A DNA stretch of 50,010 nt, taken from a virus. The position numbers and the translations under genes are program-made. This document shows positions 1 through 50,010 of the stretch, one piece after another. The stretch lies in the IMG/VR virus record IMGVR_UViG_3300036846_000769, positions 1-50,010 of that record; one strand, given 5' to 3'. The notes beneath the pieces are model-generated. The model ran no database searches. It had not been told where the DNA came from and worked only from the letters and a program-made list of their open reading frames with translations. The stretch's first letter is position 1, and every line of letters starts with the position of its first letter.

Positions 1-5
1 GGTTT

Positions 6-401
6 ATGTCCGACCTGAAGGCGGAAAAATCCCTCTACATGAACCGCTGCAAGCCGCTGCACGAGGCGATTAAGGACACGATCGAAGACGCGGTCAAAAC
101 CAAGGGTTTCGACAAGAAGGCCCTGAAGATCACGGTCAAACAGCGCGAATTTCTGCGCAAGATGGAACAGCTCGAAAACGAGCTGGACGACGTCACCCAG
201 ACCGCGCTCGACCGGCTCCAATCGCAGCTCGGGACCTTCGTCGATTCCCCGCTCGGCAGAGCCGCCATGGAGGCCGCGAAGGCGGACAGCGAGCGCAAGC
301 CCCGCAGATCCCGTGAGCCCCCCAAGCGGCGGGATCCGCTCAGCGAGCTGGTCGGCGACGAGGCCCCTTCCGAGGACTATTCCGGCCCCCCTGTCGATTA
401 G
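6..401 (+). CDS. GapR/DUF2312-like DNA-binding protein
   Basis: A 131-residue, highly charged, probably helical protein. Residues 20-85 contain 'KGFDKKALK' followed by a coiled-coil-like stretch ending in 'LQSQLGTF'. This resembles GapR (DUF2312), the alphaproteobacterial protein that binds overtwisted DNA, in which a GFD-x-KALR motif precedes a short helix ending near LG. The C-terminal 45 residues are basic and Pro/Arg-rich, then acidic, and are not part of the usual short GapR fold. It starts 5 bases into the window, so its ribosome-binding site lies outside. It lies 10 bases ahead of the RuvC-like gene, which suits a DNA-metabolism module. The family assignment is by motif only. Confidence 0.6.
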   Translation: MSDLKAEKSLYMNRCKPLHEAIKDTIEDAVKTKGFDKKALKITVKQREFLRKMEQLENELDDVTQTALDRLQSQLGTFVDSPLGRAAMEAAKADSERKPRRSREPPKRRDPLSELVGDEAPSEDYSGPPVD

Positions 402-410
402 CAGGCCGCA

Positions 411-974
411 ATGCCCGGGCCGAAGATACTCGCCATCGATGCGGCGACCCAGTCCGGCGTTTGTTCTGGCGAGCCGGGTGGAACCCCAACCTTCGAGACT
501 GTGAATTTCGGGGATAGTGGGGATAGCCACCTCGAAGTCGGCGCCCGCGCCTTGAAGTGGATCGCCCATAGGTTGACTGATGATCGTCCGGACCAGCTCT
601 GGATCGAAGAGCCGCTGAGCTTCGAGGGCTCGACCGGCAAGACCACGCGGACCACGCTTGTGCGCCTCAACGGGCTTTACATGATCCTAGGCTCGGCTGC
701 GCGGCTTAAGGGCATCCCTGTCCATCCGGTGCTTGTCAGCGCGGCCCGCAAGCCCTTCTTGGGCCATGGGCGGCTCAAGCGCGTCGAGGCCAAGAAACGA
801 GCGCGGGCCATGTGCCGGTTGCTCGGCTGGAATCCGATGACCGACGACGAGGCGGACGCGGGCGCCATCTGGTGGTTCGCCTGCGTCGCCAATTCCCCAA
901 CGCTCGCGCACCCGGTTTCGAAAATGATGCACAAGCAGGCGGCCACGGTCGTCCCGTTCAGGCGCAGCGCATGA
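411..974 (+). CDS. RuvC-like Holliday junction resolvase
   Basis: 187 residues with an RNase H-like fold signature. The first acidic residue lies in 'KILAIDAATQSG' (Asp10), the next acidic pair in 'LWIEEPLS' (Glu66/Glu67), and a C-terminal acidic cluster in 'MTDDEADAGAIWW' (Asp145, Asp146, Glu147, Asp149) precedes a helix. This arrangement is typical of phage RuvC-like endonucleases, which resolve branched DNA during replication and packaging with two metal ions. Its stop codon overlaps the next start (ATGA), so the two genes are translationally coupled. It sits directly upstream of the primase-helicase genes. Confidence 0.85.
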   Translation: MPGPKILAIDAATQSGVCSGEPGGTPTFETVNFGDSGDSHLEVGARALKWIAHRLTDDRPDQLWIEEPLSFEGSTGKTTRTTLVRLNGLYMILGSAARLKGIPVHPVLVSAARKPFLGHGRLKRVEAKKRARAMCRLLGWNPMTDDEADAGAIWWFACVANSPTLAHPVSKMMHKQAATVVPFRRSA

Positions 975-1279
975 GCGACATATTAAATGCGGCGGCCGAT
1001 ACCAAGGACGTGAAGCGCGAGCGGATGCTCTGCTTCATCCGCGATGTTCTCATCGAGCGCGCCCACGGGCTGCGCACGGGCTTCGAGACCAACGACCTCC
1101 TCTACAGCCGGTCCGCCGAGGGCAAGGACCAGCTCAAGCGGGTTGTCGCCGTCGAGGCGGCGGCGGACATTTTCACCCATATTGTCGGCGAATGGCAGCG
1201 GGACCCCGAAAGGCGCCCGGAGTGGGTCCAGAAGATCGCCAAGCAGGCGATGGCGTCGTTCGTAGGCGCGTTCCAATGA
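971..1279 (+). CDS. hypothetical protein in replication operon
   Basis: 102 residues, mostly helical and charged, with no recognised domain. The ATG at 971 is chosen over an in-frame upstream ATG at 812 because it gives the ATGA overlap with the resolvase gene and avoids a long overlap. The same ATGA coupling links it to the next gene at 1276. A role in replication is inferred only from position. Confidence 0.75.
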   Translation: MSDILNAAADTKDVKRERMLCFIRDVLIERAHGLRTGFETNDLLYSRSAEGKDQLKRVVAVEAAADIFTHIVGEWQRDPERRPEWVQKIAKQAMASFVGAFQ

Positions 1280-1455
1280 CCCTACCCAAAGAGATCTGGG
1301 ACTATGGACGGCGCGCGCTGACGCGGAAGCAGGCGGATCTTCCGGCGCCGCGCCGCGTGCGCGCGCCAACTCAAGTGTTCGACCGGAAAGCGGTCAAGGA
1401 ATTTTTGCGCGGAGAGATCAGCCGCGAGGAGATGCTGGAACGGATCAAACGCTAA
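1276..1455 (+). CDS. small hypothetical protein
   Basis: 59 residues, basic, ending in a short amphipathic helix ('REEMLERIKR'). The start at 1276 overlaps the preceding stop (ATGA). An upstream in-frame ATG at 1192 would overlap the previous gene by 88 bases and is less likely. No family recognised. It precedes the primase gene by 34 bases. Confidence 0.65.
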   Translation: MTLPKEIWDYGRRALTRKQADLPAPRRVRAPTQVFDRKAVKEFLRGEISREEMLERIKR

Positions 1456-1489
1456 AACAACTGGCGCCCAACTCGGGAGGCGGACCGAC

Positions 1490-2689
1490 ATGGCGCGCGC
1501 GAGCAATGCAGAGTGGACGAATTGGATTGAGTCGGCCAAAGCCCGCGACATCTATGAGGTCGCGGCGGAGTTTGGCGCTCACCTCAAGCGCGAAGGGGTC
1601 GAGTGGATCGGCCCCTGCCCGACTTGCGGCGGCAAGGACCGCTTCGCGGTAAATCAGCAAAAGCGCGTCTTCAATTGCAGAGGGTCCGAAGACGGCCGAG
1701 GCGACGGCATCAAGCTGGTGATGCATGTCTGTGGCTGCGATTTCGTCGAGGCGGTCGAGCGGATCACCGGGCAGTCAAGGCCTGACCGGACCCGCGACGA
1801 GTCCGCCGAAGACCGGAAGAAGCGGCAGATCGCGTACAAGGCCCGGGCGGAGGAATACGCGCGCCGCGAGGCTGAAGAGCGCGCCGCGATGGAGCAAAGG
1901 GCGGCGGCCGACGAGGCGAAGGTCTCCGACGTCATCAAGCGCGCGGTGCCGATCTGGGGGACCCATGCCGAGGCCTATTTGCGTGAACAGCGGGGACTCA
2001 GCCCGCCGCGCCCCTTGACCGGCGACTTGCGTTTCGTGCAAATGCTAGATTTCTGGGGCTTCGGAGATAACGGCTCAAACGAGCCAGTTCACCTCGCTAC
2101 GGTGCCCGCTCTCATCGCGATAATTCGCGATTTCGCAGGCGAAGTTATCGGTATTTCGCAGACCTATCTCGACCCCAAGGAGCCGAGAAAGTGGACGCCA
2201 ACCGGGAGCCCACGCAACGCGCCGAAGAAAATTCGCGGCCGCAAGCAAGGCGGCCTGATCCGGCTCGGAAGGCCAGCCGAAACGATAGCGATATCCGAGG
2301 GCTGGGAGAACGCGCTGGCGTGGCATGCGCTCGGGCTCGGCCCGGAAGAGGTGATGCTCGCGGCTGCGGTCGATCTCGGGAATCTCTCCGGCCGCTCGAC
2401 CGGCCATATGGCGCACAAGACGCTGATCGATCCGGAAGGGCGCCCGCGCCGCATGGCCAATGGCAAGCCGGACGCCAAGAACCCGGGCGTCATCCTGCCG
2501 CAGGGCATCCGATCCGTGATCATCATCGCGGACAACGATTCCGAACCGTTCGCGACCGCCGCGCACTATCACACCGCCGCGAAGCGCTGGGTGGCCCAAG
2601 GCCTTCAGGTCGAGATCTCGTGGCCGCCGACCGGCTCCGATTACAACGATTACCTCCTCCGCGAGCTGGCCCGAAAGGATGAGCAATGA
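1490..2689 (+). CDS. DNA primase with zinc finger and Toprim domains
   Basis: 399 residues. The N-terminus carries a CHC2/P4-type zinc finger: 'CPTCGGKDRF' (Cys43, Cys46) and 'FNCRG' (Cys63); the fourth ligand is not obvious. A charged helical linker follows (about 100-150), then a Toprim domain: 'AISEGWENALAWHAL' holds the conserved Glu and 'IIIADNDS' the D-x-D pair. Primases of this type make RNA primers for lagging-strand synthesis and usually work with a RepA- or DnaB-type helicase, which is the next gene, overlapping by ATGA at 2686. The start has GGGAGG about 10 bases upstream. Confidence 0.9.
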   Translation: MARASNAEWTNWIESAKARDIYEVAAEFGAHLKREGVEWIGPCPTCGGKDRFAVNQQKRVFNCRGSEDGRGDGIKLVMHVCGCDFVEAVERITGQSRPDRTRDESAEDRKKRQIAYKARAEEYARREAEERAAMEQRAAADEAKVSDVIKRAVPIWGTHAEAYLREQRGLSPPRPLTGDLRFVQMLDFWGFGDNGSNEPVHLATVPALIAIIRDFAGEVIGISQTYLDPKEPRKWTPTGSPRNAPKKIRGRKQGGLIRLGRPAETIAISEGWENALAWHALGLGPEEVMLAAAVDLGNLSGRSTGHMAHKTLIDPEGRPRRMANGKPDAKNPGVILPQGIRSVIIIADNDSEPFATAAHYHTAAKRWVAQGLQVEISWPPTGSDYNDYLLRELARKDEQ

Positions 2690-4008
2690 ACGCGCCGCTG
2701 GTCCTTGAGCATCCGCTCGGCATCGAATCGGCAGAAGACTTCTTCAAGCGCGTCGCTTGGATTTTCGAGGAAACGGTCAAATCGAAATTTGGAGCGCTTT
2801 ACTTGGATCAGCTCGACGACCCCGGACCCGAACACAACTGGCTCGTGCAAGGCTGGGTCGCCTGCAATGACGTCTCGGTGGTCGCCGGGGCCTCGCGCTC
2901 GGGCAAGTCATTTTTCGCCCTCGAAATCGGCTTGTGCGTCGCCGAAGCGCGCCCGGTTTTCGGCCTGAAGGTCAGGCACGGCGCCGTGGTCTATCAGGCA
3001 GGCGAGGGAGCCATCGGAGTGAAGAAGCGGCTGCGCGCATGGCGCCAGCATCACGGCCGGATCTGGACGCGGGAGACGCCCTTCGTCCTCTTGCAGCGGC
3101 CAATCGACATCTACCACAGCTCGGACGAGGTCGACGCTCTGATCGAGGAGATTATCGCCCACGCCAAGGCGCTCGACGTCCCGCTGCGCCTCGTCATCAT
3201 CGACACGTTGGCGACCGCGACTCCGGGCGCCGATGAGAACAGCGGCCGGGACATGAGCACCGTGCTCGGCAATGTCGCGCGGATCGCTGAGCGCTGCGCC
3301 TGCCACGTCATGCTCGTCCATCACCTCAATGCGGCTGGCGGCAAGCTGCGCGGCCACACCTCGGTCTACGCCAACGTGGGGCAAGTGATGCTTGTCGAGC
3401 GCGAGGAGGAGACCGGCATCCGGACCGTCAAGCTGGACAAGCAAAAAGACGACGAGGACGGCAAGACGATGAAATTCGAGCTGATGCAGATCACGATCGG
3501 CTCGGACGAGGAGGGGCAAAAAATCACCAGCTGTGTCTGTTTGCCGGTCGGGGAAAAGGAGGCGGTCCGGCGCGAGGAGGAATTGAAGGGCTATCGGCTC
3601 AACAAGGCGCAGGAAGGCTTCATGCAGGCGTTCTTCGACGCGGAGCGCCGGTATGGCGTCCCGGTCCCGCGAGAGCTGTCAGTGCCCGCCTCTGTGCGTT
3701 CTCTGGCCTCTTGGGAAGACGTCAAGCGGATCTATGCCGAGATGAGCCCGTCCGACGCGCTGACTCCGGACCAGCAAACGACCGCCGAGGCGGCGCTCGC
3801 CGACAAGCGCTGGCGCGAGACCTTGAAGAAGCGGATTCAGCGCATGCGCGAGGATCTCGAAGCGCTCGGCATCCTCGGCATGACGCGCCATGACAATGCG
3901 TCCTACGTCTACTGGACTGGCAAGCCGTTACGGGCGTTCCCGCACACGCAACCAACCCCAAAGGCGGAGGCGGAGGATACGGAGCCGGTGACCGACTTGG
4001 AGTTCTGA
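2686..4008 (+). CDS. RepA-like replicative helicase (AAA_25 ATPase)
   Basis: 440 residues. Walker A is 'GASRSGKS' (68-75), Walker B 'LVIIDTLA' (Asp173), and a sensor-like 'VHHLN' lies at 211-215 followed by 'GGKLRGHTSVYANV'. This is the AAA_25/RSF1010 RepA family of hexameric helicases that unwind DNA ahead of the fork. The C-terminal 150 residues look like a winged-helix or other partner-binding extension, with a Glu-rich tail. ATGA overlap with the primase gene supports a coupled primase-helicase pair. Confidence 0.88.
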   Translation: MNAPLVLEHPLGIESAEDFFKRVAWIFEETVKSKFGALYLDQLDDPGPEHNWLVQGWVACNDVSVVAGASRSGKSFFALEIGLCVAEARPVFGLKVRHGAVVYQAGEGAIGVKKRLRAWRQHHGRIWTRETPFVLLQRPIDIYHSSDEVDALIEEIIAHAKALDVPLRLVIIDTLATATPGADENSGRDMSTVLGNVARIAERCACHVMLVHHLNAAGGKLRGHTSVYANVGQVMLVEREEETGIRTVKLDKQKDDEDGKTMKFELMQITIGSDEEGQKITSCVCLPVGEKEAVRREEELKGYRLNKAQEGFMQAFFDAERRYGVPVPRELSVPASVRSLASWEDVKRIYAEMSPSDALTPDQQTTAEAALADKRWRETLKKRIQRMREDLEALGILGMTRHDNASYVYWTGKPLRAFPHTQPTPKAEAEDTEPVTDLEF

Positions 4009-4009
4009 C

Positions 4010-4252
4010 ATGGCTAAGAAGAGACGAGCGCGCGGCAGCGGTCGCGGCGTTCCGCAAGCATCCGACGTCGCGTGGGTTGGACTCTGCCCGTGCGGCTGCG
4101 GCGCCTACAAGGCGGTCCTTCTCGATGGAAACGACCAATGCATGGCGACGTTTGGCTGGGACAAGGCAGGCTGGGCGAGCTTCATGGTCAGCGTGGGCAT
4201 GCAAATTAAAAGAGAGTCGGATGAGCAAGAAATCCCGGAAACGACGCACTAA
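4010..4252 (+). CDS. small Cys-containing hypothetical protein
   Basis: 80 residues with a basic N-terminus (KKRRARGSGRG) and the motif 'LCPCGCGAYKAVL', which could bind a metal. The rest is a short sheet-like segment and an acidic tail. It begins one base after the helicase stop codon. Function unknown. Confidence 0.65.
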   Translation: MAKKRRARGSGRGVPQASDVAWVGLCPCGCGAYKAVLLDGNDQCMATFGWDKAGWASFMVSVGMQIKRESDEQEIPETTH

Positions 4253-4661
4253 GCCGCGCCTCGGCGTCAAGGTCACGCGCCACGCCGCATCGCCCTGCAC
4301 GAATTGCGGGGAGCTTCTCGACGCCGCGTCAATGATCGGATTCGACAGGCGCGGCCCGCGAGGCGGCGACGTCACCGTCTGTCTTAGCTGCCGTCACGTC
4401 ATGGCTTACAACGACGACATGAGCCTGCGCGACCTAAACGACGAGGAGGTCGTCGATGTCGCCGGGGATCCTGTGCTCGTCGCCACCATCGAACTGATGA
4501 GCGCCTACAAGCAGGAGGGAGAAGTTGAGGCCCGACGTCGAGCTGGAAACCCACAAGCTGGCGATGCGGAAAGTCGCCGACAAGTACATCGGGCGGCGCG
4601 GCGAGCCGCCGAGTCTTTTCTCGCGGAAGTCCGCGCAGCGGAAGCAGGACCTAAACGATGA
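4221..4661 (+). CDS. zinc-ribbon phage protein
   Basis: 146 residues. 'CTNCGELLDAAS' and 'CLSCRHVMAYNDDMSLR' form two CxxC pairs, a zinc-ribbon arrangement found in many small phage proteins with an acidic 'LRDLNDEEV' tail. The start at 4221 overlaps the end of the previous gene. The last 45 residues (from about 4525) are Arg/Ala-rich and overlap the next gene by 137 bases in another frame, so either this protein runs on through a real overlap or its functional part ends earlier. Start moderately sure, end less so. Confidence 0.6.
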   Translation: MSKKSRKRRTKPRLGVKVTRHAASPCTNCGELLDAASMIGFDRRGPRGGDVTVCLSCRHVMAYNDDMSLRDLNDEEVVDVAGDPVLVATIELMSAYKQEGEVEARRRAGNPQAGDAESRRQVHRAARRAAESFLAEVRAAEAGPKR

Positions 4662-4890
4662 CGATCGCAAGCACCTCAAGTTTTGCCTCGACATCATCCG
4701 CAATGGTCTCCTCAAGGGCAAGGCGCAAGCGGACGCCCATGCGGCGCTCGACTTTCTCGTGGCGGTGATCGACCGCGATTACGCGCTCTATCGGGCGGAG
4801 AAATTGCGCGGCGGGGACAGTTTCGTCGATGCGCGCGAAGACAATCCGGAGCTTTACCGCCAACTCGTCAACAAGAAGGTAATCCGATGA
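4525..4890 (+). CDS. hypothetical protein with TTG start
   Basis: 121 residues, helical and charged, no recognised domain. The TTG at 4525 is preceded by a strong AGGAGGGA ribosome-binding site, which favours it over the in-frame ATG at 4564. It overlaps the preceding zinc-ribbon reading frame and its own stop overlaps the next start (ATGA at 4887). Because it is coupled downstream and has the better ribosome-binding site, it is the safer of the two overlapping frames. Confidence 0.7.
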   Translation: MRPDVELETHKLAMRKVADKYIGRRGEPPSLFSRKSAQRKQDLNDDDRKHLKFCLDIIRNGLLKGKAQADAHAALDFLVAVIDRDYALYRAEKLRGGDSFVDAREDNPELYRQLVNKKVIR

Positions 4891-5177
4891 ACGACGAATC
4901 GATCACTGCACAGGCCCATCCGTTTCCGCGCTCGGTCGAGGCCTTCGAGGAAGTTCTGAAGCGCGCACACGACGCCAAGATCGCCGCCTTCGCCGTCATG
5001 TGGGTGGATCCGACCGGAGTCGTTGGCTGGAAGTGGCATTTCGGCGCTCGGCCGCAAACCGACATGATCGGCGGGCTCGCCTGCATGACATGGGCAATCA
5101 CCAACAACGCGATGACGCCCCCGCCCCCGGCGCCGCAGCCGCCGATCCCGGAGCCGCCAACCGACGTCCGCCAGTGA
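4887..5177 (+). CDS. small hypothetical protein with Pro-rich tail
   Basis: 96 residues. Residues 20-75 form a compact domain ('DAKIAAFAVMWVDPTGVVGWKW'), followed by a Pro-rich tail (PPPPAPQPPIPEPP). The ATG at 4887 gives ATGA overlap upstream, and its stop overlaps the next ATG (TGATG at 5175-5179). A longer in-frame ORF begins at 4683 but would overlap the previous gene entirely. Function unknown. Confidence 0.7.
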   Translation: MNDESITAQAHPFPRSVEAFEEVLKRAHDAKIAAFAVMWVDPTGVVGWKWHFGARPQTDMIGGLACMTWAITNNAMTPPPPAPQPPIPEPPTDVRQ

Positions 5178-5425
5178 TGGGCTTCAAGGTCCAGAGGCGG
5201 CGGTGCGCGACGTGCATCTATCGGAAGGACACGCCGCTCGACATCGAGAAGCTGGAGAACGACGTCCGTGACCGCTACGGCGGCTTCAAAGGCTATCGTG
5301 TCTGCCACCATTCGAAGGACGTTTGCTGTCGCGGATTCTGGGACAAGCACAAGTGGGAGTTCGCTGCCGGTCAAATCGCGCAGCGGCTCAAGATGGTCGA
5401 GTTCGTAGACGTGGACATCCTATGA
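5177..5425 (+). CDS. small cysteine-rich phage protein
   Basis: 82 residues. 'RRCATCIYRKDTPLDIEKLE' is followed by 'YRVCHHSKDVCCRGFWDKHK' and 'AGQIAQRLKMVEF'. The CxxC and CHHS...CC clusters probably bind metal. The pattern resembles small cysteine-rich proteins of unknown function in actinobacterial and alphaproteobacterial phages. It is coupled to both neighbours by overlaps of one or four bases. Confidence 0.75.
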   Translation: MGFKVQRRRCATCIYRKDTPLDIEKLENDVRDRYGGFKGYRVCHHSKDVCCRGFWDKHKWEFAAGQIAQRLKMVEFVDVDIL

Positions 5426-5619
5426 GCTTGGAGCCGAAAGAAGGGTTCGACTGGAACCATGTGACGTGGGGCCGCCCGGACTCGCCGCGATCGGCGCTGT
5501 GCTCCTATTGCTCGGCGGTCATCCGCGAAGGCGATGTTCCGTTGATGATGTGGAAGGAGGACGGCCACGCCGCCCAGTTCTGTGACGCCTGCATGAAGAA
5601 GTGGTGGGGAATGAAGTGA
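5422..5619 (+). CDS. small zinc-ribbon protein
   Basis: 65 residues with 'LCSYCSAVI' and 'FCDACMKKWW', two CxxC pairs 38 residues apart, a single zinc-ribbon. Such small treble-clef or ribbon proteins are common in phage early regions and may bind nucleic acid or protein; no specific role can be assigned. ATGA overlap at the start, TGATG at the end. Confidence 0.72.
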   Translation: MSLEPKEGFDWNHVTWGRPDSPRSALCSYCSAVIREGDVPLMMWKEDGHAAQFCDACMKKWWGMK

Positions 5620-5927
5620 TGCATGAACCGCTGATCGAATGGTGGCGCCGGAAGAAGGAGCGCGAGCGCGTCGAGCGGGCAATCGAGGAGGAGGAGCGCA
5701 GACTCCGCGAGGCCGAGGCGTCAGCGGCGCTTAGACGCCATCGCCATGCGCCATCCCGGACCCATGATGAGCCGTCGCGCCGCAGCGATGATTCATCGCC
5801 TATATCGTGGCCGACGTTCCCAAGCTCTGACCCCTCGCCTCCATCCTCGCTGCCGGATCCGCCCTCGCCCACCTTCGATCCGGGCGGCGGCACTTCGGGC
5901 GGCGGCGGCGCTTCCGGGGATTGGTGA
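5619..5927 (+). CDS. low-complexity hypothetical protein
   Basis: 102 residues. The first 45 are a highly charged helix (RRKKERERVERAIEEEERR), probably coiled coil; the rest is Ser/Pro-rich and ends in a Gly-rich tail (GGGTSGGGGASGDW). ATG at 5619 overlaps the preceding stop, and the stop overlaps the next ATG (ATGA). No family. The low complexity makes function unguessable, but the operon overlaps support it as a gene. Confidence 0.6.
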   Translation: MHEPLIEWWRRKKERERVERAIEEEERRLREAEASAALRRHRHAPSRTHDEPSRRSDDSSPISWPTFPSSDPSPPSSLPDPPSPTFDPGGGTSGGGGASGDW

Positions 5928-6211
5928 TGAGAGACTTCCAAAGCCCTGTCCACGACCCGGAGAACTGTCCCGGCTGCCGCCCTGTGGTGTTCGATCCGGA
6001 CACACGCAAGGTCGACGTGCGCGCGACTTTGCTCGCCTGCAAGGCCTTCGATGCGGCAAAGCCAAGCCAGCGCAGAGCATGGCACCGCGTCACTTGCATG
6101 AACTCGCAAGACTTCATCGACGTCAATCTGGCGCAGCAATTGGTGGCGGAGTTTCAGCGGGAGATGGATGACGCGCCCGCTCCTCCGCCCGGATCTGCCA
6201 CGCGCCTTTAG
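5927..6211 (+). CDS. hypothetical protein with ENCPGC motif
   Basis: 94 residues. The N-terminal 'PENCPGCRPVVFDPDT' holds one CxxC pair, followed by a helical segment. The ATG at 5927 overlaps the upstream stop; GTG and TTG codons at 5924 and 5921 are also in frame. It ends the tightly coupled group; about 155 bases without a clear gene follow. Confidence 0.65.
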   Translation: MRDFQSPVHDPENCPGCRPVVFDPDTRKVDVRATLLACKAFDAAKPSQRRAWHRVTCMNSQDFIDVNLAQQLVAEFQREMDDAPAPPPGSATRL

Positions 6212-6366
6212 GCCGCCCACGGGCGAACCATAGCTGCCCGGGCGGGCAGAGCGGGCCGATGAAGTCTGGGGCAGGCCTGTGGCACCAAGCGGCGTCGAGA
6301 GGGACATCGGCGCGGGCGCGCTCGGTTCGCCAGTGCTCTTGAAGGTCAACCGGAGGCGGGGGTTTC

Positions 6367-6873
6367 TTGGGCAAGCGATCGACCTTCGAAAGAGTCCCCA
6401 AAGACAAGTACGACACGCCGCTCGTGGCCGCGCTGCCGCTTCTGCGCTGCCTTAAGCGCGGAACCCGGTTCATCGAACCGTGCGTTGGCGCGGGACATTT
6501 GGCCTATCACCTGAAGGACGAAGGCCACGTTATGGTCGCTGCCTACGATTGGCCGACTGACGCCCGCACGCATGTCTATGACGCGCCAGACGACGCGGTC
6601 TTCATCACCAATCCGCCGTACTGGGGGAGGCCCAAGGATCTCCATCCGCTCATCGAGAACCTATCCAATCAGGCGCCGACTTGGCTCTTGATGAGCGCAG
6701 ACTGGCTGTTCAACGCCTCGTCTGGACCGCTCACCAAACGCCTGCGGCGCATCGTCGCGGTGGGCCGGGTGAAGTGGATCCCCGGCTCGCGTTACACCAG
6801 CAAGGACAACGCCGCTTGGCTCCTGTTCGACTACTGCTGGAGCCGCAGCAACCGCTTCTTTGTCGGGAGGTGA
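6367..6873 (+). CDS. N6-adenine DNA methyltransferase-like protein
   Basis: 168 residues. The SAM-binding motif I is 'FIEPCVGAG' (35-43) and the catalytic motif IV is 'TNPPYW' (81-86), the NPPY signature of N6-adenine methyltransferases. There is no visible target-recognition domain, so specificity may be low or set by partners. The likely role is modifying phage DNA, for example against host restriction; this is inference. The start is TTG with GGAGG about 12 bases upstream. A small 24-codon reading frame follows directly at 6870 but is not called. Confidence 0.82.
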   Translation: MGKRSTFERVPKDKYDTPLVAALPLLRCLKRGTRFIEPCVGAGHLAYHLKDEGHVMVAAYDWPTDARTHVYDAPDDAVFITNPPYWGRPKDLHPLIENLSNQAPTWLLMSADWLFNASSGPLTKRLRRIVAVGRVKWIPGSRYTSKDNAAWLLFDYCWSRSNRFFVGR

Positions 6874-7034
6874 GAGCGGCCCGCCGCGAAAGGAGGAAAC
6901 GACGGACCGCCTTCGTCTCGCTTGGAACGCTGGACACGTCTTAAGGACGCTATCGCCAGCCTGCCCGGGCAACCTAGCCGCGCTGGCGTTTGGTGTATAG
7001 CTGGGCCGTGGGAGGCTGTGAGGGAGACAGCCTG

Positions 7035-7325
7035 ATGGACGACGTAGCGCTGAAGCCTTTGCCATTTGGTCCGGCGTCGATCGTCGCCCTCGTGCTGGTC
7101 GTCGGCTTTCTTGGCTTGATGACCTATCAAGCGGTGCGTCAGGGGAGCGCGTTTCGCGTGCCGGTGCGCGATTTCATGGCGCTCGTCATCATCGGAGCGT
7201 TCCTCGGCGCGCTCGGCTATATGTTTGTCGGCAAAGTCAGCGAGGGCGGCGACATCATGATTGGCGCATTGGTCGCGGCGTTCTCTGCGATCATTGCCCT
7301 CTATTTCAGGCAGCCGCCGGAATAG
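7035..7325 (+). CDS. small three-helix membrane protein, possible holin
   Basis: 96 residues with three hydrophobic segments: about 11-31 (IVALVLVVGFLGLMTY), 43-62 (FMALVIIGAFLGALGYMF) and 70-90 (IMIGALVAAFSAIIALYF). Size and topology fit a class I holin or a similar phage membrane protein, but the endolysin is 12.6 kb away and no holin family is recognised. ATG at 7035 follows GAGGGAGA; an upstream in-frame GTG at 6990 is less likely. It is the last plus-strand gene before the minus-strand operon, whose end converges 2 bases away. Confidence 0.6.
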   Translation: MDDVALKPLPFGPASIVALVLVVGFLGLMTYQAVRQGSAFRVPVRDFMALVIIGAFLGALGYMFVGKVSEGGDIMIGALVAAFSAIIALYFRQPPE

Positions 7326-7327
7326 GC

Positions 7328-7558
7328 CTAGCGCCGTCGCGCTTCCCACGCCTCGCGCAGCGCCAGCAGCGCGCCCAGCTCAAGCCCATTGACGAAGCTC
7401 TCGATCGTCTCTGGCGTTGTATCGGCGTTCGACCGCACCGCCAGCGCGCAGGCGTAGCAGGCATCGCGCAGAGACGGCGGACGCGCGCCGGTCGGCGTCT
7501 TGTTCTCGATGAACATGCCATCGCGCAGCCGGAACCATGTCTCAATGACGTCGTTCAC
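7328..7558 (-). CDS. small hypothetical protein, end of minus operon
   Basis: 76 residues, predicted mostly helical, no recognised domain ('DACYACALAVRSN' mid-protein). It is the last gene of the minus-strand accessory operon; its start overlaps the stop of the upstream gene (ATGA at 7555-7558). It converges tail-to-tail with the membrane-protein gene, with only two bases between the stops. Confidence 0.65.
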   Translation of the reverse strand: MNDVIETWFRLRDGMFIENKTPTGARPPSLRDACYACALAVRSNADTTPETIESFVNGLELGALLALREAWEARRR

Positions 7559-7794
7559 GCTGGCCTCCTGTCTTCGTCCGGAATCAGCGGCCCATGCGGC
7601 AGCTGCCAGCGGAAAGATTCGTTGTTCGCGCCTCCGCCTCCGTCGATAACCTTGCGCACCTTAAATGGCAGCGCGTCGATCTCCTCGCGCGAGAGCGCGG
7701 CGAGTCCGCGATTGACGGCGGTCTTCAGCATCTCAAACTCATTGTCGGTGAGCCGCAGCCGCCAGCCGCGCCTCATCCTCACGACGCGCATCAT
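7555..7794 (-). CDS. small hypothetical protein
   Basis: 79 residues with a basic N-terminus (MMRVVRMRRGWRLRL) and an acidic C-terminus. The ATG at 7794 is chosen because it overlaps the upstream stop as ATGA; the in-frame ORF continues up to 8022 but that would cover the upstream gene. No family recognised. Confidence 0.62.
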   Translation of the reverse strand: MMRVVRMRRGWRLRLTDNEFEMLKTAVNRGLAALSREEIDALPFKVRKVIDGGGGANNESFRWQLPHGPLIPDEDRRPA

Positions 7795-8066
7795 GTCGAT
7801 TCCTCTAGGTTCAGGATGACGCGCGTCCCATCCTTGAAGTTGAGCACGCCATCCGAGAATGTTGACCGCAGCAAAATCCCGGCGGTCATGCGCTTGGTCC
7901 CATTGTTGCCATCGCTCGGGATGAACTCCGCGCAGTCGAGCGCGTCGAACAGTTCGACCATCTTGGCGAAGACAAACTTTCCGTCCGGCCCCGCGCAATG
8001 CTCGGTGATAAAGCGGTCCCAAGGATCGCCGCTGTGCTTGGCGTAGATGCGCCGCGAGCGGGTCAC
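7791..8066 (-). CDS. small hypothetical protein with GTG start
   Basis: 91 residues ('HSGDPWDRFITEHC' near the N-terminus, then a mixed sheet/helix region ending 'DGTRVILNLEEST'). The GTG at 8066 has AAGGA at good spacing and forms a GTGA overlap with the stop of the small membrane-protein gene. No family recognised. Confidence 0.6.
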   Translation of the reverse strand: MTRSRRIYAKHSGDPWDRFITEHCAGPDGKFVFAKMVELFDALDCAEFIPSDGNNGTKRMTAGILLRSTFSDGVLNFKDGTRVILNLEEST

Positions 8067-8218
8067 AGCGAGTCCTTGCTCTTCTGTTGAGCGTAGGGGT
8101 TGGATGTCGGCTTCATGTCCCGGTAGGCGGTCCCCCACATCGTCCCGATAAAGGCGCCGCAGAAGGCACCGAAAAAGGCGGCGACGGCAACGACAAGGCA
8201 TATCGCCATCATGCTCAT
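8063..8218 (-). CDS. 51-residue single-pass membrane protein
   Basis: A short frame between two recognised genes, read as MSMMAICLVVAVAAFF then GAFCGAFIGTMWGTAY, ending in a polar tail (PTSNPYAQQKSKDSL). One hydrophobic segment spans about residues 4-29, including Gly-x3-Gly spacing suited to helix packing. It overlaps the upstream gene by ATGA (8215-8218) and the downstream gene by GTGA (8063-8066), filling the gap exactly, which is the main support for it. Function unknown; a small inner-membrane phage protein. Confidence 0.65.
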   Translation of the reverse strand: MSMMAICLVVAVAAFFGAFCGAFIGTMWGTAYRDMKPTSNPYAQQKSKDSL

Positions 8219-8700
8219 TGGCGCGGCTCCTTCACGAGAAGCCCGTCGAAGATGCCCTCGATCCGATCCTCGGCGCCGTCGAGCCGCTTCAGCTCAACGC
8301 ATCGGCCCTTCTTGTCGCGGAGGATCTCGAAACTCCGGTTGCGATGTCCGCCGTAACGGTCCTCGGCCGTGATCATGACGGCCTCCAAACGGTCCGGGCG
8401 CTCCCTCGGCGGCAGGCCGCGATATTCGAAGCTGTCCGCCGTTTGACCGTCTGGGATGCGCTCGTGAACCATCCACGCCTCAGTCAAGATGCTGTAGGCG
8501 TGGACTTGCTTCTCCTGCATCACCTCGCGCATGGCGCGGATGACGAGGTGCTTGTCGTCATCGTTGCCCCACGGCGTGGCGACGATGAGAACGTCGCCGA
8601 GGCTGGCCAAGAGCCAGCTCGGCAGCAATTGCTCGCGCGTGCCGATCAGGACGCGCCGCGCCTGCTCCTCGGCGAGCTTGACCATTTCATCGAGCGTCAT
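8215..8700 (-). CDS. hypothetical protein, 161 residues
   Basis: 161 residues. 'WLLASLGDVLIVATPWGNDDDKHLVIRAMREVMQEKQVHAYSILTEAW' suggests a mixed alpha/beta fold, and the C-terminus is charged. Proteins of this length with an opening like 'MTLDEMVKLAEEQARR' occur as uncharacterised phage proteins. ATG at 8700 overlaps the upstream stop (ATGA); the much longer in-frame ORF up to 9177 would overlap two genes. No function assigned. Confidence 0.68.
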   Translation of the reverse strand: MTLDEMVKLAEEQARRVLIGTREQLLPSWLLASLGDVLIVATPWGNDDDKHLVIRAMREVMQEKQVHAYSILTEAWMVHERIPDGQTADSFEYRGLPPRERPDRLEAVMITAEDRYGGHRNRSFEILRDKKGRCVELKRLDGAEDRIEGIFDGLLVKEPRQ

Positions 8701-8924
8701 TGCGCCGCCGCCTCTTCGCGTTTTTTGCGATAGATGAGCCGCCTTATCCTGCGACCGCGACCGCGACACACAAAGATGGCGACGTCGCTGCCGTCCTCGG
8801 CGAGGATTGCCGCCCTGTCGATCGCGGCTTGGGGCGTGTTGTAATCGTCCGGCGGCCAGAAATAGACCATCTCGCCGTCCTCTTTGACATCGACAATTTT
8901 GGTAACGACGTAGGACATCATCAC
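8697..8924 (-). CDS. small hypothetical protein
   Basis: 75 residues opening with three Met codons (MMMSYVVTKIVDVKED), so the exact start is uncertain by two residues. An alpha/beta middle ('AAIDRAAILAEDGSDVAIFVCRG') leads to a very basic C-terminus (RGRRIRRLIYRKKR) that could touch nucleic acid. ATGA overlaps on both sides. Confidence 0.65.
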   Translation of the reverse strand: MMMSYVVTKIVDVKEDGEMVYFWPPDDYNTPQAAIDRAAILAEDGSDVAIFVCRGRGRRIRRLIYRKKREEAAAQ

Positions 8925-9430
8925 AGCGCACCTCCCACCGGGAACAGATCCGCGAGCGTGCAGCCGCGCATCGGCTTGACCATGCCGATTCCGTCATCGC
9001 TGACGGCGTAAGCCTTGGTGCATTCCGGATGCTCGCCCACCCACTTGTGGGCGTAGTCGCGCGCCGCTTCGAGCGTCGCGAACCCGGTCGTTTTGCGCAC
9101 GCCGTCGAGGCTGCGATATTCGAGCGCGATCGGCTCGACCGTCTTGCTCGCGAGGCCTGCCGCGAGGATGCGCGCATGCTTCAGCGAGGTGAGATAATCG
9201 ACATGCTCCTCCTTGCTCCACTGGAGCGCCATCGTCTCCCAGTCGCTGCCCTGCGAGAGGCTATGGAAGGCGCCGCAGGCCTCGGTCACCGCGACCGGCC
9301 ATGCTTTGTAGAGGAACCCCGCAACGCCCTCGCTGGGGACGAAGAGAACGTCGCCATCGTGGATGTCGTCTCGGCACTGCGAGGCGTCATAGGCCTCGCC
9401 GGTCGAATCAAATTGATGCACTTGTGTCAT
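8921..9430 (-). CDS. hypothetical protein, first gene after embedded promoter
   Basis: 169 residues, no recognised domain; 'SKEEHVDYLTSLKHARILAAGL' is helical. It is the first gene downstream of a promoter at 9482-9510 and a 5' leader hairpin at 9454-9474. Its ribosome-binding element is GGAGTCGA, nine bases before the ATG, the element shared by lead genes of this operon. It begins a coupled run of six genes down to 7328. Confidence 0.7.
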   Translation of the reverse strand: MTQVHQFDSTGEAYDASQCRDDIHDGDVLFVPSEGVAGFLYKAWPVAVTEACGAFHSLSQGSDWETMALQWSKEEHVDYLTSLKHARILAAGLASKTVEPIALEYRSLDGVRKTTGFATLEAARDYAHKWVGEHPECTKAYAVSDDGIGMVKPMRGCTLADLFPVGGAL

Positions 9431-9453
9431 TGGTCTCGACTCCGTTTTGTTGG

Positions 9454-9474
9454 CGGCGGGTTAGGCGCCCGCCG
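9454..9474 (-). promoter_or_regulatory. 5' leader hairpin with CGCCTAA loop
   Basis: On the minus strand, a 7-bp stem (GGCGGG with CCCGCC, plus a closing C-G pair) holds a CGCCTAA loop. It lies just after the predicted transcription start and upstream of GGAGTCGA. The same loop on a stem of different sequence precedes the ArdC gene at 12139-12161, so the structure rather than the stem sequence is kept. Confidence 0.6.
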
Positions 9475-9481
9475 GACTTCC

Positions 9482-9510
9482 TATATGCGCGCTGTGTGCA
9501 AAAACGTCAA
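9482..9510 (-). promoter_or_regulatory. sigma70-type promoter inside the minus operon
   Basis: -35 TTGACG (9505-9510), 17-base spacer, -10 CATATA (9482-9487) on the minus strand. The TGA stop of the upstream gene (9507-9509) is part of the -35 box. The bases upstream of the -35 (a CGCCGCCAT box) match those before the ArdC promoter, suggesting a shared activator or operator site. Confidence 0.65.
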
Positions 9511-9746
9511 CATGGCGGCGGTTTTTTACCCATCCCTGAGACCGCCATGAAGTTGCAGCCGTCCTTTTCGATGTTTGTCTCGTGGCCGCACTCCTCGCAT
9601 CTCCCGCGTTTGTAGAACTTGTCCTCGTCCGGCATCGTTTGCTTCGCGCCGCATTTGGCGCAATTGAATTGCTGGTAAACCGTCCAGCCCTCCGCCATCT
9701 TTTTCTCCGCGTTGCGGACCACGTCCCAGAAGGGGTGGAGGTTCAT
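9507..9746 (-). CDS. zinc-ribbon hypothetical protein
   Basis: 79 residues. 'NCAKCGAKQTMPDEDKFYK' and 'GRCEECGHETN' give two CxxC pairs 18 residues apart, a rubredoxin-like zinc ribbon typical of small nucleic-acid- or protein-binding modules. ATG at 9746 overlaps the upstream stop (ATGA). Its own stop codon lies within the -35 box of the next promoter; its last residues (KKPPPC) are encoded by that promoter-upstream box. Confidence 0.7.
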   Translation of the reverse strand: MNLHPFWDVVRNAEKKMAEGWTVYQQFNCAKCGAKQTMPDEDKFYKRGRCEECGHETNIEKDGCNFMAVSGMGKKPPPC

Positions 9747-9976
9747 TTCTCGGCCGCCCATTCCGGCGTCCAACTCTTGGGCGCTTTCCAGCGGCGTCCG
9801 CTCGGCGTGATGCGGTAGCACTCGCGCGTGCCGCGATCCTCGACAATGACGCTGCGCCCATGGCTCCGCGCGATCGAGCGCGCCGAGTGTATGGCCTCGT
9901 CGCAGGCGATCGCGCTTTGCACGCCATCGGCCGCGACCATCGCGTCATGCATCCAGTAGATGGTTGAGTATGTCAT
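9743..9976 (-). CDS. small hypothetical protein
   Basis: 77 residues: 'DEAIHSARSIARSHGRSVIVEDRGTRECYRI' suggests a short helix-strand domain like those of small phage proteins that bind charged ligands. ATGA overlaps on both sides. No family recognised. Confidence 0.63.
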   Translation of the reverse strand: MTYSTIYWMHDAMVAADGVQSAIACDEAIHSARSIARSHGRSVIVEDRGTRECYRITPSGRRWKAPKSWTPEWAAEK

Positions 9977-10266
9977 CCGTTCCCCCCGCTATCGACCATG
10001 GTCACCACCACAGCCGCGACGAAATCTGCCAGCTTGACCTTGTCGTCATCGAAGCGGTAGCGGTAGCTGGCGCGGTCGCAGCGCTCCTCGGGGTAGAGCT
10101 TGCCGCCCTCGCTCCATTCGTATTTCTCTTCCTTCTGAGAACTGCGCGAACGAAGGAACGCGTCGAACTTGCGCGCCGCGACTTCGCGGTTGCGCGCAGC
10201 CACGCCGAGTTTCTGCCAGAAGTATCTATTGGTCGCAGTGACGGTGTAAGAGCACATTGCGGGCAT
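9973..10266 (-). CDS. small hypothetical protein
   Basis: 97 residues with a charged centre ('SRSSQKEEKYEWSEGGKLYPEERC') and a hydrophobic C-terminal helix ('LADFVAAVVVTMVDS'). It is a lead gene of a subgroup: GGAGTCGA lies just upstream of the start region (plus-strand complement at 10271-10278), 73 bases after the previous gene. Start may be Met1 or Met4. Confidence 0.63.
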   Translation of the reverse strand: MPAMCSYTVTATNRYFWQKLGVAARNREVAARKFDAFLRSRSSQKEEKYEWSEGGKLYPEERCDRASYRYRFDDDKVKLADFVAAVVVTMVDSGGNG

Positions 10267-10339
10267 TTGGATTCGACTCCTTGTCGGACATGAGCGCCCG
10301 CGAGGCGGCGACGATTGCTCGACGCCGTCCCGCTCGCGT

Positions 10340-10693
10340 TCAGCAATCCGGAGATTCGCCTAAATCGTCGCGGTCGTAACCGTCGATTCGATCGGCAATC
10401 TTGCGATGGTTGGGTTCAATCTCTCGCGCATGCTGCGCCGCGATCCATTTTGTATGTTCCGGCGAGGAGGCGCGAAGCGTGCGAACGGTTTCGACCACAA
10501 TCCAGATTGAGCCCTTCAGCTCTTTCTTGGCGTAGTTGCGCGCCTCGACGTAGTTCTCGAAGGTGCCCTGATCGTGGAAATAAACCTGTCCCGCCGGATG
10601 GATGTCGGGGGGATTCTGCGAGATGGTGAACACGTCGAAAGCGGTCCGCTTTCCCGTGCGGTCATGCGAGACATTGATAGCCATTTGTTTCAC
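10340..10693 (-). CDS. hypothetical protein, 117 residues
   Basis: A mixed alpha/beta protein ('FDVFTISQNPPDIHPAGQVY', 'ARNYAKKELKGSIWIVVETV'). No family recognised. ATGA overlap with the upstream gene at 10690-10693. A gap of 73 bases downstream contains the next GGAGTCGA leader. Confidence 0.63.
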   Translation of the reverse strand: MKQMAINVSHDRTGKRTAFDVFTISQNPPDIHPAGQVYFHDQGTFENYVEARNYAKKELKGSIWIVVETVRTLRASSPEHTKWIAAQHAREIEPNHRKIADRIDGYDRDDLGESPDC

Positions 10694-10929
10694 TCACCTT
10701 CTTCTTCGCTGACAATCTCCGCGAGGAACCGCTCGCGGTCTCGGTATTGCTCTAAGTCAAGCAACGTCATCGCCATCGCCTGAATCGCGTGATCCAGTTT
10801 GGCGTCATCGCCTGCGTTGACGGCGGCCTGCGCGGAGTCGGTAAAGGCATGCATCGCCTCGCAACGCCCGATCGCATCGTGCGACGTTAGATTGAGCGTT
10901 CTCGCGCTCGCGCCCGCTGCGCCGTTCAT
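10690..10929 (-). CDS. small hypothetical protein
   Basis: 79 residues, helical, acidic C-terminus ('RDRERFLAEIVSEEEGE'). It overlaps both neighbours by ATGA. No family recognised. Confidence 0.63.
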   Translation of the reverse strand: MNGAAGASARTLNLTSHDAIGRCEAMHAFTDSAQAAVNAGDDAKLDHAIQAMAMTLLDLEQYRDRERFLAEIVSEEEGE

Positions 10930-11123
10930 CGGGCATCCCTCGTGATCTTGATGACGAGGTAAGCCACCGGATGGTCGCCGCCGAAAACGTAGGCTTGCGT
11001 CTCATCCAGCGCGGTCTCGATCTTCGTCCGCACCGTCTCGTCTTCGAGCCCGTTGCGCGCCTCGGTCACCGTCAGTTCAAGATGCGCGACGTTGAGGTCT
11101 TCGAGATTCAGTCTGTCAGCCAT
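10926..11123 (-). CDS. small hypothetical protein
   Basis: 65 residues. It starts a three-gene coupled group and has GAGAGTCGAA immediately before the ATG, a variant of the shared leader element. Its 72-base leader up to the ArdC stop contains two hairpins, one built on ATGCCCA with TGGGCAT. No family recognised. Confidence 0.63.
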   Translation of the reverse strand: MADRLNLEDLNVAHLELTVTEARNGLEDETVRTKIETALDETQAYVFGGDHPVAYLVIKITRDAR

Positions 11124-11195
11124 TTCGACTCTCCTCGGGCGGTTTGCCCGGTCATGCCCACCCCGGTCAGGATGGGCATGGCCAAGCCAACCGGC

Positions 11196-12110
11196 CTAGG
11201 CGGCCATTAGAGCCTCGCTGGCGGGCTCCTCGTCTTCGTCCGCCTCTTCAGCGCTCGCCGCGCCTCGGAGCCACTCCACGGCCTTGCTGGCCGCGCTGGC
11301 GGCCGAAACAATCGCCGTGTCCCGCGCCTCTAGCAGGCTCACCCAAGTCTCGATGTAAGCGGCCGGAGCCTCTTCCATGTCGATGCCGAACTCGGCGCAA
11401 GTGAACGCGCTGCAAAGCTCCGCGATTAGCTCCTCGGCCGCATAGGCGCGATCGCCATACTTGCCCTTCAGATCGCGGTTGAGGCGGTCCTTGTGGCCGG
11501 TCGCGTGGCCCATCTCGTGGAACAGCGTCGAGTAGAAGGCGTGCGAGGATTTGAACGCCTGCAACGAAGGCATCTCGATGCGGTCGAGCGACGGCGCATA
11601 GGCGGCGCGCGAGCCTTGCTCGATCACCTTGATTGCGGTCGCGGCGACGAAGCCCTCAACTAGCGGGTCACGGGCGTTGCGATCGACCGGCAGGCTGGGC
11701 ACCACCGGGTCAAGCAAACGCTGCGGGAGTCCGTCGCACTGCGCGACATTGAACACCGTGTATGAGCGCAGGAATCCGATGCTCTTTTTCTTGCCCGGGT
11801 TTTCCTTGTCGTCCGCAAGGTAGCGCTTCAGGAAGATAATCTGCTCGCCCTTCTCGCCCTTGCGCACGGTCCCGCCAACTTCTTTGGCCTGCTTGAACGT
11901 CAGCCAGCGCGGACCCCAGCCGTTCACTTGCGATGTCCCCCACAGGAGGACAACGTTGACGCCGCTGTAGGGGCGGCCGGAGATGACGTTGCGCGGCATA
12001 ACCTCGCCATGCGCGCTCTTGTATTCGCTCCACGGCTTGCGCCACGGCGCGACGCCGGTCTTCAGTTGGGCAAGAATTTTGGCGGTGATTTCAGCGTGTA
12101 GGTTGCGCAT
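11196..12110 (-). CDS. ardC: ArdC-like antirestriction protein
   Basis: 304 residues. The N-terminal half matches the ArdC ssDNA-binding domain ('GVAPWRKPWSEY', 'GRPYSGVNVVLLW', 'WLTFKQAKEVGGTVRKGEKG'). The C-terminal half is a zincin-like metallopeptidase domain with the HExxH motif 'FHEMGHATGH' (His198, Glu199, His202) and downstream 'YAAEELIAE' supplying the third ligand. Plasmid ArdC protects incoming ssDNA and inhibits some restriction systems. It has its own promoter (12168-12196), leader hairpin and GGAGTCGA element, which suggests early independent expression. The C-terminal tail is acidic and Ala-rich. Confidence 0.9.
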   Translation of the reverse strand: MRNLHAEITAKILAQLKTGVAPWRKPWSEYKSAHGEVMPRNVISGRPYSGVNVVLLWGTSQVNGWGPRWLTFKQAKEVGGTVRKGEKGEQIIFLKRYLADDKENPGKKKSIGFLRSYTVFNVAQCDGLPQRLLDPVVPSLPVDRNARDPLVEGFVAATAIKVIEQGSRAAYAPSLDRIEMPSLQAFKSSHAFYSTLFHEMGHATGHKDRLNRDLKGKYGDRAYAAEELIAELCSAFTCAEFGIDMEEAPAAYIETWVSLLEARDTAIVSAASAASKAVEWLRGAASAEEADEDEEPASEALMAA

Positions 12111-12138
12111 GGTTTCGACTCCGTTGGCGCGAAAAAGA

Positions 12139-12161
12139 CCGGGCGGTTAGGCGCCGCCCGG
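12139..12161 (-). promoter_or_regulatory. 5' leader hairpin of the ArdC gene
   Basis: Perfect 8-bp stem (CCGGGCGG with CCGCCCGG) and a CGCCTAA loop on the minus strand, followed by TCTTTTT. The loop is identical to that at 9454-9474 while the stem differs with pairing kept. The T-run after the stem means it could also act as an attenuator; position next to the promoter favours a 5' stabilising or regulatory structure. Confidence 0.6.
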
Positions 12162-12167
12162 AACACT

Positions 12168-12196
12168 CAGATAGTATGGGACGCAAAAACTGTCAA
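12168..12196 (-). promoter_or_regulatory. sigma70-type promoter for the ArdC gene
   Basis: -35 TTGACA (12191-12196), 17-base spacer, -10 TATCTG (12168-12173). The TGA stop of the upstream gene (12193-12195) lies inside the -35 box. The upstream box (CGTCGCCATC) resembles that of the promoter at 9482-9510. Confidence 0.68.
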
Positions 12197-12501
12197 GATG
12201 GCGACGGTTTCGACCAGTGACCCACGATAGTCAGGCACCGCAAAAGCGGCTCGCCATCGTGTCCTTCGCCCACCAAATCGCCTTGCACGAGGTAGGCCGG
12301 ATCATTACTCGCGACGCGCTCAGCGAAGTCCACGGCGGCCCATTCGCTCTCTTCCGGCACGATCGGCTGGCCAGCGGAGTCGAGGTCATAGACCGATACC
12401 CCCGGCTCGGTTTCGCCCAGCGCATAGTTGCGAGACGTTTCGGACGCATGCCAATCGCCCAATCGGAGATAGACCGGCCGCGCCGGATCGCGCGGGCTCA
12501 T
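12193..12501 (-). CDS. hypothetical protein, 102 residues
   Basis: Alpha/beta protein opening 'MSPRDPARPVYLRLGDWHASE' and with an 'EWAAVDFAERVASNDP' helix. Met at 12501 gives ATGA overlap with the upstream gene. Its 3' end encodes SKPSPS within the promoter box of the ArdC gene. No family recognised. Confidence 0.63.
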   Translation of the reverse strand: MSPRDPARPVYLRLGDWHASETSRNYALGETEPGVSVYDLDSAGQPIVPEESEWAAVDFAERVASNDPAYLVQGDLVGEGHDGEPLLRCLTIVGHWSKPSPS

Positions 12502-12716
12502 CGGACGCCCCTTGGCAGGCGGAGCTGGTGGCGGTAGCGGTCGAGCCAGACCGGCCCGCGCATGTTGCGCAGCCCTTGCAGAGCCTGTGCGTCCACCCAC
12601 GAAGGGTAGTCGCAATGCTCCCACCAGCGGCGCAGCGCGCTCTTCCAGCGATGCCCCATGGTCCGCACGACAACGTCGAGCGCCGATTGCTCGGCAGGCG
12701 TCAGCGGCGCGCTCAT
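12498..12716 (-). CDS. small hypothetical protein
   Basis: 72 residues, basic and Trp-rich ('GHRWKSALRRWWEHCDYPSW', 'RGPVWLDRYRHQLRLP'). ATGA overlaps on both sides; an upstream in-frame Met at 12842 would cover the neighbouring gene. Possibly nucleic-acid binding from charge alone; no family recognised. Confidence 0.6.
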   Translation of the reverse strand: MSAPLTPAEQSALDVVVRTMGHRWKSALRRWWEHCDYPSWVDAQALQGLRNMRGPVWLDRYRHQLRLPRGVR

Positions 12717-12922
12717 CGGTCGATTCCTTCCATGGCGAATCCCATGTCGATAAGATCGCACTTCACTTGCAGCTGGCAGGCCTTGAGTTGCGCTTGCCGC
12801 AGCGAGGCGGATTGCGAGACCTTCCACGGCTGAGCGCCGCATGCGACGCGGTAAACCGCGTAACGGCGCTCGCCCTTGCTCGGGTAGGCGGGATTCAAAT
12901 CCGCGATGTATCGCGTTCTCAC
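12713..12922 (-). CDS. small hypothetical protein
   Basis: 69 residues ('YAVYRVACGAQPWKVSQSAS', then a helix 'RQAQLKACQLQVKCDLIDMG'). ATGA overlaps on both sides. No family recognised. Confidence 0.62.
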   Translation of the reverse strand: MRTRYIADLNPAYPSKGERRYAVYRVACGAQPWKVSQSASLRQAQLKACQLQVKCDLIDMGFAMEGIDR

Positions 12923-13173
12923 GAGCGATCCTCCCAGCGCAGACCCGGGCGAAGCTTCAGGACCGCGCCTTCGAAATGGGCGCGCTCCTCGGCCGAGAGC
13001 GGCTCGTCAGCGGCAGCGTCCGCCACAGTGCGGTAGGCTGTGACAGTCGCGGAGGGCCGCCCCTTGTTCAGTTTGATCTCGGCCCACAAGGCCGCATCGC
13101 TTAGGTTGCCCGACTCCAAGTCGGTCCCCTCGACGCCGTCCAACTCAACGACAAATACAAGCTTGGTTTTCAT
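12919..13173 (-). CDS. small hypothetical protein downstream of ribozyme A
   Basis: 84 residues, short alpha/beta ('KLVFVVELDGVEGTDLES', 'SAEERAHFEGAVLKLRPG'). GGAGTCGA lies 5 bases before the ATG. The leader contains hammerhead ribozyme A, whose cleavage would give this gene and the three coupled genes after it a new 5' end at 13230, 57 bases upstream of the ATG. No family recognised. Confidence 0.68.
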   Translation of the reverse strand: MKTKLVFVVELDGVEGTDLESGNLSDAALWAEIKLNKGRPSATVTAYRTVADAAADEPLSAEERAHFEGAVLKLRPGLRWEDRS

Positions 13174-13202
13174 AGTCTCGACTCCTTCGATTCGCTGGCG
13201 AT

Positions 13203-13260
13203 AGGCTCGTCAGGCGGCGCCTTACGCCGCGACGCTGGAGTCTCCCCCAGCGTTTCGCCT
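13203..13260 (-). ncRNA. type II hammerhead ribozyme A
   Basis: 58 nt on the minus strand. Order: AGGC (stem II 5' strand); GAAA; stem III CGCTGG with CCAGCG, loop GGGAGACT, extended by the A-T pair next to the core; T-C, giving the GTC cleavage triplet; stem I GCGGCG with CGCCGC, loop TAAGG; core CTGACGA; GCCT (stem II 3' strand). All invariant core positions (C3 U4 G5 A6 G8 A9, G12 A13 A14, U16.1, H17) are met. Cleavage is predicted between 13231 and 13230. It lies between the stop of the gene at 13266 and the start of the gene at 13173. Open stem II makes it type II. No alignment or cleavage test was run. Confidence 0.88.
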
Positions 13261-13265
13261 TCAAT

Positions 13266-13649
13266 TCACGGCGCCCGCAGCCGTATCGCGCCATTCGTCC
13301 GCGCTTCTTTCACCGCCTCGCGCACCATGTCGGGGAAGTAGTCCATGAAGCGGATTCCGCGCGCCTTGTTGGCGAGCGTGTTCCGATGCCGCACGCCCGT
13401 CTCGAAATGCGAGGTGCGGAAGGACTCCGTCGAATCATAGCAGCATCCGCCAAGGTGCGATGAGCCGATGATCCCGCCCGATGGCAGGCGCACCGCAACG
13501 CGCGCTTGGAACCATGCGGCGCGATCGGCGAGAACGTCCGCGAGGCTGTGCGGGTCCAGTTCGTCGCGCGGGTCCATGTCCTCGGGCGCGATGTCATAGG
13601 TGACGGTGAAATTGGCGGTCTTGAACGACCAAACTGTCTCATAGCTCAT
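13266..13649 (-). CDS. hypothetical protein between ribozymes A and B
   Basis: 127 residues ('MSYETVWSFKTANFTVTYDI', 'DYFPDMVREAVKEARTNGAI'), no recognised domain. ATG at 13649 is chosen because GGAGTCGAGATC precedes it; the longer in-frame ORF to 13796 would run through ribozyme B and into the next gene. If ribozymes A and B both cut, this becomes a monocistronic mRNA with a hairpin at each end. Confidence 0.68.
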   Translation of the reverse strand: MSYETVWSFKTANFTVTYDIAPEDMDPRDELDPHSLADVLADRAAWFQARVAVRLPSGGIIGSSHLGGCCYDSTESFRTSHFETGVRHRNTLANKARGIRFMDYFPDMVREAVKEARTNGAIRLRAP

Positions 13650-13680
13650 GATCTCGACTCCGTTTGATGGATCTGGCGAT

Positions 13681-13738
13681 AGGCTCGTCAGGCACCGCGT
13701 CACGGTGCGACGCGGGAGTCTCCCCCCGCGTTTCGCCT
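13681..13738 (-). ncRNA. type II hammerhead ribozyme B
   Basis: 58 nt on the minus strand, same order as ribozyme A: AGGC; GAAA; stem III CGCGGG with CCCGCG, loop GGGAGACT; T-C of the GTC triplet; stem I GCACCG with CGGTGC, loop TGACG; core CTGACGA; GCCT. Compared with A, the inner pairs of both stems change on both sides while pairing is kept, which supports an RNA structure. Its first base is the last base of the upstream gene's TAA stop. Cleavage is predicted between 13709 and 13708. Confidence 0.88.
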
Positions 13739-14589
13739 TACAGTCCGAACCGCTCGCGGCAGATGGGACCAATGCCAAGCTCGACCGATTCCGCATTGGT
13801 CAATTCCCGGCCACAGCATGAGCACTGACCCGTGCGACGCCCGTAAGCCACCGCAGCCGCCAGCGGGTCCGCCATCGCCGCCTGCACCGCCTCTGAGGCC
13901 TCGCGCGAGCACTCCCGCGAAGCTTGGAACCGGCCGCCAGCGATCTTGCCCCAGTACTCGCCGTCGAAACCCTTCAGGTAGACCGCGCCAGCGTTCTTGC
14001 CGGTCGCGGGCGCCAGCGAGGCGGAGAACCCGTCAAAGCGCATCACCGGGCGCTTCAGGCCTTTCGCGACCGCAGCGTCGAAGGCGCCCATGAGCTTGTC
14101 GGCCGAAACGACCGGCGCATTGGCCTTGGCCTCCTCACGCGCCTTGCGCGCCGCGTTGCGCTTCTCGACCGCCCGCTCGCAAGCTTCCAGCTGGCGCTCG
14201 GTCAGGTCCCCGAACTTGTCGATCGCCTCCGCCATCGACTCGGCAAACTCAAAGGTGGCGCGGCTCGACTGAATCCACGCCCAAACCTCGGGGTGCGCCT
14301 CGGCGAACCATGTCCGCTGCGCCTCAATGGACTTCGCCTTGCGATCGGCGCGTTGCACGCGAGCCTTCGCCCGCGCCTCGGGCGCCTGCACAAATTCTTT
14401 GAACCCGCGCCCCTTGCACTCGAAGCATTGGCCAAAGTTGCGACCGCTGTAGCCAATGAAGGAACCGCGCCCGTTGCACTTGCGGCACGTCTCGCGGTGC
14501 TTGGTTCCGGAGCGCTCCGGGGTCACAAAGGCGTCTTCGTCATCACGCGCCGGTCCGGCGCTCATCCATGCGGGGTTGTGGAAAGGCAT
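13738..14589 (-). CDS. zinc-finger protein with DnaJ-like and DUF6011 motifs
   Basis: 283 residues. The N-terminus carries 'CRKCNGRGSF' and 'CFECKGRGF', the CxxCxGxG pattern of DnaJ-type zinc fingers. A charged helical region spans about 65-150. The C-terminus 'CSCCGRELTNAESVELGIGP' plus 'ICRERFGL' matches the DUF6011 zinc motif seen in actinophage and other phage proteins. No enzyme signature, so nucleic-acid or protein binding is the likely mode. GGAGTCGAGACA precedes the ATG; ribozyme C lies upstream and ribozyme B starts at the stop codon. Confidence 0.75.
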   Translation of the reverse strand: MPFHNPAWMSAGPARDDEDAFVTPERSGTKHRETCRKCNGRGSFIGYSGRNFGQCFECKGRGFKEFVQAPEARAKARVQRADRKAKSIEAQRTWFAEAHPEVWAWIQSSRATFEFAESMAEAIDKFGDLTERQLEACERAVEKRNAARKAREEAKANAPVVSADKLMGAFDAAVAKGLKRPVMRFDGFSASLAPATGKNAGAVYLKGFDGEYWGKIAGGRFQASRECSREASEAVQAAMADPLAAAVAYGRRTGQCSCCGRELTNAESVELGIGPICRERFGL

Positions 14590-14615
14590 TGTCTCGACTC
14601 CAGTTGCAGATGATT

Positions 14616-14690
14616 AGGCTCATCAGCGGGCGCCTCACGCCCGGACCCCGCGCCAGCGGCCAGAAATGGCCACCGGCCGGGGTTTCGCCT
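14616..14690 (-). ncRNA. type II hammerhead ribozyme C
   Basis: 75 nt on the minus strand. AGGC; GAAA; a long stem III (CCCCG with CGGGG, GCCGG with CTGGC, TGGCC with GGCCG, one bulged G, ATTTCT loop); T-C of the GTC triplet; stem I CGGGCG with CGCCCG, loop TGAGG; the textbook core CTGATGA; GCCT. All invariant hammerhead positions are present. Cleavage is predicted between 14644 and 14643. It begins three bases after the TAG stop of the upstream gene. Confidence 0.9.
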
Positions 14691-14693
14691 TGA

Positions 14694-15260
14694 CTAGGCC
14701 TCGACGCCCTCCCCGAACTTCGCCCGGTGCGCAGCCTCAAGCTTGGCCCACTCGGCGCGCGCCGCCGCCTTCAGGTTGGCGAGCGACTCGAACGACCAAT
14801 CCGAATGGCTGTAGCTGGACGAATCGGACTTGCGCGTCTGGCGCACGTAGAACGTCGCGCCGATCGCCTTCGCCACGGCGCCCAGATAGTCGCCAATCTC
14901 CTCGGAGACCTGAGCCTTGCGAAGCTCGCGCGTGATGCGATCGAACGTCTTCAGCATGCGCTTGCAGTCGCCAGCCTTGACGTAGCTCACGTCTTCGAAC
15001 TCAGCCGGACGAAGGAACGCGCCGCCGGACTTGTAATCGCTGCGGTAGGCGCGGATCACGAGCCCGTGAAGCATGAGCCCGTCAGCCGCCTTGGGCGCGC
15101 CGTAGTAGCTCAACTCGCCATCCAGCGAGGGATTGATCGGGTGCTCGGCGTCGCCCTCGCGCGCCATCACGCGAATGCAGAACGAGTCCGACTCGGCCCA
15201 CTTGTGGCCGGGTTCGATGCGGAAGCCATAGGTGCGGGCAGGCTTGGCAGTGGTATTCAT
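14694..15260 (-). CDS. hypothetical protein, first gene of ribozyme operon
   Basis: 188 residues, alpha/beta, no recognised family. The middle ('GDCKRMLKTFDRITRELRKAQ') is helical and the segment 'SDSSSYSHSDWSFESLANLK' is polar. It is the first gene downstream of the promoter at 15309-15338, with GGAGTCGAACCT before the ATG and a short CCGC/GCGG leader hairpin. Its position suggests it sets the start of the seven-gene transcript that the ribozymes would divide. Confidence 0.7.
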   Translation of the reverse strand: MNTTAKPARTYGFRIEPGHKWAESDSFCIRVMAREGDAEHPINPSLDGELSYYGAPKAADGLMLHGLVIRAYRSDYKSGGAFLRPAEFEDVSYVKAGDCKRMLKTFDRITRELRKAQVSEEIGDYLGAVAKAIGATFYVRQTRKSDSSSYSHSDWSFESLANLKAAARAEWAKLEAAHRAKFGEGVEA

Positions 15261-15308
15261 AGGTTCGACTCCAGTTGGGTTGCGACCGCTAGGCAGCGGC
15301 CTGTCCCC

Positions 15309-15338
15309 TAACTAGGTGATTGCGGGACAATCTGTCAA
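15309..15338 (-). promoter_or_regulatory. promoter of the ribozyme-bearing operon
   Basis: -35 TTGACA (15333-15338), 18-base spacer, -10 TAGTTA (15309-15314) on the minus strand. GGGACA/TGTCCC hexamers lie in the spacer (15324-15329) and next to the -10 (15302-15307), so whatever binds those sites could regulate this promoter. The -10 is a weak match. Confidence 0.5.
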
Positions 15339-15427
15339 GATGGTCAATGCAAATAAAGTCAGCATCGCGACCGTTCTCCGGACTCCTTATTAGTATGTCC
15401 CTATAGCGACCGCGAGAACGCGCCTTT

Positions 15428-15496
15428 TGTCCCGCGCTTGTCCCGGGACAGGATAGGGACATCGCAGGGACACATCAGCGGGACATCGCCGGGACA
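15428..15496. repeat. seven GGGACA sites at about 11-bp spacing
   Basis: TGTCCC at 15428 and 15439, then GGGACA at 15445, 15456, 15467, 15480 and 15491. Steps are 11, 6, 11, 11, 13 and 11 bases, so nearly all sites face the same side of the helix. The two orientations meet in the perfect palindrome TGTCCCGGGACA at 15439-15450. This is typical of iterons or of a cooperative operator; the region between the minus operon and the terminase genes is a plausible origin. The binding protein is unknown. Confidence 0.65.
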
Positions 15497-15526
15497 AAGG
15501 ACTCGGACACGCTTAAATAAGCGGGA

Positions 15527-15611
15527 TGGTAGGCGACCGGGGACTCGAACCCCGCTAGCGCAAAGGCACGGCGTTTACAGCGCCACTCGGTCACCTGACC
15601 TGTCGTCGCCC
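15527..15611 (-). tRNA. tRNA-Tyr-like gene (anticodon GTA)
   Basis: 85 nt. The acceptor GGGCGAC pairs with GTCGCCT, followed by A and an encoded CCA. The anticodon arm is TGGCG with CGCCG around CTGTAAA (anticodon GTA). A long variable arm and a T arm CGGGG/CCCCG with TTCGAGT loop follow, all right for bacterial tRNA-Tyr. The D arm is odd: instead of the usual stem around a GG-containing loop there is only GGTC-AGGT-GACC, and positions 8-9 are GA rather than TA. It may be a functional phage variant or a decaying gene. Confidence 0.65.
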
Positions 15612-16009
15612 GCAGCCGCCCTCATAGCAGGCGCCGGGAGTTGGCTAAACTGATCTCAAAAACGACCCCGGTTTAGCCAATTGGATCAAAACGAGAACGG
15701 CGTTGGAAGGCGTCTGAAGGGCGTTGGAAGCTCGATTCGGCCCCAAACCGTCTGTCTCGCAATACCCGTTTAAACGGACGGGAATGGCCCTAGGACGCCC
15801 GTTTTATTTTTGGGGCATAGGATACCGGACTTGCACGCAACGCCAGTCCTTGGCCTTCTCTCGCGATTTTAGCGATTCTCGTTTTTTCGCACTTAATGCC
15901 AGTTCTTAATGTTGCGGTTGAAGTGATCGGCGCTAAGCCATTGACGTTATCGTAATTCCGAGTGGTCGAGTTTCGGCTTATTCCGGGGATATCCGAAAGC
16001 CAGCGCTGA
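15612..16009. other. 398-bp non-coding region with inverted repeats
   Basis: No credible gene on either strand. Contents: a perfect 10-bp inverted repeat (TTGGCTAAAC at 15641-15650, GTTTAGCCAA at 15671-15680); three head-to-tail copies of a 10-base unit like CGTTGGAAGG at 15701-15730; the 12-bp palindrome CCGTTTAAACGG at 15766-15777; and an ACGGG...CCCGT hairpin followed by TTTATTTTT near 15777-15814, a possible plus-strand terminator. It is more AT-rich than its surroundings, as expected of an origin or regulatory region. Confidence 0.5.
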
Positions 16010-16219
16010 TTACTCAGTGATATCAATCGGTTGTTCAGGCTCAGGCTCCGCCTTAGCTCGCCGCAATTTGTAGTCGCTCTCGGCTTGCAGTCGCGGCTCG
16101 CGCCGTTCCATCACCGCCGCCTCGCGCTGGTAGGCCTCCGCATAGCCCTCGATCGCCGAGACGAGTCGAGCGGCCAGCCCGCGCCAATATGGGTCGTCCC
16201 AAGGAGTCTTGTCGGTCAT
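16010..16219 (-). CDS. small hypothetical protein
   Basis: 69 residues, helical, highly charged ('YQREAAVMERREPRLQAESD'), opening 'MTDKTPWDDPYWRGLAARLV'. Its ATG overlaps the stop of the zinc-binding gene upstream (TAATG). No family recognised; possibly a coiled coil. Confidence 0.6.
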   Translation of the reverse strand: MTDKTPWDDPYWRGLAARLVSAIEGYAEAYQREAAVMERREPRLQAESDYKLRRAKAEPEPEQPIDITE

Positions 16220-16410
16220 TAGTCGCTTCCCTTCGCTCGCTCGATTGCGGCGGCGCGCGCCGCATAGAGGCGTTCAACGTGAACCCGGGTCCGCGCTCGG
16301 CGCTTGCCTCGGCAGACCTTCCCCGGCTGCGCCAGACAGTTGGGACAGGTCACCAAGAGGGCGCCAATGCGCGACCATGCGCGGCCCGCTGACGGTCGTT
16401 TGGTTCGCAT
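16219..16410 (-). CDS. small zinc-finger protein
   Basis: 63 residues. 'VTCPNCLAQPGKVCRGKRRA' followed by 'RVHVERLYAARAAA' matches the C-x2-C-x7-C...H pattern of a short zinc-binding domain common in actinobacterial and phage proteins (CPxC-x-A-x-PGxxC...H). The ATG at 16410 has no clear ribosome-binding site. It is coupled to the gene at 16010. Confidence 0.62.
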   Translation of the reverse strand: MRTKRPSAGRAWSRIGALLVTCPNCLAQPGKVCRGKRRARTRVHVERLYAARAAAIERAKGSD

Positions 16411-17146
16411 GGGGTGCAAGATAGGCCCAACCTTGCAGCAAACGCCAGTGAGCAAATCAGGGCGTTAGCGGGCGCGCCCCGATCAAATTTCAAGAGCGGT
16501 CAGCATGGCGACGCAAATCGCCATGTCCCTCTTGACACGACCCAATTAAATCCTCCTCAAACTCCACCTACGCTGCCGGACTTGAACCGTCTCAAGTGGC
16601 GGAGACGGCGAAGCGGAGCGCTCGACGTAGTCGATCGACGGCGTAGCCCAGTCAGCTAACCGATATCGTTAGCACCCAGAGCCGCGAACCTCGCACCCTA
16701 CGTCCCGCTCACGTCCCCGCTGCGCCGGGACAAACCGCTGCGCTCGCTCCTCCGTCGCGTTCGTCCCGCCTTGCTCCCCTTTCCCAGAGGCAGCGCGAGC
16801 CCTCCACCTCGGTGGATTCGAGAGCGACGAGTCCTGCCTGTTGGCGCTCTAAACGAGGGTCGAATGGCGTCCCGCGCTTGTCCCGCGCTCGACCGCGCTG
16901 CGCACCGCGTAAACAGGCGCTAAGTGCTTGATGTTGCTCATGGTGCGTCTCTGTATCTGGAGATAGCGGGACATGCATATAACGCATGGCGCACACAGGT
17001 GGGGCATGCGGTTGTATGGGCTATGTGAATGCAACCAGTGGGTGACGAGAGGGGGGGGGGAGGCCCGGTCTCGAAGTTTTAGGCTTGAAGCCCTCTCCGA
17101 AAAATATTGCTATGTTTGCACGGGTTGTTCAGAGCGGACATGTGAG
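16411..17146. other. 736-bp gene-poor region ahead of the terminase genes
   Basis: No confident gene. It holds an 8-bp inverted repeat (CATGGCGA at 16504-16511, TCGCCATG at 16518-16525) resembling the box upstream of the minus-strand promoters. Further TGTCCC/CGTCCC/GGGACA sites include pairs 11 bases apart at 16701/16712 and 16868/16879; the second pair shares GTCCCGCGCTTGTCCCG with 15429-15445. There is a run of ten G at 17051-17060 and a weak possible promoter near 17085-17115. Small minus-strand frames (for example 16849-16941) have weak ribosome-binding sites and are not called. Confidence 0.5.
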
Positions 17147-17704
17147 ATGGGTGCGCGGCGGCCGAAGACGGCGGAGCAGCAGTTGGAGCTGGAGCGGCAA
17201 GCGAAGGAGCTTGAGGGGGCGATTGAGGCGATGAGCGGGAACGGGATGAGTCCGCAGCAGATCACGTTGCTGACGGGGATTAAGCCGGAGCGTTTGTACC
17301 GGAAGTACAAGGACGTGATGATTAGGGGGGCGGCGAAGCGGACGAATGAGATGGCGGAATCCGCCTTCCTCATGGGCGTTGGGGGGCCGGAGAAGAACTG
17401 GCGGCAGGCGGATGCTGGGATGGCGAAGTTTTGGTTGGAGCGGATGGGTGGGCCGAGTTGGGCGGCGCCGAGGCCGAACGATCAGCAGGGGCCGGATTTG
17501 ACGCGGTTGAGTGTTCCGCAGTTGATTGAGTTGGAGAAGGCGTTGCGACCGCTCGCCAGAGGTCCGGTGATGATTGATGGGGCGATCGAGCAATCTACCG
17601 AGCCACGAGGCGGTGGTGGCGGAGCTGATGAGCCGGGAGCTGGGGCTCAACCGGATGGAGGCGTCGGAGTCGATCTCGACGGTGAGGGAGAAGTGCCGGG
17701 TTAG
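17147..17704 (+). CDS. terminase small subunit
   Basis: 185 residues. A helical N-terminus (KTAEQQLELERQAKELEGAI) leads to a helix-turn-helix-like segment ('MSPQQITLLTGIKPERLYRK'), the usual DNA-recognition part of small terminase subunits, then a central oligomerisation region. The last 40 residues are Gly-rich and overlap the large-subunit gene in another frame. ATG at 17147 is preferred, but the frame is open back to 16973 through the G10 run, so a longer product cannot be excluded. It recognises the packaging site and regulates the large subunit. Confidence 0.75.
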   Translation: MGARRPKTAEQQLELERQAKELEGAIEAMSGNGMSPQQITLLTGIKPERLYRKYKDVMIRGAAKRTNEMAESAFLMGVGGPEKNWRQADAGMAKFWLERMGGPSWAAPRPNDQQGPDLTRLSVPQLIELEKALRPLARGPVMIDGAIEQSTEPRGGGGGADEPGAGAQPDGGVGVDLDGEGEVPG

Positions 17705-19238
17705 CCTCGCCAATTTTGTACAGGAGGCGTGGCACGTATTGGAGCCGCGAAGAACCTATGTTCACGGGTGGATGGTTGACGCGATTTGCGAGCATTTGGA
17801 GTGCGTCTCGAGTGGGCTGATCACCCGGCTTCTGATCAACGTGCCTCCCGGCAGCATGAAGTCGCTTTTGGTGAATGTGTTTTGGCCCGCGTGGGAGTGG
17901 GGGCCGAAGGGGCTGACCAGCTATCGGTACATCAGCACGAGCTTCGCGGAGTCGGCGGTGGTGCGGGACGTCCGCAAGACGCGGATGCTGTTGACGAGTG
18001 ATTGGTACCAGCGGCATTGGCCGCATGTTGAGCTGACGCGGGCGGGCGAGCTGAGTTTCGAGAACACGCTCACGGGCACCAGAGACGGGGTGGCGTTCGG
18101 TTCGCTGACCAGCCGACGCGGCGACCGGCTGATGATTGATGATCCGCACTCGGTGGAGAAGGCGGAGTCGGCGCTCGACCGGGAGCGCGCCACCCGAAGG
18201 TTTCGCGAGGGCGCGGTGAACCGGCTCAACGATCAGGCGAAGAGCGCGATCGTGATCATCATGCAGCGGCTGCACGAGGCGGACATTTCGGGCATCGTGC
18301 AGGAGTTCATGCCGGATTACGTGCAGCTGGTGCTGCCGATGGAATACGAGAGCGGGCGCCATTGCGAGACGCAGATCGGATTCTCGGATCCGAGGCGCTC
18401 GGACGGCGAGCTGTTGTTTTCCGAGCGGTGGCCGCGCGAGGAGGTCGAGAAGCTCAAGCGCGACATGGAGAAGTTCGCTTACGCTGGGCAGTATCAGCAG
18501 CGGCCGGCGCCGCGAGGCGGGGGCTTGTTTCCGTACAACGGCTGGGAGCTATGGAGTCGCAACGTCGCGCGGACTTATGGGCGCAACGAGACGCAATATC
18601 CGGATCTCGACTACATCGTCGGCTCGCTCGATCCGGCGTATGGCGAGAAGCAGGCCAACGACTATTCGGCGTTTGTGGTGGTTGGGGCGTGGACGAATCA
18701 TCGCGGGGTTCAGCAGGCGATGCTGATGGCGTGCTGGCAGAAGCGGCTGCCGGTGGCGGAATTGGTCGAGGAGATCATCAAGTCGTGCCGCAAGCTCAAG
18801 GTGCATCGGCTGCTGATCGAGAACAAGGCGAGCGGAATCAGCGTGGCGCAGGAGATCTCGCGGCTGACCAAGGACGAGGAGTTTGCGGTGCAGCGGATCG
18901 ATCCGGGCAACATGGACAAGCACGCGCGGGCGAACGCGCTGACGCATTTGTGGGGCGAGGAGGAGGCCGACGGCTCGACCCGCAAGGGGGTGATGTGGGT
19001 TCCGGGGCAGACGCAGGAATCGGGCGCGGTGTGGCCGCGCGACTGGGCTGAGCTGTGCATGGCGCAGTGCGCCAGCTTCCCCAAGGGCAAGCATGACGAC
19101 ATCCCGGACGCGGTCTGTCAGGCGCTCAAGTTTTTGCGCGATCGGGGCTTGCTGAAGAAGTCGAGCGAGGTGGCGATGGAGGAATATCAAGAGCTGCTGG
19201 CGCCGCCGACTCCGCCGATGCCGCTCTATCCGATCTGA
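17577..19238 (+). CDS. terL: terminase large subunit
   Basis: 553 residues. ATPase domain: Walker A-like 'NVPPGSMKS' (89-96), Walker B 'DRLMIDDPHS' (Asp188/Asp189). Nuclease domain: 'VGSLDPAYGEKQANDYSAF', 'RLLIENKASG' and 'KHDDIPDAVCQALKF', the three acidic clusters of the RNase H-like nuclease. This motor translocates DNA into the prohead and cuts it. ATG at 17577 overlaps the small-subunit gene by 128 bases; a later start (GTG at 17611 region or an internal Met) would shorten this, so the start is uncertain. Confidence 0.93.
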   Translation: MGRSSNLPSHEAVVAELMSRELGLNRMEASESISTVREKCRVSLANFVQEAWHVLEPRRTYVHGWMVDAICEHLECVSSGLITRLLINVPPGSMKSLLVNVFWPAWEWGPKGLTSYRYISTSFAESAVVRDVRKTRMLLTSDWYQRHWPHVELTRAGELSFENTLTGTRDGVAFGSLTSRRGDRLMIDDPHSVEKAESALDRERATRRFREGAVNRLNDQAKSAIVIIMQRLHEADISGIVQEFMPDYVQLVLPMEYESGRHCETQIGFSDPRRSDGELLFSERWPREEVEKLKRDMEKFAYAGQYQQRPAPRGGGLFPYNGWELWSRNVARTYGRNETQYPDLDYIVGSLDPAYGEKQANDYSAFVVVGAWTNHRGVQQAMLMACWQKRLPVAELVEEIIKSCRKLKVHRLLIENKASGISVAQEISRLTKDEEFAVQRIDPGNMDKHARANALTHLWGEEEADGSTRKGVMWVPGQTQESGAVWPRDWAELCMAQCASFPKGKHDDIPDAVCQALKFLRDRGLLKKSSEVAMEEYQELLAPPTPPMPLYPI

Positions 19239-19251
19239 AGGAGGCGAAGCG

Positions 19252-19476
19252 ATGGACATCGGTTGGGCGGTGAAGCAGCTTTGGTTTGGCGACCGGGTGC
19301 GGCGCTCGGGCTGGAACGGCAAGGGCATGTGGCTGGCGCTTGAACAGCCGGGTGAGAACACCGGCAACAAGATGACGCTGCCCTACGTGTTCATGTTCAC
19401 CGCGCAGGGCGACCTCGTGCCGTGGCTGTGCTCGCAGACCGATTTGCTGGCGACCGATTGGGAGGCCGTCGAGTGA
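19252..19476 (+). CDS. tad2: Tad2-like anti-Thoeris protein (DUF2829)
   Basis: 74 residues, the usual length of DUF2829 proteins. 'RRSGWNGKGMWLAL' (17-30) and 'LVPWLCSQTDLLATDW' (55-70) match the family's W-x-GKGM and PWL-x-SQTDLLA-x-DW signatures. Known Tad2 proteins form tetramers that sequester the gcADPR signal of Thoeris defence; some bind other cyclic nucleotides. AGGAGG stands 8 bases before the ATG. It follows the terminase gene and is coupled to a tiny membrane-protein gene (GTGA at 19473). Ligand range cannot be read from sequence. Confidence 0.85.
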   Translation: MDIGWAVKQLWFGDRVRRSGWNGKGMWLALEQPGENTGNKMTLPYVFMFTAQGDLVPWLCSQTDLLATDWEAVE

Positions 19477-19574
19477 TCGACGCGCACCAGTTTCCGTATC
19501 CGGCTCTGTTTCAGGGAATCGCCCTGATCGTCGTTTGCGTGGGCTGGGTCGTCTACATGGTGGTGCGGCGGTGA
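19473..19574 (+). CDS. 33-residue membrane peptide
   Basis: GTG-started frame MIDAHQFPYPALFQGI then ALIVVCVGWVVYMVVRR: a polar N-terminus and one hydrophobic helix of about 20 residues ending in two Arg, so likely N-out with its basic C-terminus in the cytoplasm. GTGA overlap with the Tad2-like gene, and the next gene starts 4 bases after its stop. Support is positional; function unknown. Confidence 0.55.
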   Translation: MIDAHQFPYPALFQGIALIVVCVGWVVYMVVRR

Positions 19575-19578
19575 TGTG

Positions 19579-19824
19579 ATGCGCGAGATTGGCCCGACTA
19601 TCACCCCCGCTGGGGCGCTTGAGAATCAGGTCGAGTTTCGCTTCCGGTTTGCTGAGCGGATGGTCGAGCAGGCGGCGTGCGAGCTGCATGATGGGCGGAC
19701 GTCGTCGGCGCGCACGTTCATCGTCGGGGCGATGGATCAGCTGGACGCGGCGCAGAGCTTGATCTGGGAGTTTGAGCACGGCGGCGGGCGCGGGCGCGTC
19801 CTCCAACGTGGTCAAAAAAATTAA
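19579..19824 (+). CDS. hypothetical protein, 81 residues
   Basis: Helical ('EFRFRFAERMVEQAACELHD', 'FIVGAMDQLDAAQSLIWEFE') with a basic, Gly/Arg-rich C-terminus. A GTG codon directly precedes the ATG. It is the last plus-strand gene before the converging tRNA-Phe, 5 bases from the tRNA's 3' end. No family recognised. Confidence 0.6.
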   Translation: MREIGPTITPAGALENQVEFRFRFAERMVEQAACELHDGRTSSARTFIVGAMDQLDAAQSLIWEFEHGGGRGRVLQRGQKN

Positions 19825-19829
19825 CGTGG

Positions 19830-19905
19830 TGGTGGACAGCGATGGAATCGAACCACCGACGCTCGCGCCTTCAACGCGACGCTCTACCGACTGAGCTAGC
19901 TGTCC
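19830..19905 (-). tRNA. tRNA-Phe (anticodon GAA)
   Basis: 76 nt with a full cloverleaf. Acceptor GGACAGC/GCTGTCC then A and encoded CCA; D stem GCTC/GAGC; anticodon arm TCGCG/CGCGA around TTGAAGG (anticodon GAA); T arm GGTGG/CCATC with TTCGATT loop. It starts on the base after the endolysin stop codon, so it must be processed out of the endolysin mRNA or be made from a promoter inside that gene. Confidence 0.93.
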
Positions 19906-20490
19906 CTATTTCTTGCACCGGACGTAAGCGGCGGCCATTTTCTTGTCGTAGGCGTTTTGCGCGTAGGCCGGACCGTTGTAGCCGCGCGCGAAGGTCGACC
20001 AGTCCTTGAGCCGGAGCGGGCCGTCGAGCTTGTTGGCCTTGATGAAGGCGACGAAGGCGTCGAGATGCGCGCCCGCCCCGCCGGTCCACATGGCGTCGAC
20101 GAAGCTCTGGCTGTCGTCGAATCCGCAATCTTTGTGGTTGCGGCCGAGAATCTGAAACATGCCCCAGCTGCACGCCTTGTTGGCGGCGTCGGCGTTGAGC
20201 GCGCGGGCGTCTTCGTAACGATTGTGCTGATGCGCGCCGCCTGCGCCATAGAGCGCTTTGTTCCACCTCGGCGTCGAGAGCGGGGATCCGTGCCGGTCCT
20301 TGGCTTTGGCGTGTTTGCCGCCGGATTCGGCGTGAAAGACATGCGCTTCGAAGAGGATGGATGGCCGCCCGTCTGGCAGAAACCCGGCGCCAGCGCTCTC
20401 GACCTCGGCGACCGCCTTGATGGCGCAGATCTCGACGTCGAGCGCTTTCGCGGCTCGTGCAAAATCGTCGTCTGTGAGGGTCGTGGCCAT
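19906..20490 (-). CDS. N-acetylmuramidase-type endolysin (DUF3380)
   Basis: 194 residues. 'CAIKAVAEVESAGAGFLPDG' followed by 'RPSILFEAHVFHAESGG' is the signature of the DUF3380 N-acetylmuramidase family; the Glu in 'AEVESAG' is the likely catalytic acid. 'CSWGMFQILGRNHKDCGF' and the C-terminal 'FARGYNGPAYAQNAYDKKMA' complete the domain. No signal peptide or transmembrane segment, so a holin would have to release it. It degrades peptidoglycan at lysis. It is transcribed opposite to the structural genes, in front of tRNA-Phe. Confidence 0.9.
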   Translation of the reverse strand: MATTLTDDDFARAAKALDVEICAIKAVAEVESAGAGFLPDGRPSILFEAHVFHAESGGKHAKAKDRHGSPLSTPRWNKALYGAGGAHQHNRYEDARALNADAANKACSWGMFQILGRNHKDCGFDDSQSFVDAMWTGGAGAHLDAFVAFIKANKLDGPLRLKDWSTFARGYNGPAYAQNAYDKKMAAAYVRCKK

Positions 20491-20576
20491 CTATCCCTCG
20501 CGTCACGGCTGCGTTAACGACGGGGTGCATACAACTTTGCGGCCCGATTCCGGACCGAAAGAGGAGAAACGCCATC

Positions 20577-21323
20577 ATGCCATACGTGAAAGGGTTTCTA
20601 AAGATCGTGCGTGCGGGGCACCCGGATCAGGGGTTGCCGGGAGGCGAGGGGCCGGTCGACCCCGATTACGGAATCGGCATCGAGCAACCCGATCAGGGGC
20701 TTCCGCCGGTCCAAGGCCCGGTCGATCCGGGCTTTGGCTGGCCGCTCCCGCCGGTCATCGACAACGGTCTCCCGGGTAGCGGCGGCAGGCCGACCTTCCC
20801 TGTCCGCCCCGACAATTCGCTGCCGTCGCGGCCCGGGATCTGGCCGCAGCCTCCCGTAGGGATCTGGCCGCCTCCGCCTCCGCTCCTGCCGACCCACCCG
20901 ATCTATCCGGGCGGGGAACATCCGGATCAAGGACTCCCGCCGCAGCCGCCCTCGGGCGAGCATCCGGATCAGGGGCTCCCGCCCTCGGGCGAACATCCCG
21001 ATCAGGGCCTGCCTCCCGAGCAGCCGCATCCCCAGCCCCCGATCTTCCTGCCTCCGGGCGCCGTATGGCCGCCGCTGCCGCCCTCGATTCAGGGGCCGAT
21101 TCTCTGCTTCGTGTGGATCGTCGGCGTCGGCTACCGATGGGCCGCGATCGATCCGAGCCTGACGCCTGATCAGGGTCTGCCGGGGAGCGGCGGACGGCCT
21201 TCGCATCCGATTGCCCCCGGGGGCCGCCCGGGTAGCGGAGGCGGCAGGCCTTCGCATCCAATCGCGCCGGGGGGCCGTCCGGATCAGGGGCTCCCGCCGC
21301 AGCCGCAGCCGAAGCGGACCTGA
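20577..21323 (+). CDS. Pro/Gly-rich protein with PDQGLPP repeats
   Basis: 248 residues, almost entirely low complexity, with seven copies of PDQGLP(P/G), three of them in close tandem as GEHPDQGLPP units, plus GGRPSHPIAPGG repeats near the C-terminus. A short hydrophobic patch ('ILCFVWIVGVGYRWAAI') lies near residue 180. Expected to be extended or polyproline-like, so perhaps a structural linker or surface protein. AGAGGAGAAACG is a strong ribosome-binding site. It is a lone plus-strand gene between two minus-strand genes. Function unknown. Confidence 0.7.
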   Translation: MPYVKGFLKIVRAGHPDQGLPGGEGPVDPDYGIGIEQPDQGLPPVQGPVDPGFGWPLPPVIDNGLPGSGGRPTFPVRPDNSLPSRPGIWPQPPVGIWPPPPPLLPTHPIYPGGEHPDQGLPPQPPSGEHPDQGLPPSGEHPDQGLPPEQPHPQPPIFLPPGAVWPPLPPSIQGPILCFVWIVGVGYRWAAIDPSLTPDQGLPGSGGRPSHPIAPGGRPGSGGGRPSHPIAPGGRPDQGLPPQPQPKRT

Positions 21324-21331
21324 AATGAAAA

Positions 21332-21353
21332 GGGCCAGCCTCGCGGCTGGCCC
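21332..21353. terminator. bidirectional terminator hairpin
   Basis: GGGCCAGCC and GGCTGGCCC form a perfect 9-bp stem with a TCGC loop. On the minus strand it is followed by TTTTCATTTC, a good intrinsic terminator for the DndB-like gene; on the plus strand it follows the repeat-protein stop by 8 bases but has only a weak T-run. Confidence 0.75.
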
Positions 21354-21379
21354 CCTACTTTGTGGTCGAGAAAATCGAC

Positions 21380-22801
21380 CTAGACGACGTCCTCGGCCGC
21401 TTCGGCGAGATCTTCGAGCTTGTGCTCAGCGACAATCCGCTCCCACGCCTCGTCGGCCGCCGCAGCGGTCGAGCGAATCCGGAAGCCCGCCTCGCTGACC
21501 GTGATCATGTGGGACCAGAGCGGACGCGCGCCAGCGACGACCGCTGCGGCGAAGGCGGCGCCGGATTCCGCCTTGGCCGTTTCGAGCGACGTGCGCTCGA
21601 CGGTCAGGACGTGCCAGTCGACGCCGCCAAGCGCTTGCGCCATGCGGTCGTAGCCGATGTCGTGGTCCTTGCAGAAGCAGAACGCCCGGGCGAGGATCGC
21701 CATGCCGATTCCGCGCAAGAGCACGTCGCCGCCGAGCGACTCGCGCAGCTCGCCAACCGTCACCGTGGGCTCCTCGGCGCGGATGGATTGATCGAGCTGG
21801 GCGAGAACCGGGATATGCCCGATGCACTCGCGCAGAAAGTCCTCAAGCCCGTCGGTGTGCTTCGCGACCTGATCCCGCTGCCACTTGGCTCCGGCGTCTT
21901 TCGGCGCCTCCAGATCGGGATCGAAGTAATGGTCGACGATCTGCGACACGAGCATCCGCATCGCAGACATCGACCAGACCTTCGAGGAACGCGCCGACAG
22001 ATTGACGTTGGTCGCGGTCGCGTCGACGTAGGTGCGCAAGAACTTGAGGTTCTTGACGAGGAGAAGCGCGCGCTGATTCTTCTGGTCGCGGACGTCGTAG
22101 GTGATGACGAGCGACTGAGCGATCGGCCGCGCCTTCCCCGCGTCCGCGAAATCCTGATGGGCCGAGGCCGAATCAGGCTCGAAGACCACGGTGAAGCTCA
22201 CCGCGTTCTCAAACAGCGCGGCGCGCTCATCGTCGGGCAGGCGCTTATCGGCGCCGATGCTCTCGATGACCGTGTCGCGGTGCGCACCGTCCGTGATGTG
22301 CAGCCGGACATAGGTCGGCAGCATCAGGATGGCTGACCAGACGTTGATTCCGAGCGTCGCGGTGGGCCGGTAGATGATCAGGCTCACCTTGGCGTCGTTG
22401 GCTTCGGCGTCGTCAGCGTTGTGCTTCGCGCCCCAGTTGAGCATGAAGCCCGGGAGGATGAATTTCTCCCGCTTGCAGGCGTTGTCGACCAGATAGCCCC
22501 GGATGTCCTTCTGATGCGCTGGGATGCCGGGGCGATTCGAGTGCTCAGCGACCTCATCGGCGGTCGCGCGCTTGCTGGAGCGATCGACCTTCGCGAGATC
22601 GGTGAAGGTCTTCATGGGAACCGCTGTCACGAACTGAAGGCGGTTGCCCTGAATGAAGGCCGTGCCCAAAAGCGGGCGCACCGTGCCGTTGAGCGACTCC
22701 TTGCCGAGCCGGTCGTGGAGGCCGTCGACCGAATCGATGGTCTCGATCGCGACTCCCGGGGGAAGGACGTTGACGAGTTCTGGAATGACATTAGGTGTCA
22801 T
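21380..22801 (-). CDS. DndB-like / DGQHR-domain protein
   Basis: 473 residues. 'LHITDGAHRDTVIES' (171-175 DGAHR) corresponds to the DGQHR signature, and 'HQDFADAGKARPIAQSL' to the conserved F-x-D...K-x-x-P-I segment of DndB, which represses the dnd genes that put sulfur into the DNA backbone. Gln of DGQHR is Ala here. The N-terminal 'RPGIPAHQKDIRGYLVDNAC' also fits. No dndA/C/D/E genes are in the window, so it is an orphan. It has a hairpin-rich 145-base leader and a good AGGAGA ribosome-binding site. Confidence 0.72.
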   Translation of the reverse strand: MTPNVIPELVNVLPPGVAIETIDSVDGLHDRLGKESLNGTVRPLLGTAFIQGNRLQFVTAVPMKTFTDLAKVDRSSKRATADEVAEHSNRPGIPAHQKDIRGYLVDNACKREKFILPGFMLNWGAKHNADDAEANDAKVSLIIYRPTATLGINVWSAILMLPTYVRLHITDGAHRDTVIESIGADKRLPDDERAALFENAVSFTVVFEPDSASAHQDFADAGKARPIAQSLVITYDVRDQKNQRALLLVKNLKFLRTYVDATATNVNLSARSSKVWSMSAMRMLVSQIVDHYFDPDLEAPKDAGAKWQRDQVAKHTDGLEDFLRECIGHIPVLAQLDQSIRAEEPTVTVGELRESLGGDVLLRGIGMAILARAFCFCKDHDIGYDRMAQALGGVDWHVLTVERTSLETAKAESGAAFAAAVVAGARPLWSHMITVSEAGFRIRSTAAAADEAWERIVAEHKLEDLAEAAEDVV

Positions 22802-22910
22802 GATGGCGATCTCCTATCGCTAGGCTTGTTTGCACTACCGGGCCGTCGCGACTGCAATCGCGGCGGCCCTTTTGCATGTTTTGTGAGATTTGCGGCGAAA
22901 ATGTGTCGTT

Positions 22911-22930
22911 CGAAGGCCAGCCTTCGAACA
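22911..22930. repeat. inverted repeat after the recombinase gene
   Basis: Arms TTCGAAGG and CCTTCGAA separated by CCAG, 16 bases past the stop of the recombinase gene (minus strand). There is no T-run, so it is not a clear terminator; a recombinase binding site or 3' stabilising hairpin are options. A second GC-rich hairpin (GGGCCG with CGGCCC) lies at about 22838-22873. Confidence 0.5.
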
Positions 22931-22946
22931 TTCAAAGAACGCAGTC

Positions 22947-23606
22947 CTACAGGACCGCGTCCGCCATCCGCTGAACGACCGATCGGGTGAACCGACTTCC
23001 GGTTTTGGCGACGAATCCGAGGCGCTCCAGCTCGCGCGCGACCGCGTTGAGCGACAGGCCCTTCTCGTGCCGCAACTCACGCGCGATCGGCACGACGCGC
23101 GGATCCATCTCCGCCCAGCTCTTGCGCCCGCCGCACTTGCCGGTCGCGGCGATCTTGCGGTCGCGCGCCGCCCGCAGCTTGGCGACCGTCAGCGCCTTGT
23201 CGAACTGCGCCACCGCGCCGAGGATCTGCCGGATCAGGACCGCCGTCGGCGTGTCGTCGACAAAGGCTCCCGGCGAATCGACCGCGATCAGCTCGACGCC
23301 CATGTCCTGAAGCAGGCGCCAGCCGGTCTCCTGCACCATGAGGTCGCGGGCGAACCGATTCGCGGTCTCGACGAGGATCGTGCGGACGCCGTTCGACGCG
23401 ATGCGCTGCAAGAGGAGCTTGAACCCCTCCCGCTTGTCGAGCGGATCGGCGCCGGAGACGGCGGCGTCGTAATAGCCGTTGACGATCTCGATGTTGTTGC
23501 GCCCCGCATAGGCGAAGACGGCATCTTCTTGGCGCTTCCGCGAATCCTTGTCCTCGCCAACGTTGGTTGCGGACGAGGTGCGGAAGTAGGCGACTGCTTT
23601 TTTCAT
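22947..23606 (-). CDS. serine recombinase (resolvase/invertase family)
   Basis: 219 residues. The N-terminal 'AVAYFRTSSATNVGEDKDSR' has the catalytic Ser (11 or 12), and 'VRTILVETANRFARDLMVQE' the conserved Arg cluster. A long helix ('FDKALTVAKLRAARDRKIAA') and a C-terminal helix-turn-helix ('LSLNAVARELERLGFVAKTG') follow. The size fits small resolvases/invertases rather than large integrases. It could invert a segment, resolve concatemers, or move itself. The leader has a 15-of-16-bp hairpin at 23625-23658 and GGAGTCGA before the ATG. Confidence 0.88.
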   Translation of the reverse strand: MKKAVAYFRTSSATNVGEDKDSRKRQEDAVFAYAGRNNIEIVNGYYDAAVSGADPLDKREGFKLLLQRIASNGVRTILVETANRFARDLMVQETGWRLLQDMGVELIAVDSPGAFVDDTPTAVLIRQILGAVAQFDKALTVAKLRAARDRKIAATGKCGGRKSWAEMDPRVVPIARELRHEKGLSLNAVARELERLGFVAKTGSRFTRSVVQRMADAVL

Positions 23607-23624
23607 GATCGACTCCAGTTCGGG

Positions 23625-23658
23625 GGGTGGTCACTTCAAAGGTTTGAAATGACCACCC
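23625..23658 (-). promoter_or_regulatory. long intergenic hairpin before the recombinase gene
   Basis: GGGTGGTCA...TTCAAA (23625-23640) pairs with TTTGAAA...TGACCACCC (23643-23658), 15 of 16 positions, two-base loop. It lies between two minus-strand genes, just ahead of the GGAGTCGA element. No T-run follows. It lacks hammerhead core bases; a processing site or regulator of recombinase translation is possible. Confidence 0.6.
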
Positions 23659-23664
23659 TGTTGG

Positions 23665-23925
23665 TTAGGCCTTGGCGACAGTTTCGAGGGCGGCGACGGT
23701 GCCGTCCCACGTCATGTCCTCGGTGAGCGGCTTGAACACCTCGGTCCAGTCCGGCGTCGAGAGCAGCACGACCGAGGTCTTGCCGACGAGCCAGCGCTCC
23801 CAGAGAATCCCGTATTTCTTGTCCTCGGTGACCTCCATGCAGCGGCCTAGTTTGCCGAGGCTCCGGCGCATCATTTCGCAGCGCTGATAGGCTTCCTGCA
23901 TTTTGGTCAATTTTTGGGTTTTCAT
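23665..23925 (-). CDS. small hypothetical protein
   Basis: 86 residues, helical N-terminus ('MQEAYQRCEMMRRSLGKLGR') and an alpha/beta middle ('GILWERWLVGKTSVVLLS'). GGAGTCGAAAT precedes the ATG, and a good promoter lies at 23964-23992. It is the first gene of the short minus-strand unit that includes the recombinase. No family recognised. Confidence 0.66.
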   Translation of the reverse strand: MKTQKLTKMQEAYQRCEMMRRSLGKLGRCMEVTEDKKYGILWERWLVGKTSVVLLSTPDWTEVFKPLTEDMTWDGTVAALETVAKA

Positions 23926-23963
23926 ATTTCGACTCCTCGGGCATCGGAAATGTGCCCGTCCCT

Positions 23964-23992
23964 TATATACCGCATTCGGGACAGAGTTGCAA
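23964..23992 (-). promoter_or_regulatory. sigma70-type promoter for the recombinase unit
   Basis: -35 TTGCAA (23987-23992), 17-base spacer, -10 TATATA (23964-23969) on the minus strand, then a GGGCA/TGCCC hairpin leader and GGAGTCGA. TTGCAA is its own complement, and on the plus strand TAGGCT lies 16 bases beyond it, so a divergent weak promoter for the genes from 24115 is possible. Confidence 0.65.
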
Positions 23993-24114
23993 GTTTTGTT
24001 TTTGCGCGTAGGCTGCCAATAGGCCGACTCCCGTCGGCCCGGGCGGCCTCAAAGCGTGTCTTGCCCCCCAGCAATCGTGGATGGGGCCGCCCGCTTTTTC
24101 AGGAAGGAATTGGG

Positions 24115-24393
24115 ATGGATTCGAACGCTGCCGAAGTCTGTGAACGCCTCAACCGGATGGCGCGCAGGCTGGGTCGGACATTGGGGATCGAGATCGGGGT
24201 GGACGAATCCGGCGATCGGCTCGTCTTTGTCGACGACGATGGTGACCCGATTAGCGATGACGGCGACATCATGGTCGCCGCGACGGCGGAAGAGATCGCA
24301 GGGAAGACATTTTTGCGGGAGTTCGCGGCGCGCGCCGGTCGCGCATCTGCGGTCGCCAAGTGGCAGGAAATAGAGCGGTCGAGGACTCCGTGA
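24115..24393 (+). CDS. hypothetical protein, 92 residues
   Basis: Helical N-terminus ('DSNAAEVCERLNRMARRLGR'), an acidic centre ('DRLVFVDDDGDPISDDGDI') and a helical C-terminus. AGGAAGG stands 8 bases before the ATG at 24115. It opens the rightward late region. A GGCCGA/TCGGCC hairpin lies at about 24018-24035 upstream. No family recognised. Confidence 0.68.
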   Translation: MDSNAAEVCERLNRMARRLGRTLGIEIGVDESGDRLVFVDDDGDPISDDGDIMVAATAEEIAGKTFLREFAARAGRASAVAKWQEIERSRTP

Positions 24394-24623
24394 AGAAGGC
24401 GAGATGGAAAAGCCGGGTCGCCCATCGGACCAAGACCGCATTCGCGAACACGAACAGGACCAATCGGCCAAGGCCGCCTGAAGAAGGGCGATCCAAATGG
24501 CTGAGCCAGCACGCTCGGCTGCCGGGGTACGATCCAAAAACGGACCCCCACAGCATGCAGAACGCTCAGCGCAGCAAGGAAGCGGATTGGGTCGCCGACA
24601 ACGGATGGTCATCGCGATCATGA
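24390..24623 (+). CDS. possible basic protein between two coupled genes
   Basis: 77 residues from GTG at 24390, which overlaps the preceding stop (GTGA); its stop overlaps the next ATG at 24620 (ATGA). Very basic N-terminus (KKARWKSRVAHRTK), C-terminal 'ARLPGYDPKTDPHSMQNAQR'. An alternative in this stretch is a longer version of the next gene starting at ATG 24497, which has AAGAAGGG before it. Both cannot easily be right; the double overlap favours this reading. Confidence 0.45.
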   Translation: MKKARWKSRVAHRTKTAFANTNRTNRPRPPEEGRSKWLSQHARLPGYDPKTDPHSMQNAQRSKEADWVADNGWSSRS

Positions 24624-25072
24624 CGAAATTCCACGTTCGGCAATATCGGCCGAACTTTGTCTCGGGCTTCGAGAATGCGGTCTGCCGCGACGTCAACGAG
24701 AGTGAGATTCTCGACTGCCCGTGGTTCAAAAACTTCCGGTACGAAGGCTTCGAGCGCTTCGAGATCGCGCCCTACGGCGACGAGAAGATCATCTCGGCCT
24801 GCTACACCGACGGCAACAATTGGGTGGCCGGATTCGCGATCCCGGTCGATCATCTGTTCGCGGAGAACTGGCGCTACAAAGCGAAGGAGAAACGCTCGAT
24901 GCTGATCAAGTACGATGAGGACGGCGAAGCGCAGAACAGCACGGTCGAGGACTATCCCGAGAACGACGACTACATCCGGATCAGGAATCTCTGGCACCAT
25001 GACGCCGAGGGCGTTCTGATTCCGCGCGCCGTCGTCCAAGAGTTCATCAGCGCCTTGCGAGACTTGCAATGA
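24620..25072 (+). CDS. hypothetical protein, 150 residues
   Basis: 'VRQYRPNFVSGFENAVCRDV', 'GDEKIISACYTDGNNWVAGF' and 'RIRNLWHHDAEGVLIPRAVV' suggest a beta-rich domain with a helical end. No family recognised. ATG at 24620 overlaps the upstream stop; ATG 24605 and 24497 are also in frame. The stop overlaps the next ATG (25069). Confidence 0.68.
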   Translation: MTKFHVRQYRPNFVSGFENAVCRDVNESEILDCPWFKNFRYEGFERFEIAPYGDEKIISACYTDGNNWVAGFAIPVDHLFAENWRYKAKEKRSMLIKYDEDGEAQNSTVEDYPENDDYIRIRNLWHHDAEGVLIPRAVVQEFISALRDLQ

Positions 25073-25389
25073 GCGAATCGCAACTCCGGCGATCGGCGAA
25101 GGTTCGCAGCGCCTTCGAGGTGCGGCCGATCCTCGACAAGATCGCGTTCAAGATCGGCGATCTGCATGGCGTCAATCTGGGCGTCATGCACACGCCGGAC
25201 GGCCTGTTCTTCGTCAACGGACTCGGCGACATCATCCAAGACGGGCCGGTCTCGGTTCTGTGCTGCACCGAGGAGGAGATCGCGACCGGCGATTTCCTCA
25301 AGTTCTTCACGCCGCGCGCCTTCTTCGCGGCGCTGTGCGAGGTCTTCGCGCAGGATTACGTCAGGCGACAAATGGGAGGCGTCAATTGA
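25069..25389 (+). CDS. hypothetical protein, 106 residues
   Basis: Alpha/beta protein ('RPILDKIAFKIGDLHGVNLG', 'DIIQDGPVSVLCCTEEEIAT'). No family recognised. ATGA overlap upstream, and overlap with the TTG start of the next gene (25386). Confidence 0.68.
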   Translation: MSESQLRRSAKVRSAFEVRPILDKIAFKIGDLHGVNLGVMHTPDGLFFVNGLGDIIQDGPVSVLCCTEEEIATGDFLKFFTPRAFFAALCEVFAQDYVRRQMGGVN

Positions 25390-25712
25390 AGTCCGAGGCC
25401 GAAGTCCTCAAGCAGCTTCAGCCCATCGCCAGCGAGATGAGCACAGAGGCTATGGAGCTGGCCCACCAGATCATGCCGCTTCTCGCGGGCCGGGAGCCGA
25501 TGGTGCAGAGCGCGGCGCTCGCCGATCTGGTCTCCATGCATCTCGCCGGGATGTTCGCTTCGAACAACAAGGGCAAAGTCGACGAGCGCGAGACGCGCAA
25601 GATGCGCGAGGGGATGTTCCAGCTCTTCTGCAAGGCGGTCTGGTCGCTGGTGCCGGTCAACGAGGAAAGGACCCGAGAGCTGCTCAAGGAGAAGATGGAT
25701 GGACGAGCCTAA
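25386..25712 (+). CDS. helical hypothetical protein with TTG start
   Basis: 108 residues, almost all helix ('EVLKQLQPIASEMSTEAMEL', 'REGMFQLFCKAVWSLVPVNE'). TTG at 25386 follows GGGAGG at 8 bases and overlaps the previous stop. The fold may be a small helical bundle; family unknown. The next gene begins 13 bases before its end. Confidence 0.65.
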   Translation: MKSEAEVLKQLQPIASEMSTEAMELAHQIMPLLAGREPMVQSAALADLVSMHLAGMFASNNKGKVDERETRKMREGMFQLFCKAVWSLVPVNEERTRELLKEKMDGRA

Positions 25713-25959
25713 GCTCGGGCCGACCGGCGACTTCCCGCACGGCAAGCTGAGCGATGACGATGAAGGCGGGATCAACGTCGCGCTCAGCCACCATCAGGCG
25801 CCGGATGGCACGCCTATGGTGCGGCTCGATTTCGGCAAGCCGGTCGCATGGCTTTCCCTGCCGCAGGATATGGCGATTGCGTTTGCGCTCACTCTCCTGA
25901 AGCATGCCGGGGTGATGAAAGTGCAGATCACGCGCGGAGGCGACCCTGAGTCGGCATGA
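25699..25959 (+). CDS. small hypothetical protein
   Basis: 86 residues. 'PMVRLDFGKPVAWLSLPQDM' and 'IAFALTLLKHAGVMKVQITR' look like a short beta-alpha domain of the kind found in many proteobacterial phages. AAGGAGAAG precedes the ATG. ATGA overlap with the next gene. Confidence 0.65.
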   Translation: MDEPKLGPTGDFPHGKLSDDDEGGINVALSHHQAPDGTPMVRLDFGKPVAWLSLPQDMAIAFALTLLKHAGVMKVQITRGGDPESA

Positions 25960-26327
25960 AGATAGAGTTCGTCTGCCCCGAGTGCGGGGTCCATCAAATG
26001 CTGTGGCCCAGCGCGGCAACGCGCCGAAATTTCTGTAGCTTTCACTGCCGCGCTGTTGCGTTAAGTCGCCCGCGCAAAAATCGTATCACGATCGCCTGCG
26101 AAGAATGCGGTAAGGAACACAGCACTCAGGCGTGCGATAAGGAGACTGCGCGGTTTTGCAGCCACGCATGCCAGCTTGCGTGGCTTCACCGCGAGCGCCC
26201 GCTGGCCCCGCACGAAGCTTCTAACCGACTGGGCATGTTCGGTATCATCCCGTCATACGCATTAGGAGCGGCCCATGCCAAAAATCTGGGAAGACGCAGT
26301 CAAGGCGATCCGGAAGTCGAGCCCTGA
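25956..26327 (+). CDS. double zinc-finger protein
   Basis: 123 residues with two similar Cys clusters: 'FVCPECGVHQMLW...FCSFHC' and 'IACEECGKEHSTQ...FCSHAC', each C-x2-C-x(16-18)-C-x3-C, so a tandem treble-clef or MYND-like zinc module, often found with HNH nucleases but here without one. The C-terminus is variable and overlaps the next gene by 53 bases in another frame. Nucleic-acid binding is likely by family type. Confidence 0.7.
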   Translation: MKIEFVCPECGVHQMLWPSAATRRNFCSFHCRAVALSRPRKNRITIACEECGKEHSTQACDKETARFCSHACQLAWLHRERPLAPHEASNRLGMFGIIPSYALGAAHAKNLGRRSQGDPEVEP

Positions 26328-26514
26328 CGTCAACGAATACGCGGTAGCTACATCGGCGCTCCAAAAGGCGGGCGAACTCAAAAAGGGAACTCGCGAGGCG
26401 ACCAAGCTTGGCGTGAAGCGCGGCAAGATGTCGCGCAAGGAGCGTCACGCGAAGCCGCTAGCGATCGGCGGCGCGGCAAAAGCTCCTTCGCTCGGGAGAC
26501 CCGGACGTGCCTGA
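26275..26514 (+). CDS. small basic protein with GGAAKAPSLGR tail
   Basis: 79 residues. The helical N-terminus (MPKIWEDAVKAIRKSSPDVN) is like short phage proteins; the C-terminal tail 'IGGAAKAPSLGRPGRA' recurs as 'AGGAAKAPSLGRAGRA' in the protein at 34380-35582 and as 'GGGKAPSMGRAARA' in that at 41149-41502. AGGAGC lies before the ATG. Probably a virion or head-associated peptide, from that sharing. Confidence 0.65.
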   Translation: MPKIWEDAVKAIRKSSPDVNEYAVATSALQKAGELKKGTREATKLGVKRGKMSRKERHAKPLAIGGAAKAPSLGRPGRA

Positions 26515-26668
26515 CCTTCTCGGGTATGCGCTCGGCGTGATCGCCATCCTTTGCGTCGTTCTGCCGCCGCGATACGATCCGGCGATTCGCTGGAAGGAGC
26601 ATCAGGAGGGCTGGCATGGCGGACGATCCGAGTGTCTCTCCCAACGACGAAGGCTTGGACGGCATTGA
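26507..26668 (+). CDS. 53-residue single-pass membrane protein
   Basis: GTG start; MPDLLGYALGVIAILC then VVLPPRYDPAIRWKEHQE: one hydrophobic helix (about 3-20) then a polar, basic tail. GGGAGACC precedes the GTG, and it overlaps the end of the previous gene. The tail overlaps the next gene by 53 bases, so the last 15 residues (Arg-rich) may be fortuitous. Similar tiny proteins opening PDLLGYALG are known to me from related phages; function unknown. Confidence 0.55.
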   Translation: MPDLLGYALGVIAILCVVLPPRYDPAIRWKEHQEGWHGGRSECLSQRRRLGRH

Positions 26669-26846
26669 CCGGCGTCAGAGGCCTCCTGTCGCCACCGTGG
26701 ACGAAGGGCTCGCCTCTTGGGCGCGAATGCTCCAAGGCCACCTTGCGATGCAGACCGGCGTCGAGATGATCGGAAGCGTTGGTTCTTCTGTGAGTTTCCG
26801 CTTCCGGGGCCAAGAGTTTTCGGTTCACGTTTACCGCACGGCTTGA
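26616..26846 (+). CDS. small hypothetical protein
   Basis: 76 residues with a disordered acidic N-terminus and a C-terminal helix/strand segment ('ASWARMLQGHLAMQTGVEMI', 'VSFRFRGQEFSVHVYRTA'). AGGAGGG precedes the ATG. No family recognised. An 85-base gap follows, containing an ATCCCGCC/GGCGGGAT hairpin. Confidence 0.65.
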   Translation: MADDPSVSPNDEGLDGIDRRQRPPVATVDEGLASWARMLQGHLAMQTGVEMIGSVGSSVSFRFRGQEFSVHVYRTA

Positions 26847-26931
26847 CGACTCCCTCGCTTGCTGCGCGAAATCCCGCCGCGCCCAGAGGGCGGGATGCCT
26901 TAATGCGCCCTCGACCAAAGAGGGATGAATC

Positions 26932-27405
26932 ATGGCCACAGATAAGCCGACGCACGGATCAGGCTCTCGCCAGACCCATGCGGAGCCTAGCCGAAGCCCG
27001 CAGCCGAGGCCTGCGGAGAGATCGGAGCGACCGCCCGAGCGCAATCGGGAGGATGAAGAGCACATCCGCCCGGATGAAGAGCGCACGATTAAGCAAGCCG
27101 AACAGCGGCCCACGCCGACCGATCGTCATCCGACGCAGCCCGCGCCTGTCCAGCCCGGGGTCCACCAGCCGGATCAGCAGCCGCAGCGGCCGGAGGAGGA
27201 AAAGGAAAAGCCCGAAGAGAAGGTGCTCGACAAGGAAGAGGCCAAGCAGCTCTTCTTTGCTGGCCACAGGCTCAAACGGCATGGCGATCCGGCCGAGAAA
27301 TGGATCGGGGCCGCGCGCGTCCATGGCACGATGTGCATTTGCAGGCCGCTCGATGAAACGGCCGAAAGAGATCTTGAACAACAGCTGGTTCTCGTCACCG
27401 ACTGA
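26932..27405 (+). CDS. hypothetical protein with disordered Pro/Glu-rich half
   Basis: 157 residues. Residues 1-100 are low complexity (Pro, Arg, Glu, Gln), while residues 100-157 form a small domain: 'KEEAKQLFFAGHRLKRHGDP' and 'WIGAARVHGTMCICRPLDET'. It lies 8 bases ahead of the portal gene, so a head-assembly or virion role is possible. No family recognised. AGAGGGATGAATC precedes the ATG. Confidence 0.65.
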   Translation: MATDKPTHGSGSRQTHAEPSRSPQPRPAERSERPPERNREDEEHIRPDEERTIKQAEQRPTPTDRHPTQPAPVQPGVHQPDQQPQRPEEEKEKPEEKVLDKEEAKQLFFAGHRLKRHGDPAEKWIGAARVHGTMCICRPLDETAERDLEQQLVLVTD

Positions 27406-27413
27406 GGTCTCCG

Positions 27414-30341
27414 ATGGCTGGACTGGGGGGACTCAGTGCGATCAGGCTCCCGTCATCGCCGATCGACGGCGAGCTTGATCGTGACGATGATGATCTCGCG
27501 ACTATCTTCGCGCCGCGCGACGTCGACCTGTCGAGCGACGACGGCGATATCGATTACGACAAAGCGACCAAGATCGAGACCGAAGACGGCGGCGTCATCG
27601 TCTACGTCGGCCCGAGGCGCATCGCGAAAGAGGATACCGAGTTCGGCGACAATCTCGCCGATGTGCTCCCCGAAGCGCAGCTCAACGGAATCGCCGACGA
27701 GCTGCTTCGCCTGATCGAAGCCGACAACGAATCGCGCCGCGAATGGCTCGACACGCGCGCTCGCGGCATGGAGCTGATGGGCCTGCGCATCGAGGCGATG
27801 CGGTCGAACGGATCGGATGGCTCCGCCCCGCTCGAAGGGCAGTCGCAGATCCGGGCGACGCTACTGGCGGAAGCGGTGATCCGATTCGGCGCCAACGCCT
27901 TCGCCGAGCTGTGCCCCACCGATGGGCCAGCCAAGGTCACCGAAGACTCGTCGGGCTCGACTGAAGACCTCGACACGCTTTCCAGTGCGCTGGAGCACGA
28001 TCTCAATCACTACCTGACCGTCACCGACAAGCCCTGGGTTCCTGACACGGACCAAATGCTCCTCCGCGTAGGTCTCGACGGGTGCGTCTTCAAGAAAGTG
28101 TGCCACGATCCGATTCTCCGCCGCCCGATCTCGCGCGCCGTCTATGGCGACGATCTCATCGTCAACAATTCGGCGACCTCGATCTATGACGCGGGCCGCG
28201 TCACGCACCGCGTGTTCATGCGCCCGTCGATGGTCCGCCGCATGCAGCTCTGCGGAGCCTACCGCGACGTCGACCTGTCCGAGCCCGGTTATATCGAGAA
28301 GTCGCCGACCGAGATGCAGAGCGAGCAAATCTCCGGCATCCGCCGCTTCGACAGCTGGGAGCAGGACGACCGCGATCACGAGTTTTTCGAGACCTATTGC
28401 GAGCTGGATATCGATGGCTTCGAGCACGAGACCGATGGCGAGCCGGACGGCTTGGCGGTCCCGTACAAGGCCGTCATCCACAAAGAAAGCAGAACAATCG
28501 TCGAGTTGCGAAGAAACTGGGACGAAGACGATGAAATGTGTCTGCCAAAGACCTACTTCGTCCAGTTTCCGTTCATCCGTGGGTTCGGTTTTTATAGTAT
28601 TGGTCTAAGTCATCTACTTGGAAATATTACGAACGGCATCACAGCTGCTTGGCGAGAGATCGTCGATGCTGGCATGTTCGCCAATTTTCCCGGGCTTTTA
28701 GTTGCCAAGGGAGCGGCTAGACAGAACAATAACATATTCCGCATCCCGCCGGGAGGGGCGGCCGAAGTCGAGACCGGCGGTCTGCCGATTCAGCAAGTCG
28801 CGATGGGCATGCCCTACAAGAGCCCCGACGCGGTCTGGGTGGGCTTCGTTCAGCAGCTCAACACCGAGGGCAAGAGCCTCGGCGGCACCGCCGAAATCAT
28901 GGTCGGCGAGGGCCGCCAAGACGCGCCGGTCGGCACGACGTTGGCGTTAATCGAGCAGGCGATCAAACCGCTGCTCGCGACCCACAAGCGCCTGTGCGCG
29001 GCGCAGTCCGACGAGCTTCAGCTCCTGTGCCAGCGATTCCGCGAGGACCCCGAGGCCTTCTACCGCTCGCTCAAGCGCGGAGCCTACGACTGGGACGCCG
29101 AAGTCCTTCAGCAGGCCTTGAACGAGAATGAAATTGTCGCCAAGGCGGACCCGAATACGGCCTCGCATTTGCAGCGGATGCTCCGTAATGCGGCTCTGTA
29201 TCAGATGGCCAAAGACGAGCCGGGGGCTTTCAACGTCCTCGCGATCCGCCGCATGTGCATTCGCGGCATCGGCTTCTCGAATCCGGACCAGTATCTGAAT
29301 CCGATGCCCTCCGGCCCGCCGCCGGACCCGAAAGCGCAGGCTGCGATGCTAACCGGGCAGGCGGCGATGATGGACGCGAACACGCGGGCCGGTCAGCTCC
29401 AGCTCGACATGCGCGACAAGCCGATGGACGACGAGCAACATAAGGTCGACGCGCAAGTGAAGATGGCGACGGCGCACATCGGTCTGCAAAAGCAACAGCT
29501 CGCGACCAAGACGGCAAGCTTCCAAGCTCAGAACGAGGCCCGCAAGCCGCAAATGGAGCAAGCGAAGCAATATCACGAGGCGCAACAGAAGCAGCTCGAC
29601 CGCGCGCACGACACGGCGTCGCAAATGCGCGACCAAGCGCACGAAATGAACCTCGAAAGAGGCGGCTGGGCGCACGAAGACATGCAGCACATGGCCGACC
29701 GGCAGCACGAAGCCCGGATGGGCCAGCAGGATCAGATGCACGACCGCGTCATGGGCGCGCAGAAGGCGCAGACCGACATGGTCATGGGCGCTCAAGACCG
29801 GCAGCACGAAGCGGTGATGGGTCAGCGCGAGCAACAGATGGAATCGCAGCGCGAAGAGCGCGGCCAACAGCTCGAATCGCAGCGCGAAGCGCGCAGCCAG
29901 CAACACGAATCGATGATGGACGAGCGCGGCCGACAGCACGAAACGGCGATGACGGACCGCACGCAGCAACACGAGCGCACGATGGGCCAGCAAGACCACC
30001 GCGCGCGCCTGCAAGAGGTGAAAGCGAAGCCGCGACCGCGTCCGGCCAGCTCTCGGCAGCAAAGGGCGAGCGGCGGCTCGGTTCAAGACGATGACGAACC
30101 GCTGATCAACCCGGGCGCATTCCCGAACATCAATCAGCGATATCAGCTGCACAAAGATCCTCCGGCGGAATATTGGCCGTCGAGCGGCGAACAGGATCAA
30201 CCGAGCATGATGGCTGCGCGCGGCGGTGCTATCCGGCGCCACATCGAGACGCCCTATGGGCATGCTCGGCGCGCGCCAGATGGCGAATTTTACGTCCAGC
30301 ATCCTCGCACGGGCCAATACTTCAGGATTCGACGGCGATGA
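27414..30341 (+). CDS. portal protein with long repetitive C-terminus
   Basis: 975 residues. The N-terminal two-thirds fits a large P22-like portal: acidic start, 'LRLIEADNESRREWLDTRAR', 'EGQSQIRATLLAEAVIRFGA', 'DEMCLPKTYFVQFPFIRGFG', 'SHLLGNITNGITAAWREIVD'. Portals form the dodecameric ring through which DNA is packaged and ejected. From about residue 660 to 870 there is a Gln/His/Met/Arg-rich helical repeat (units like RQHEAVMGQREQQ), then a basic tail. Bases 28480-28740 use AT-rich codons unlike the rest. Position after terminase and before scaffold/capsid fits. Confidence 0.82.
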   Translation: MAGLGGLSAIRLPSSPIDGELDRDDDDLATIFAPRDVDLSSDDGDIDYDKATKIETEDGGVIVYVGPRRIAKEDTEFGDNLADVLPEAQLNGIADELLRLIEADNESRREWLDTRARGMELMGLRIEAMRSNGSDGSAPLEGQSQIRATLLAEAVIRFGANAFAELCPTDGPAKVTEDSSGSTEDLDTLSSALEHDLNHYLTVTDKPWVPDTDQMLLRVGLDGCVFKKVCHDPILRRPISRAVYGDDLIVNNSATSIYDAGRVTHRVFMRPSMVRRMQLCGAYRDVDLSEPGYIEKSPTEMQSEQISGIRRFDSWEQDDRDHEFFETYCELDIDGFEHETDGEPDGLAVPYKAVIHKESRTIVELRRNWDEDDEMCLPKTYFVQFPFIRGFGFYSIGLSHLLGNITNGITAAWREIVDAGMFANFPGLLVAKGAARQNNNIFRIPPGGAAEVETGGLPIQQVAMGMPYKSPDAVWVGFVQQLNTEGKSLGGTAEIMVGEGRQDAPVGTTLALIEQAIKPLLATHKRLCAAQSDELQLLCQRFREDPEAFYRSLKRGAYDWDAEVLQQALNENEIVAKADPNTASHLQRMLRNAALYQMAKDEPGAFNVLAIRRMCIRGIGFSNPDQYLNPMPSGPPPDPKAQAAMLTGQAAMMDANTRAGQLQLDMRDKPMDDEQHKVDAQVKMATAHIGLQKQQLATKTASFQAQNEARKPQMEQAKQYHEAQQKQLDRAHDTASQMRDQAHEMNLERGGWAHEDMQHMADRQHEARMGQQDQMHDRVMGAQKAQTDMVMGAQDRQHEAVMGQREQQMESQREERGQQLESQREARSQQHESMMDERGRQHETAMTDRTQQHERTMGQQDHRARLQEVKAKPRPRPASSRQQRASGGSVQDDDEPLINPGAFPNINQRYQLHKDPPAEYWPSSGEQDQPSMMAARGGAIRRHIETPYGHARRAPDGEFYVQHPRTGQYFRIRRR

Positions 30342-30526
30342 GCGACACGTCAGGGCTGCTTGCGGCCCTCGAAGCGAATTACGGCGCCGCGACTCTATGG
30401 GGATGGGTCAAGGAATGGATTTCATTGTCCGAAATTTGGGACGACGACGAGAGGACGCCACTCGCTGATTTTCTCTACGAGCGGGCCGGGATGGAGAACG
30501 ACGATGAGCGCGAATCAGCCGCTTGA
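30338..30526 (+). CDS. small acidic hypothetical protein
   Basis: 62 residues, acidic ('SLSEIWDDDERTPLADFLYE', 'AGMENDDERESAA'). ATGA overlap with the portal stop; the next gene begins inside it at 30504. No family recognised. Confidence 0.62.
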   Translation: MSDTSGLLAALEANYGAATLWGWVKEWISLSEIWDDDERTPLADFLYERAGMENDDERESAA

Positions 30527-31115
30527 TCCGAACCAAGCCGCCACCCTGTTCTACGCGGGCGACGCCATGGCGTTTACCTCGGAGCCGCAGAGCCCCTTCG
30601 TCTATGGTCGATGGATGAGTCAGCCGTGCATGTGCGTCTCGCCGCCATTCAAAGACCAGCCGAGCGCGGCGGCGTACTTCACGACCCACCCAGTCATCCT
30701 CGCCAACTCGTACACCCCGCCGCCACCCGGCGAAGCGGCGGGCGCCACCCTGAAAGTCTCAGGCGCCGGATGGACTGCGCGAGGAACGAAAATGGCTGTC
30801 GAACTCCCCAATGGACAACGTGTCGATTTGCAAGTCTCCTACACTGACGAGTCTGGCAACTCGGCCGAGAAACCCGGCGCTATCACATGGTCGTCATCCG
30901 ATGAGAACACCGCAACGGTCAATGCCGACGACGCTGACGACACGAGAGCGGTCGTGTCCGCCGTCGCAGTCGGAACCATAACGGTCTCCGCCGAGTCGGG
31001 CGGGATCACGGCCACCCTCGACGTCATTGTCGGGGCGGGCTCCGGCTCAGCTAACGAAGCGACTCAGGGCACGATCGAAGCGGGCCAGCCGTATGACCCG
31101 GGCGCGCTGCGGTAG
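30504..31115 (+). CDS. protein with C-terminal Ig-like (Big_2-type) domain
   Basis: 203 residues. Residues 1-75 form an N-terminal domain ('PLDPNQAATLFYAGDAMAFT', 'CMCVSPPFKDQPSAAAYF'), then a linker, then about 95-185 an Ig-like domain: 'ITWSSSDENTATVNADD' and 'AVGTITVSAESGGITATLDV' carry the W-x-S-s-d...V...G-x-a-x-I-t-A pattern of bacterial Ig-like group 2 domains, which decorate many phage virion proteins. Probably a head or tail surface protein. ATG at 30504 follows GGAGAACG. Confidence 0.7.
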   Translation: MSANQPLDPNQAATLFYAGDAMAFTSEPQSPFVYGRWMSQPCMCVSPPFKDQPSAAAYFTTHPVILANSYTPPPPGEAAGATLKVSGAGWTARGTKMAVELPNGQRVDLQVSYTDESGNSAEKPGAITWSSSDENTATVNADDADDTRAVVSAVAVGTITVSAESGGITATLDVIVGAGSGSANEATQGTIEAGQPYDPGALR

Positions 31116-34100
31116 TGCCAACTGAAGATCTCGGCGATTACGACGTCGAGCCGGTCGAGGGAAACCCGTTCGGCGCGATGGCGGATTCGCCGAACAATTA
31201 CGACGTCCAGCCTGTCGACCACGATCCGTTCGCGTCTGGCCCCGATTCGTTCCAGCTAGCGAACCCAAACAGCGCTTCCGCGTGGCCCGAGCACGCCATG
31301 CCGACGCCGAACCAGTTCGCGGCGCCGCCCGGGTTCAAGAGCGACATCAACCCGACCGACCGCGATCTTCTGATCAAGACCATCTATGGCGAGGCGCGAG
31401 GCGAGCCCGCCCTCGGGCAAGCTGGCGTCGCTCACGCCATCCTGAATCGGGTCAAGGCTGGCGGCTACGGCGACGGAATCAGCGGCGTCGTCAAGGCCCC
31501 GGCAGCGGGGGTCAATCCGCGCCTCGGCTATCACGAGTTCTCGCCTTGGAACACCGGCCGCGCGACAGAAGGCCAGCCAGCCATCGCAACGCTCGATAGA
31601 GACCGGCCCGCCGACTACGCGCGCATCGGCGCGCTCGTCGACAAGACCTACTCCGGGCTGATCCCCGATCCGACCGGCGGCGCCACCCACTATTACGGGG
31701 TCATGCGCGGCCATCCGCCTTGGTCGCCGCCGCTCGCCGCGCAGAACCAAACCAAAATCGGGAACACAACCTTTGTCGGTCGAGCGCAAGGCCCCGGTCA
31801 GGCTGGCTACGATCCGAACACGCTCGCAACTCGGGCGTGGGGCGGCCGGGTCGGCTTCGACGACGGCGGCGGCGTCACGGATCTCGGATTCGCCGATCCG
31901 AGCCAGATGAGCGCGCTCACCGACGATCATCTCGACACGATCCAGAACCTGACCTACGGCAACCAAGACCCCGATTCTATCGCGCGGACGATGTACCGCT
32001 TCAACCCCGAGCTGCAAGACGGAGAGGGCGTCGGCGGCCCGCGCTATCAACAGCTCTACGAGGCGGCGCAAAACGCCCAGATGCAGGCAGTGCAGGCGGC
32101 CAAGGCCGTCGCGCAACCAACGGCGGAACATCAAGCTATTGTCGAACCGCGCCCGAAGATGCCGGGTGATGTGAGAGCGCTCGCCGACAAATACTTTACC
32201 GCGCAGTCGCAGCGGCTCGGTCCCATGAGCGGTGGCTTCACACCGCCGCACCTTGTCGGCCACCCGTTCACCGATCTTGTCGGCTCAGAAGAACACTTCA
32301 TGCGCCAGCGGGAAGGCCTCGATATGCCCTCCAGCGAGTGGACAGGCGGCCGAGTCGGATTCGCCGACGGCGGCGCGCCTGACGACGATGATTATGCGGG
32401 CTCCGATCAGTCGGTGCCCTCGTCCGTCCGCATCGGCTCCCAGCTCTCCTCTCAAGGCGTCGACACGCGGCCATACGACAGCAACCCGCTCGCGGGCATA
32501 ACCGCGCAGGCGCGCGCCGAGAACGCCACCGCGCCTCCTGCCCCCGAGGAGCCCGCGAAGCAGTACTACGGCGGCGCTTGGGGCCAAGCTGCGGAGGACG
32601 CCTACCAGAGCGGCATGAACAAGCTCGGCGAGGTGCAGAACTGGCTAGGCGACAAGTTTGAGAGCGGAGTCGGCAAGACGGCGGCGGCAATCGGCGTCCC
32701 CGCCGCAGCCGGGTTCGCTCGCGACATCCGCGCGATCGCGGAATCCGGCGAGGGCATGGTCGGGATGCGCCACGGCGACCCCGCGTTCCCCGAAGGCCGC
32801 GTCGCCACGCGGGTTCCGACGGCAGCCGCGATCGCTGACCAATCGCATCTCTCGAATGCCGCGAAGATCGGCCTCGACACGATCCAGAGTGACCCGGTGC
32901 TCTCGGCCAAGATCGCCAACGTCACGCGCGAGATGCCCTATGTGAAGGAGGCGACGGGGGAGCTGGATGCGAAGGGGAAGCCCATAACGCGGTGGGCGCC
33001 GACCAACTTGCTCAACATCCCCCCGGACGCCACGCCGGAACAGGCCCACCAGATCGCGGTCGACCATTTCAAGAGCAACATTCTCGCCCTTCACGACGCC
33101 GTGCCCGAGGAAATCCGGCCGGGTTCGATGCAGTGGTACGACGGCGCCAACAACCGCGCGACCCAGCAAGCGGTGAGATACGGGCGGCCGGTCGAGAATA
33201 CGTCTGGCGTCTACGCGGCGCTCTCGCCGCAGATGGATTGGTTCAAGAACGTCTCGCTCGGCGATCGCGTGATGGACATCATGCACACCCAGCAAGCCAC
33301 GCCGTTCTCCCCGGAAATGTGGAAGTGGGCGCGGACCTTCGCCAAAGACGATCCCGACACGCTGGCGACCTATCGCAGCATGCGCCCGACCGGCGATTAC
33401 CCGGGCAGAAAACTGGGGGAGATTAACGACCCCGAAACCCAAGCGCTCTGGCTCCGGGCCTACGACGAGGCGCATCACTCGCGCGACTACAACATCGTCA
33501 ATCCTGACGGCACATTCGGCCCAAAGGCGACGAACGCTGACGGGTCGAACTCCAAGGTCGGGTGGGGCAGCATGGACATGATCTCGAAAGCGATCGCTTC
33601 GTTCAACGCCCCGAATATGCCGACGATCTCGCAGGCGATGGGTCTGCGGCACAAGATGCGAAATTTCTACAACAACATCGTCGCGCCGAACTCGGAGCAC
33701 GGCGACGTCACCGTCGACACGCACGCGATCGCCGGGGCGAATCTTCGGCCCATGGCGGGCGAGGACAAAGACGTCGACATCGGCCTCGGCGGCTCGGGCG
33801 GCAAGAGCGCGGCGACCGGCTCCAATGGGCTCTACGGCGCTTACGCCGAGGCTTACCGGAAGGCGGCCGAGGAGCGCGGGATTCTGCCGCGCCAGATGCA
33901 GTCGATCACTTGGGAGGCGCTGCGCGGCCTCTGGAGCCCGTCAGAGAAGGCGAGCCCCGAGATCAACGCCCATGTCCAGAACGTCTGGAATCAGTACCAG
34001 CTGGGCGAAATTGACCTCCCGACCGCGCAGCGGATGCTGATCTACGACGAGGCCGGGAACTCGCGCATCACGCCGCCGGACTGGCACACAGCTGGCTGGA

Positions 34101-34117
34101 GGCCGTCCGGCCGCTAG
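31115..34117 (+). CDS. virion protein with SleB-type cell-wall hydrolase domain
   Basis: 1000 residues, GTG start overlapping the previous stop (TAGTG). Residues about 80-215 are a SleB/Hydrolase_2 domain: 'LIKTIYGEARGEPALGQAGV', 'AHAILNRVKAGGYGDGISGV', 'GGATHYYGVMRG'; the Glu of YGEARGE is the likely catalytic acid. Two short 'GGRVGFDDGG'-type segments follow. The C-terminal 400 residues (from about 'KFESGVGKTAAAIGVP') form a conserved virion domain I have seen in podovirus internal proteins but cannot name with certainty. It probably enters with the DNA and opens peptidoglycan. Confidence 0.82.
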   Translation: MPTEDLGDYDVEPVEGNPFGAMADSPNNYDVQPVDHDPFASGPDSFQLANPNSASAWPEHAMPTPNQFAAPPGFKSDINPTDRDLLIKTIYGEARGEPALGQAGVAHAILNRVKAGGYGDGISGVVKAPAAGVNPRLGYHEFSPWNTGRATEGQPAIATLDRDRPADYARIGALVDKTYSGLIPDPTGGATHYYGVMRGHPPWSPPLAAQNQTKIGNTTFVGRAQGPGQAGYDPNTLATRAWGGRVGFDDGGGVTDLGFADPSQMSALTDDHLDTIQNLTYGNQDPDSIARTMYRFNPELQDGEGVGGPRYQQLYEAAQNAQMQAVQAAKAVAQPTAEHQAIVEPRPKMPGDVRALADKYFTAQSQRLGPMSGGFTPPHLVGHPFTDLVGSEEHFMRQREGLDMPSSEWTGGRVGFADGGAPDDDDYAGSDQSVPSSVRIGSQLSSQGVDTRPYDSNPLAGITAQARAENATAPPAPEEPAKQYYGGAWGQAAEDAYQSGMNKLGEVQNWLGDKFESGVGKTAAAIGVPAAAGFARDIRAIAESGEGMVGMRHGDPAFPEGRVATRVPTAAAIADQSHLSNAAKIGLDTIQSDPVLSAKIANVTREMPYVKEATGELDAKGKPITRWAPTNLLNIPPDATPEQAHQIAVDHFKSNILALHDAVPEEIRPGSMQWYDGANNRATQQAVRYGRPVENTSGVYAALSPQMDWFKNVSLGDRVMDIMHTQQATPFSPEMWKWARTFAKDDPDTLATYRSMRPTGDYPGRKLGEINDPETQALWLRAYDEAHHSRDYNIVNPDGTFGPKATNADGSNSKVGWGSMDMISKAIASFNAPNMPTISQAMGLRHKMRNFYNNIVAPNSEHGDVTVDTHAIAGANLRPMAGEDKDVDIGLGGSGGKSAATGSNGLYGAYAEAYRKAAEERGILPRQMQSITWEALRGLWSPSEKASPEINAHVQNVWNQYQLGEIDLPTAQRMLIYDEAGNSRITPPDWHTAGWRPSGR

Positions 34118-34332
34118 GAATCGTGCAGGGGCCGCTGGAAAGGCTCCGGCACTTCCTCTTCGTGCTCGGTCGTCCACGGCTGCGGCGGGTGGCCGAGGTA
34201 AGCCATCCTGATCCACTGTTCGCGAGTCAGCGGCAGGCCTTCGCGGATCATCCGTCGCAGGACGCCGCTGTGCTTGGCCGCTTCAAGCAGCGCCGGGTGG
34301 ACGTTTTGGTGGGGCGTTTGCATGATTTGCAA
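34114..34332 (-). CDS. small antisense-oriented protein in the structural region
   Basis: 72 residues: 'LLEAAKHSGVLRRMIREGLP' and 'LTREQWIRMAYLGHPPQPWT', acidic C-terminus. The 'LTREQWIRMAYLG-x-PP-x-PWT' pattern looks like a real conserved phage peptide rather than a shadow. Start is Met1 (34332) or Met4 (34323). It is the only minus-strand gene between 24 and 50 kb, and converges with the SleB gene (4-base overlap of the two ends). Confidence 0.6.
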   Translation of the reverse strand: MQIMQTPHQNVHPALLEAAKHSGVLRRMIREGLPLTREQWIRMAYLGHPPQPWTTEHEEEVPEPFQRPLHDS

Positions 34333-34379
34333 GATATAGGCCCCTTTTCACGAAACGCAAATAGCGCAATAACCGCACC

Positions 34380-35582
34380 GTGAAAGGCTGGCCCTCAAGC
34401 GGGGTCTCAGCCATGGGCAAAAATTCAGCGGACGCTTTCACGACCGACAAGCTGAAAAAGTTTGCGGTCTCGGGCGCAGGGATCGGCACACGCGACCGGA
34501 ATAGCGGCGCGATGGCCGATGATTATGGGCGCAAGGCGGCCCGCACGAGCGATTCCTCGGCCTTCGCCGCAGGCGGAGCCGCGAAGGCGCCGTCGCTTGG
34601 CCGCGCCGGGAGAGCTGTCGGCGGCCGGGTCGGCCGCGCCGAAGGCGGCCCCATCGCCAAACGCAACATCGGCGAGGTCACCGATGCTGGCCCGAAGCGC
34701 TATGGCGACTTGCCGCTGATCCGCGCCAAGGGCGGCCGGACTAAGCGCGCCGATGGCGGCTTACTCCGCGCCATGGACAATCCGGCCACCGGATTCCGCG
34801 CTGGAAGCGGCGGAGACAGCGGGCTGAAGAGGGCGGCTATCCGACCACCTGATTACGAGGACAGTGGTCTGAAGAGGGCGCCTATTCAACCGCCCGAAGA
34901 CAGTGGTCTGATGAGGAAGCAGGGCGGCCGGACCAAGCGCGCAGACGGCGGCAAGGCCTATGGGCCGCAGGAAGACCCGAACTATCGCGACTGGCTGCCA
35001 AAGGGCACCCGCGCTGGAGGGATTGCTACACAAGGGTATGGCAGAGACCTGTCGCCGTTCGAGAAGTTCTCGGTCGGTATGTGGGACAAGGAGTCGATGA
35101 ACCCCACCAAGTGGGGCGGTGATTCCACCGATCCGAACGCTCCGGACCCTCAACCGCCCCGTGATGATCCAGAGAGGGCGCGAGGCGGCCGGGTCGGCCG
35201 CGCGCGCGGCGGACGCGCCAAGGGCGCCAAGGGCAAGACCGTCGTCAACGTCATCGTCGGCGGCAAGGGCGATCAGCAGCAACCGCCGCCGCCCCATCCG
35301 ATGATGCCTCCGCCTCCGCCTCCGCCCCCGCCGCCGCAGGCGGCGCCGCCTCACCCGCCGATGCCGCCGCCCGGTGGCATGCCCGGACCCCCCGGCGCGG
35401 CCGGATCTCCCGGCGCTGGCGGACCTCCCGGAATGCCTCCCGGCATGCCGCCGGGGATGCCGCCTCCCGGCCTCGGCCGCGCGCGCGGCGGCCGGATCAG
35501 CGAGAAGTTCGGCGCGGGCTCCGGCCCCGGCCGCATCGAGAAGGCCAAGCGCGAGAACCACGGAAAGCTGAAATTGCGATGA
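34380..35582 (+). CDS. Gly/Arg-repeat and Pro-rich phage protein
   Basis: 400 residues of low complexity. The N-terminus (KNSADAFTTDKLKKFAVSGA) is followed by 'AAGGAAKAPSLGRAGRA', then repeated units GGRVGRAEGG and KGGRTKRADGG, two DSGLKRAPI-type repeats, a poly-Pro tract and a GMPPGMPPGMPP run. It ends in a basic segment. The RGG-like repeats may bind nucleic acid or protein. Start GTG 34380 or ATG 34413 (neither has a strong ribosome-binding site). ATGA overlap with the Acb2-like gene. Confidence 0.62.
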   Translation: MKGWPSSGVSAMGKNSADAFTTDKLKKFAVSGAGIGTRDRNSGAMADDYGRKAARTSDSSAFAAGGAAKAPSLGRAGRAVGGRVGRAEGGPIAKRNIGEVTDAGPKRYGDLPLIRAKGGRTKRADGGLLRAMDNPATGFRAGSGGDSGLKRAAIRPPDYEDSGLKRAPIQPPEDSGLMRKQGGRTKRADGGKAYGPQEDPNYRDWLPKGTRAGGIATQGYGRDLSPFEKFSVGMWDKESMNPTKWGGDSTDPNAPDPQPPRDDPERARGGRVGRARGGRAKGAKGKTVVNVIVGGKGDQQQPPPPHPMMPPPPPPPPPPQAAPPHPPMPPPGGMPGPPGAAGSPGAGGPPGMPPGMPPGMPPPGLGRARGGRISEKFGAGSGPGRIEKAKRENHGKLKLR

Positions 35583-35827
35583 GCGACAGCGGGACAGCAG
35601 AACGACAGATGAGCTTCGGCGAGAAAGCCGTCGGCCTCACCTTCAACCCGAGCAATGACCCGGACGTCGAAGCGATCAAGCGCCAGTTCGCCAAGATCAT
35701 CGACGTCCTCGCGACGCTGCGCGAGGGCACCGGCAGCGGCGAAAAGAAACGCATGTATTCGCTGGCGATCACGGAATCGCAGACCGCACAAATGTGGGGA
35801 GTCAAAGCGGCGACGTGGCGCGAATGA
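35579..35827 (+). CDS. Acb2/Tad1-like cyclic nucleotide sponge (hairpin domain)
   Basis: 82 residues. 'GLTFNPSNDPDVEAIKRQFA' (19-38) and 'SLAITESQTAQMWGVKAATW' (61-80) match the paired helices of the Acb2/Tad1 hairpin domain: FNPS near the start, V-x-x-IK, then LAIT-x-x-x-T-A-x-MW-x-VKAAT. Acb2 proteins form hexamers that sequester cyclic di- and trinucleotides of CBASS, and relatives also bind gcADPR of Thoeris. ATGA overlaps couple it to both neighbours, inside the late operon, so it would be made late or also packaged. Confidence 0.82.
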   Translation: MSDSGTAERQMSFGEKAVGLTFNPSNDPDVEAIKRQFAKIIDVLATLREGTGSGEKKRMYSLAITESQTAQMWGVKAATWRE

Positions 35828-36048
35828 GTGAGCTTGGCGATCGGCTCCGCGAGGCGGCGGACCTCTGCGACAAGAACGAGAAGATGACGTGCGCGGGCAT
35901 CGTCGCGAAGCCCAATGAAACGGTCGTCTTCGTGTTCACTGACACGCCCGACGACTGCGAGCGCCATATCGCGATGCTGATCGCGAACGGGCTCGTCACT
36001 GCGCCGGTCGATCGCGACTATCGCCCATTCGAAACCTTGGAGCCCTGA
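35824..36048 (+). CDS. small hypothetical protein
   Basis: 74 residues ('LREAADLCDKNEKMTCAGIV', 'NETVVFVFTDTPDDCERHIA'), alpha/beta. ATGA and TGATG overlaps with its neighbours. No family recognised. It travels with the Acb2-like gene, so a linked role is conceivable but not shown. Confidence 0.65.
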   Translation: MSELGDRLREAADLCDKNEKMTCAGIVAKPNETVVFVFTDTPDDCERHIAMLIANGLVTAPVDRDYRPFETLEP

Positions 36049-36272
36049 TGGACGCGATGTCGATTTTTGTCGCCCGCAAGCTCCATGAGCTGATCGAAGC
36101 CAAGGAGCGCGAGATGCTGCGCCCGCTGATCCAAGGCTCAGCGACCGACTACCCCGACTACCAGAAGCGCGCCGGGTACCTCCGGGCGCTTGGCGACGTT
36201 CGCACTTGGATCGACGAGATCAACGCCGAAGAAGACGACCAAGGAAGAGGCCCCTTTGCCCGCGCATCATAG
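36048..36272 (+). CDS. small hypothetical protein
   Basis: 74 residues, helical ('RKLHELIEAKEREMLRPLIQ', 'YQKRAGYLRALGDVRTWIDE'), a short phage protein type. Overlaps the next gene's TTG start by 17 bases. No function assigned. Confidence 0.68.
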   Translation: MDAMSIFVARKLHELIEAKEREMLRPLIQGSATDYPDYQKRAGYLRALGDVRTWIDEINAEEDDQGRGPFARAS

Positions 36273-36663
36273 ACTCCGAACCCTTCACGTTGAGGACCCC
36301 CGCGACGTCATCTGGAACACGGTCGGCAAGGAACTCGACCTCGTCGAACCGATGAACCAGCAAGTGCTGGTCGCGCTCTACATCCGGCCCGCCACCCGCA
36401 CCGCGAGCGGCTTGGAGATCGCGGAGGAGGCGCTCGACGAGGACCGCTATCAGGGCAAGATCGGCATGGTGCTCAAGAAAGGGCCGCGCGCCTTTGTCGA
36501 CGACGGCCCAGTCAAATTCCACGGACAGGACGTCGCCCCCGGCGACTGGGTGGTCTACCGGGCGAGCGACGGCCTCAAGGGCATGATCGGCGACCGCGAG
36601 ATCCGCTTCATCCCCGACGTCTACATCAAGGCAAAGATCGACCATCCGGATGCGGTGTTCTAA
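36256..36663 (+). CDS. GroES-like co-chaperonin
   Basis: 135 residues. 'QQVLVALYIRPATRTASGLE', 'YQGKIGMVLKKGPRAFVDDG', 'GQDVAPGDWVVYRASDG' and 'IRFIPDVYIKAKI' follow the GroES/Cpn10 beta-barrel order, with 'RTASGLEIAEEAL' in the mobile-loop position. Phage GroES-like proteins team with host GroEL to fold the capsid protein (as T4 gp31 does). The TTG start at 36256 follows AAGGAAGAGG and overlaps the previous gene. Its place just ahead of scaffold and capsid genes fits. Confidence 0.82.
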   Translation: MPAHHRLRTLHVEDPRDVIWNTVGKELDLVEPMNQQVLVALYIRPATRTASGLEIAEEALDEDRYQGKIGMVLKKGPRAFVDDGPVKFHGQDVAPGDWVVYRASDGLKGMIGDREIRFIPDVYIKAKIDHPDAVF

Positions 36664-37718
36664 TGGCGCGCGAAACGGACGACCCAGAACAGCAGACGGC
36701 GTTCGGCGCGCTTGTCGACGAGCCTGACGACGATGTTCCGCCGGAGATGCAGCTTGAGCCGAAGACGGTTGTCATCGGCGGCGAGACGGTCCGCAAGGGC
36801 GACCGGAAACCGAATGGCGGCGAGGGCGGCCTTAAGCCGCCGATGCGCGCCACGCCGGAGCCATCGCACGAGGACGAGGGCGTCGCCGAGCTGAAGCGCC
36901 AGCTGGGGAATCAGCAACAGCAGACCGCCCGCCTGCAACAAATCGCCCAAGCGGAGCACAACGCCCGCCTTCAGGCTGAGCGCGGCCTCACCCAGACCAA
37001 CGTGTCGATGATCGATCAGGCGATCGAATCGGCGAAGCGGGACTCCGAACAGGCCAGACAGTATTTCCAAGTCGCGCTCGATCGCGGCGACCACAAGGGC
37101 GCTTCAGAGGCCCAAATCCTGATTTCGGATAGTCGGGCCAATCTACTTCGCCTGATGGAAATGCGCGAAGGCGTCGCCGTCGAACAGCCGCAGCGTCAGC
37201 AACCCCAGCCGCGCCAAGGCTACGCGGCGCCACCGGCAGACGCTGGCGCGCAGATGCAGCTGAACGTGCGGAATCTCTCGTCCCACCTCGACAATACAGG
37301 CTTCCCGAAGAGCGCCGAGTGGATCAGGTCCCACCCCGAAATGGTCCGCGACCGCGCGGCGATCAACAAGGTCGACGGCGCGCACGGCTATGCAACGAAC
37401 ACGCTCGGCCTCATCCCCGAAACCGACGCCTATTTCGACAAGCTGGAAGAGCTGCTCGGCGCGGGCGAACCACAGCGAGAAGTTCTGCCGATGAACACGA
37501 GACAGGGTCAACGGATGGCTCAGCAGCGCAGCATGGGCGCGCCTGCGCGCTCAGACGCCCCGAGCCTGCGCACCGGCCAAGTACGCGGCCAGCGCGTCGC
37601 CCTTACGCCCCGCCAGCGCGAACACGCCCGCGATGTCCTTGGAATGTCGGATGAAGAGTACGCCGCCGAACTGCTCGATGCGCAGGGGCGCGGCAAGATG
37701 TTGGGAGCCCGATCATGA
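36663..37718 (+). CDS. probable scaffolding protein
   Basis: 351 residues, acidic N-terminus, a long Gln/Ala-rich coiled-coil (about 75-170, 'VAELKRQLGNQQQQTARLQQ'), then a Pro/Gln-rich linker and a basic C-terminus (TPRQREHARDVLGMSDEEYA). The charge pattern, helical content and position before the capsid genes match phage scaffolding proteins. No sequence family signature. TAATGG overlap at the start, ATGA at the end. Confidence 0.68.
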   Translation: MARETDDPEQQTAFGALVDEPDDDVPPEMQLEPKTVVIGGETVRKGDRKPNGGEGGLKPPMRATPEPSHEDEGVAELKRQLGNQQQQTARLQQIAQAEHNARLQAERGLTQTNVSMIDQAIESAKRDSEQARQYFQVALDRGDHKGASEAQILISDSRANLLRLMEMREGVAVEQPQRQQPQPRQGYAAPPADAGAQMQLNVRNLSSHLDNTGFPKSAEWIRSHPEMVRDRAAINKVDGAHGYATNTLGLIPETDAYFDKLEELLGAGEPQREVLPMNTRQGQRMAQQRSMGAPARSDAPSLRTGQVRGQRVALTPRQREHARDVLGMSDEEYAAELLDAQGRGKMLGARS

Positions 37719-38281
37719 CTGACGCCCGCCCCGGCGAAGAGGAGTTCTCGTCCTTCATGGGCTCGGCCCGCCCGACCTTCCGCGACGAGGAGGAGGCCCG
37801 CCCCGGCTACATGGATCACATGGAGCGTGCGCGGCGCAGGATCTCCGAGCTGCGCGCCCAGTACGGCGACATGGAAGACGAGGATAGCGACGTCAACCTC
37901 GACCGATTCTATGCCGAATCACCCCCCGGCTGGACCTACGAATGGAAGACCCACACGGTCTTCAACAAGACCTTCCCCCACTACACGAACCAGCTCTTGC
38001 GCACCGGCTGGAGCCCGGTTCCGGCGCACCGGCATCGCGAGCTTCTCTATCCTGAATATGCCGATGAGAGCATCATCGTCGACGGCTTGATGTTGATGGA
38101 GCGGCCGAAGGAGTTGACAGATCGGCGGCGAATGCGCGAACGTAGTAAGGCCACCGATCAAGTGCGTAATAGCGAGGCTAAGTTGACTGAGGCGCCACCC
38201 GGGACGGCGCCGAGGGACCAGCATCGTAAGACGCAGCCTCGGGTGGGGTCCACCGTCGGTCCCATAGGCGTTCCCGACTAG
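37715..38281 (+). CDS. hypothetical virion-region protein
   Basis: 188 residues. 'HMERARRRISELRAQYGDME', 'PPGWTYEWKTHTVFNKTFPH' and 'WSPVPAHRHRELLYPEYADE' form a conserved-looking core; the C-terminus is basic and disordered. It lies between the scaffold-like and capsid genes in many related phages, often left unnamed. ATGA overlap with the scaffold-like gene. Confidence 0.68.
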   Translation: MTDARPGEEEFSSFMGSARPTFRDEEEARPGYMDHMERARRRISELRAQYGDMEDEDSDVNLDRFYAESPPGWTYEWKTHTVFNKTFPHYTNQLLRTGWSPVPAHRHRELLYPEYADESIIVDGLMLMERPKELTDRRRMRERSKATDQVRNSEAKLTEAPPGTAPRDQHRKTQPRVGSTVGPIGVPD

Positions 38282-38390
38282 GCGGTAGGTGAGAGTGCGG
38301 CGCTCGTGCTCTCGCTTGAAATCTCTGAAGTCATCGTCCGGCGCTCGGTGATGGCGAACCCTGAACCCCGCATACGCGGAAGGGATCGTC

Positions 38391-38990
38391 ATGCCGAACC
38401 CAAATGCCCCCTTCGGATTCGCTGACAGCCACCGGCTGGGCGCCGCCGTCAACTACCAGATGTCGCGGCGCTGGATTTCCGCCAGCAATCCAACCCCCAT
38501 TTTCACCAACGATCCGATCGTCCAGCTGTCCACCGGCTACATCGCGCAGGCGGCCCCCGGCGCGACGCAGATCGGCGGCATCTTCATCGGCTGCGAGTAC
38601 ATGTCGATCGCGCAGAAGAAGTGGATCGCCTCCCCTTGGTGGCCCGGTAACGACGCGGTCTTGAGCGGCACCGGCTTCGACGTTCACGCGAAGATCATCG
38701 ACGATCCGCTGACGGTCTTCCGAGTCCAAGCCAACGGCCAGCTGACGCTCGCGATGGTGGGCATGAACGCTCAGTTCGCGATCGGCGCGGGCAATACCCA
38801 GACCGGCCGCTCCGGCGCGACGCTCGACGTCGTCACCTCCCCGCCCGCCGTCACGGCGACCTTCCCGTTCCGCATCGTCGATCTCGTCCGCGACCCGCCG
38901 GGGAGCATCGGTGCGGACCCGACGACGCCGTACAACTGGGGGTACGTCACGTTCAACAACCAAGATTACAAGAGCCTGACGGGCATCTGA
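38391..38990 (+). CDS. probable head decoration/structural protein
   Basis: 199 residues, beta-rich ('VQLSTGYIAQAAPGATQIGG', 'VFRVQANGQLTLAMVGMNAQ', 'LDVVTSPPAVTATFPFRIVD'). The position directly before the major capsid gene and the beta content fit a decoration or minor capsid protein. The 109-base leader contains a GAGAG/CTCTC hairpin and a CCGC-ATA-GCGG hairpin, then GGAAGGGA before the ATG, so expression may be boosted separately. Confidence 0.7.
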   Translation: MPNPNAPFGFADSHRLGAAVNYQMSRRWISASNPTPIFTNDPIVQLSTGYIAQAAPGATQIGGIFIGCEYMSIAQKKWIASPWWPGNDAVLSGTGFDVHAKIIDDPLTVFRVQANGQLTLAMVGMNAQFAIGAGNTQTGRSGATLDVVTSPPAVTATFPFRIVDLVRDPPGSIGADPTTPYNWGYVTFNNQDYKSLTGI

Positions 38991-39003
38991 GAGGAGATAG
39001 ACC

Positions 39004-39918
39004 ATGGCCGTCTCAGTCGCCCAAGCCTACGACCTTCTCTTCCCGGGCCTCCGGAAAGTCGCTGGGCAGTACAAAGACATCGACCGGATTTATCCCAAGA
39101 TCTATAAGGTCGATAAGTCCTACATGTCAGTTGAGCGCACAGCATCCATGCGGTATTTGGGGCTTGCGGCACTGAAGAATGAGGGCGGGCCCACCACGTT
39201 CGACAATCAAGCTGGCGAGCGTTACGTCTATAATCAGTACCACAAAGAAATCGGGCTCGGTTATGCTTTCACACGAAAGATGATCGACGATAATTTATAT
39301 AAAAGACAGTGGCAACCAAGTAACCTTGGACTTCAGAAGTCTTTCAACCAGACCAAGGAAATCTATGGAGCCTACCCACTAAACATGGCCACATTCTACG
39401 ATCCCACCATTCTAGGGGATCAGCGGCCACTCTGCGATCTCAATCATCCCATCGATACTGGAGTCGTCCCCAACCGATTCCCAGTGGATATGGATCTCAA
39501 CGAGGCCTCGCTCCTCAATGCGCAGGCCTCGGTGCGCGGACTCTTCCGCGACAACGCCGGTCTGCGCATGCAGGCCCGCGCCCGCAAGCTGGTTGTGCCG
39601 ATCGCTCTTGAGCCTGTCGCGATCCGGCTGTTGAAGACCAGCCTCCGCCCGGGCACGAACGACAATGACGTCAACGCAATCCCCGAGACGTCTGGAGGCA
39701 TTCCGGATGGCTTCGTCGTCCACGATTATCTGACGTCGCCGACCGCTTGGTTCCTTCTTACCGACCAAGAAGGCCTGCTCTACTTGCAGCGCGTCGCCTT
39801 CGAACTCGACATGCAAGTCGACTTCACGAGCGACAATTTGCTGGTCAAGGGCTACGAGCGGTACTCATTCGGGTACTTCGACTTCCGCGCCCTCTGGGGC
39901 TCGTTCCCGACCCAGTGA
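39004..39918 (+). CDS. major capsid protein
   Basis: 304 residues. It resembles Mu gpT-type/HK97-fold head proteins: 'AQAYDLLFPGLRKVAGQYKD', 'YVYNQYHKEIGLGYAFTRKM', 'LVVPIALEPVAIRLLKTSLR', and near the end 'NLLVKGYERYSFGYFDFRAL'. Strong GAGAGGAG before the ATG. Bases about 39080-39430 have AT-rich codon use while the rest is GC-rich. It forms the capsid shell, presumably folded with help from the GroES-like protein. Confidence 0.8.
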   Translation: MAVSVAQAYDLLFPGLRKVAGQYKDIDRIYPKIYKVDKSYMSVERTASMRYLGLAALKNEGGPTTFDNQAGERYVYNQYHKEIGLGYAFTRKMIDDNLYKRQWQPSNLGLQKSFNQTKEIYGAYPLNMATFYDPTILGDQRPLCDLNHPIDTGVVPNRFPVDMDLNEASLLNAQASVRGLFRDNAGLRMQARARKLVVPIALEPVAIRLLKTSLRPGTNDNDVNAIPETSGGIPDGFVVHDYLTSPTAWFLLTDQEGLLYLQRVAFELDMQVDFTSDNLLVKGYERYSFGYFDFRALWGSFPTQ

Positions 39919-39925
39919 GGACAGA

Positions 39926-41137
39926 ATGGCAGCCTCGGTCTCTTCTGGCCCGCTCGTCGCTCTCGGAGGTCTAACCGGCGCTCCGAGCGGCCAGCAGCCC
40001 GCCGAATATTCACAGCAGATCGGCCCGTCGATCTTTTGGAACGGCATCGGGATTCCGTGCGGGCGGGCGAACAAAGACAACATCAACCCGGGCGCCGTTC
40101 CGGCGATCTATGGCGCTTTCCCGATCCAGACGGTGAACTCGATTCCCGTCGCGGGCGGGGCGACGCTGGCGCAGGCCGCAGCCGCCGCTGCTGGCGCGCC
40201 GATGACGAACACGGCCACCTTCGCCGCTGGCGTTGCGCCCGGGACTCAGGCGATTGTTGGCGGCGTCACGCTGATGAACGCCGTCGGTCTCGACATCGCG
40301 CTCGACAAGGCGGCGGTGACGTCGGGCAACAACGTCATCACGCTGGTGACGCCCGCGAACATCTGGCGCTATTCCAAGGGGCAATGGCTTGCCGTCGGCG
40401 GAGCTGGACCCGCAGGCGCGACGCTGTTCGGCCAGATCACGGCGCTCGGGACCTCCACGAACGGCCAGATCACGCTCTCTGCCTTCGCGGGGAACTCCTA
40501 CGCCAACGCCGAGATCGGGCCGACGAACCGCTACAGCCTGTACGATTATGGCAACCCGGGTCCGACCGGCGTCTCCGCCATGGCGTCGGGCGGCATGGGC
40601 CGCTTCCTGATTCCCGAGTGCGCCACGGCGCGCGGCGTCGGAGTCACGGGCGTCGCGAGCGGGACCGGCGGTCCTGTGCTGATTCGCGGGCTCGACCTCT
40701 TCAACCAGCTGCAAACCGAGGTCATCGCGGCCGGAGCTGGCGCGGGCACCGTGTACGGCAAGAAGACCTACAAGGTCTTCATCGATGCGACCGCGCAGTT
40801 CAACGACAACCACGCCTACAGCATCGTTACGAGCGATCTGATCGGGTTCCCAATCGCGGTTCTGCCGAACGCGCCAGCCCCGGTCGTGCTTGAGGCTGGC
40901 GCGGCCTATGCGGGTGGGGTGATCCAGTACGCGGACCTCACCAACCCCGCGACGACGACGACCGGCGACCCGCGTGGCGCCATCCAACTGTCGACGAAGG
41001 GTCCGAATGCTGGTGCGACCGGCGCGGGTCCCGACGGGACGAGCCGATTCTCGATCACTCAGACGATCTCGGCGCTTGCTGCGGTCTCGGCAAGTGTGCT
41101 CAATCCCGGCCCGCTATTCGGCGTCCCGCCAGTCTGA
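39926..41137 (+). CDS. structural protein, Ala/Gly-rich
   Basis: 403 residues, Ala/Gly/Thr-rich and beta-rich: 'DIALDKAAVTSGNNVITLVT', 'GRFLIPECATARGVGVTGVA', 'FQ'-poor repeats of short strands. Its position right after the major capsid gene suggests a capsid-associated or decoration protein. GAGGAC precedes the ATG. No named family. Confidence 0.65.
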   Translation: MAASVSSGPLVALGGLTGAPSGQQPAEYSQQIGPSIFWNGIGIPCGRANKDNINPGAVPAIYGAFPIQTVNSIPVAGGATLAQAAAAAAGAPMTNTATFAAGVAPGTQAIVGGVTLMNAVGLDIALDKAAVTSGNNVITLVTPANIWRYSKGQWLAVGGAGPAGATLFGQITALGTSTNGQITLSAFAGNSYANAEIGPTNRYSLYDYGNPGPTGVSAMASGGMGRFLIPECATARGVGVTGVASGTGGPVLIRGLDLFNQLQTEVIAAGAGAGTVYGKKTYKVFIDATAQFNDNHAYSIVTSDLIGFPIAVLPNAPAPVVLEAGAAYAGGVIQYADLTNPATTTTGDPRGAIQLSTKGPNAGATGAGPDGTSRFSITQTISALAAVSASVLNPGPLFGVPPV

Positions 41138-41148
41138 AGGAGGCTTCG

Positions 41149-41502
41149 ATGCGAGGCGAAACAGATCGCGAATGCAGAGCGCGCGGCGGCAGCGCTTTCA
41201 AGAAACAAGCCGCGAAGAACGTCGTTCGCGAAGCGAAAGGCGCTCACCCGAAGAATGAACCGGACGCTTCGCTCTCGCGCGGCAGCGGCCCACTTTTCCG
41301 CAAAGGCGGCGGCAAGGTTGCGAAGGCTGCCGGGTTCGCGACCGGCGGCTCGATCAGCGGCGGCGGCAAGGCCCCCTCGATGGGGCGTGCAGCGCGGGCG
41401 CGCGGCGGCGGCATCGGCGCCGATCTCCATCCAAAGACTCACGACGCCGGGTCTGGCCCGAGAGGGCGAAAGATCATGTCTGACAGCGAGAGGATCCCGT
41501 AA
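41149..41502 (+). CDS. basic Gly-rich protein with KAPSMGRAARA motif
   Basis: 117 residues, strongly basic. 'CRARGGSAFKKQAAKNVVRE' then 'FATGGSISGGGKAPSMGRAA'; the last motif matches the tails of the proteins at 26275 and 34380. AAGGAGG precedes the ATG. Small basic proteins in head operons may bind packaged DNA; unproven. Confidence 0.65.
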   Translation: MRGETDRECRARGGSAFKKQAAKNVVREAKGAHPKNEPDASLSRGSGPLFRKGGGKVAKAAGFATGGSISGGGKAPSMGRAARARGGGIGADLHPKTHDAGSGPRGRKIMSDSERIP

Positions 41503-41511
41503 CTCAAGGAA

Positions 41512-41576
41512 AGACGCCCAGCGGAACTTCCTTTTGGAGTCAACCGGGCAGCCCAGCCTTTCATATCGGGGCGTCT
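41512..41576 (+). other. intergenic stem closing a branched RNA structure
   Basis: AGACGCCC (41512-41519) pairs with GGGCGTCT (41569-41576), enclosing ACTTC/GGAGT and GGG/CCC hairpins, so a possible three-way junction of about 65 nt. It stands between the stop at 41502 and the terminator at 41587. No known RNA family recognised. Confidence 0.45.
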
Positions 41577-41586
41577 ATATCCGCAG

Positions 41587-41614
41587 CGCCGCCCTCCGGG
41601 GCGGCGTTCTTTTT
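41587..41614 (+). terminator. intrinsic terminator after the head module
   Basis: CGCCGCC and GGCGGCG form a 7-bp stem with a CTCCGG loop, followed by TTCTTTTT. It ends the capsid gene block; the next gene starts 12 bases later, so some readthrough or a new promoter must feed the tail genes. The AGGAGAG after it is the next ribosome-binding site. Confidence 0.85.
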
Positions 41615-41625
41615 AGGAGAGAACG

Positions 41626-41952
41626 ATGCGCCCGATTACCGTCATCGCATCCGGCCCCGGTCCATCGGCCATGGTTCGGCTGGACGAATGGGCCGCCGCG
41701 CCAGTCGGCGTTCAAGTGTCTGTCTCGGGGGTCGCCAACTACACCGTCCAGCACACGTCTGACGATCCGAACGACCTCATCAATCCGGTGCCCGTCGGAT
41801 CGATCTTCTGGGATAGCTCACTCGTCCCGCCCGGAGCGGTCGGCGGCACGGCAGGGACGACCTTTTCGTTTCCGGCCGGACCGCTGTGGGTGCGGCTCTT
41901 GATGAACTCGGGCGCGGGCTCGGCCAAGATGGTCGTGACGCAATACACATGA
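41626..41952 (+). CDS. small virion-region protein
   Basis: 108 residues, beta-rich: 'ASGPGPSAMVRLDEWAAAPV', 'VQHTSDDPNDLINPVPVGSI', 'PLWVRLLMNSGAGSAKMVVT'. It resembles short beta-sandwich phage proteins of unknown role found near fibre genes. Strong ribosome-binding site AGGAGAG. Confidence 0.68.
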   Translation: MRPITVIASGPGPSAMVRLDEWAAAPVGVQVSVSGVANYTVQHTSDDPNDLINPVPVGSIFWDSSLVPPGAVGGTAGTTFSFPAGPLWVRLLMNSGAGSAKMVVTQYT

Positions 41953-41955
41953 GCA

Positions 41956-42270
41956 ATGGCCATGATGAGTAATGCGACGCTTGAGATCACTCAGGGCGAC
42001 CATCAGATCAGCGAGAAGAAGGGCGCGGTCGGGGCGCTCTCCGTTCACAATGCCGGTGATGATGGCGGTTGGATCGTGGCCGACTCGATTGGCACCCCGG
42101 TCTCGGAGGCGATTATCTGGGCGACGGCCCATGATAGCGCTTACGCCGCGAGCGGCGCGGTGATCCTTCTCGACTTTCCGCTGAAGAAGGGCCTCTGGCT
42201 TCGCGTGCCGCAAGACGCAGTGTGCTCGATCTCGTGGGACGGGCCGTCGTCGGAGCAACAGCCAGCATGA
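41956..42270 (+). CDS. small hypothetical virion-region protein
   Basis: 104 residues, beta-rich ('ATLEITQGDHQISEKKGAVG', 'AVILLDFPLKKGLWLRVPQD'). ATGs at 41956, 41962 and 41965 are all in frame. ATGA overlap with the next gene. No family recognised. Confidence 0.65.
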   Translation: MAMMSNATLEITQGDHQISEKKGAVGALSVHNAGDDGGWIVADSIGTPVSEAIIWATAHDSAYAASGAVILLDFPLKKGLWLRVPQDAVCSISWDGPSSEQQPA

Positions 42271-42968
42271 GCAGCGATCCTTGGACAATCCTCGGCATTT
42301 CGCAATCGACATGGATGAGCGGCAGCTTTGTGCCGACGCCAGCGCAGTGGGATACCCTCTTCATCTACAAGGCGGATGTGAGCGGTCTTTCCAGCTACGC
42401 TCCGCTTCTCTCTCCGGCTTTCAGCGGCTCTCCAACTTCGCCAACCCCGGGCGTCGGCGACAACTCCGGCGCCATCGCCACCACGGCGTTCGTCGCAGCA
42501 AATTACGCCCCGATCAACAATCCGGTCTTCACCGGCTCAGTCCCGCTCCCCGGAGTGAACAACGCCAGCAATGCGGCGGCGGGCGTGGTCGGCGAGTTCG
42601 TCAGCGCCTTCCTCATCGCCGCCAACGCGCTCGCGATGACCACCGCAACCCCGATGAACATTCTTTCCCTCCCCCTCTCTCCCGGCGATTGGGACGTGCA
42701 AGGCAACGGGTTGTTCACTGGTTCAGCCTTGCCGACCGCTTTCTCTGTCTGGCTCAATACGGTTTCGGCGGCCTTGCCAACGGCGTCCGCGAACGGAATG
42801 CCGCTGCGTTTGTCGCCCATGACCATGAACGGCCCCGGCGGAGGCCCGACCGGACAATTGCGAGTCAACGCCGCCACAACGACGACCGTTTATTTAAGCG
42901 CACAAGGCACCTTTCCGTCTGGCACCATGTCCGGTTATGGCGCGATCACCGCACGGCGGATGCGATGA
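42267..42968 (+). CDS. tail fibre/structural protein with shared C-terminal module
   Basis: 233 residues. The middle 'TTAFVAANYAPINNPVFTGS' is a phage tail-fibre repeat and matches '[20 protein letters not shown]' of the fibre at 47648. The C-terminal 120 residues ('LSLPLSPGDWDVQGNGLFTG' to 'TMSGYGAITARRMR') match the C-terminal domain of the same protein ('[20 protein letters not shown]' to '[11 protein letters not shown]'). Probably a short fibre or head fibre. ATG at 42267 overlaps the upstream stop. Confidence 0.7.
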   Translation: MSSDPWTILGISQSTWMSGSFVPTPAQWDTLFIYKADVSGLSSYAPLLSPAFSGSPTSPTPGVGDNSGAIATTAFVAANYAPINNPVFTGSVPLPGVNNASNAAAGVVGEFVSAFLIAANALAMTTATPMNILSLPLSPGDWDVQGNGLFTGSALPTAFSVWLNTVSAALPTASANGMPLRLSPMTMNGPGGGPTGQLRVNAATTTTVYLSAQGTFPSGTMSGYGAITARRMR

Positions 42969-43741
42969 CGGCCAGCCCATCCAACATTGGCGGATTTGTC
43001 ATCGGGGCCTCGCCAATCGGCGGCCCTGTTTCTATCGTTACTCAGCCGGTTCAGCCGTCGAACACGAGCGGCACCTACAACTTCTTTCCCTCGCTGGGCG
43101 AGGTCACGCTCAACGCGCTTTCGCGCATCCGGATTCGCGGGCCGATGGTTCTCGCCGAGCATCTGCATCAGGCGTGGATGGAAGCCAACCTGATGCAAGT
43201 CGGGTGGTCGAATAAGGGGCCGAATCTCTGGAAGGTCAGCGAGCAACAATTCGACACGGTCGCGGGCCTCGCGAGCTATCCGCTGCCGTCGACCGGAATC
43301 ATGGTGCTCAACGTCACGATCGGCTTGAACGACCCGCCGAACGAGCAGGAGCTGACCATCACGCCGATGACGCGGCAAGAATATACGATGCAGCCCAACA
43401 AGGCTCAGCAGGCGCGGCCGACGACCTATTGGTACGACCGCACGATCGCGCCGACGATCACGTTCTGGCCGACTCCCAACATGGCCTATCATGTCCATGT
43501 CTGGAGCTACACGCAGCAAATGGACGCGGTCATGCGCGCCCAGAAACAGCTCGATGTTCCTTACCGCTGGCTCGACGCGGCGGCTGCGGGCCTCGCTTAC
43601 CGGCTGGCGATTCACTACGCGCCGGACCTCGAAGGGCAGCGCAAGATTCAGGCGGGCGAGGCTTACGACGACGCAGCGAAGCAAGACACTGAGGACGGCA
43701 ACATCTACATCCTGCCGATGGTGCAGGGCTATTACGACTGA
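42965..43741 (+). CDS. head-to-tail adaptor-like protein
   Basis: 258 residues. 'SLGEVTLNALSRIRIRGPMV', 'LAEHLHQAWMEANLMQVGWS' and 'LWKVSEQQFDTVAGLASYPL' fit head-tail connector proteins of podoviruses (tail tubular A or gp4-like), with a helical start then beta-rich middle and a helical C-terminus ending 'LPMVQGYYD'. ATG at 42965 gives ATGA overlap; the longer in-frame ORF to 42281 would overlap the previous gene fully. Confidence 0.68.
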   Translation: MTASPSNIGGFVIGASPIGGPVSIVTQPVQPSNTSGTYNFFPSLGEVTLNALSRIRIRGPMVLAEHLHQAWMEANLMQVGWSNKGPNLWKVSEQQFDTVAGLASYPLPSTGIMVLNVTIGLNDPPNEQELTITPMTRQEYTMQPNKAQQARPTTYWYDRTIAPTITFWPTPNMAYHVHVWSYTQQMDAVMRAQKQLDVPYRWLDAAAAGLAYRLAIHYAPDLEGQRKIQAGEAYDDAAKQDTEDGNIYILPMVQGYYD

Positions 43742-43749
43742 GGTGACCC

Positions 43750-44130
43750 ATGGGCTACGCGAGTCGTTCCGGCCATGCGATCACGAACCCGCAAGCCCCG
43801 CGCGCCTTCGGCGTGTGTGATTCGTGCGGGCGGTGGTGGAATCTCCACAAGCTTCGCTACCAGTACGAATGGGCAGGGACAAAGCTCAACAATACGGGCA
43901 TGCGCAAATGCGCCGAGTGCTTGGACCGGCCGAACCCGCAGCTCAAGGCTCGCCTTCTGCCGCCTGATCCGGTGCCCGTCCGCGATCCTCGCCCCGAGAA
44001 CTTCATCGCCTCGCGCTTCGACCCGTCGCCGGTCTCCGGCAACCCGATCACGACCGAACAGCTGCCTCCGCCGTCGTTCCGGCCGATTCTGACAGAACCG
44101 GGGCCGGAAGGGCCGATCACCATTGAATAA
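43750..44130 (+). CDS. zinc-ribbon phage protein near the connector
   Basis: 126 residues. '[20 protein letters not shown]' and '[20 protein letters not shown]' are the two CxxC pairs; '[15 protein letters not shown]' follows, a pattern known from small proteins in tailed phages of alphaproteobacteria. Role unknown, possibly virion assembly. GAGGTGACCC precedes the ATG; overlaps the next gene's TTG by 8 bases. Confidence 0.72.
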
Positions 44131-46306
44131 GCCCTTCTATCCCCCGGTCGAGCCCGACCCGACGCGGCCTGACGCCCCGATCCCGGGCGTCCCGGGGCCT
44201 GCCGACTGGACCGTGCAGCAAGACCCACCGCCCGGAGGGACGCCGCAGAACGAGACGCCAATCTCGAAGCTGCCGCAGGGCAACCCGCCTGACGGCAGCG
44301 AATGGTCGCCCTATGTTCAGGGCGGCGTCACGGTCAGGCTCCAGCTCAGCCAGACCACCCAGTTCACCCGTCTGCCGACCCCAGTATCGGTCGCGGATGG
44401 CGGCACGGGGACCTCGTTCTTTCCGCTCTACAGCTTGCTGTTCGGCGGCCCGACCCAGATCGGCTCCATCTCCCCGGACCCGGGCGGCGCCGTGCTTGTC
44501 GGCGGCGCGCCTCCTCATTTCACCGGGACCGGCGACGCCGGGACGTTTCTTCAGGGGCAAGGCGCAGGCAACGATCCGATCTGGACGCCGCTCGCGGGAA
44601 TCCCCGGCCCGCAAGGACCCATCGGCCCACCCGGACCGACAGGGCGGCAAGGACAACCGGGGCAGCAAGGCGCCCAAGGTCAGCAAGGCTATCAGGGACC
44701 TCCGGGCCTCACCGGCCCGCCCGGGACATCGACGATCGTCGTCGGCACTTTCAGCAACCGGCCGACCTCCGATCTGCCGCCGGACGGCGTGATCCCCCCG
44801 AACTGGGATAGCGCGGGGAATCCGCCGAATCAGATCACGATGCAGCTCGGGCAGGCGCTGCTCGACACCACGACGGACGATCTCTGGCAGTATGTCGGGA
44901 CGGCGTACACGCCGACAGGCTGGGTCAATATCGGCGCCGTGCAAGGGCCAGTCGGACCGCCGGGGCTTCAGGGGCCGCAAGGCCCGCAGGGGTTGACCGG
45001 CGCGCCGGGGTCGGCCGGAGCGACCGGCGCGACCGGCCCGCAGGGGATCGCTGGCCAAACGGGGCTGCAAGGGCCACAGGGCGTCCCGGGACAGCAGGGA
45101 GACGTCGGGCCGCAGGGTCCGGTGGGTCCGCAGGGCGATGACGGCGTGCAAGGCCTCCAAGGCCAGCAGGGCATTCCCGGGCCTGCCGCGCAGACGGCGA
45201 TCATCGTCGGGACCTTTGCGACCCAGACGCCTGCCAATCTGCCGCCATCCGGCGCTATCCCCATCAACTGGGACTCGACAGGCAATCCGCCGACGAACAT
45301 CCAGATGCAGCTCGGGCAGGCGCTCGTCCATACGCCCGACGACTCGATCTGGTGCTACGTCGGGACGGCGATCTCACCCGCAGGCTGGGTCAGCCTCGGC
45401 AACGCGCAAGGGCCGCCGGGTCCGGCCGGTCCGCAAGGCGTGCAGGGGAACGACGGCGGCATCGGGCCTGCGGGGCCGGTCGGACCGCCGGGGGCTGCTG
45501 GATCTGCCGGACCTTCGGGAGCTGCTGGACCGCCCGGGGCGCCCGGTCCTACGGGGGGCGCTGGCCCGACCGGGCCGGAGGGCGGCATCGGCTTGCAGGG
45601 TCCTTCCGGCCCCGCCGGACCGCAAGGCCTTGCCGGTCCCGCCGGTCCGAAGGGCGATATCGGCGCGACCGGACCCCAAGGCGCGCAAGGCAATGTCGGG
45701 CCAGCCGGGCCGCAGGGCGCTGCCAGCACGGTTCCCGGCCCCACCGGCCCGACCGGACCTCCGGGAGCGACCGGCCCGCAAGGCCCGCAAGGCGCCGCGA
45801 GCACAGTCCCCGGCCCGACCGGCCCGCAGGGCATCCCCGGCCCCGCCGGACCGCAAGGCCTGACCGGCAATACCGGCCTGACCGGCAATACCGGGCCGCA
45901 GGGTCCGCAGGGCGCGACCGGCAATACAGGACCGCAGGGAATCCCCGGCCCGGTCGGGCCGACGGGTCCAACAGGACCGCCGGGTGGGCTCGGCGAAGCG
46001 CCGCAGGACGGTCAAATCTATGGCCGCGAGAACGCCGCTTGGGTCGTCGTCACGGGCGGCGCCAGCGTCACCATCTCCGATACCGCCCCGACTTCGCCCG
46101 CGCCCAAAAACGGCGACCAGTGGTGGTCCTCCGCGCTCCTGACGATGTTCGTTTATTACAACGATGGGACCTCGTCCCAGTGGGTTGTCGCAAGCTCGAA
46201 CGCTGGGCCGCAGGGGCCTCCGGGGCAGTGGGTCCAGATGACTCAAGCGGCTTACGACGCGCTGGCGTCTCCTGATCCGAACACGCTTTACGTGATCGTG
46301 GGGTGA
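44123..46306 (+). CDS. collagen-like tail fibre protein
   Basis: 727 residues, TTG start. Three blocks of Gly-x-y triplets (about 160-203, 274-354, 429-622; [16 protein letters not shown] type) are separated by two copies of a roughly 70-residue module ('[20 protein letters not shown]' and '[20 protein letters not shown]'), each with 'NWDS-x-GNPP...MQLGQAL'. The C-terminal domain has '[16 protein letters not shown]' and '[20 protein letters not shown]', shared with the fibre at 47648. Probably trimeric and used for host contact. Confidence 0.85.
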
Positions 46307-46307
46307 G

Positions 46308-47648
46308 ATGCTTCTGAGCGACGCCGACAAGCTCTATTTGGGGACCGCCGTCGTCGACAGCGTCTACGCGGGCGCGAACAAGGTCTGGCCAGCCGCCGCT
46401 GCGCCGACGACAACTTGGAGCACGGACGACGCCACGGCGGCCGGATTTACGCTGTCCAACGGCAATACGATCTGGACAATTCCTTCAGGAGCTGCGTGGA
46501 GGTCGATTAGATCAACGACCAGCAAGTCGACTGGGCTAGTCTATTTTGAGTGTAAATGCACCGCAGGCGAAGGCATTGGCATATATCAAATGATTGGCCT
46601 TGCGGACGCAGGGTTTGTTGCTTCAAGCAATTATCTTGGCGCCGTCTCTTATAGTATCGGATACGGAGACGGGAACAATGTGTTTAACTCGGCTGGGTTT
46701 TCTTCAAATGGCCCAACCTTGCCATCGACGCCTCCGGCCGTTGGCGATGTGGAGATGATGGCGGTCAACTTTACGTCCAGTCAGTTTTGGGTGGGGCTGA
46801 ACGGGACATGGATGGGCAGCGGCGATCCAGCGACGGGAACAAATCCATCGGGGGCATTTGTCCCGGCGACAGTGGGGCCGTTATTCGCGGCAATGAGCGG
46901 CTACGACGCCACAAATAGCGACAGTTGGCAGCTTTGCCCTAATGCCGCGACACAGAAGTACGCCCTGCCCGCCGGGTTCTCCGCTTGGGATGCGACCGCT
47001 GCTTGGACGCTTCTGGCGTCAGGCTCACAGGGCGCCGAGACGAGCGCCAGCGTCTCCATCGACACGACGGGCGCGGACCTCATCGTCGCGGTTTGCACTT
47101 CGTATGGGAACTCGCCGCCCGCGACGCTCACCGACAGCAACGGCAATACTTGGGCGACGGCTGTCGATCTGGCGCCGGGAGGCTCGTACCTCATCGGCTA
47201 CATTCTCTACGCCCACAAGCCCGTGGTCGGCGCGAACCACACCTTCACTTGGGACGTGACGGGGGGCGCCCTGCTCTACGGCACGCTGGAGGTGCTGGCG
47301 TTCTCAGGCTCAAGCCTGACCGACCCGGTTTTGGATCAGACCAACAGCCTTTATTCCACCTCAAGCGCGACGTCGCAGCCGGGGGCGATCCTCCCGTCCC
47401 AGAACAACAGCCTGATCATCACCGGCAGCTCTCAATCGCCCGACAATAGCTCCGCCCTGACCTCGCTGGCGATTGATGCTCCGTACATTGTGGTGGAGAG
47501 CCAGCCGTATAATCCCGGCAATTATTTTGGCGGCGGCGCGGCCTACCAGTTTCAGGCGACCGCTGCGTCGACCAACCCGACTTGGAGTTGGACGCCCGCG
47601 TACACAGGTCAGGCGATCGCCGTCATCGCATCGTTCAAGGGGGCGTGA
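46308..47648 (+). CDS. tail protein with SPRY-like lectin domain
   Basis: 446 residues. The N-terminal 25 ('MLLSDADKLYLGTAVVDSVY') resembles a fibre attachment peptide. Residues about 35-220 look like a SPRY/concanavalin-like domain ('GLVYFECKCTAGEGIGIYQM', 'YSIGYGDGNNVFNSAGFSSN', 'NFTSSQFWVGLNGTWMGSGD'), usual in receptor-binding tail proteins. The C-terminal 210 residues are another beta-rich domain. Bases about 46490-46830 are AT-rich in codon use, matching the SPRY part. It follows the collagen-like fibre gene after one base. Confidence 0.75.
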   Translation: MLLSDADKLYLGTAVVDSVYAGANKVWPAAAAPTTTWSTDDATAAGFTLSNGNTIWTIPSGAAWRSIRSTTSKSTGLVYFECKCTAGEGIGIYQMIGLADAGFVASSNYLGAVSYSIGYGDGNNVFNSAGFSSNGPTLPSTPPAVGDVEMMAVNFTSSQFWVGLNGTWMGSGDPATGTNPSGAFVPATVGPLFAAMSGYDATNSDSWQLCPNAATQKYALPAGFSAWDATAAWTLLASGSQGAETSASVSIDTTGADLIVAVCTSYGNSPPATLTDSNGNTWATAVDLAPGGSYLIGYILYAHKPVVGANHTFTWDVTGGALLYGTLEVLAFSGSSLTDPVLDQTNSLYSTSSATSQPGAILPSQNNSLIITGSSQSPDNSSALTSLAIDAPYIVVESQPYNPGNYFGGGAAYQFQATAASTNPTWSWTPAYTGQAIAVIASFKGA

Positions 47649-48889
47649 TGGCCATCAACTTCCCCGATAGTCCCACCCTCAATCAGCAGTTCGTCTCGAA
47701 CGGAATCACCTACACTTGGAACGGCTCGGCGTGGGTCGGTGGCGCAGCGCAGGGACCGGAAGGCCCGGAAGGTCCGGCGGGGCCAGCTGGCGCCCAAGGT
47801 CCGGCGGGGCCAGCTGGCGCCCAAGGACCGCCGGGTTCGGCTGGCGCCCAAGGACCGGCAGGCCCAGCTGGCCCAGCTGGGCCGACCGAGGTCAGCACCG
47901 ACTCCAACAATGCGGCTGTCCTCGGCAGCGATCAGCTCATCTATGTCCCAAAGCCCGCTGCCGCTTCGACCACCACGCCCGTCATGGATGGGACGGCGAA
48001 CGTCGGCACGGGGACGACATGGGCCAGAGCCGACCATGTCCACCCGAGCGACACCTCGCGCTACGCCGCAGCGAATCCCGCTGGCTACCAGACGGCGGCG
48101 AATGTCACGACCGCTCTCGCGCCCTATGCGCCGCTCAACAATCCGGTCTTCACCGGCACCGTCACTTTGCCCGCAGACCCGAGCGCGGCGCTTCAGGCGG
48201 CCACCAAGCAGTATGTCGACGCCCACGGCGCGACGCCGGGATCGGCGATCGTCTTCATCGGCGATACGCCGCCCTCGTCTCCTGCTGTCGGAGGACTCTG
48301 GTGGGACTCCGTCGGCGGGCAGCTCTACACCTTTTACAACGACGGCAATTCCAGTCAGTGGGTGGTGGCCAATAATTCCCCAGCCGGACCAGCCGGACCA
48401 GCCGGGGCGACGGGGGCGACGGGGCCAGCTGGAGCGCAGGGACCGGCAGGGCCGCAAGGCGTCTTCGGCCCCGGCGTCACCGACGGCTCGAACGCGGCGG
48501 CGGGACAAGTCGGTGAGGTCATCAGCAGCACTGTCACCGCCGGGGTGGCGCTGACCTCGAACACCACAATTGTCGTCGCCAGCATCGCGTTGACCCCTGG
48601 CGACTGGGAGGTTTTTGGTAACATTTTTGTTAGCATCGGAACCGGCGCTCCTAGCTCACTTTCCGCAGCTCTCAGCCTTACGGCGAATTTGCCTGCCTCA
48701 GTCAATGTCGCCTATTCACGCACAGGCTCCTACCAGACCTTCACAGCTAGTACCCCGGCTCAATTTGTGGTTGGGGCGGCCCGCAACAACTCGGCGTCGT
48801 CATTCACCTATTATCTGTTGGTGAACGCAACCTTTCCAAGCGGCAGCCCCACAGCGACCGGCGTCATCTGGGCGCGGCGGGCGCGGTGA
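47648..48889 (+). CDS. collagen-like tail fibre with modular C-terminus
   Basis: 413 residues. N-terminus '[20 protein letters not shown]' matches the start of the next gene's product; then Gly-x-y triplets (about 38-80), '[20 protein letters not shown]' fibre repeat, '[17 protein letters not shown]' with '[20 protein letters not shown]', a second short collagen stretch, and a C-terminal beta domain shared with the protein at 42267. ATG at 47648 overlaps the previous stop. Likely a trimeric host-binding fibre. Confidence 0.82.
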
Positions 48890-48902
48890 CGGGAGCGGGC
48901 CT

Positions 48903-49379
48903 ATGGCAATAGATTTCCCAAACTCGCCGACCCTCAATCAGCAATTCAAGAGCGCTGGCCTTACGTGGACTTGGGACGGCGCGAAATGGACTGCCACCAC
49001 CCAGGGCACGATCGGCTATCCCCAGTTGCCCCCCGAAGTGCAGCAGATTCCAATCGCCTTTCCTTTTGCGGGTAAGCCGCCCGCAGGCGGTTTGGTCAAT
49101 GTGCCGATGTCGATGTCCTTGACCATCGCCGCCGCGCTAGCTGGCAGCGCCGGTTTTGCGGTGACGGCGGCGACCGCCAGCGCCGCGTTCACTCTCAACA
49201 AGATCAGCGGCGGATCGACCACGGCGCTCGGCACCATCACCTTCAGCGGCACAACGCCAGCCTTTGCCGGGGCGGGCGGCGCGCTAGCGGCTGGCGACAC
49301 GTTGCAAATAGTCGCCCCGGCGACTCAAGACACGACGCTGGCTGATCTCGGCGTCACCATTCTGGCAATGAGGGTCTGA
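48903..49379 (+). CDS. short tail fibre/structural protein
   Basis: 158 residues. '[20 protein letters not shown]' and 'TWTWDGAKW' match the N-terminal 30 residues of the upstream fibre, so they probably attach to the same tail site. The rest is Ala/Gly/Thr-rich beta ('FTLNKISGGSTTALGTITFS'), which is less like a receptor domain and may be an assembly cap. GGGAGCGG precedes the ATG. Confidence 0.72.
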   Translation: MAIDFPNSPTLNQQFKSAGLTWTWDGAKWTATTQGTIGYPQLPPEVQQIPIAFPFAGKPPAGGLVNVPMSMSLTIAAALAGSAGFAVTAATASAAFTLNKISGGSTTALGTITFSGTTPAFAGAGGALAAGDTLQIVAPATQDTTLADLGVTILAMRV

Positions 49380-49597
49380 TGGCGAGCGAACGCATCGGAG
49401 TCATCTGCGGCGCGATCACCGGGCGCGTCATCGCGGTCATCAACCCTGACGACGACGCGGAACTCGACAACCCGCGCCTGCTGCTATTCGCCGGACCGGG
49501 CGAGCCGTTGATCATGCAGCGCATCTCACGCGGCGAGTACATGGCGGCGCTGTCGATGGATGAGGTCGCCGAGATTGTGAAGAGAACCCGTAAGTGA
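49379..49597 (+). CDS. small hypothetical protein
   Basis: 72 residues ('RIGVICGAITGRVIAVINPD', 'FAGPGEPLIMQRISRGEYMA'), alpha/beta. Overlaps the previous stop (TGATG) and the next GTG (GTGA). No family recognised. Confidence 0.65.
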   Translation: MASERIGVICGAITGRVIAVINPDDDAELDNPRLLLFAGPGEPLIMQRISRGEYMAALSMDEVAEIVKRTRK

Positions 49598-50010
49598 CCC
49601 AGATTTTCCTGCTGAGCACCGGCGGCGTGGTCTCGACGATGGCCGACCCCGGCAATTGGAACCCAGTCAATACGGTTGAGTGCGTTGGCAGCGGCGGCTA
49701 CGGCAAGGCCGGAGGGGGGACCACCAGTGGTGGTGGCGGCGGCGGTTCAGCTTATGCGACTGGCTCTAATATCGTCCCGACATGGCCAGCGTCTTATTGT
49801 GTATGGCCCGGGATGACCAACTACAGCTCGACCGGCAGATCGAGCAATTTCAACGTCAACAGCACGGTCACTTCAACCCAATCCGGGTGCGTGTCGGCGG
49901 CAAATGGCCAACCTTCCGGCGGAAGTACTGGAGCCGGGTACGGCGGCGGCAGCAAATATCCGACTGGTTTTTTCGGCTCTTCGGGCGGGTCGGGTTATAA
50001 CGGCTATGCC
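49594..50010 (+). CDS. glycine-rich tail protein, cut by window end
   Basis: 139 codons open to the last base, GTG start in a GTGA overlap. 'FLLSTGGVVSTMADPGNWNP' followed by 'VECVGSGGYGKAGGG' and long Gly/Ser runs is the look of a glycine-rich phage tail-tip or adhesin protein, whose poly-Gly parts pack as sandwiches. The C-terminal part lies beyond the window. Family name not certain. Confidence 0.72.
   Translation, partial: MTQIFLLSTGGVVSTMADPGNWNPVNTVECVGSGGYGKAGGGTTSGGGGGGSAYATGSNIVPTWPASYCVWPGMTNYSSTGRSSNFNVNSTVTSTQSGCVSAANGQPSGGSTGAGYGGGSKYPTGFFGSSGGSGYNGYA

What the first reader, a model, noticed from the sequence alone, without database searches (positions are those of the whole stretch)
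13203..14690. Three tandem type II hammerhead ribozymes split one operon
Each of three consecutive intergenic gaps on the minus strand (13203-13260, 13681-13738, 14616-14690) contains, in order, a GGC/GCC stem II, GAAA, stem III, a GTC triplet, stem I and CTGA(C/T)GA. These are all the invariant core bases of a hammerhead with an open stem II. Stem bases differ between copies with pairing kept in both stem I (GCGGCG/CGCCGC, GCACCG/CGGTGC, CGGGCG/CGCCCG) and stem III (CGCTGG/CCAGCG, CGCGGG/CCCGCG, and a long CCCCG-based helix). Hammerheads are known in bacteria and phages, but three in a row between consecutive protein genes is unusual. The sequence shows the motif; cleavage is inferred.
Basis: partly seen in the sequence, partly recalled or inferred. 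Interest (0 to 1): 0.97.

Follow-up and report, generated by a model that had tools for sequence, protein, structure and literature searches.

The report
Tandem phage hammerheads with core-complementary tails
A phage operon carries three self-cutting RNA elements (hammerhead ribozymes), one in each of three consecutive gaps between genes; that layout has been known since 2011, but comparing hundreds of relatives shows that about a quarter of this compact subtype is followed by a short tail complementary to the ribozyme's own catalytic centre, a feature I found no description of and which could lock or switch the cut.

Summary
Three complete type II hammerhead motifs lie on the minus strand at exactly the given coordinates, and they are the only three in the 50-kb phage contig; simulated sequence gave none. 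The reading as hammerheads is well supported: in 590 unique viral pattern hits that did not require stem pairing, 511 have both stems, with all four Watson-Crick pairs at every stem I position.

"Three in a row is unusual" is not supported. Perreault et al. 2011 described clustered hammerheads in prophages, including a triple in Agrobacterium that cleaves in vitro and in E. coli. I found 66 viral loci with three or more copies.

New here: phage type II hammerheads split into the known pseudoknotted subtype and a compact subtype without it, to which the window's copies belong. In the compact subtype the tail just after stem II is often the reverse complement of the catalytic CUGANGA box (108/459 against 23.5 in shuffles, confirmed in two held-out sets), and N7 covaries with its partner. 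This hairpin cannot coexist with the active ribozyme and would form in the downstream cleavage product. The window's copies carry 6-of-7 versions, individually weak (P 0.02-0.14). Cleavage and function remain inferred.

The parts
14616..14690 (-). Hammerhead copy 3: stem II AGGC/GCCT, GAAA, long stem III, GTC, stem I CGGGCG/CGCCCG with loop TGAGG, core CTGATGA; predicted cut between 14644 and 14643
   Evidence: Rfam RF02276 26.4 bits, below cut-off
13681..13738 (-). Hammerhead copy 2: stem III CGCGGG/CCCGCG, stem I GCACCG/CGGTGC with loop TGACG, core CTGACGA; predicted cut between 13709 and 13708; the upstream stop codon TAA overlaps the first base of stem II
13203..13260 (-). Hammerhead copy 1: stem III CGCTGG/CCAGCG, stem I GCGGCG/CGCCGC with loop TAAGG, core CTGACGA; predicted cut between 13231 and 13230
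   Evidence: RF02276 25.5 bits, E 1.3e-4
14607..14613 (-). Core-complementary tail of copy 3, TCATCTG (6 of 7 pairs with CTGATGA)
   Evidence: shuffle P 0.14, weak alone
13673..13679 (-). Core-complementary tail of copy 2, TCGCCAG (6 of 7 pairs with CTGACGA)
   Evidence: shuffle P 0.024
13195..13201 (-). Core-complementary tail of copy 1, TCGCCAG (6 of 7 pairs with CTGACGA)
   Evidence: shuffle P 0.038
14694..15260 (-). Gene A, 188 aa, unknown; a homologue (51%) in relative L023 sits directly behind a hammerhead
13738..14589 (-). Gene B, 283 aa, DUF6011 domain at C-terminus, phrog_4046, between copies 3 and 2
13266..13649 (-). Gene C, 127 aa, unknown, between copies 2 and 1
12919..13173 (-). 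Gene D, 84 aa, unknown, downstream of copy 1
11196..12110 (-). ArdC-type anti-restriction protein, downstream in the same direction; also near the hammerhead clusters of six relatives

Best explanation
Each of the three gaps encodes a compact type II hammerhead ribozyme that cuts the operon RNA just 3' of its GTC. This gives separate mRNAs for genes A, B, C and D (D with whatever lies downstream): the upstream piece ends in the stem III hairpin with a 2',3'-cyclic phosphate, and the downstream piece begins with the stem I hairpin and a 5'-OH. The 7-nt tail after stem II is complementary to the catalytic CUGANGA box. Once the cut releases the GAAA strand, CUGANGA and the tail close into a hairpin next to stem I. 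This would stop religation and leave the downstream mRNA with two adjacent hairpins at its 5' end, just before the ribosome-binding site. Shown: motif, gene context, stem covariation and, across relatives, tail-core covariation. Inferred: cleavage, product locking and any effect on mRNA stability or translation. From established hammerhead chemistry: the end groups.
For: Complete core in all three copies, none in simulated sequence. In viral contigs 511 of 590 unique pattern hits, chosen without regard to stem pairing, have both stems, against 17 of 92 in bacterial genomes; all four Watson-Crick pairs occur at every stem I position. Of 198 hammerheads 107 have both an upstream stop and a downstream start in place, against 75 of 990 control positions; 157 of 159 multi-copy viral loci have all copies on one strand. 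Published precedent: clustered copies cleave in vitro and in E. coli. Anti-core tail: 46 of 152 against 7.1 (max 14) in the first held-out set, 48 of 259 against 14.2 (max 24) in a second set with other stem II sequences, no enrichment in the pseudoknotted subtype. N7-partner covariation P 5e-8 and 1e-3 in the held-out sets. Of 12 ribozyme segments only CUGANGA and the segment overlapping it are clearly complemented by the tail. The hairpin is in the predicted product fold of 96 of 108 elements and of all three window copies.
Against: No RNA was assayed. The window's tails each carry one mismatch and are individually close to chance (P 0.14, 0.024, 0.038), and copies 1 and 2 share theirs. About three quarters of compact hammerheads lack a clear anti-core tail, and several close relatives have too short a leader for one, so it is optional. 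The same hairpin could form before cleavage and block it. Rfam scores are below the gathering cut-off.
Confidence: 0.7

Rival explanations
1. The tail is a pre-cleavage off-switch. It pairs with CUGANGA in uncut RNA and holds the ribozyme inactive unless it is taken up by something, for example a 30S subunit binding at the downstream start. A ribosome at the upstream stop codon, which overlaps or nearly abuts stem II, would act the opposite way. Cutting would then report translation.
For: Anti-core secondary structure is more stable than the active one in 87 of 108 elements, median -2.6 kcal/mol, and is in the full-length minimum-energy fold of 89. Stop codons cluster at the first base of stem II and start codons lie 20-30 nt after it.
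Against: Energies ignore the tertiary contacts of the active fold and cotranscriptional order (ribozyme first). No ribosome effect has been measured. In window copies 1 and 2 the predicted full-length fold instead pairs GGCGA with UCGCC, a pairing not enriched in relatives.
Confidence: 0.3
2. The hammerheads are ordinary and the tail complementarity is a by-product of replication-templated (quasi-palindrome) mutation, with no function.
For: Templated mutation turns imperfect into perfect inverted repeats and would mimic covariation at N7; the element is optional.
Against: It is absent from the pseudoknotted subtype with the same CUGANGA box, it sits at a preferred position, and of 12 segments only CUGANGA and the segment overlapping it are clearly complemented.
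Confidence: 0.2
3. The window's copies are decayed or very slow ribozymes that now act only as intercistronic hairpins.
For: Sub-threshold Rfam score; alternative folds predicted to outcompete stem II.
Against: All invariant core bases are intact in all three copies and stems vary with pairing kept; relatives with about 80% identical terminase keep intact copies.
Confidence: 0.1
4. Pairs of hammerheads excise gene-length pieces with 5'-OH and 2',3'-cyclic phosphate ends that are ligated into circular mRNAs.
For: The ends expected from hammerhead cleavage are RtcB substrates (established chemistry); tandem same-strand layout.
Against: Perreault et al. looked for circular or spliced products and did not detect them; no evidence here.
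Confidence: 0.07

Closest known systems
Clustered hammerheads in prophages, including the Agrobacterium tumefaciens triple (Perreault et al. 2011, PMC3088659)
   Same: Several hammerheads, often type II, flank single genes of a phage operon; an anti-restriction gene is nearby (ardA there, ArdC here); long RNAs proposed to be cut into single-gene mRNAs.
   Different: Another phage and other genes; all three copies here are of the compact subtype. No core-complementary tail is mentioned in the text passages read.
Rfam RF02276 Hammerhead_II
   Same: Same circular permutation, same core, stem II open.
   Different: Rfam and the 2011 consensus favour a pseudoknot between loop I and the tail. The compact subtype shows none above chance (43 of 220 against 46 in shuffles; 101 of 109 against 59 in the long-stem-I subtype) and has a 4-bp stem II flanked on the 5' side by a near-invariant A.
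Transcription attenuators and riboswitch expression platforms (general knowledge)
   Same: Two mutually exclusive hairpins sharing one strand.
   Different: The shared strand is the catalytic box of a ribozyme; no ligand, leader peptide or terminator is seen.

Membership tests
Type II hammerhead ribozyme | Core CUGANGA, GAAA and cleavage triplet NUH in type II order | tested here: met
   CTGATGA or CTGACGA, GAAA, GTC in all three
Type II hammerhead ribozyme | Stems I, II and III paired, stem II open-ended | tested here: met
   (4 bp stem II, 7 bp stem I counting a closing U-G pair, 5-8 bp stem III); stems kept with changed bases among copies and relatives
Type II hammerhead ribozyme | Score at or above the Rfam RF02276 gathering cut-off (37 bits) | tested here: not met
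   25.5 and 26.4 bits; a diagnostic rather than a defining property, but the member-by-model claim is lowered
Type II hammerhead ribozyme | Self-cleavage 3' of H17 depending on the core | not testable with these tools
   needs a transcription and cleavage assay
Pseudoknotted type II subtype (2011 consensus) | At least 4 bp between loop I and the tail, above chance | tested here: not met
   compact subtype as a whole at chance level; loop I of the window is the 5-nt TRASG
Tandem phage hammerhead cluster | Several same-strand hammerheads in consecutive intergenic gaps of a phage operon | tested here: met
   related phages L023, L191, L194, L252, L059 likewise carry several
Compact hammerhead with anti-core tail (proposed here) | At least 5 contiguous pairs from C3 of CUGANGA to the tail | tested here: not met
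   window copies have 6 of 7 pairs with an internal mismatch; relative L023 has contiguous 6-7 bp in all three copies fetched

The most novel reading that the evidence does not exclude
Many phage type II hammerheads are two-state devices. A tail complementary to the catalytic box, coevolving with the variable core base N7, competes with the active fold, so that cutting of the operon RNA is locked after or gated before cleavage, perhaps by ribosomes at the abutting stop and start codons. The window's operon carries three such elements in slightly degenerate form.
Probability: 0.45. Interest if true: 0.8.

Novelty: new variant of a known kind. Interest (0 to 1): 0.6.

Why it matters
What bacterial and phage hammerheads are for is still described as an open question. 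A core-complementary tail that coevolves with the ribozyme core is a concrete, mutable handle on it: breaking the tail and restoring it through N7 would show directly whether cutting in phage operons is locked, timed or regulated. It also shows that the Rfam type II model scores the window's compact copies below its cut-off, so such ribozymes may be undercounted.

Tried and rejected
Loop I-tail pseudoknot in the compact subtype: at chance. A tail complementary to GGC-GAAA, as in the predicted full-length folds of window copies 1 and 2: not enriched in relatives. Anti-core tail in hammerheads of bacterial genome contigs: 1 of 15, no enrichment. A fourth hammerhead at the CTGACGAGCC near 13010: no GAAA or stems. 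Other Rfam ribozyme families in the window: none at E up to 5. DNA similarity to named phages: only a DUF6011 stretch in Pseudomonas phages; nearest named terminase 43%. A sigma-70 consensus scan upstream found nothing. Literature searches for a core-complementary tail or a tandem-processing study found only the 2011 paper and reviews; most subscription journals are not held, so absence is not proof.

Full report
OBSERVATION. The window is a whole IMG/VR phage record of 50,010 bases. A full scan of both strands finds these three and no other; 40 first-order Markov versions of the window gave none. All three sit between same-strand genes A (188 aa), B (DUF6011), C and D, with stop codons ending at -3, +1 and -5 relative to stem II (copies 3, 2, 1) and start codons 26-31 nt after it. 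Rfam's type II model hits with 25.5-26.4 bits, below its cut-off of 37.

IDENTITY. I fetched viral loci by patterns that specify the core and 3 bp of stem II but no stem I or stem III pairing. Of 590 unique viral hits, 511 have both stem I (5 bp or more) and stem III (4 bp or more), against 17 of 92 hits of the same kind in bacterial genome contigs; all four Watson-Crick pairs occur at every stem I position. So the motif is a real structured RNA, heavily concentrated in phages. Viral loci with several copies: 159, of which 66 have three to eight; 157 of the 159 have all copies on one strand; median spacing 695 nt. Of 198 elements, 107 have an upstream stop and a downstream start in place, against 75 of 990 control positions.

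RELATIVES. Phages with terminases 81-84% identical (L023, L252, L119, L191, L158) and further ones with related ArdC (L194, L059, L103) carry hammerheads in the same region, up to four per record. The genes behind the hammerheads differ from phage to phage: gene A of the window has no hammerhead before it, whereas its homologue in L023 does. The hammerhead is kept while the gene cargo changes.

KNOWN KIND. Perreault et al. 2011 described type II hammerheads, clusters flanking single genes in prophages, the triple in A. tumefaciens that cleaves in vitro and in E. coli, and proposed processing into single-gene mRNAs. A 2017 review and a 2023 paper repeat the association with phages and call the function open. 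The triple as such is therefore a new member of a known kind.

TWO SUBTYPES. The fetched elements split by the length of stem I plus loop. The long form (20-26 nt) shows the published loop I-tail pseudoknot (101 of 109 with 4 bp or more, shuffles 59). The compact form (16-19 nt) does not (43 of 220, shuffles 46). Compact elements have a 4-bp stem II (397 of 459) flanked on the 5' side by A, and a loop I starting with U (433 of 459). The window's copies are compact, which probably explains the low Rfam score.

ANTI-CORE TAIL. In the exploratory set I noticed that compact tails resemble UCRUCAG, the reverse complement of CUGAYGA. I wrote the hypothesis down before fetching new loci. The helix measure was refined once; a cruder measure on the first held-out set already showed the excess, and the refined one was fixed before the second held-out set was fetched. 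Contiguous pairing of at least 5 bp from C3 of the core to the tail: exploratory 24 of 72 (shuffle mean 2.6, max 8); first held-out set 46 of 152 (7.1, max 14); second held-out set, other stem II sequences, 48 of 259 (14.2, max 24); long form 6 of 109 (5.6). After clustering at 65% identity: 73 of 328 against 17.7 (shuffles, max 29) or 22.2 (dinucleotide model, max 38). With the register chosen on C3-A6 only, the partner of N7 follows N7: C with G 35 and A 3, T with A 58 and G 11 (Fisher P 4e-15 overall, 5e-8 and 1e-3 in the held-out sets). These P values treat elements as independent, which they are not entirely; but 12 loci hold copies with different N7, most of them with the matching partner. 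Of 12 ribozyme segments only CUGANGA (127 against 43) and the segment overlapping it are clearly complemented by the tail.

MECHANISM. The hairpin uses the catalytic box and loops out the stem II strand, so it excludes the active fold. By secondary-structure energy it is the more stable in 87 of 108 cases (median -2.6 kcal/mol), and it is in the predicted fold of the downstream product in 96. Two readings follow: a product lock that forms after cleavage, or a pre-cleavage switch. I favour the lock, because the ribozyme is transcribed first and the hairpin uses only bases of the downstream product; the energies do not exclude the switch. All function is inferred.

THE WINDOW'S OWN TAILS. Copies 1 and 2 read CTGACGA-gccta-TCGCCAG, copy 3 CTGATGA-gcctaa-TCATCTG, each 6 of 7 pairs with one internal mismatch. 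The predicted fold of each downstream product contains this hairpin, but per-copy shuffle P values are 0.038, 0.024 and 0.14, so the window alone would not have proved it, and the copies do not meet the 5-contiguous-pair criterion. In relative L023 the three copies fetched have contiguous 6-7 bp; other relatives have shorter leaders without it. The tail is an optional module.

VERDICT. Three genuine compact type II hammerheads in a known layout, with a statistically strong and, as far as I could search, undescribed second module in their subtype. Cleavage in this phage and the role of the module are untested.

Noticed in passing
window 12139-12161, minus strand: Perfect 8-bp GC hairpin followed by TCTTTTT, terminator-like, in the leader between a small gene and ArdC, shortly after a TTGACA; it could be an attenuator of ArdC.
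   Followed up: partly
window 11133-11200: Long imperfect inverted repeat (31-nt arms, 77% complementary) right after the ArdC gene.
   Followed up: no
window 15527-15611 and 19830-19905, minus strand: Two tRNA genes, Tyr(gta) and Phe(gaa); the Tyr gene lies upstream of the hammerhead operon.
   Followed up: partly
L023, L191, L194, L252, L059, L103: Related phages keep hammerheads beside ArdC while the genes behind the hammerheads are exchanged, as if the ribozymes mark a cassette region.
   Followed up: partly
L307, L353, L365, L348 (three Synergistaceae MAGs and a Fretibacterium MAG): Compact type II hammerheads in bacterial MAG contigs, with TTGACA or a TTGA(A/C)A-like promoter box roughly 10-25 nt after stem II.
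   Followed up: no
L613: Eight type II hammerheads in about 3.2 kb of one viral locus, with terminase-like sequence just upstream.
   Followed up: no
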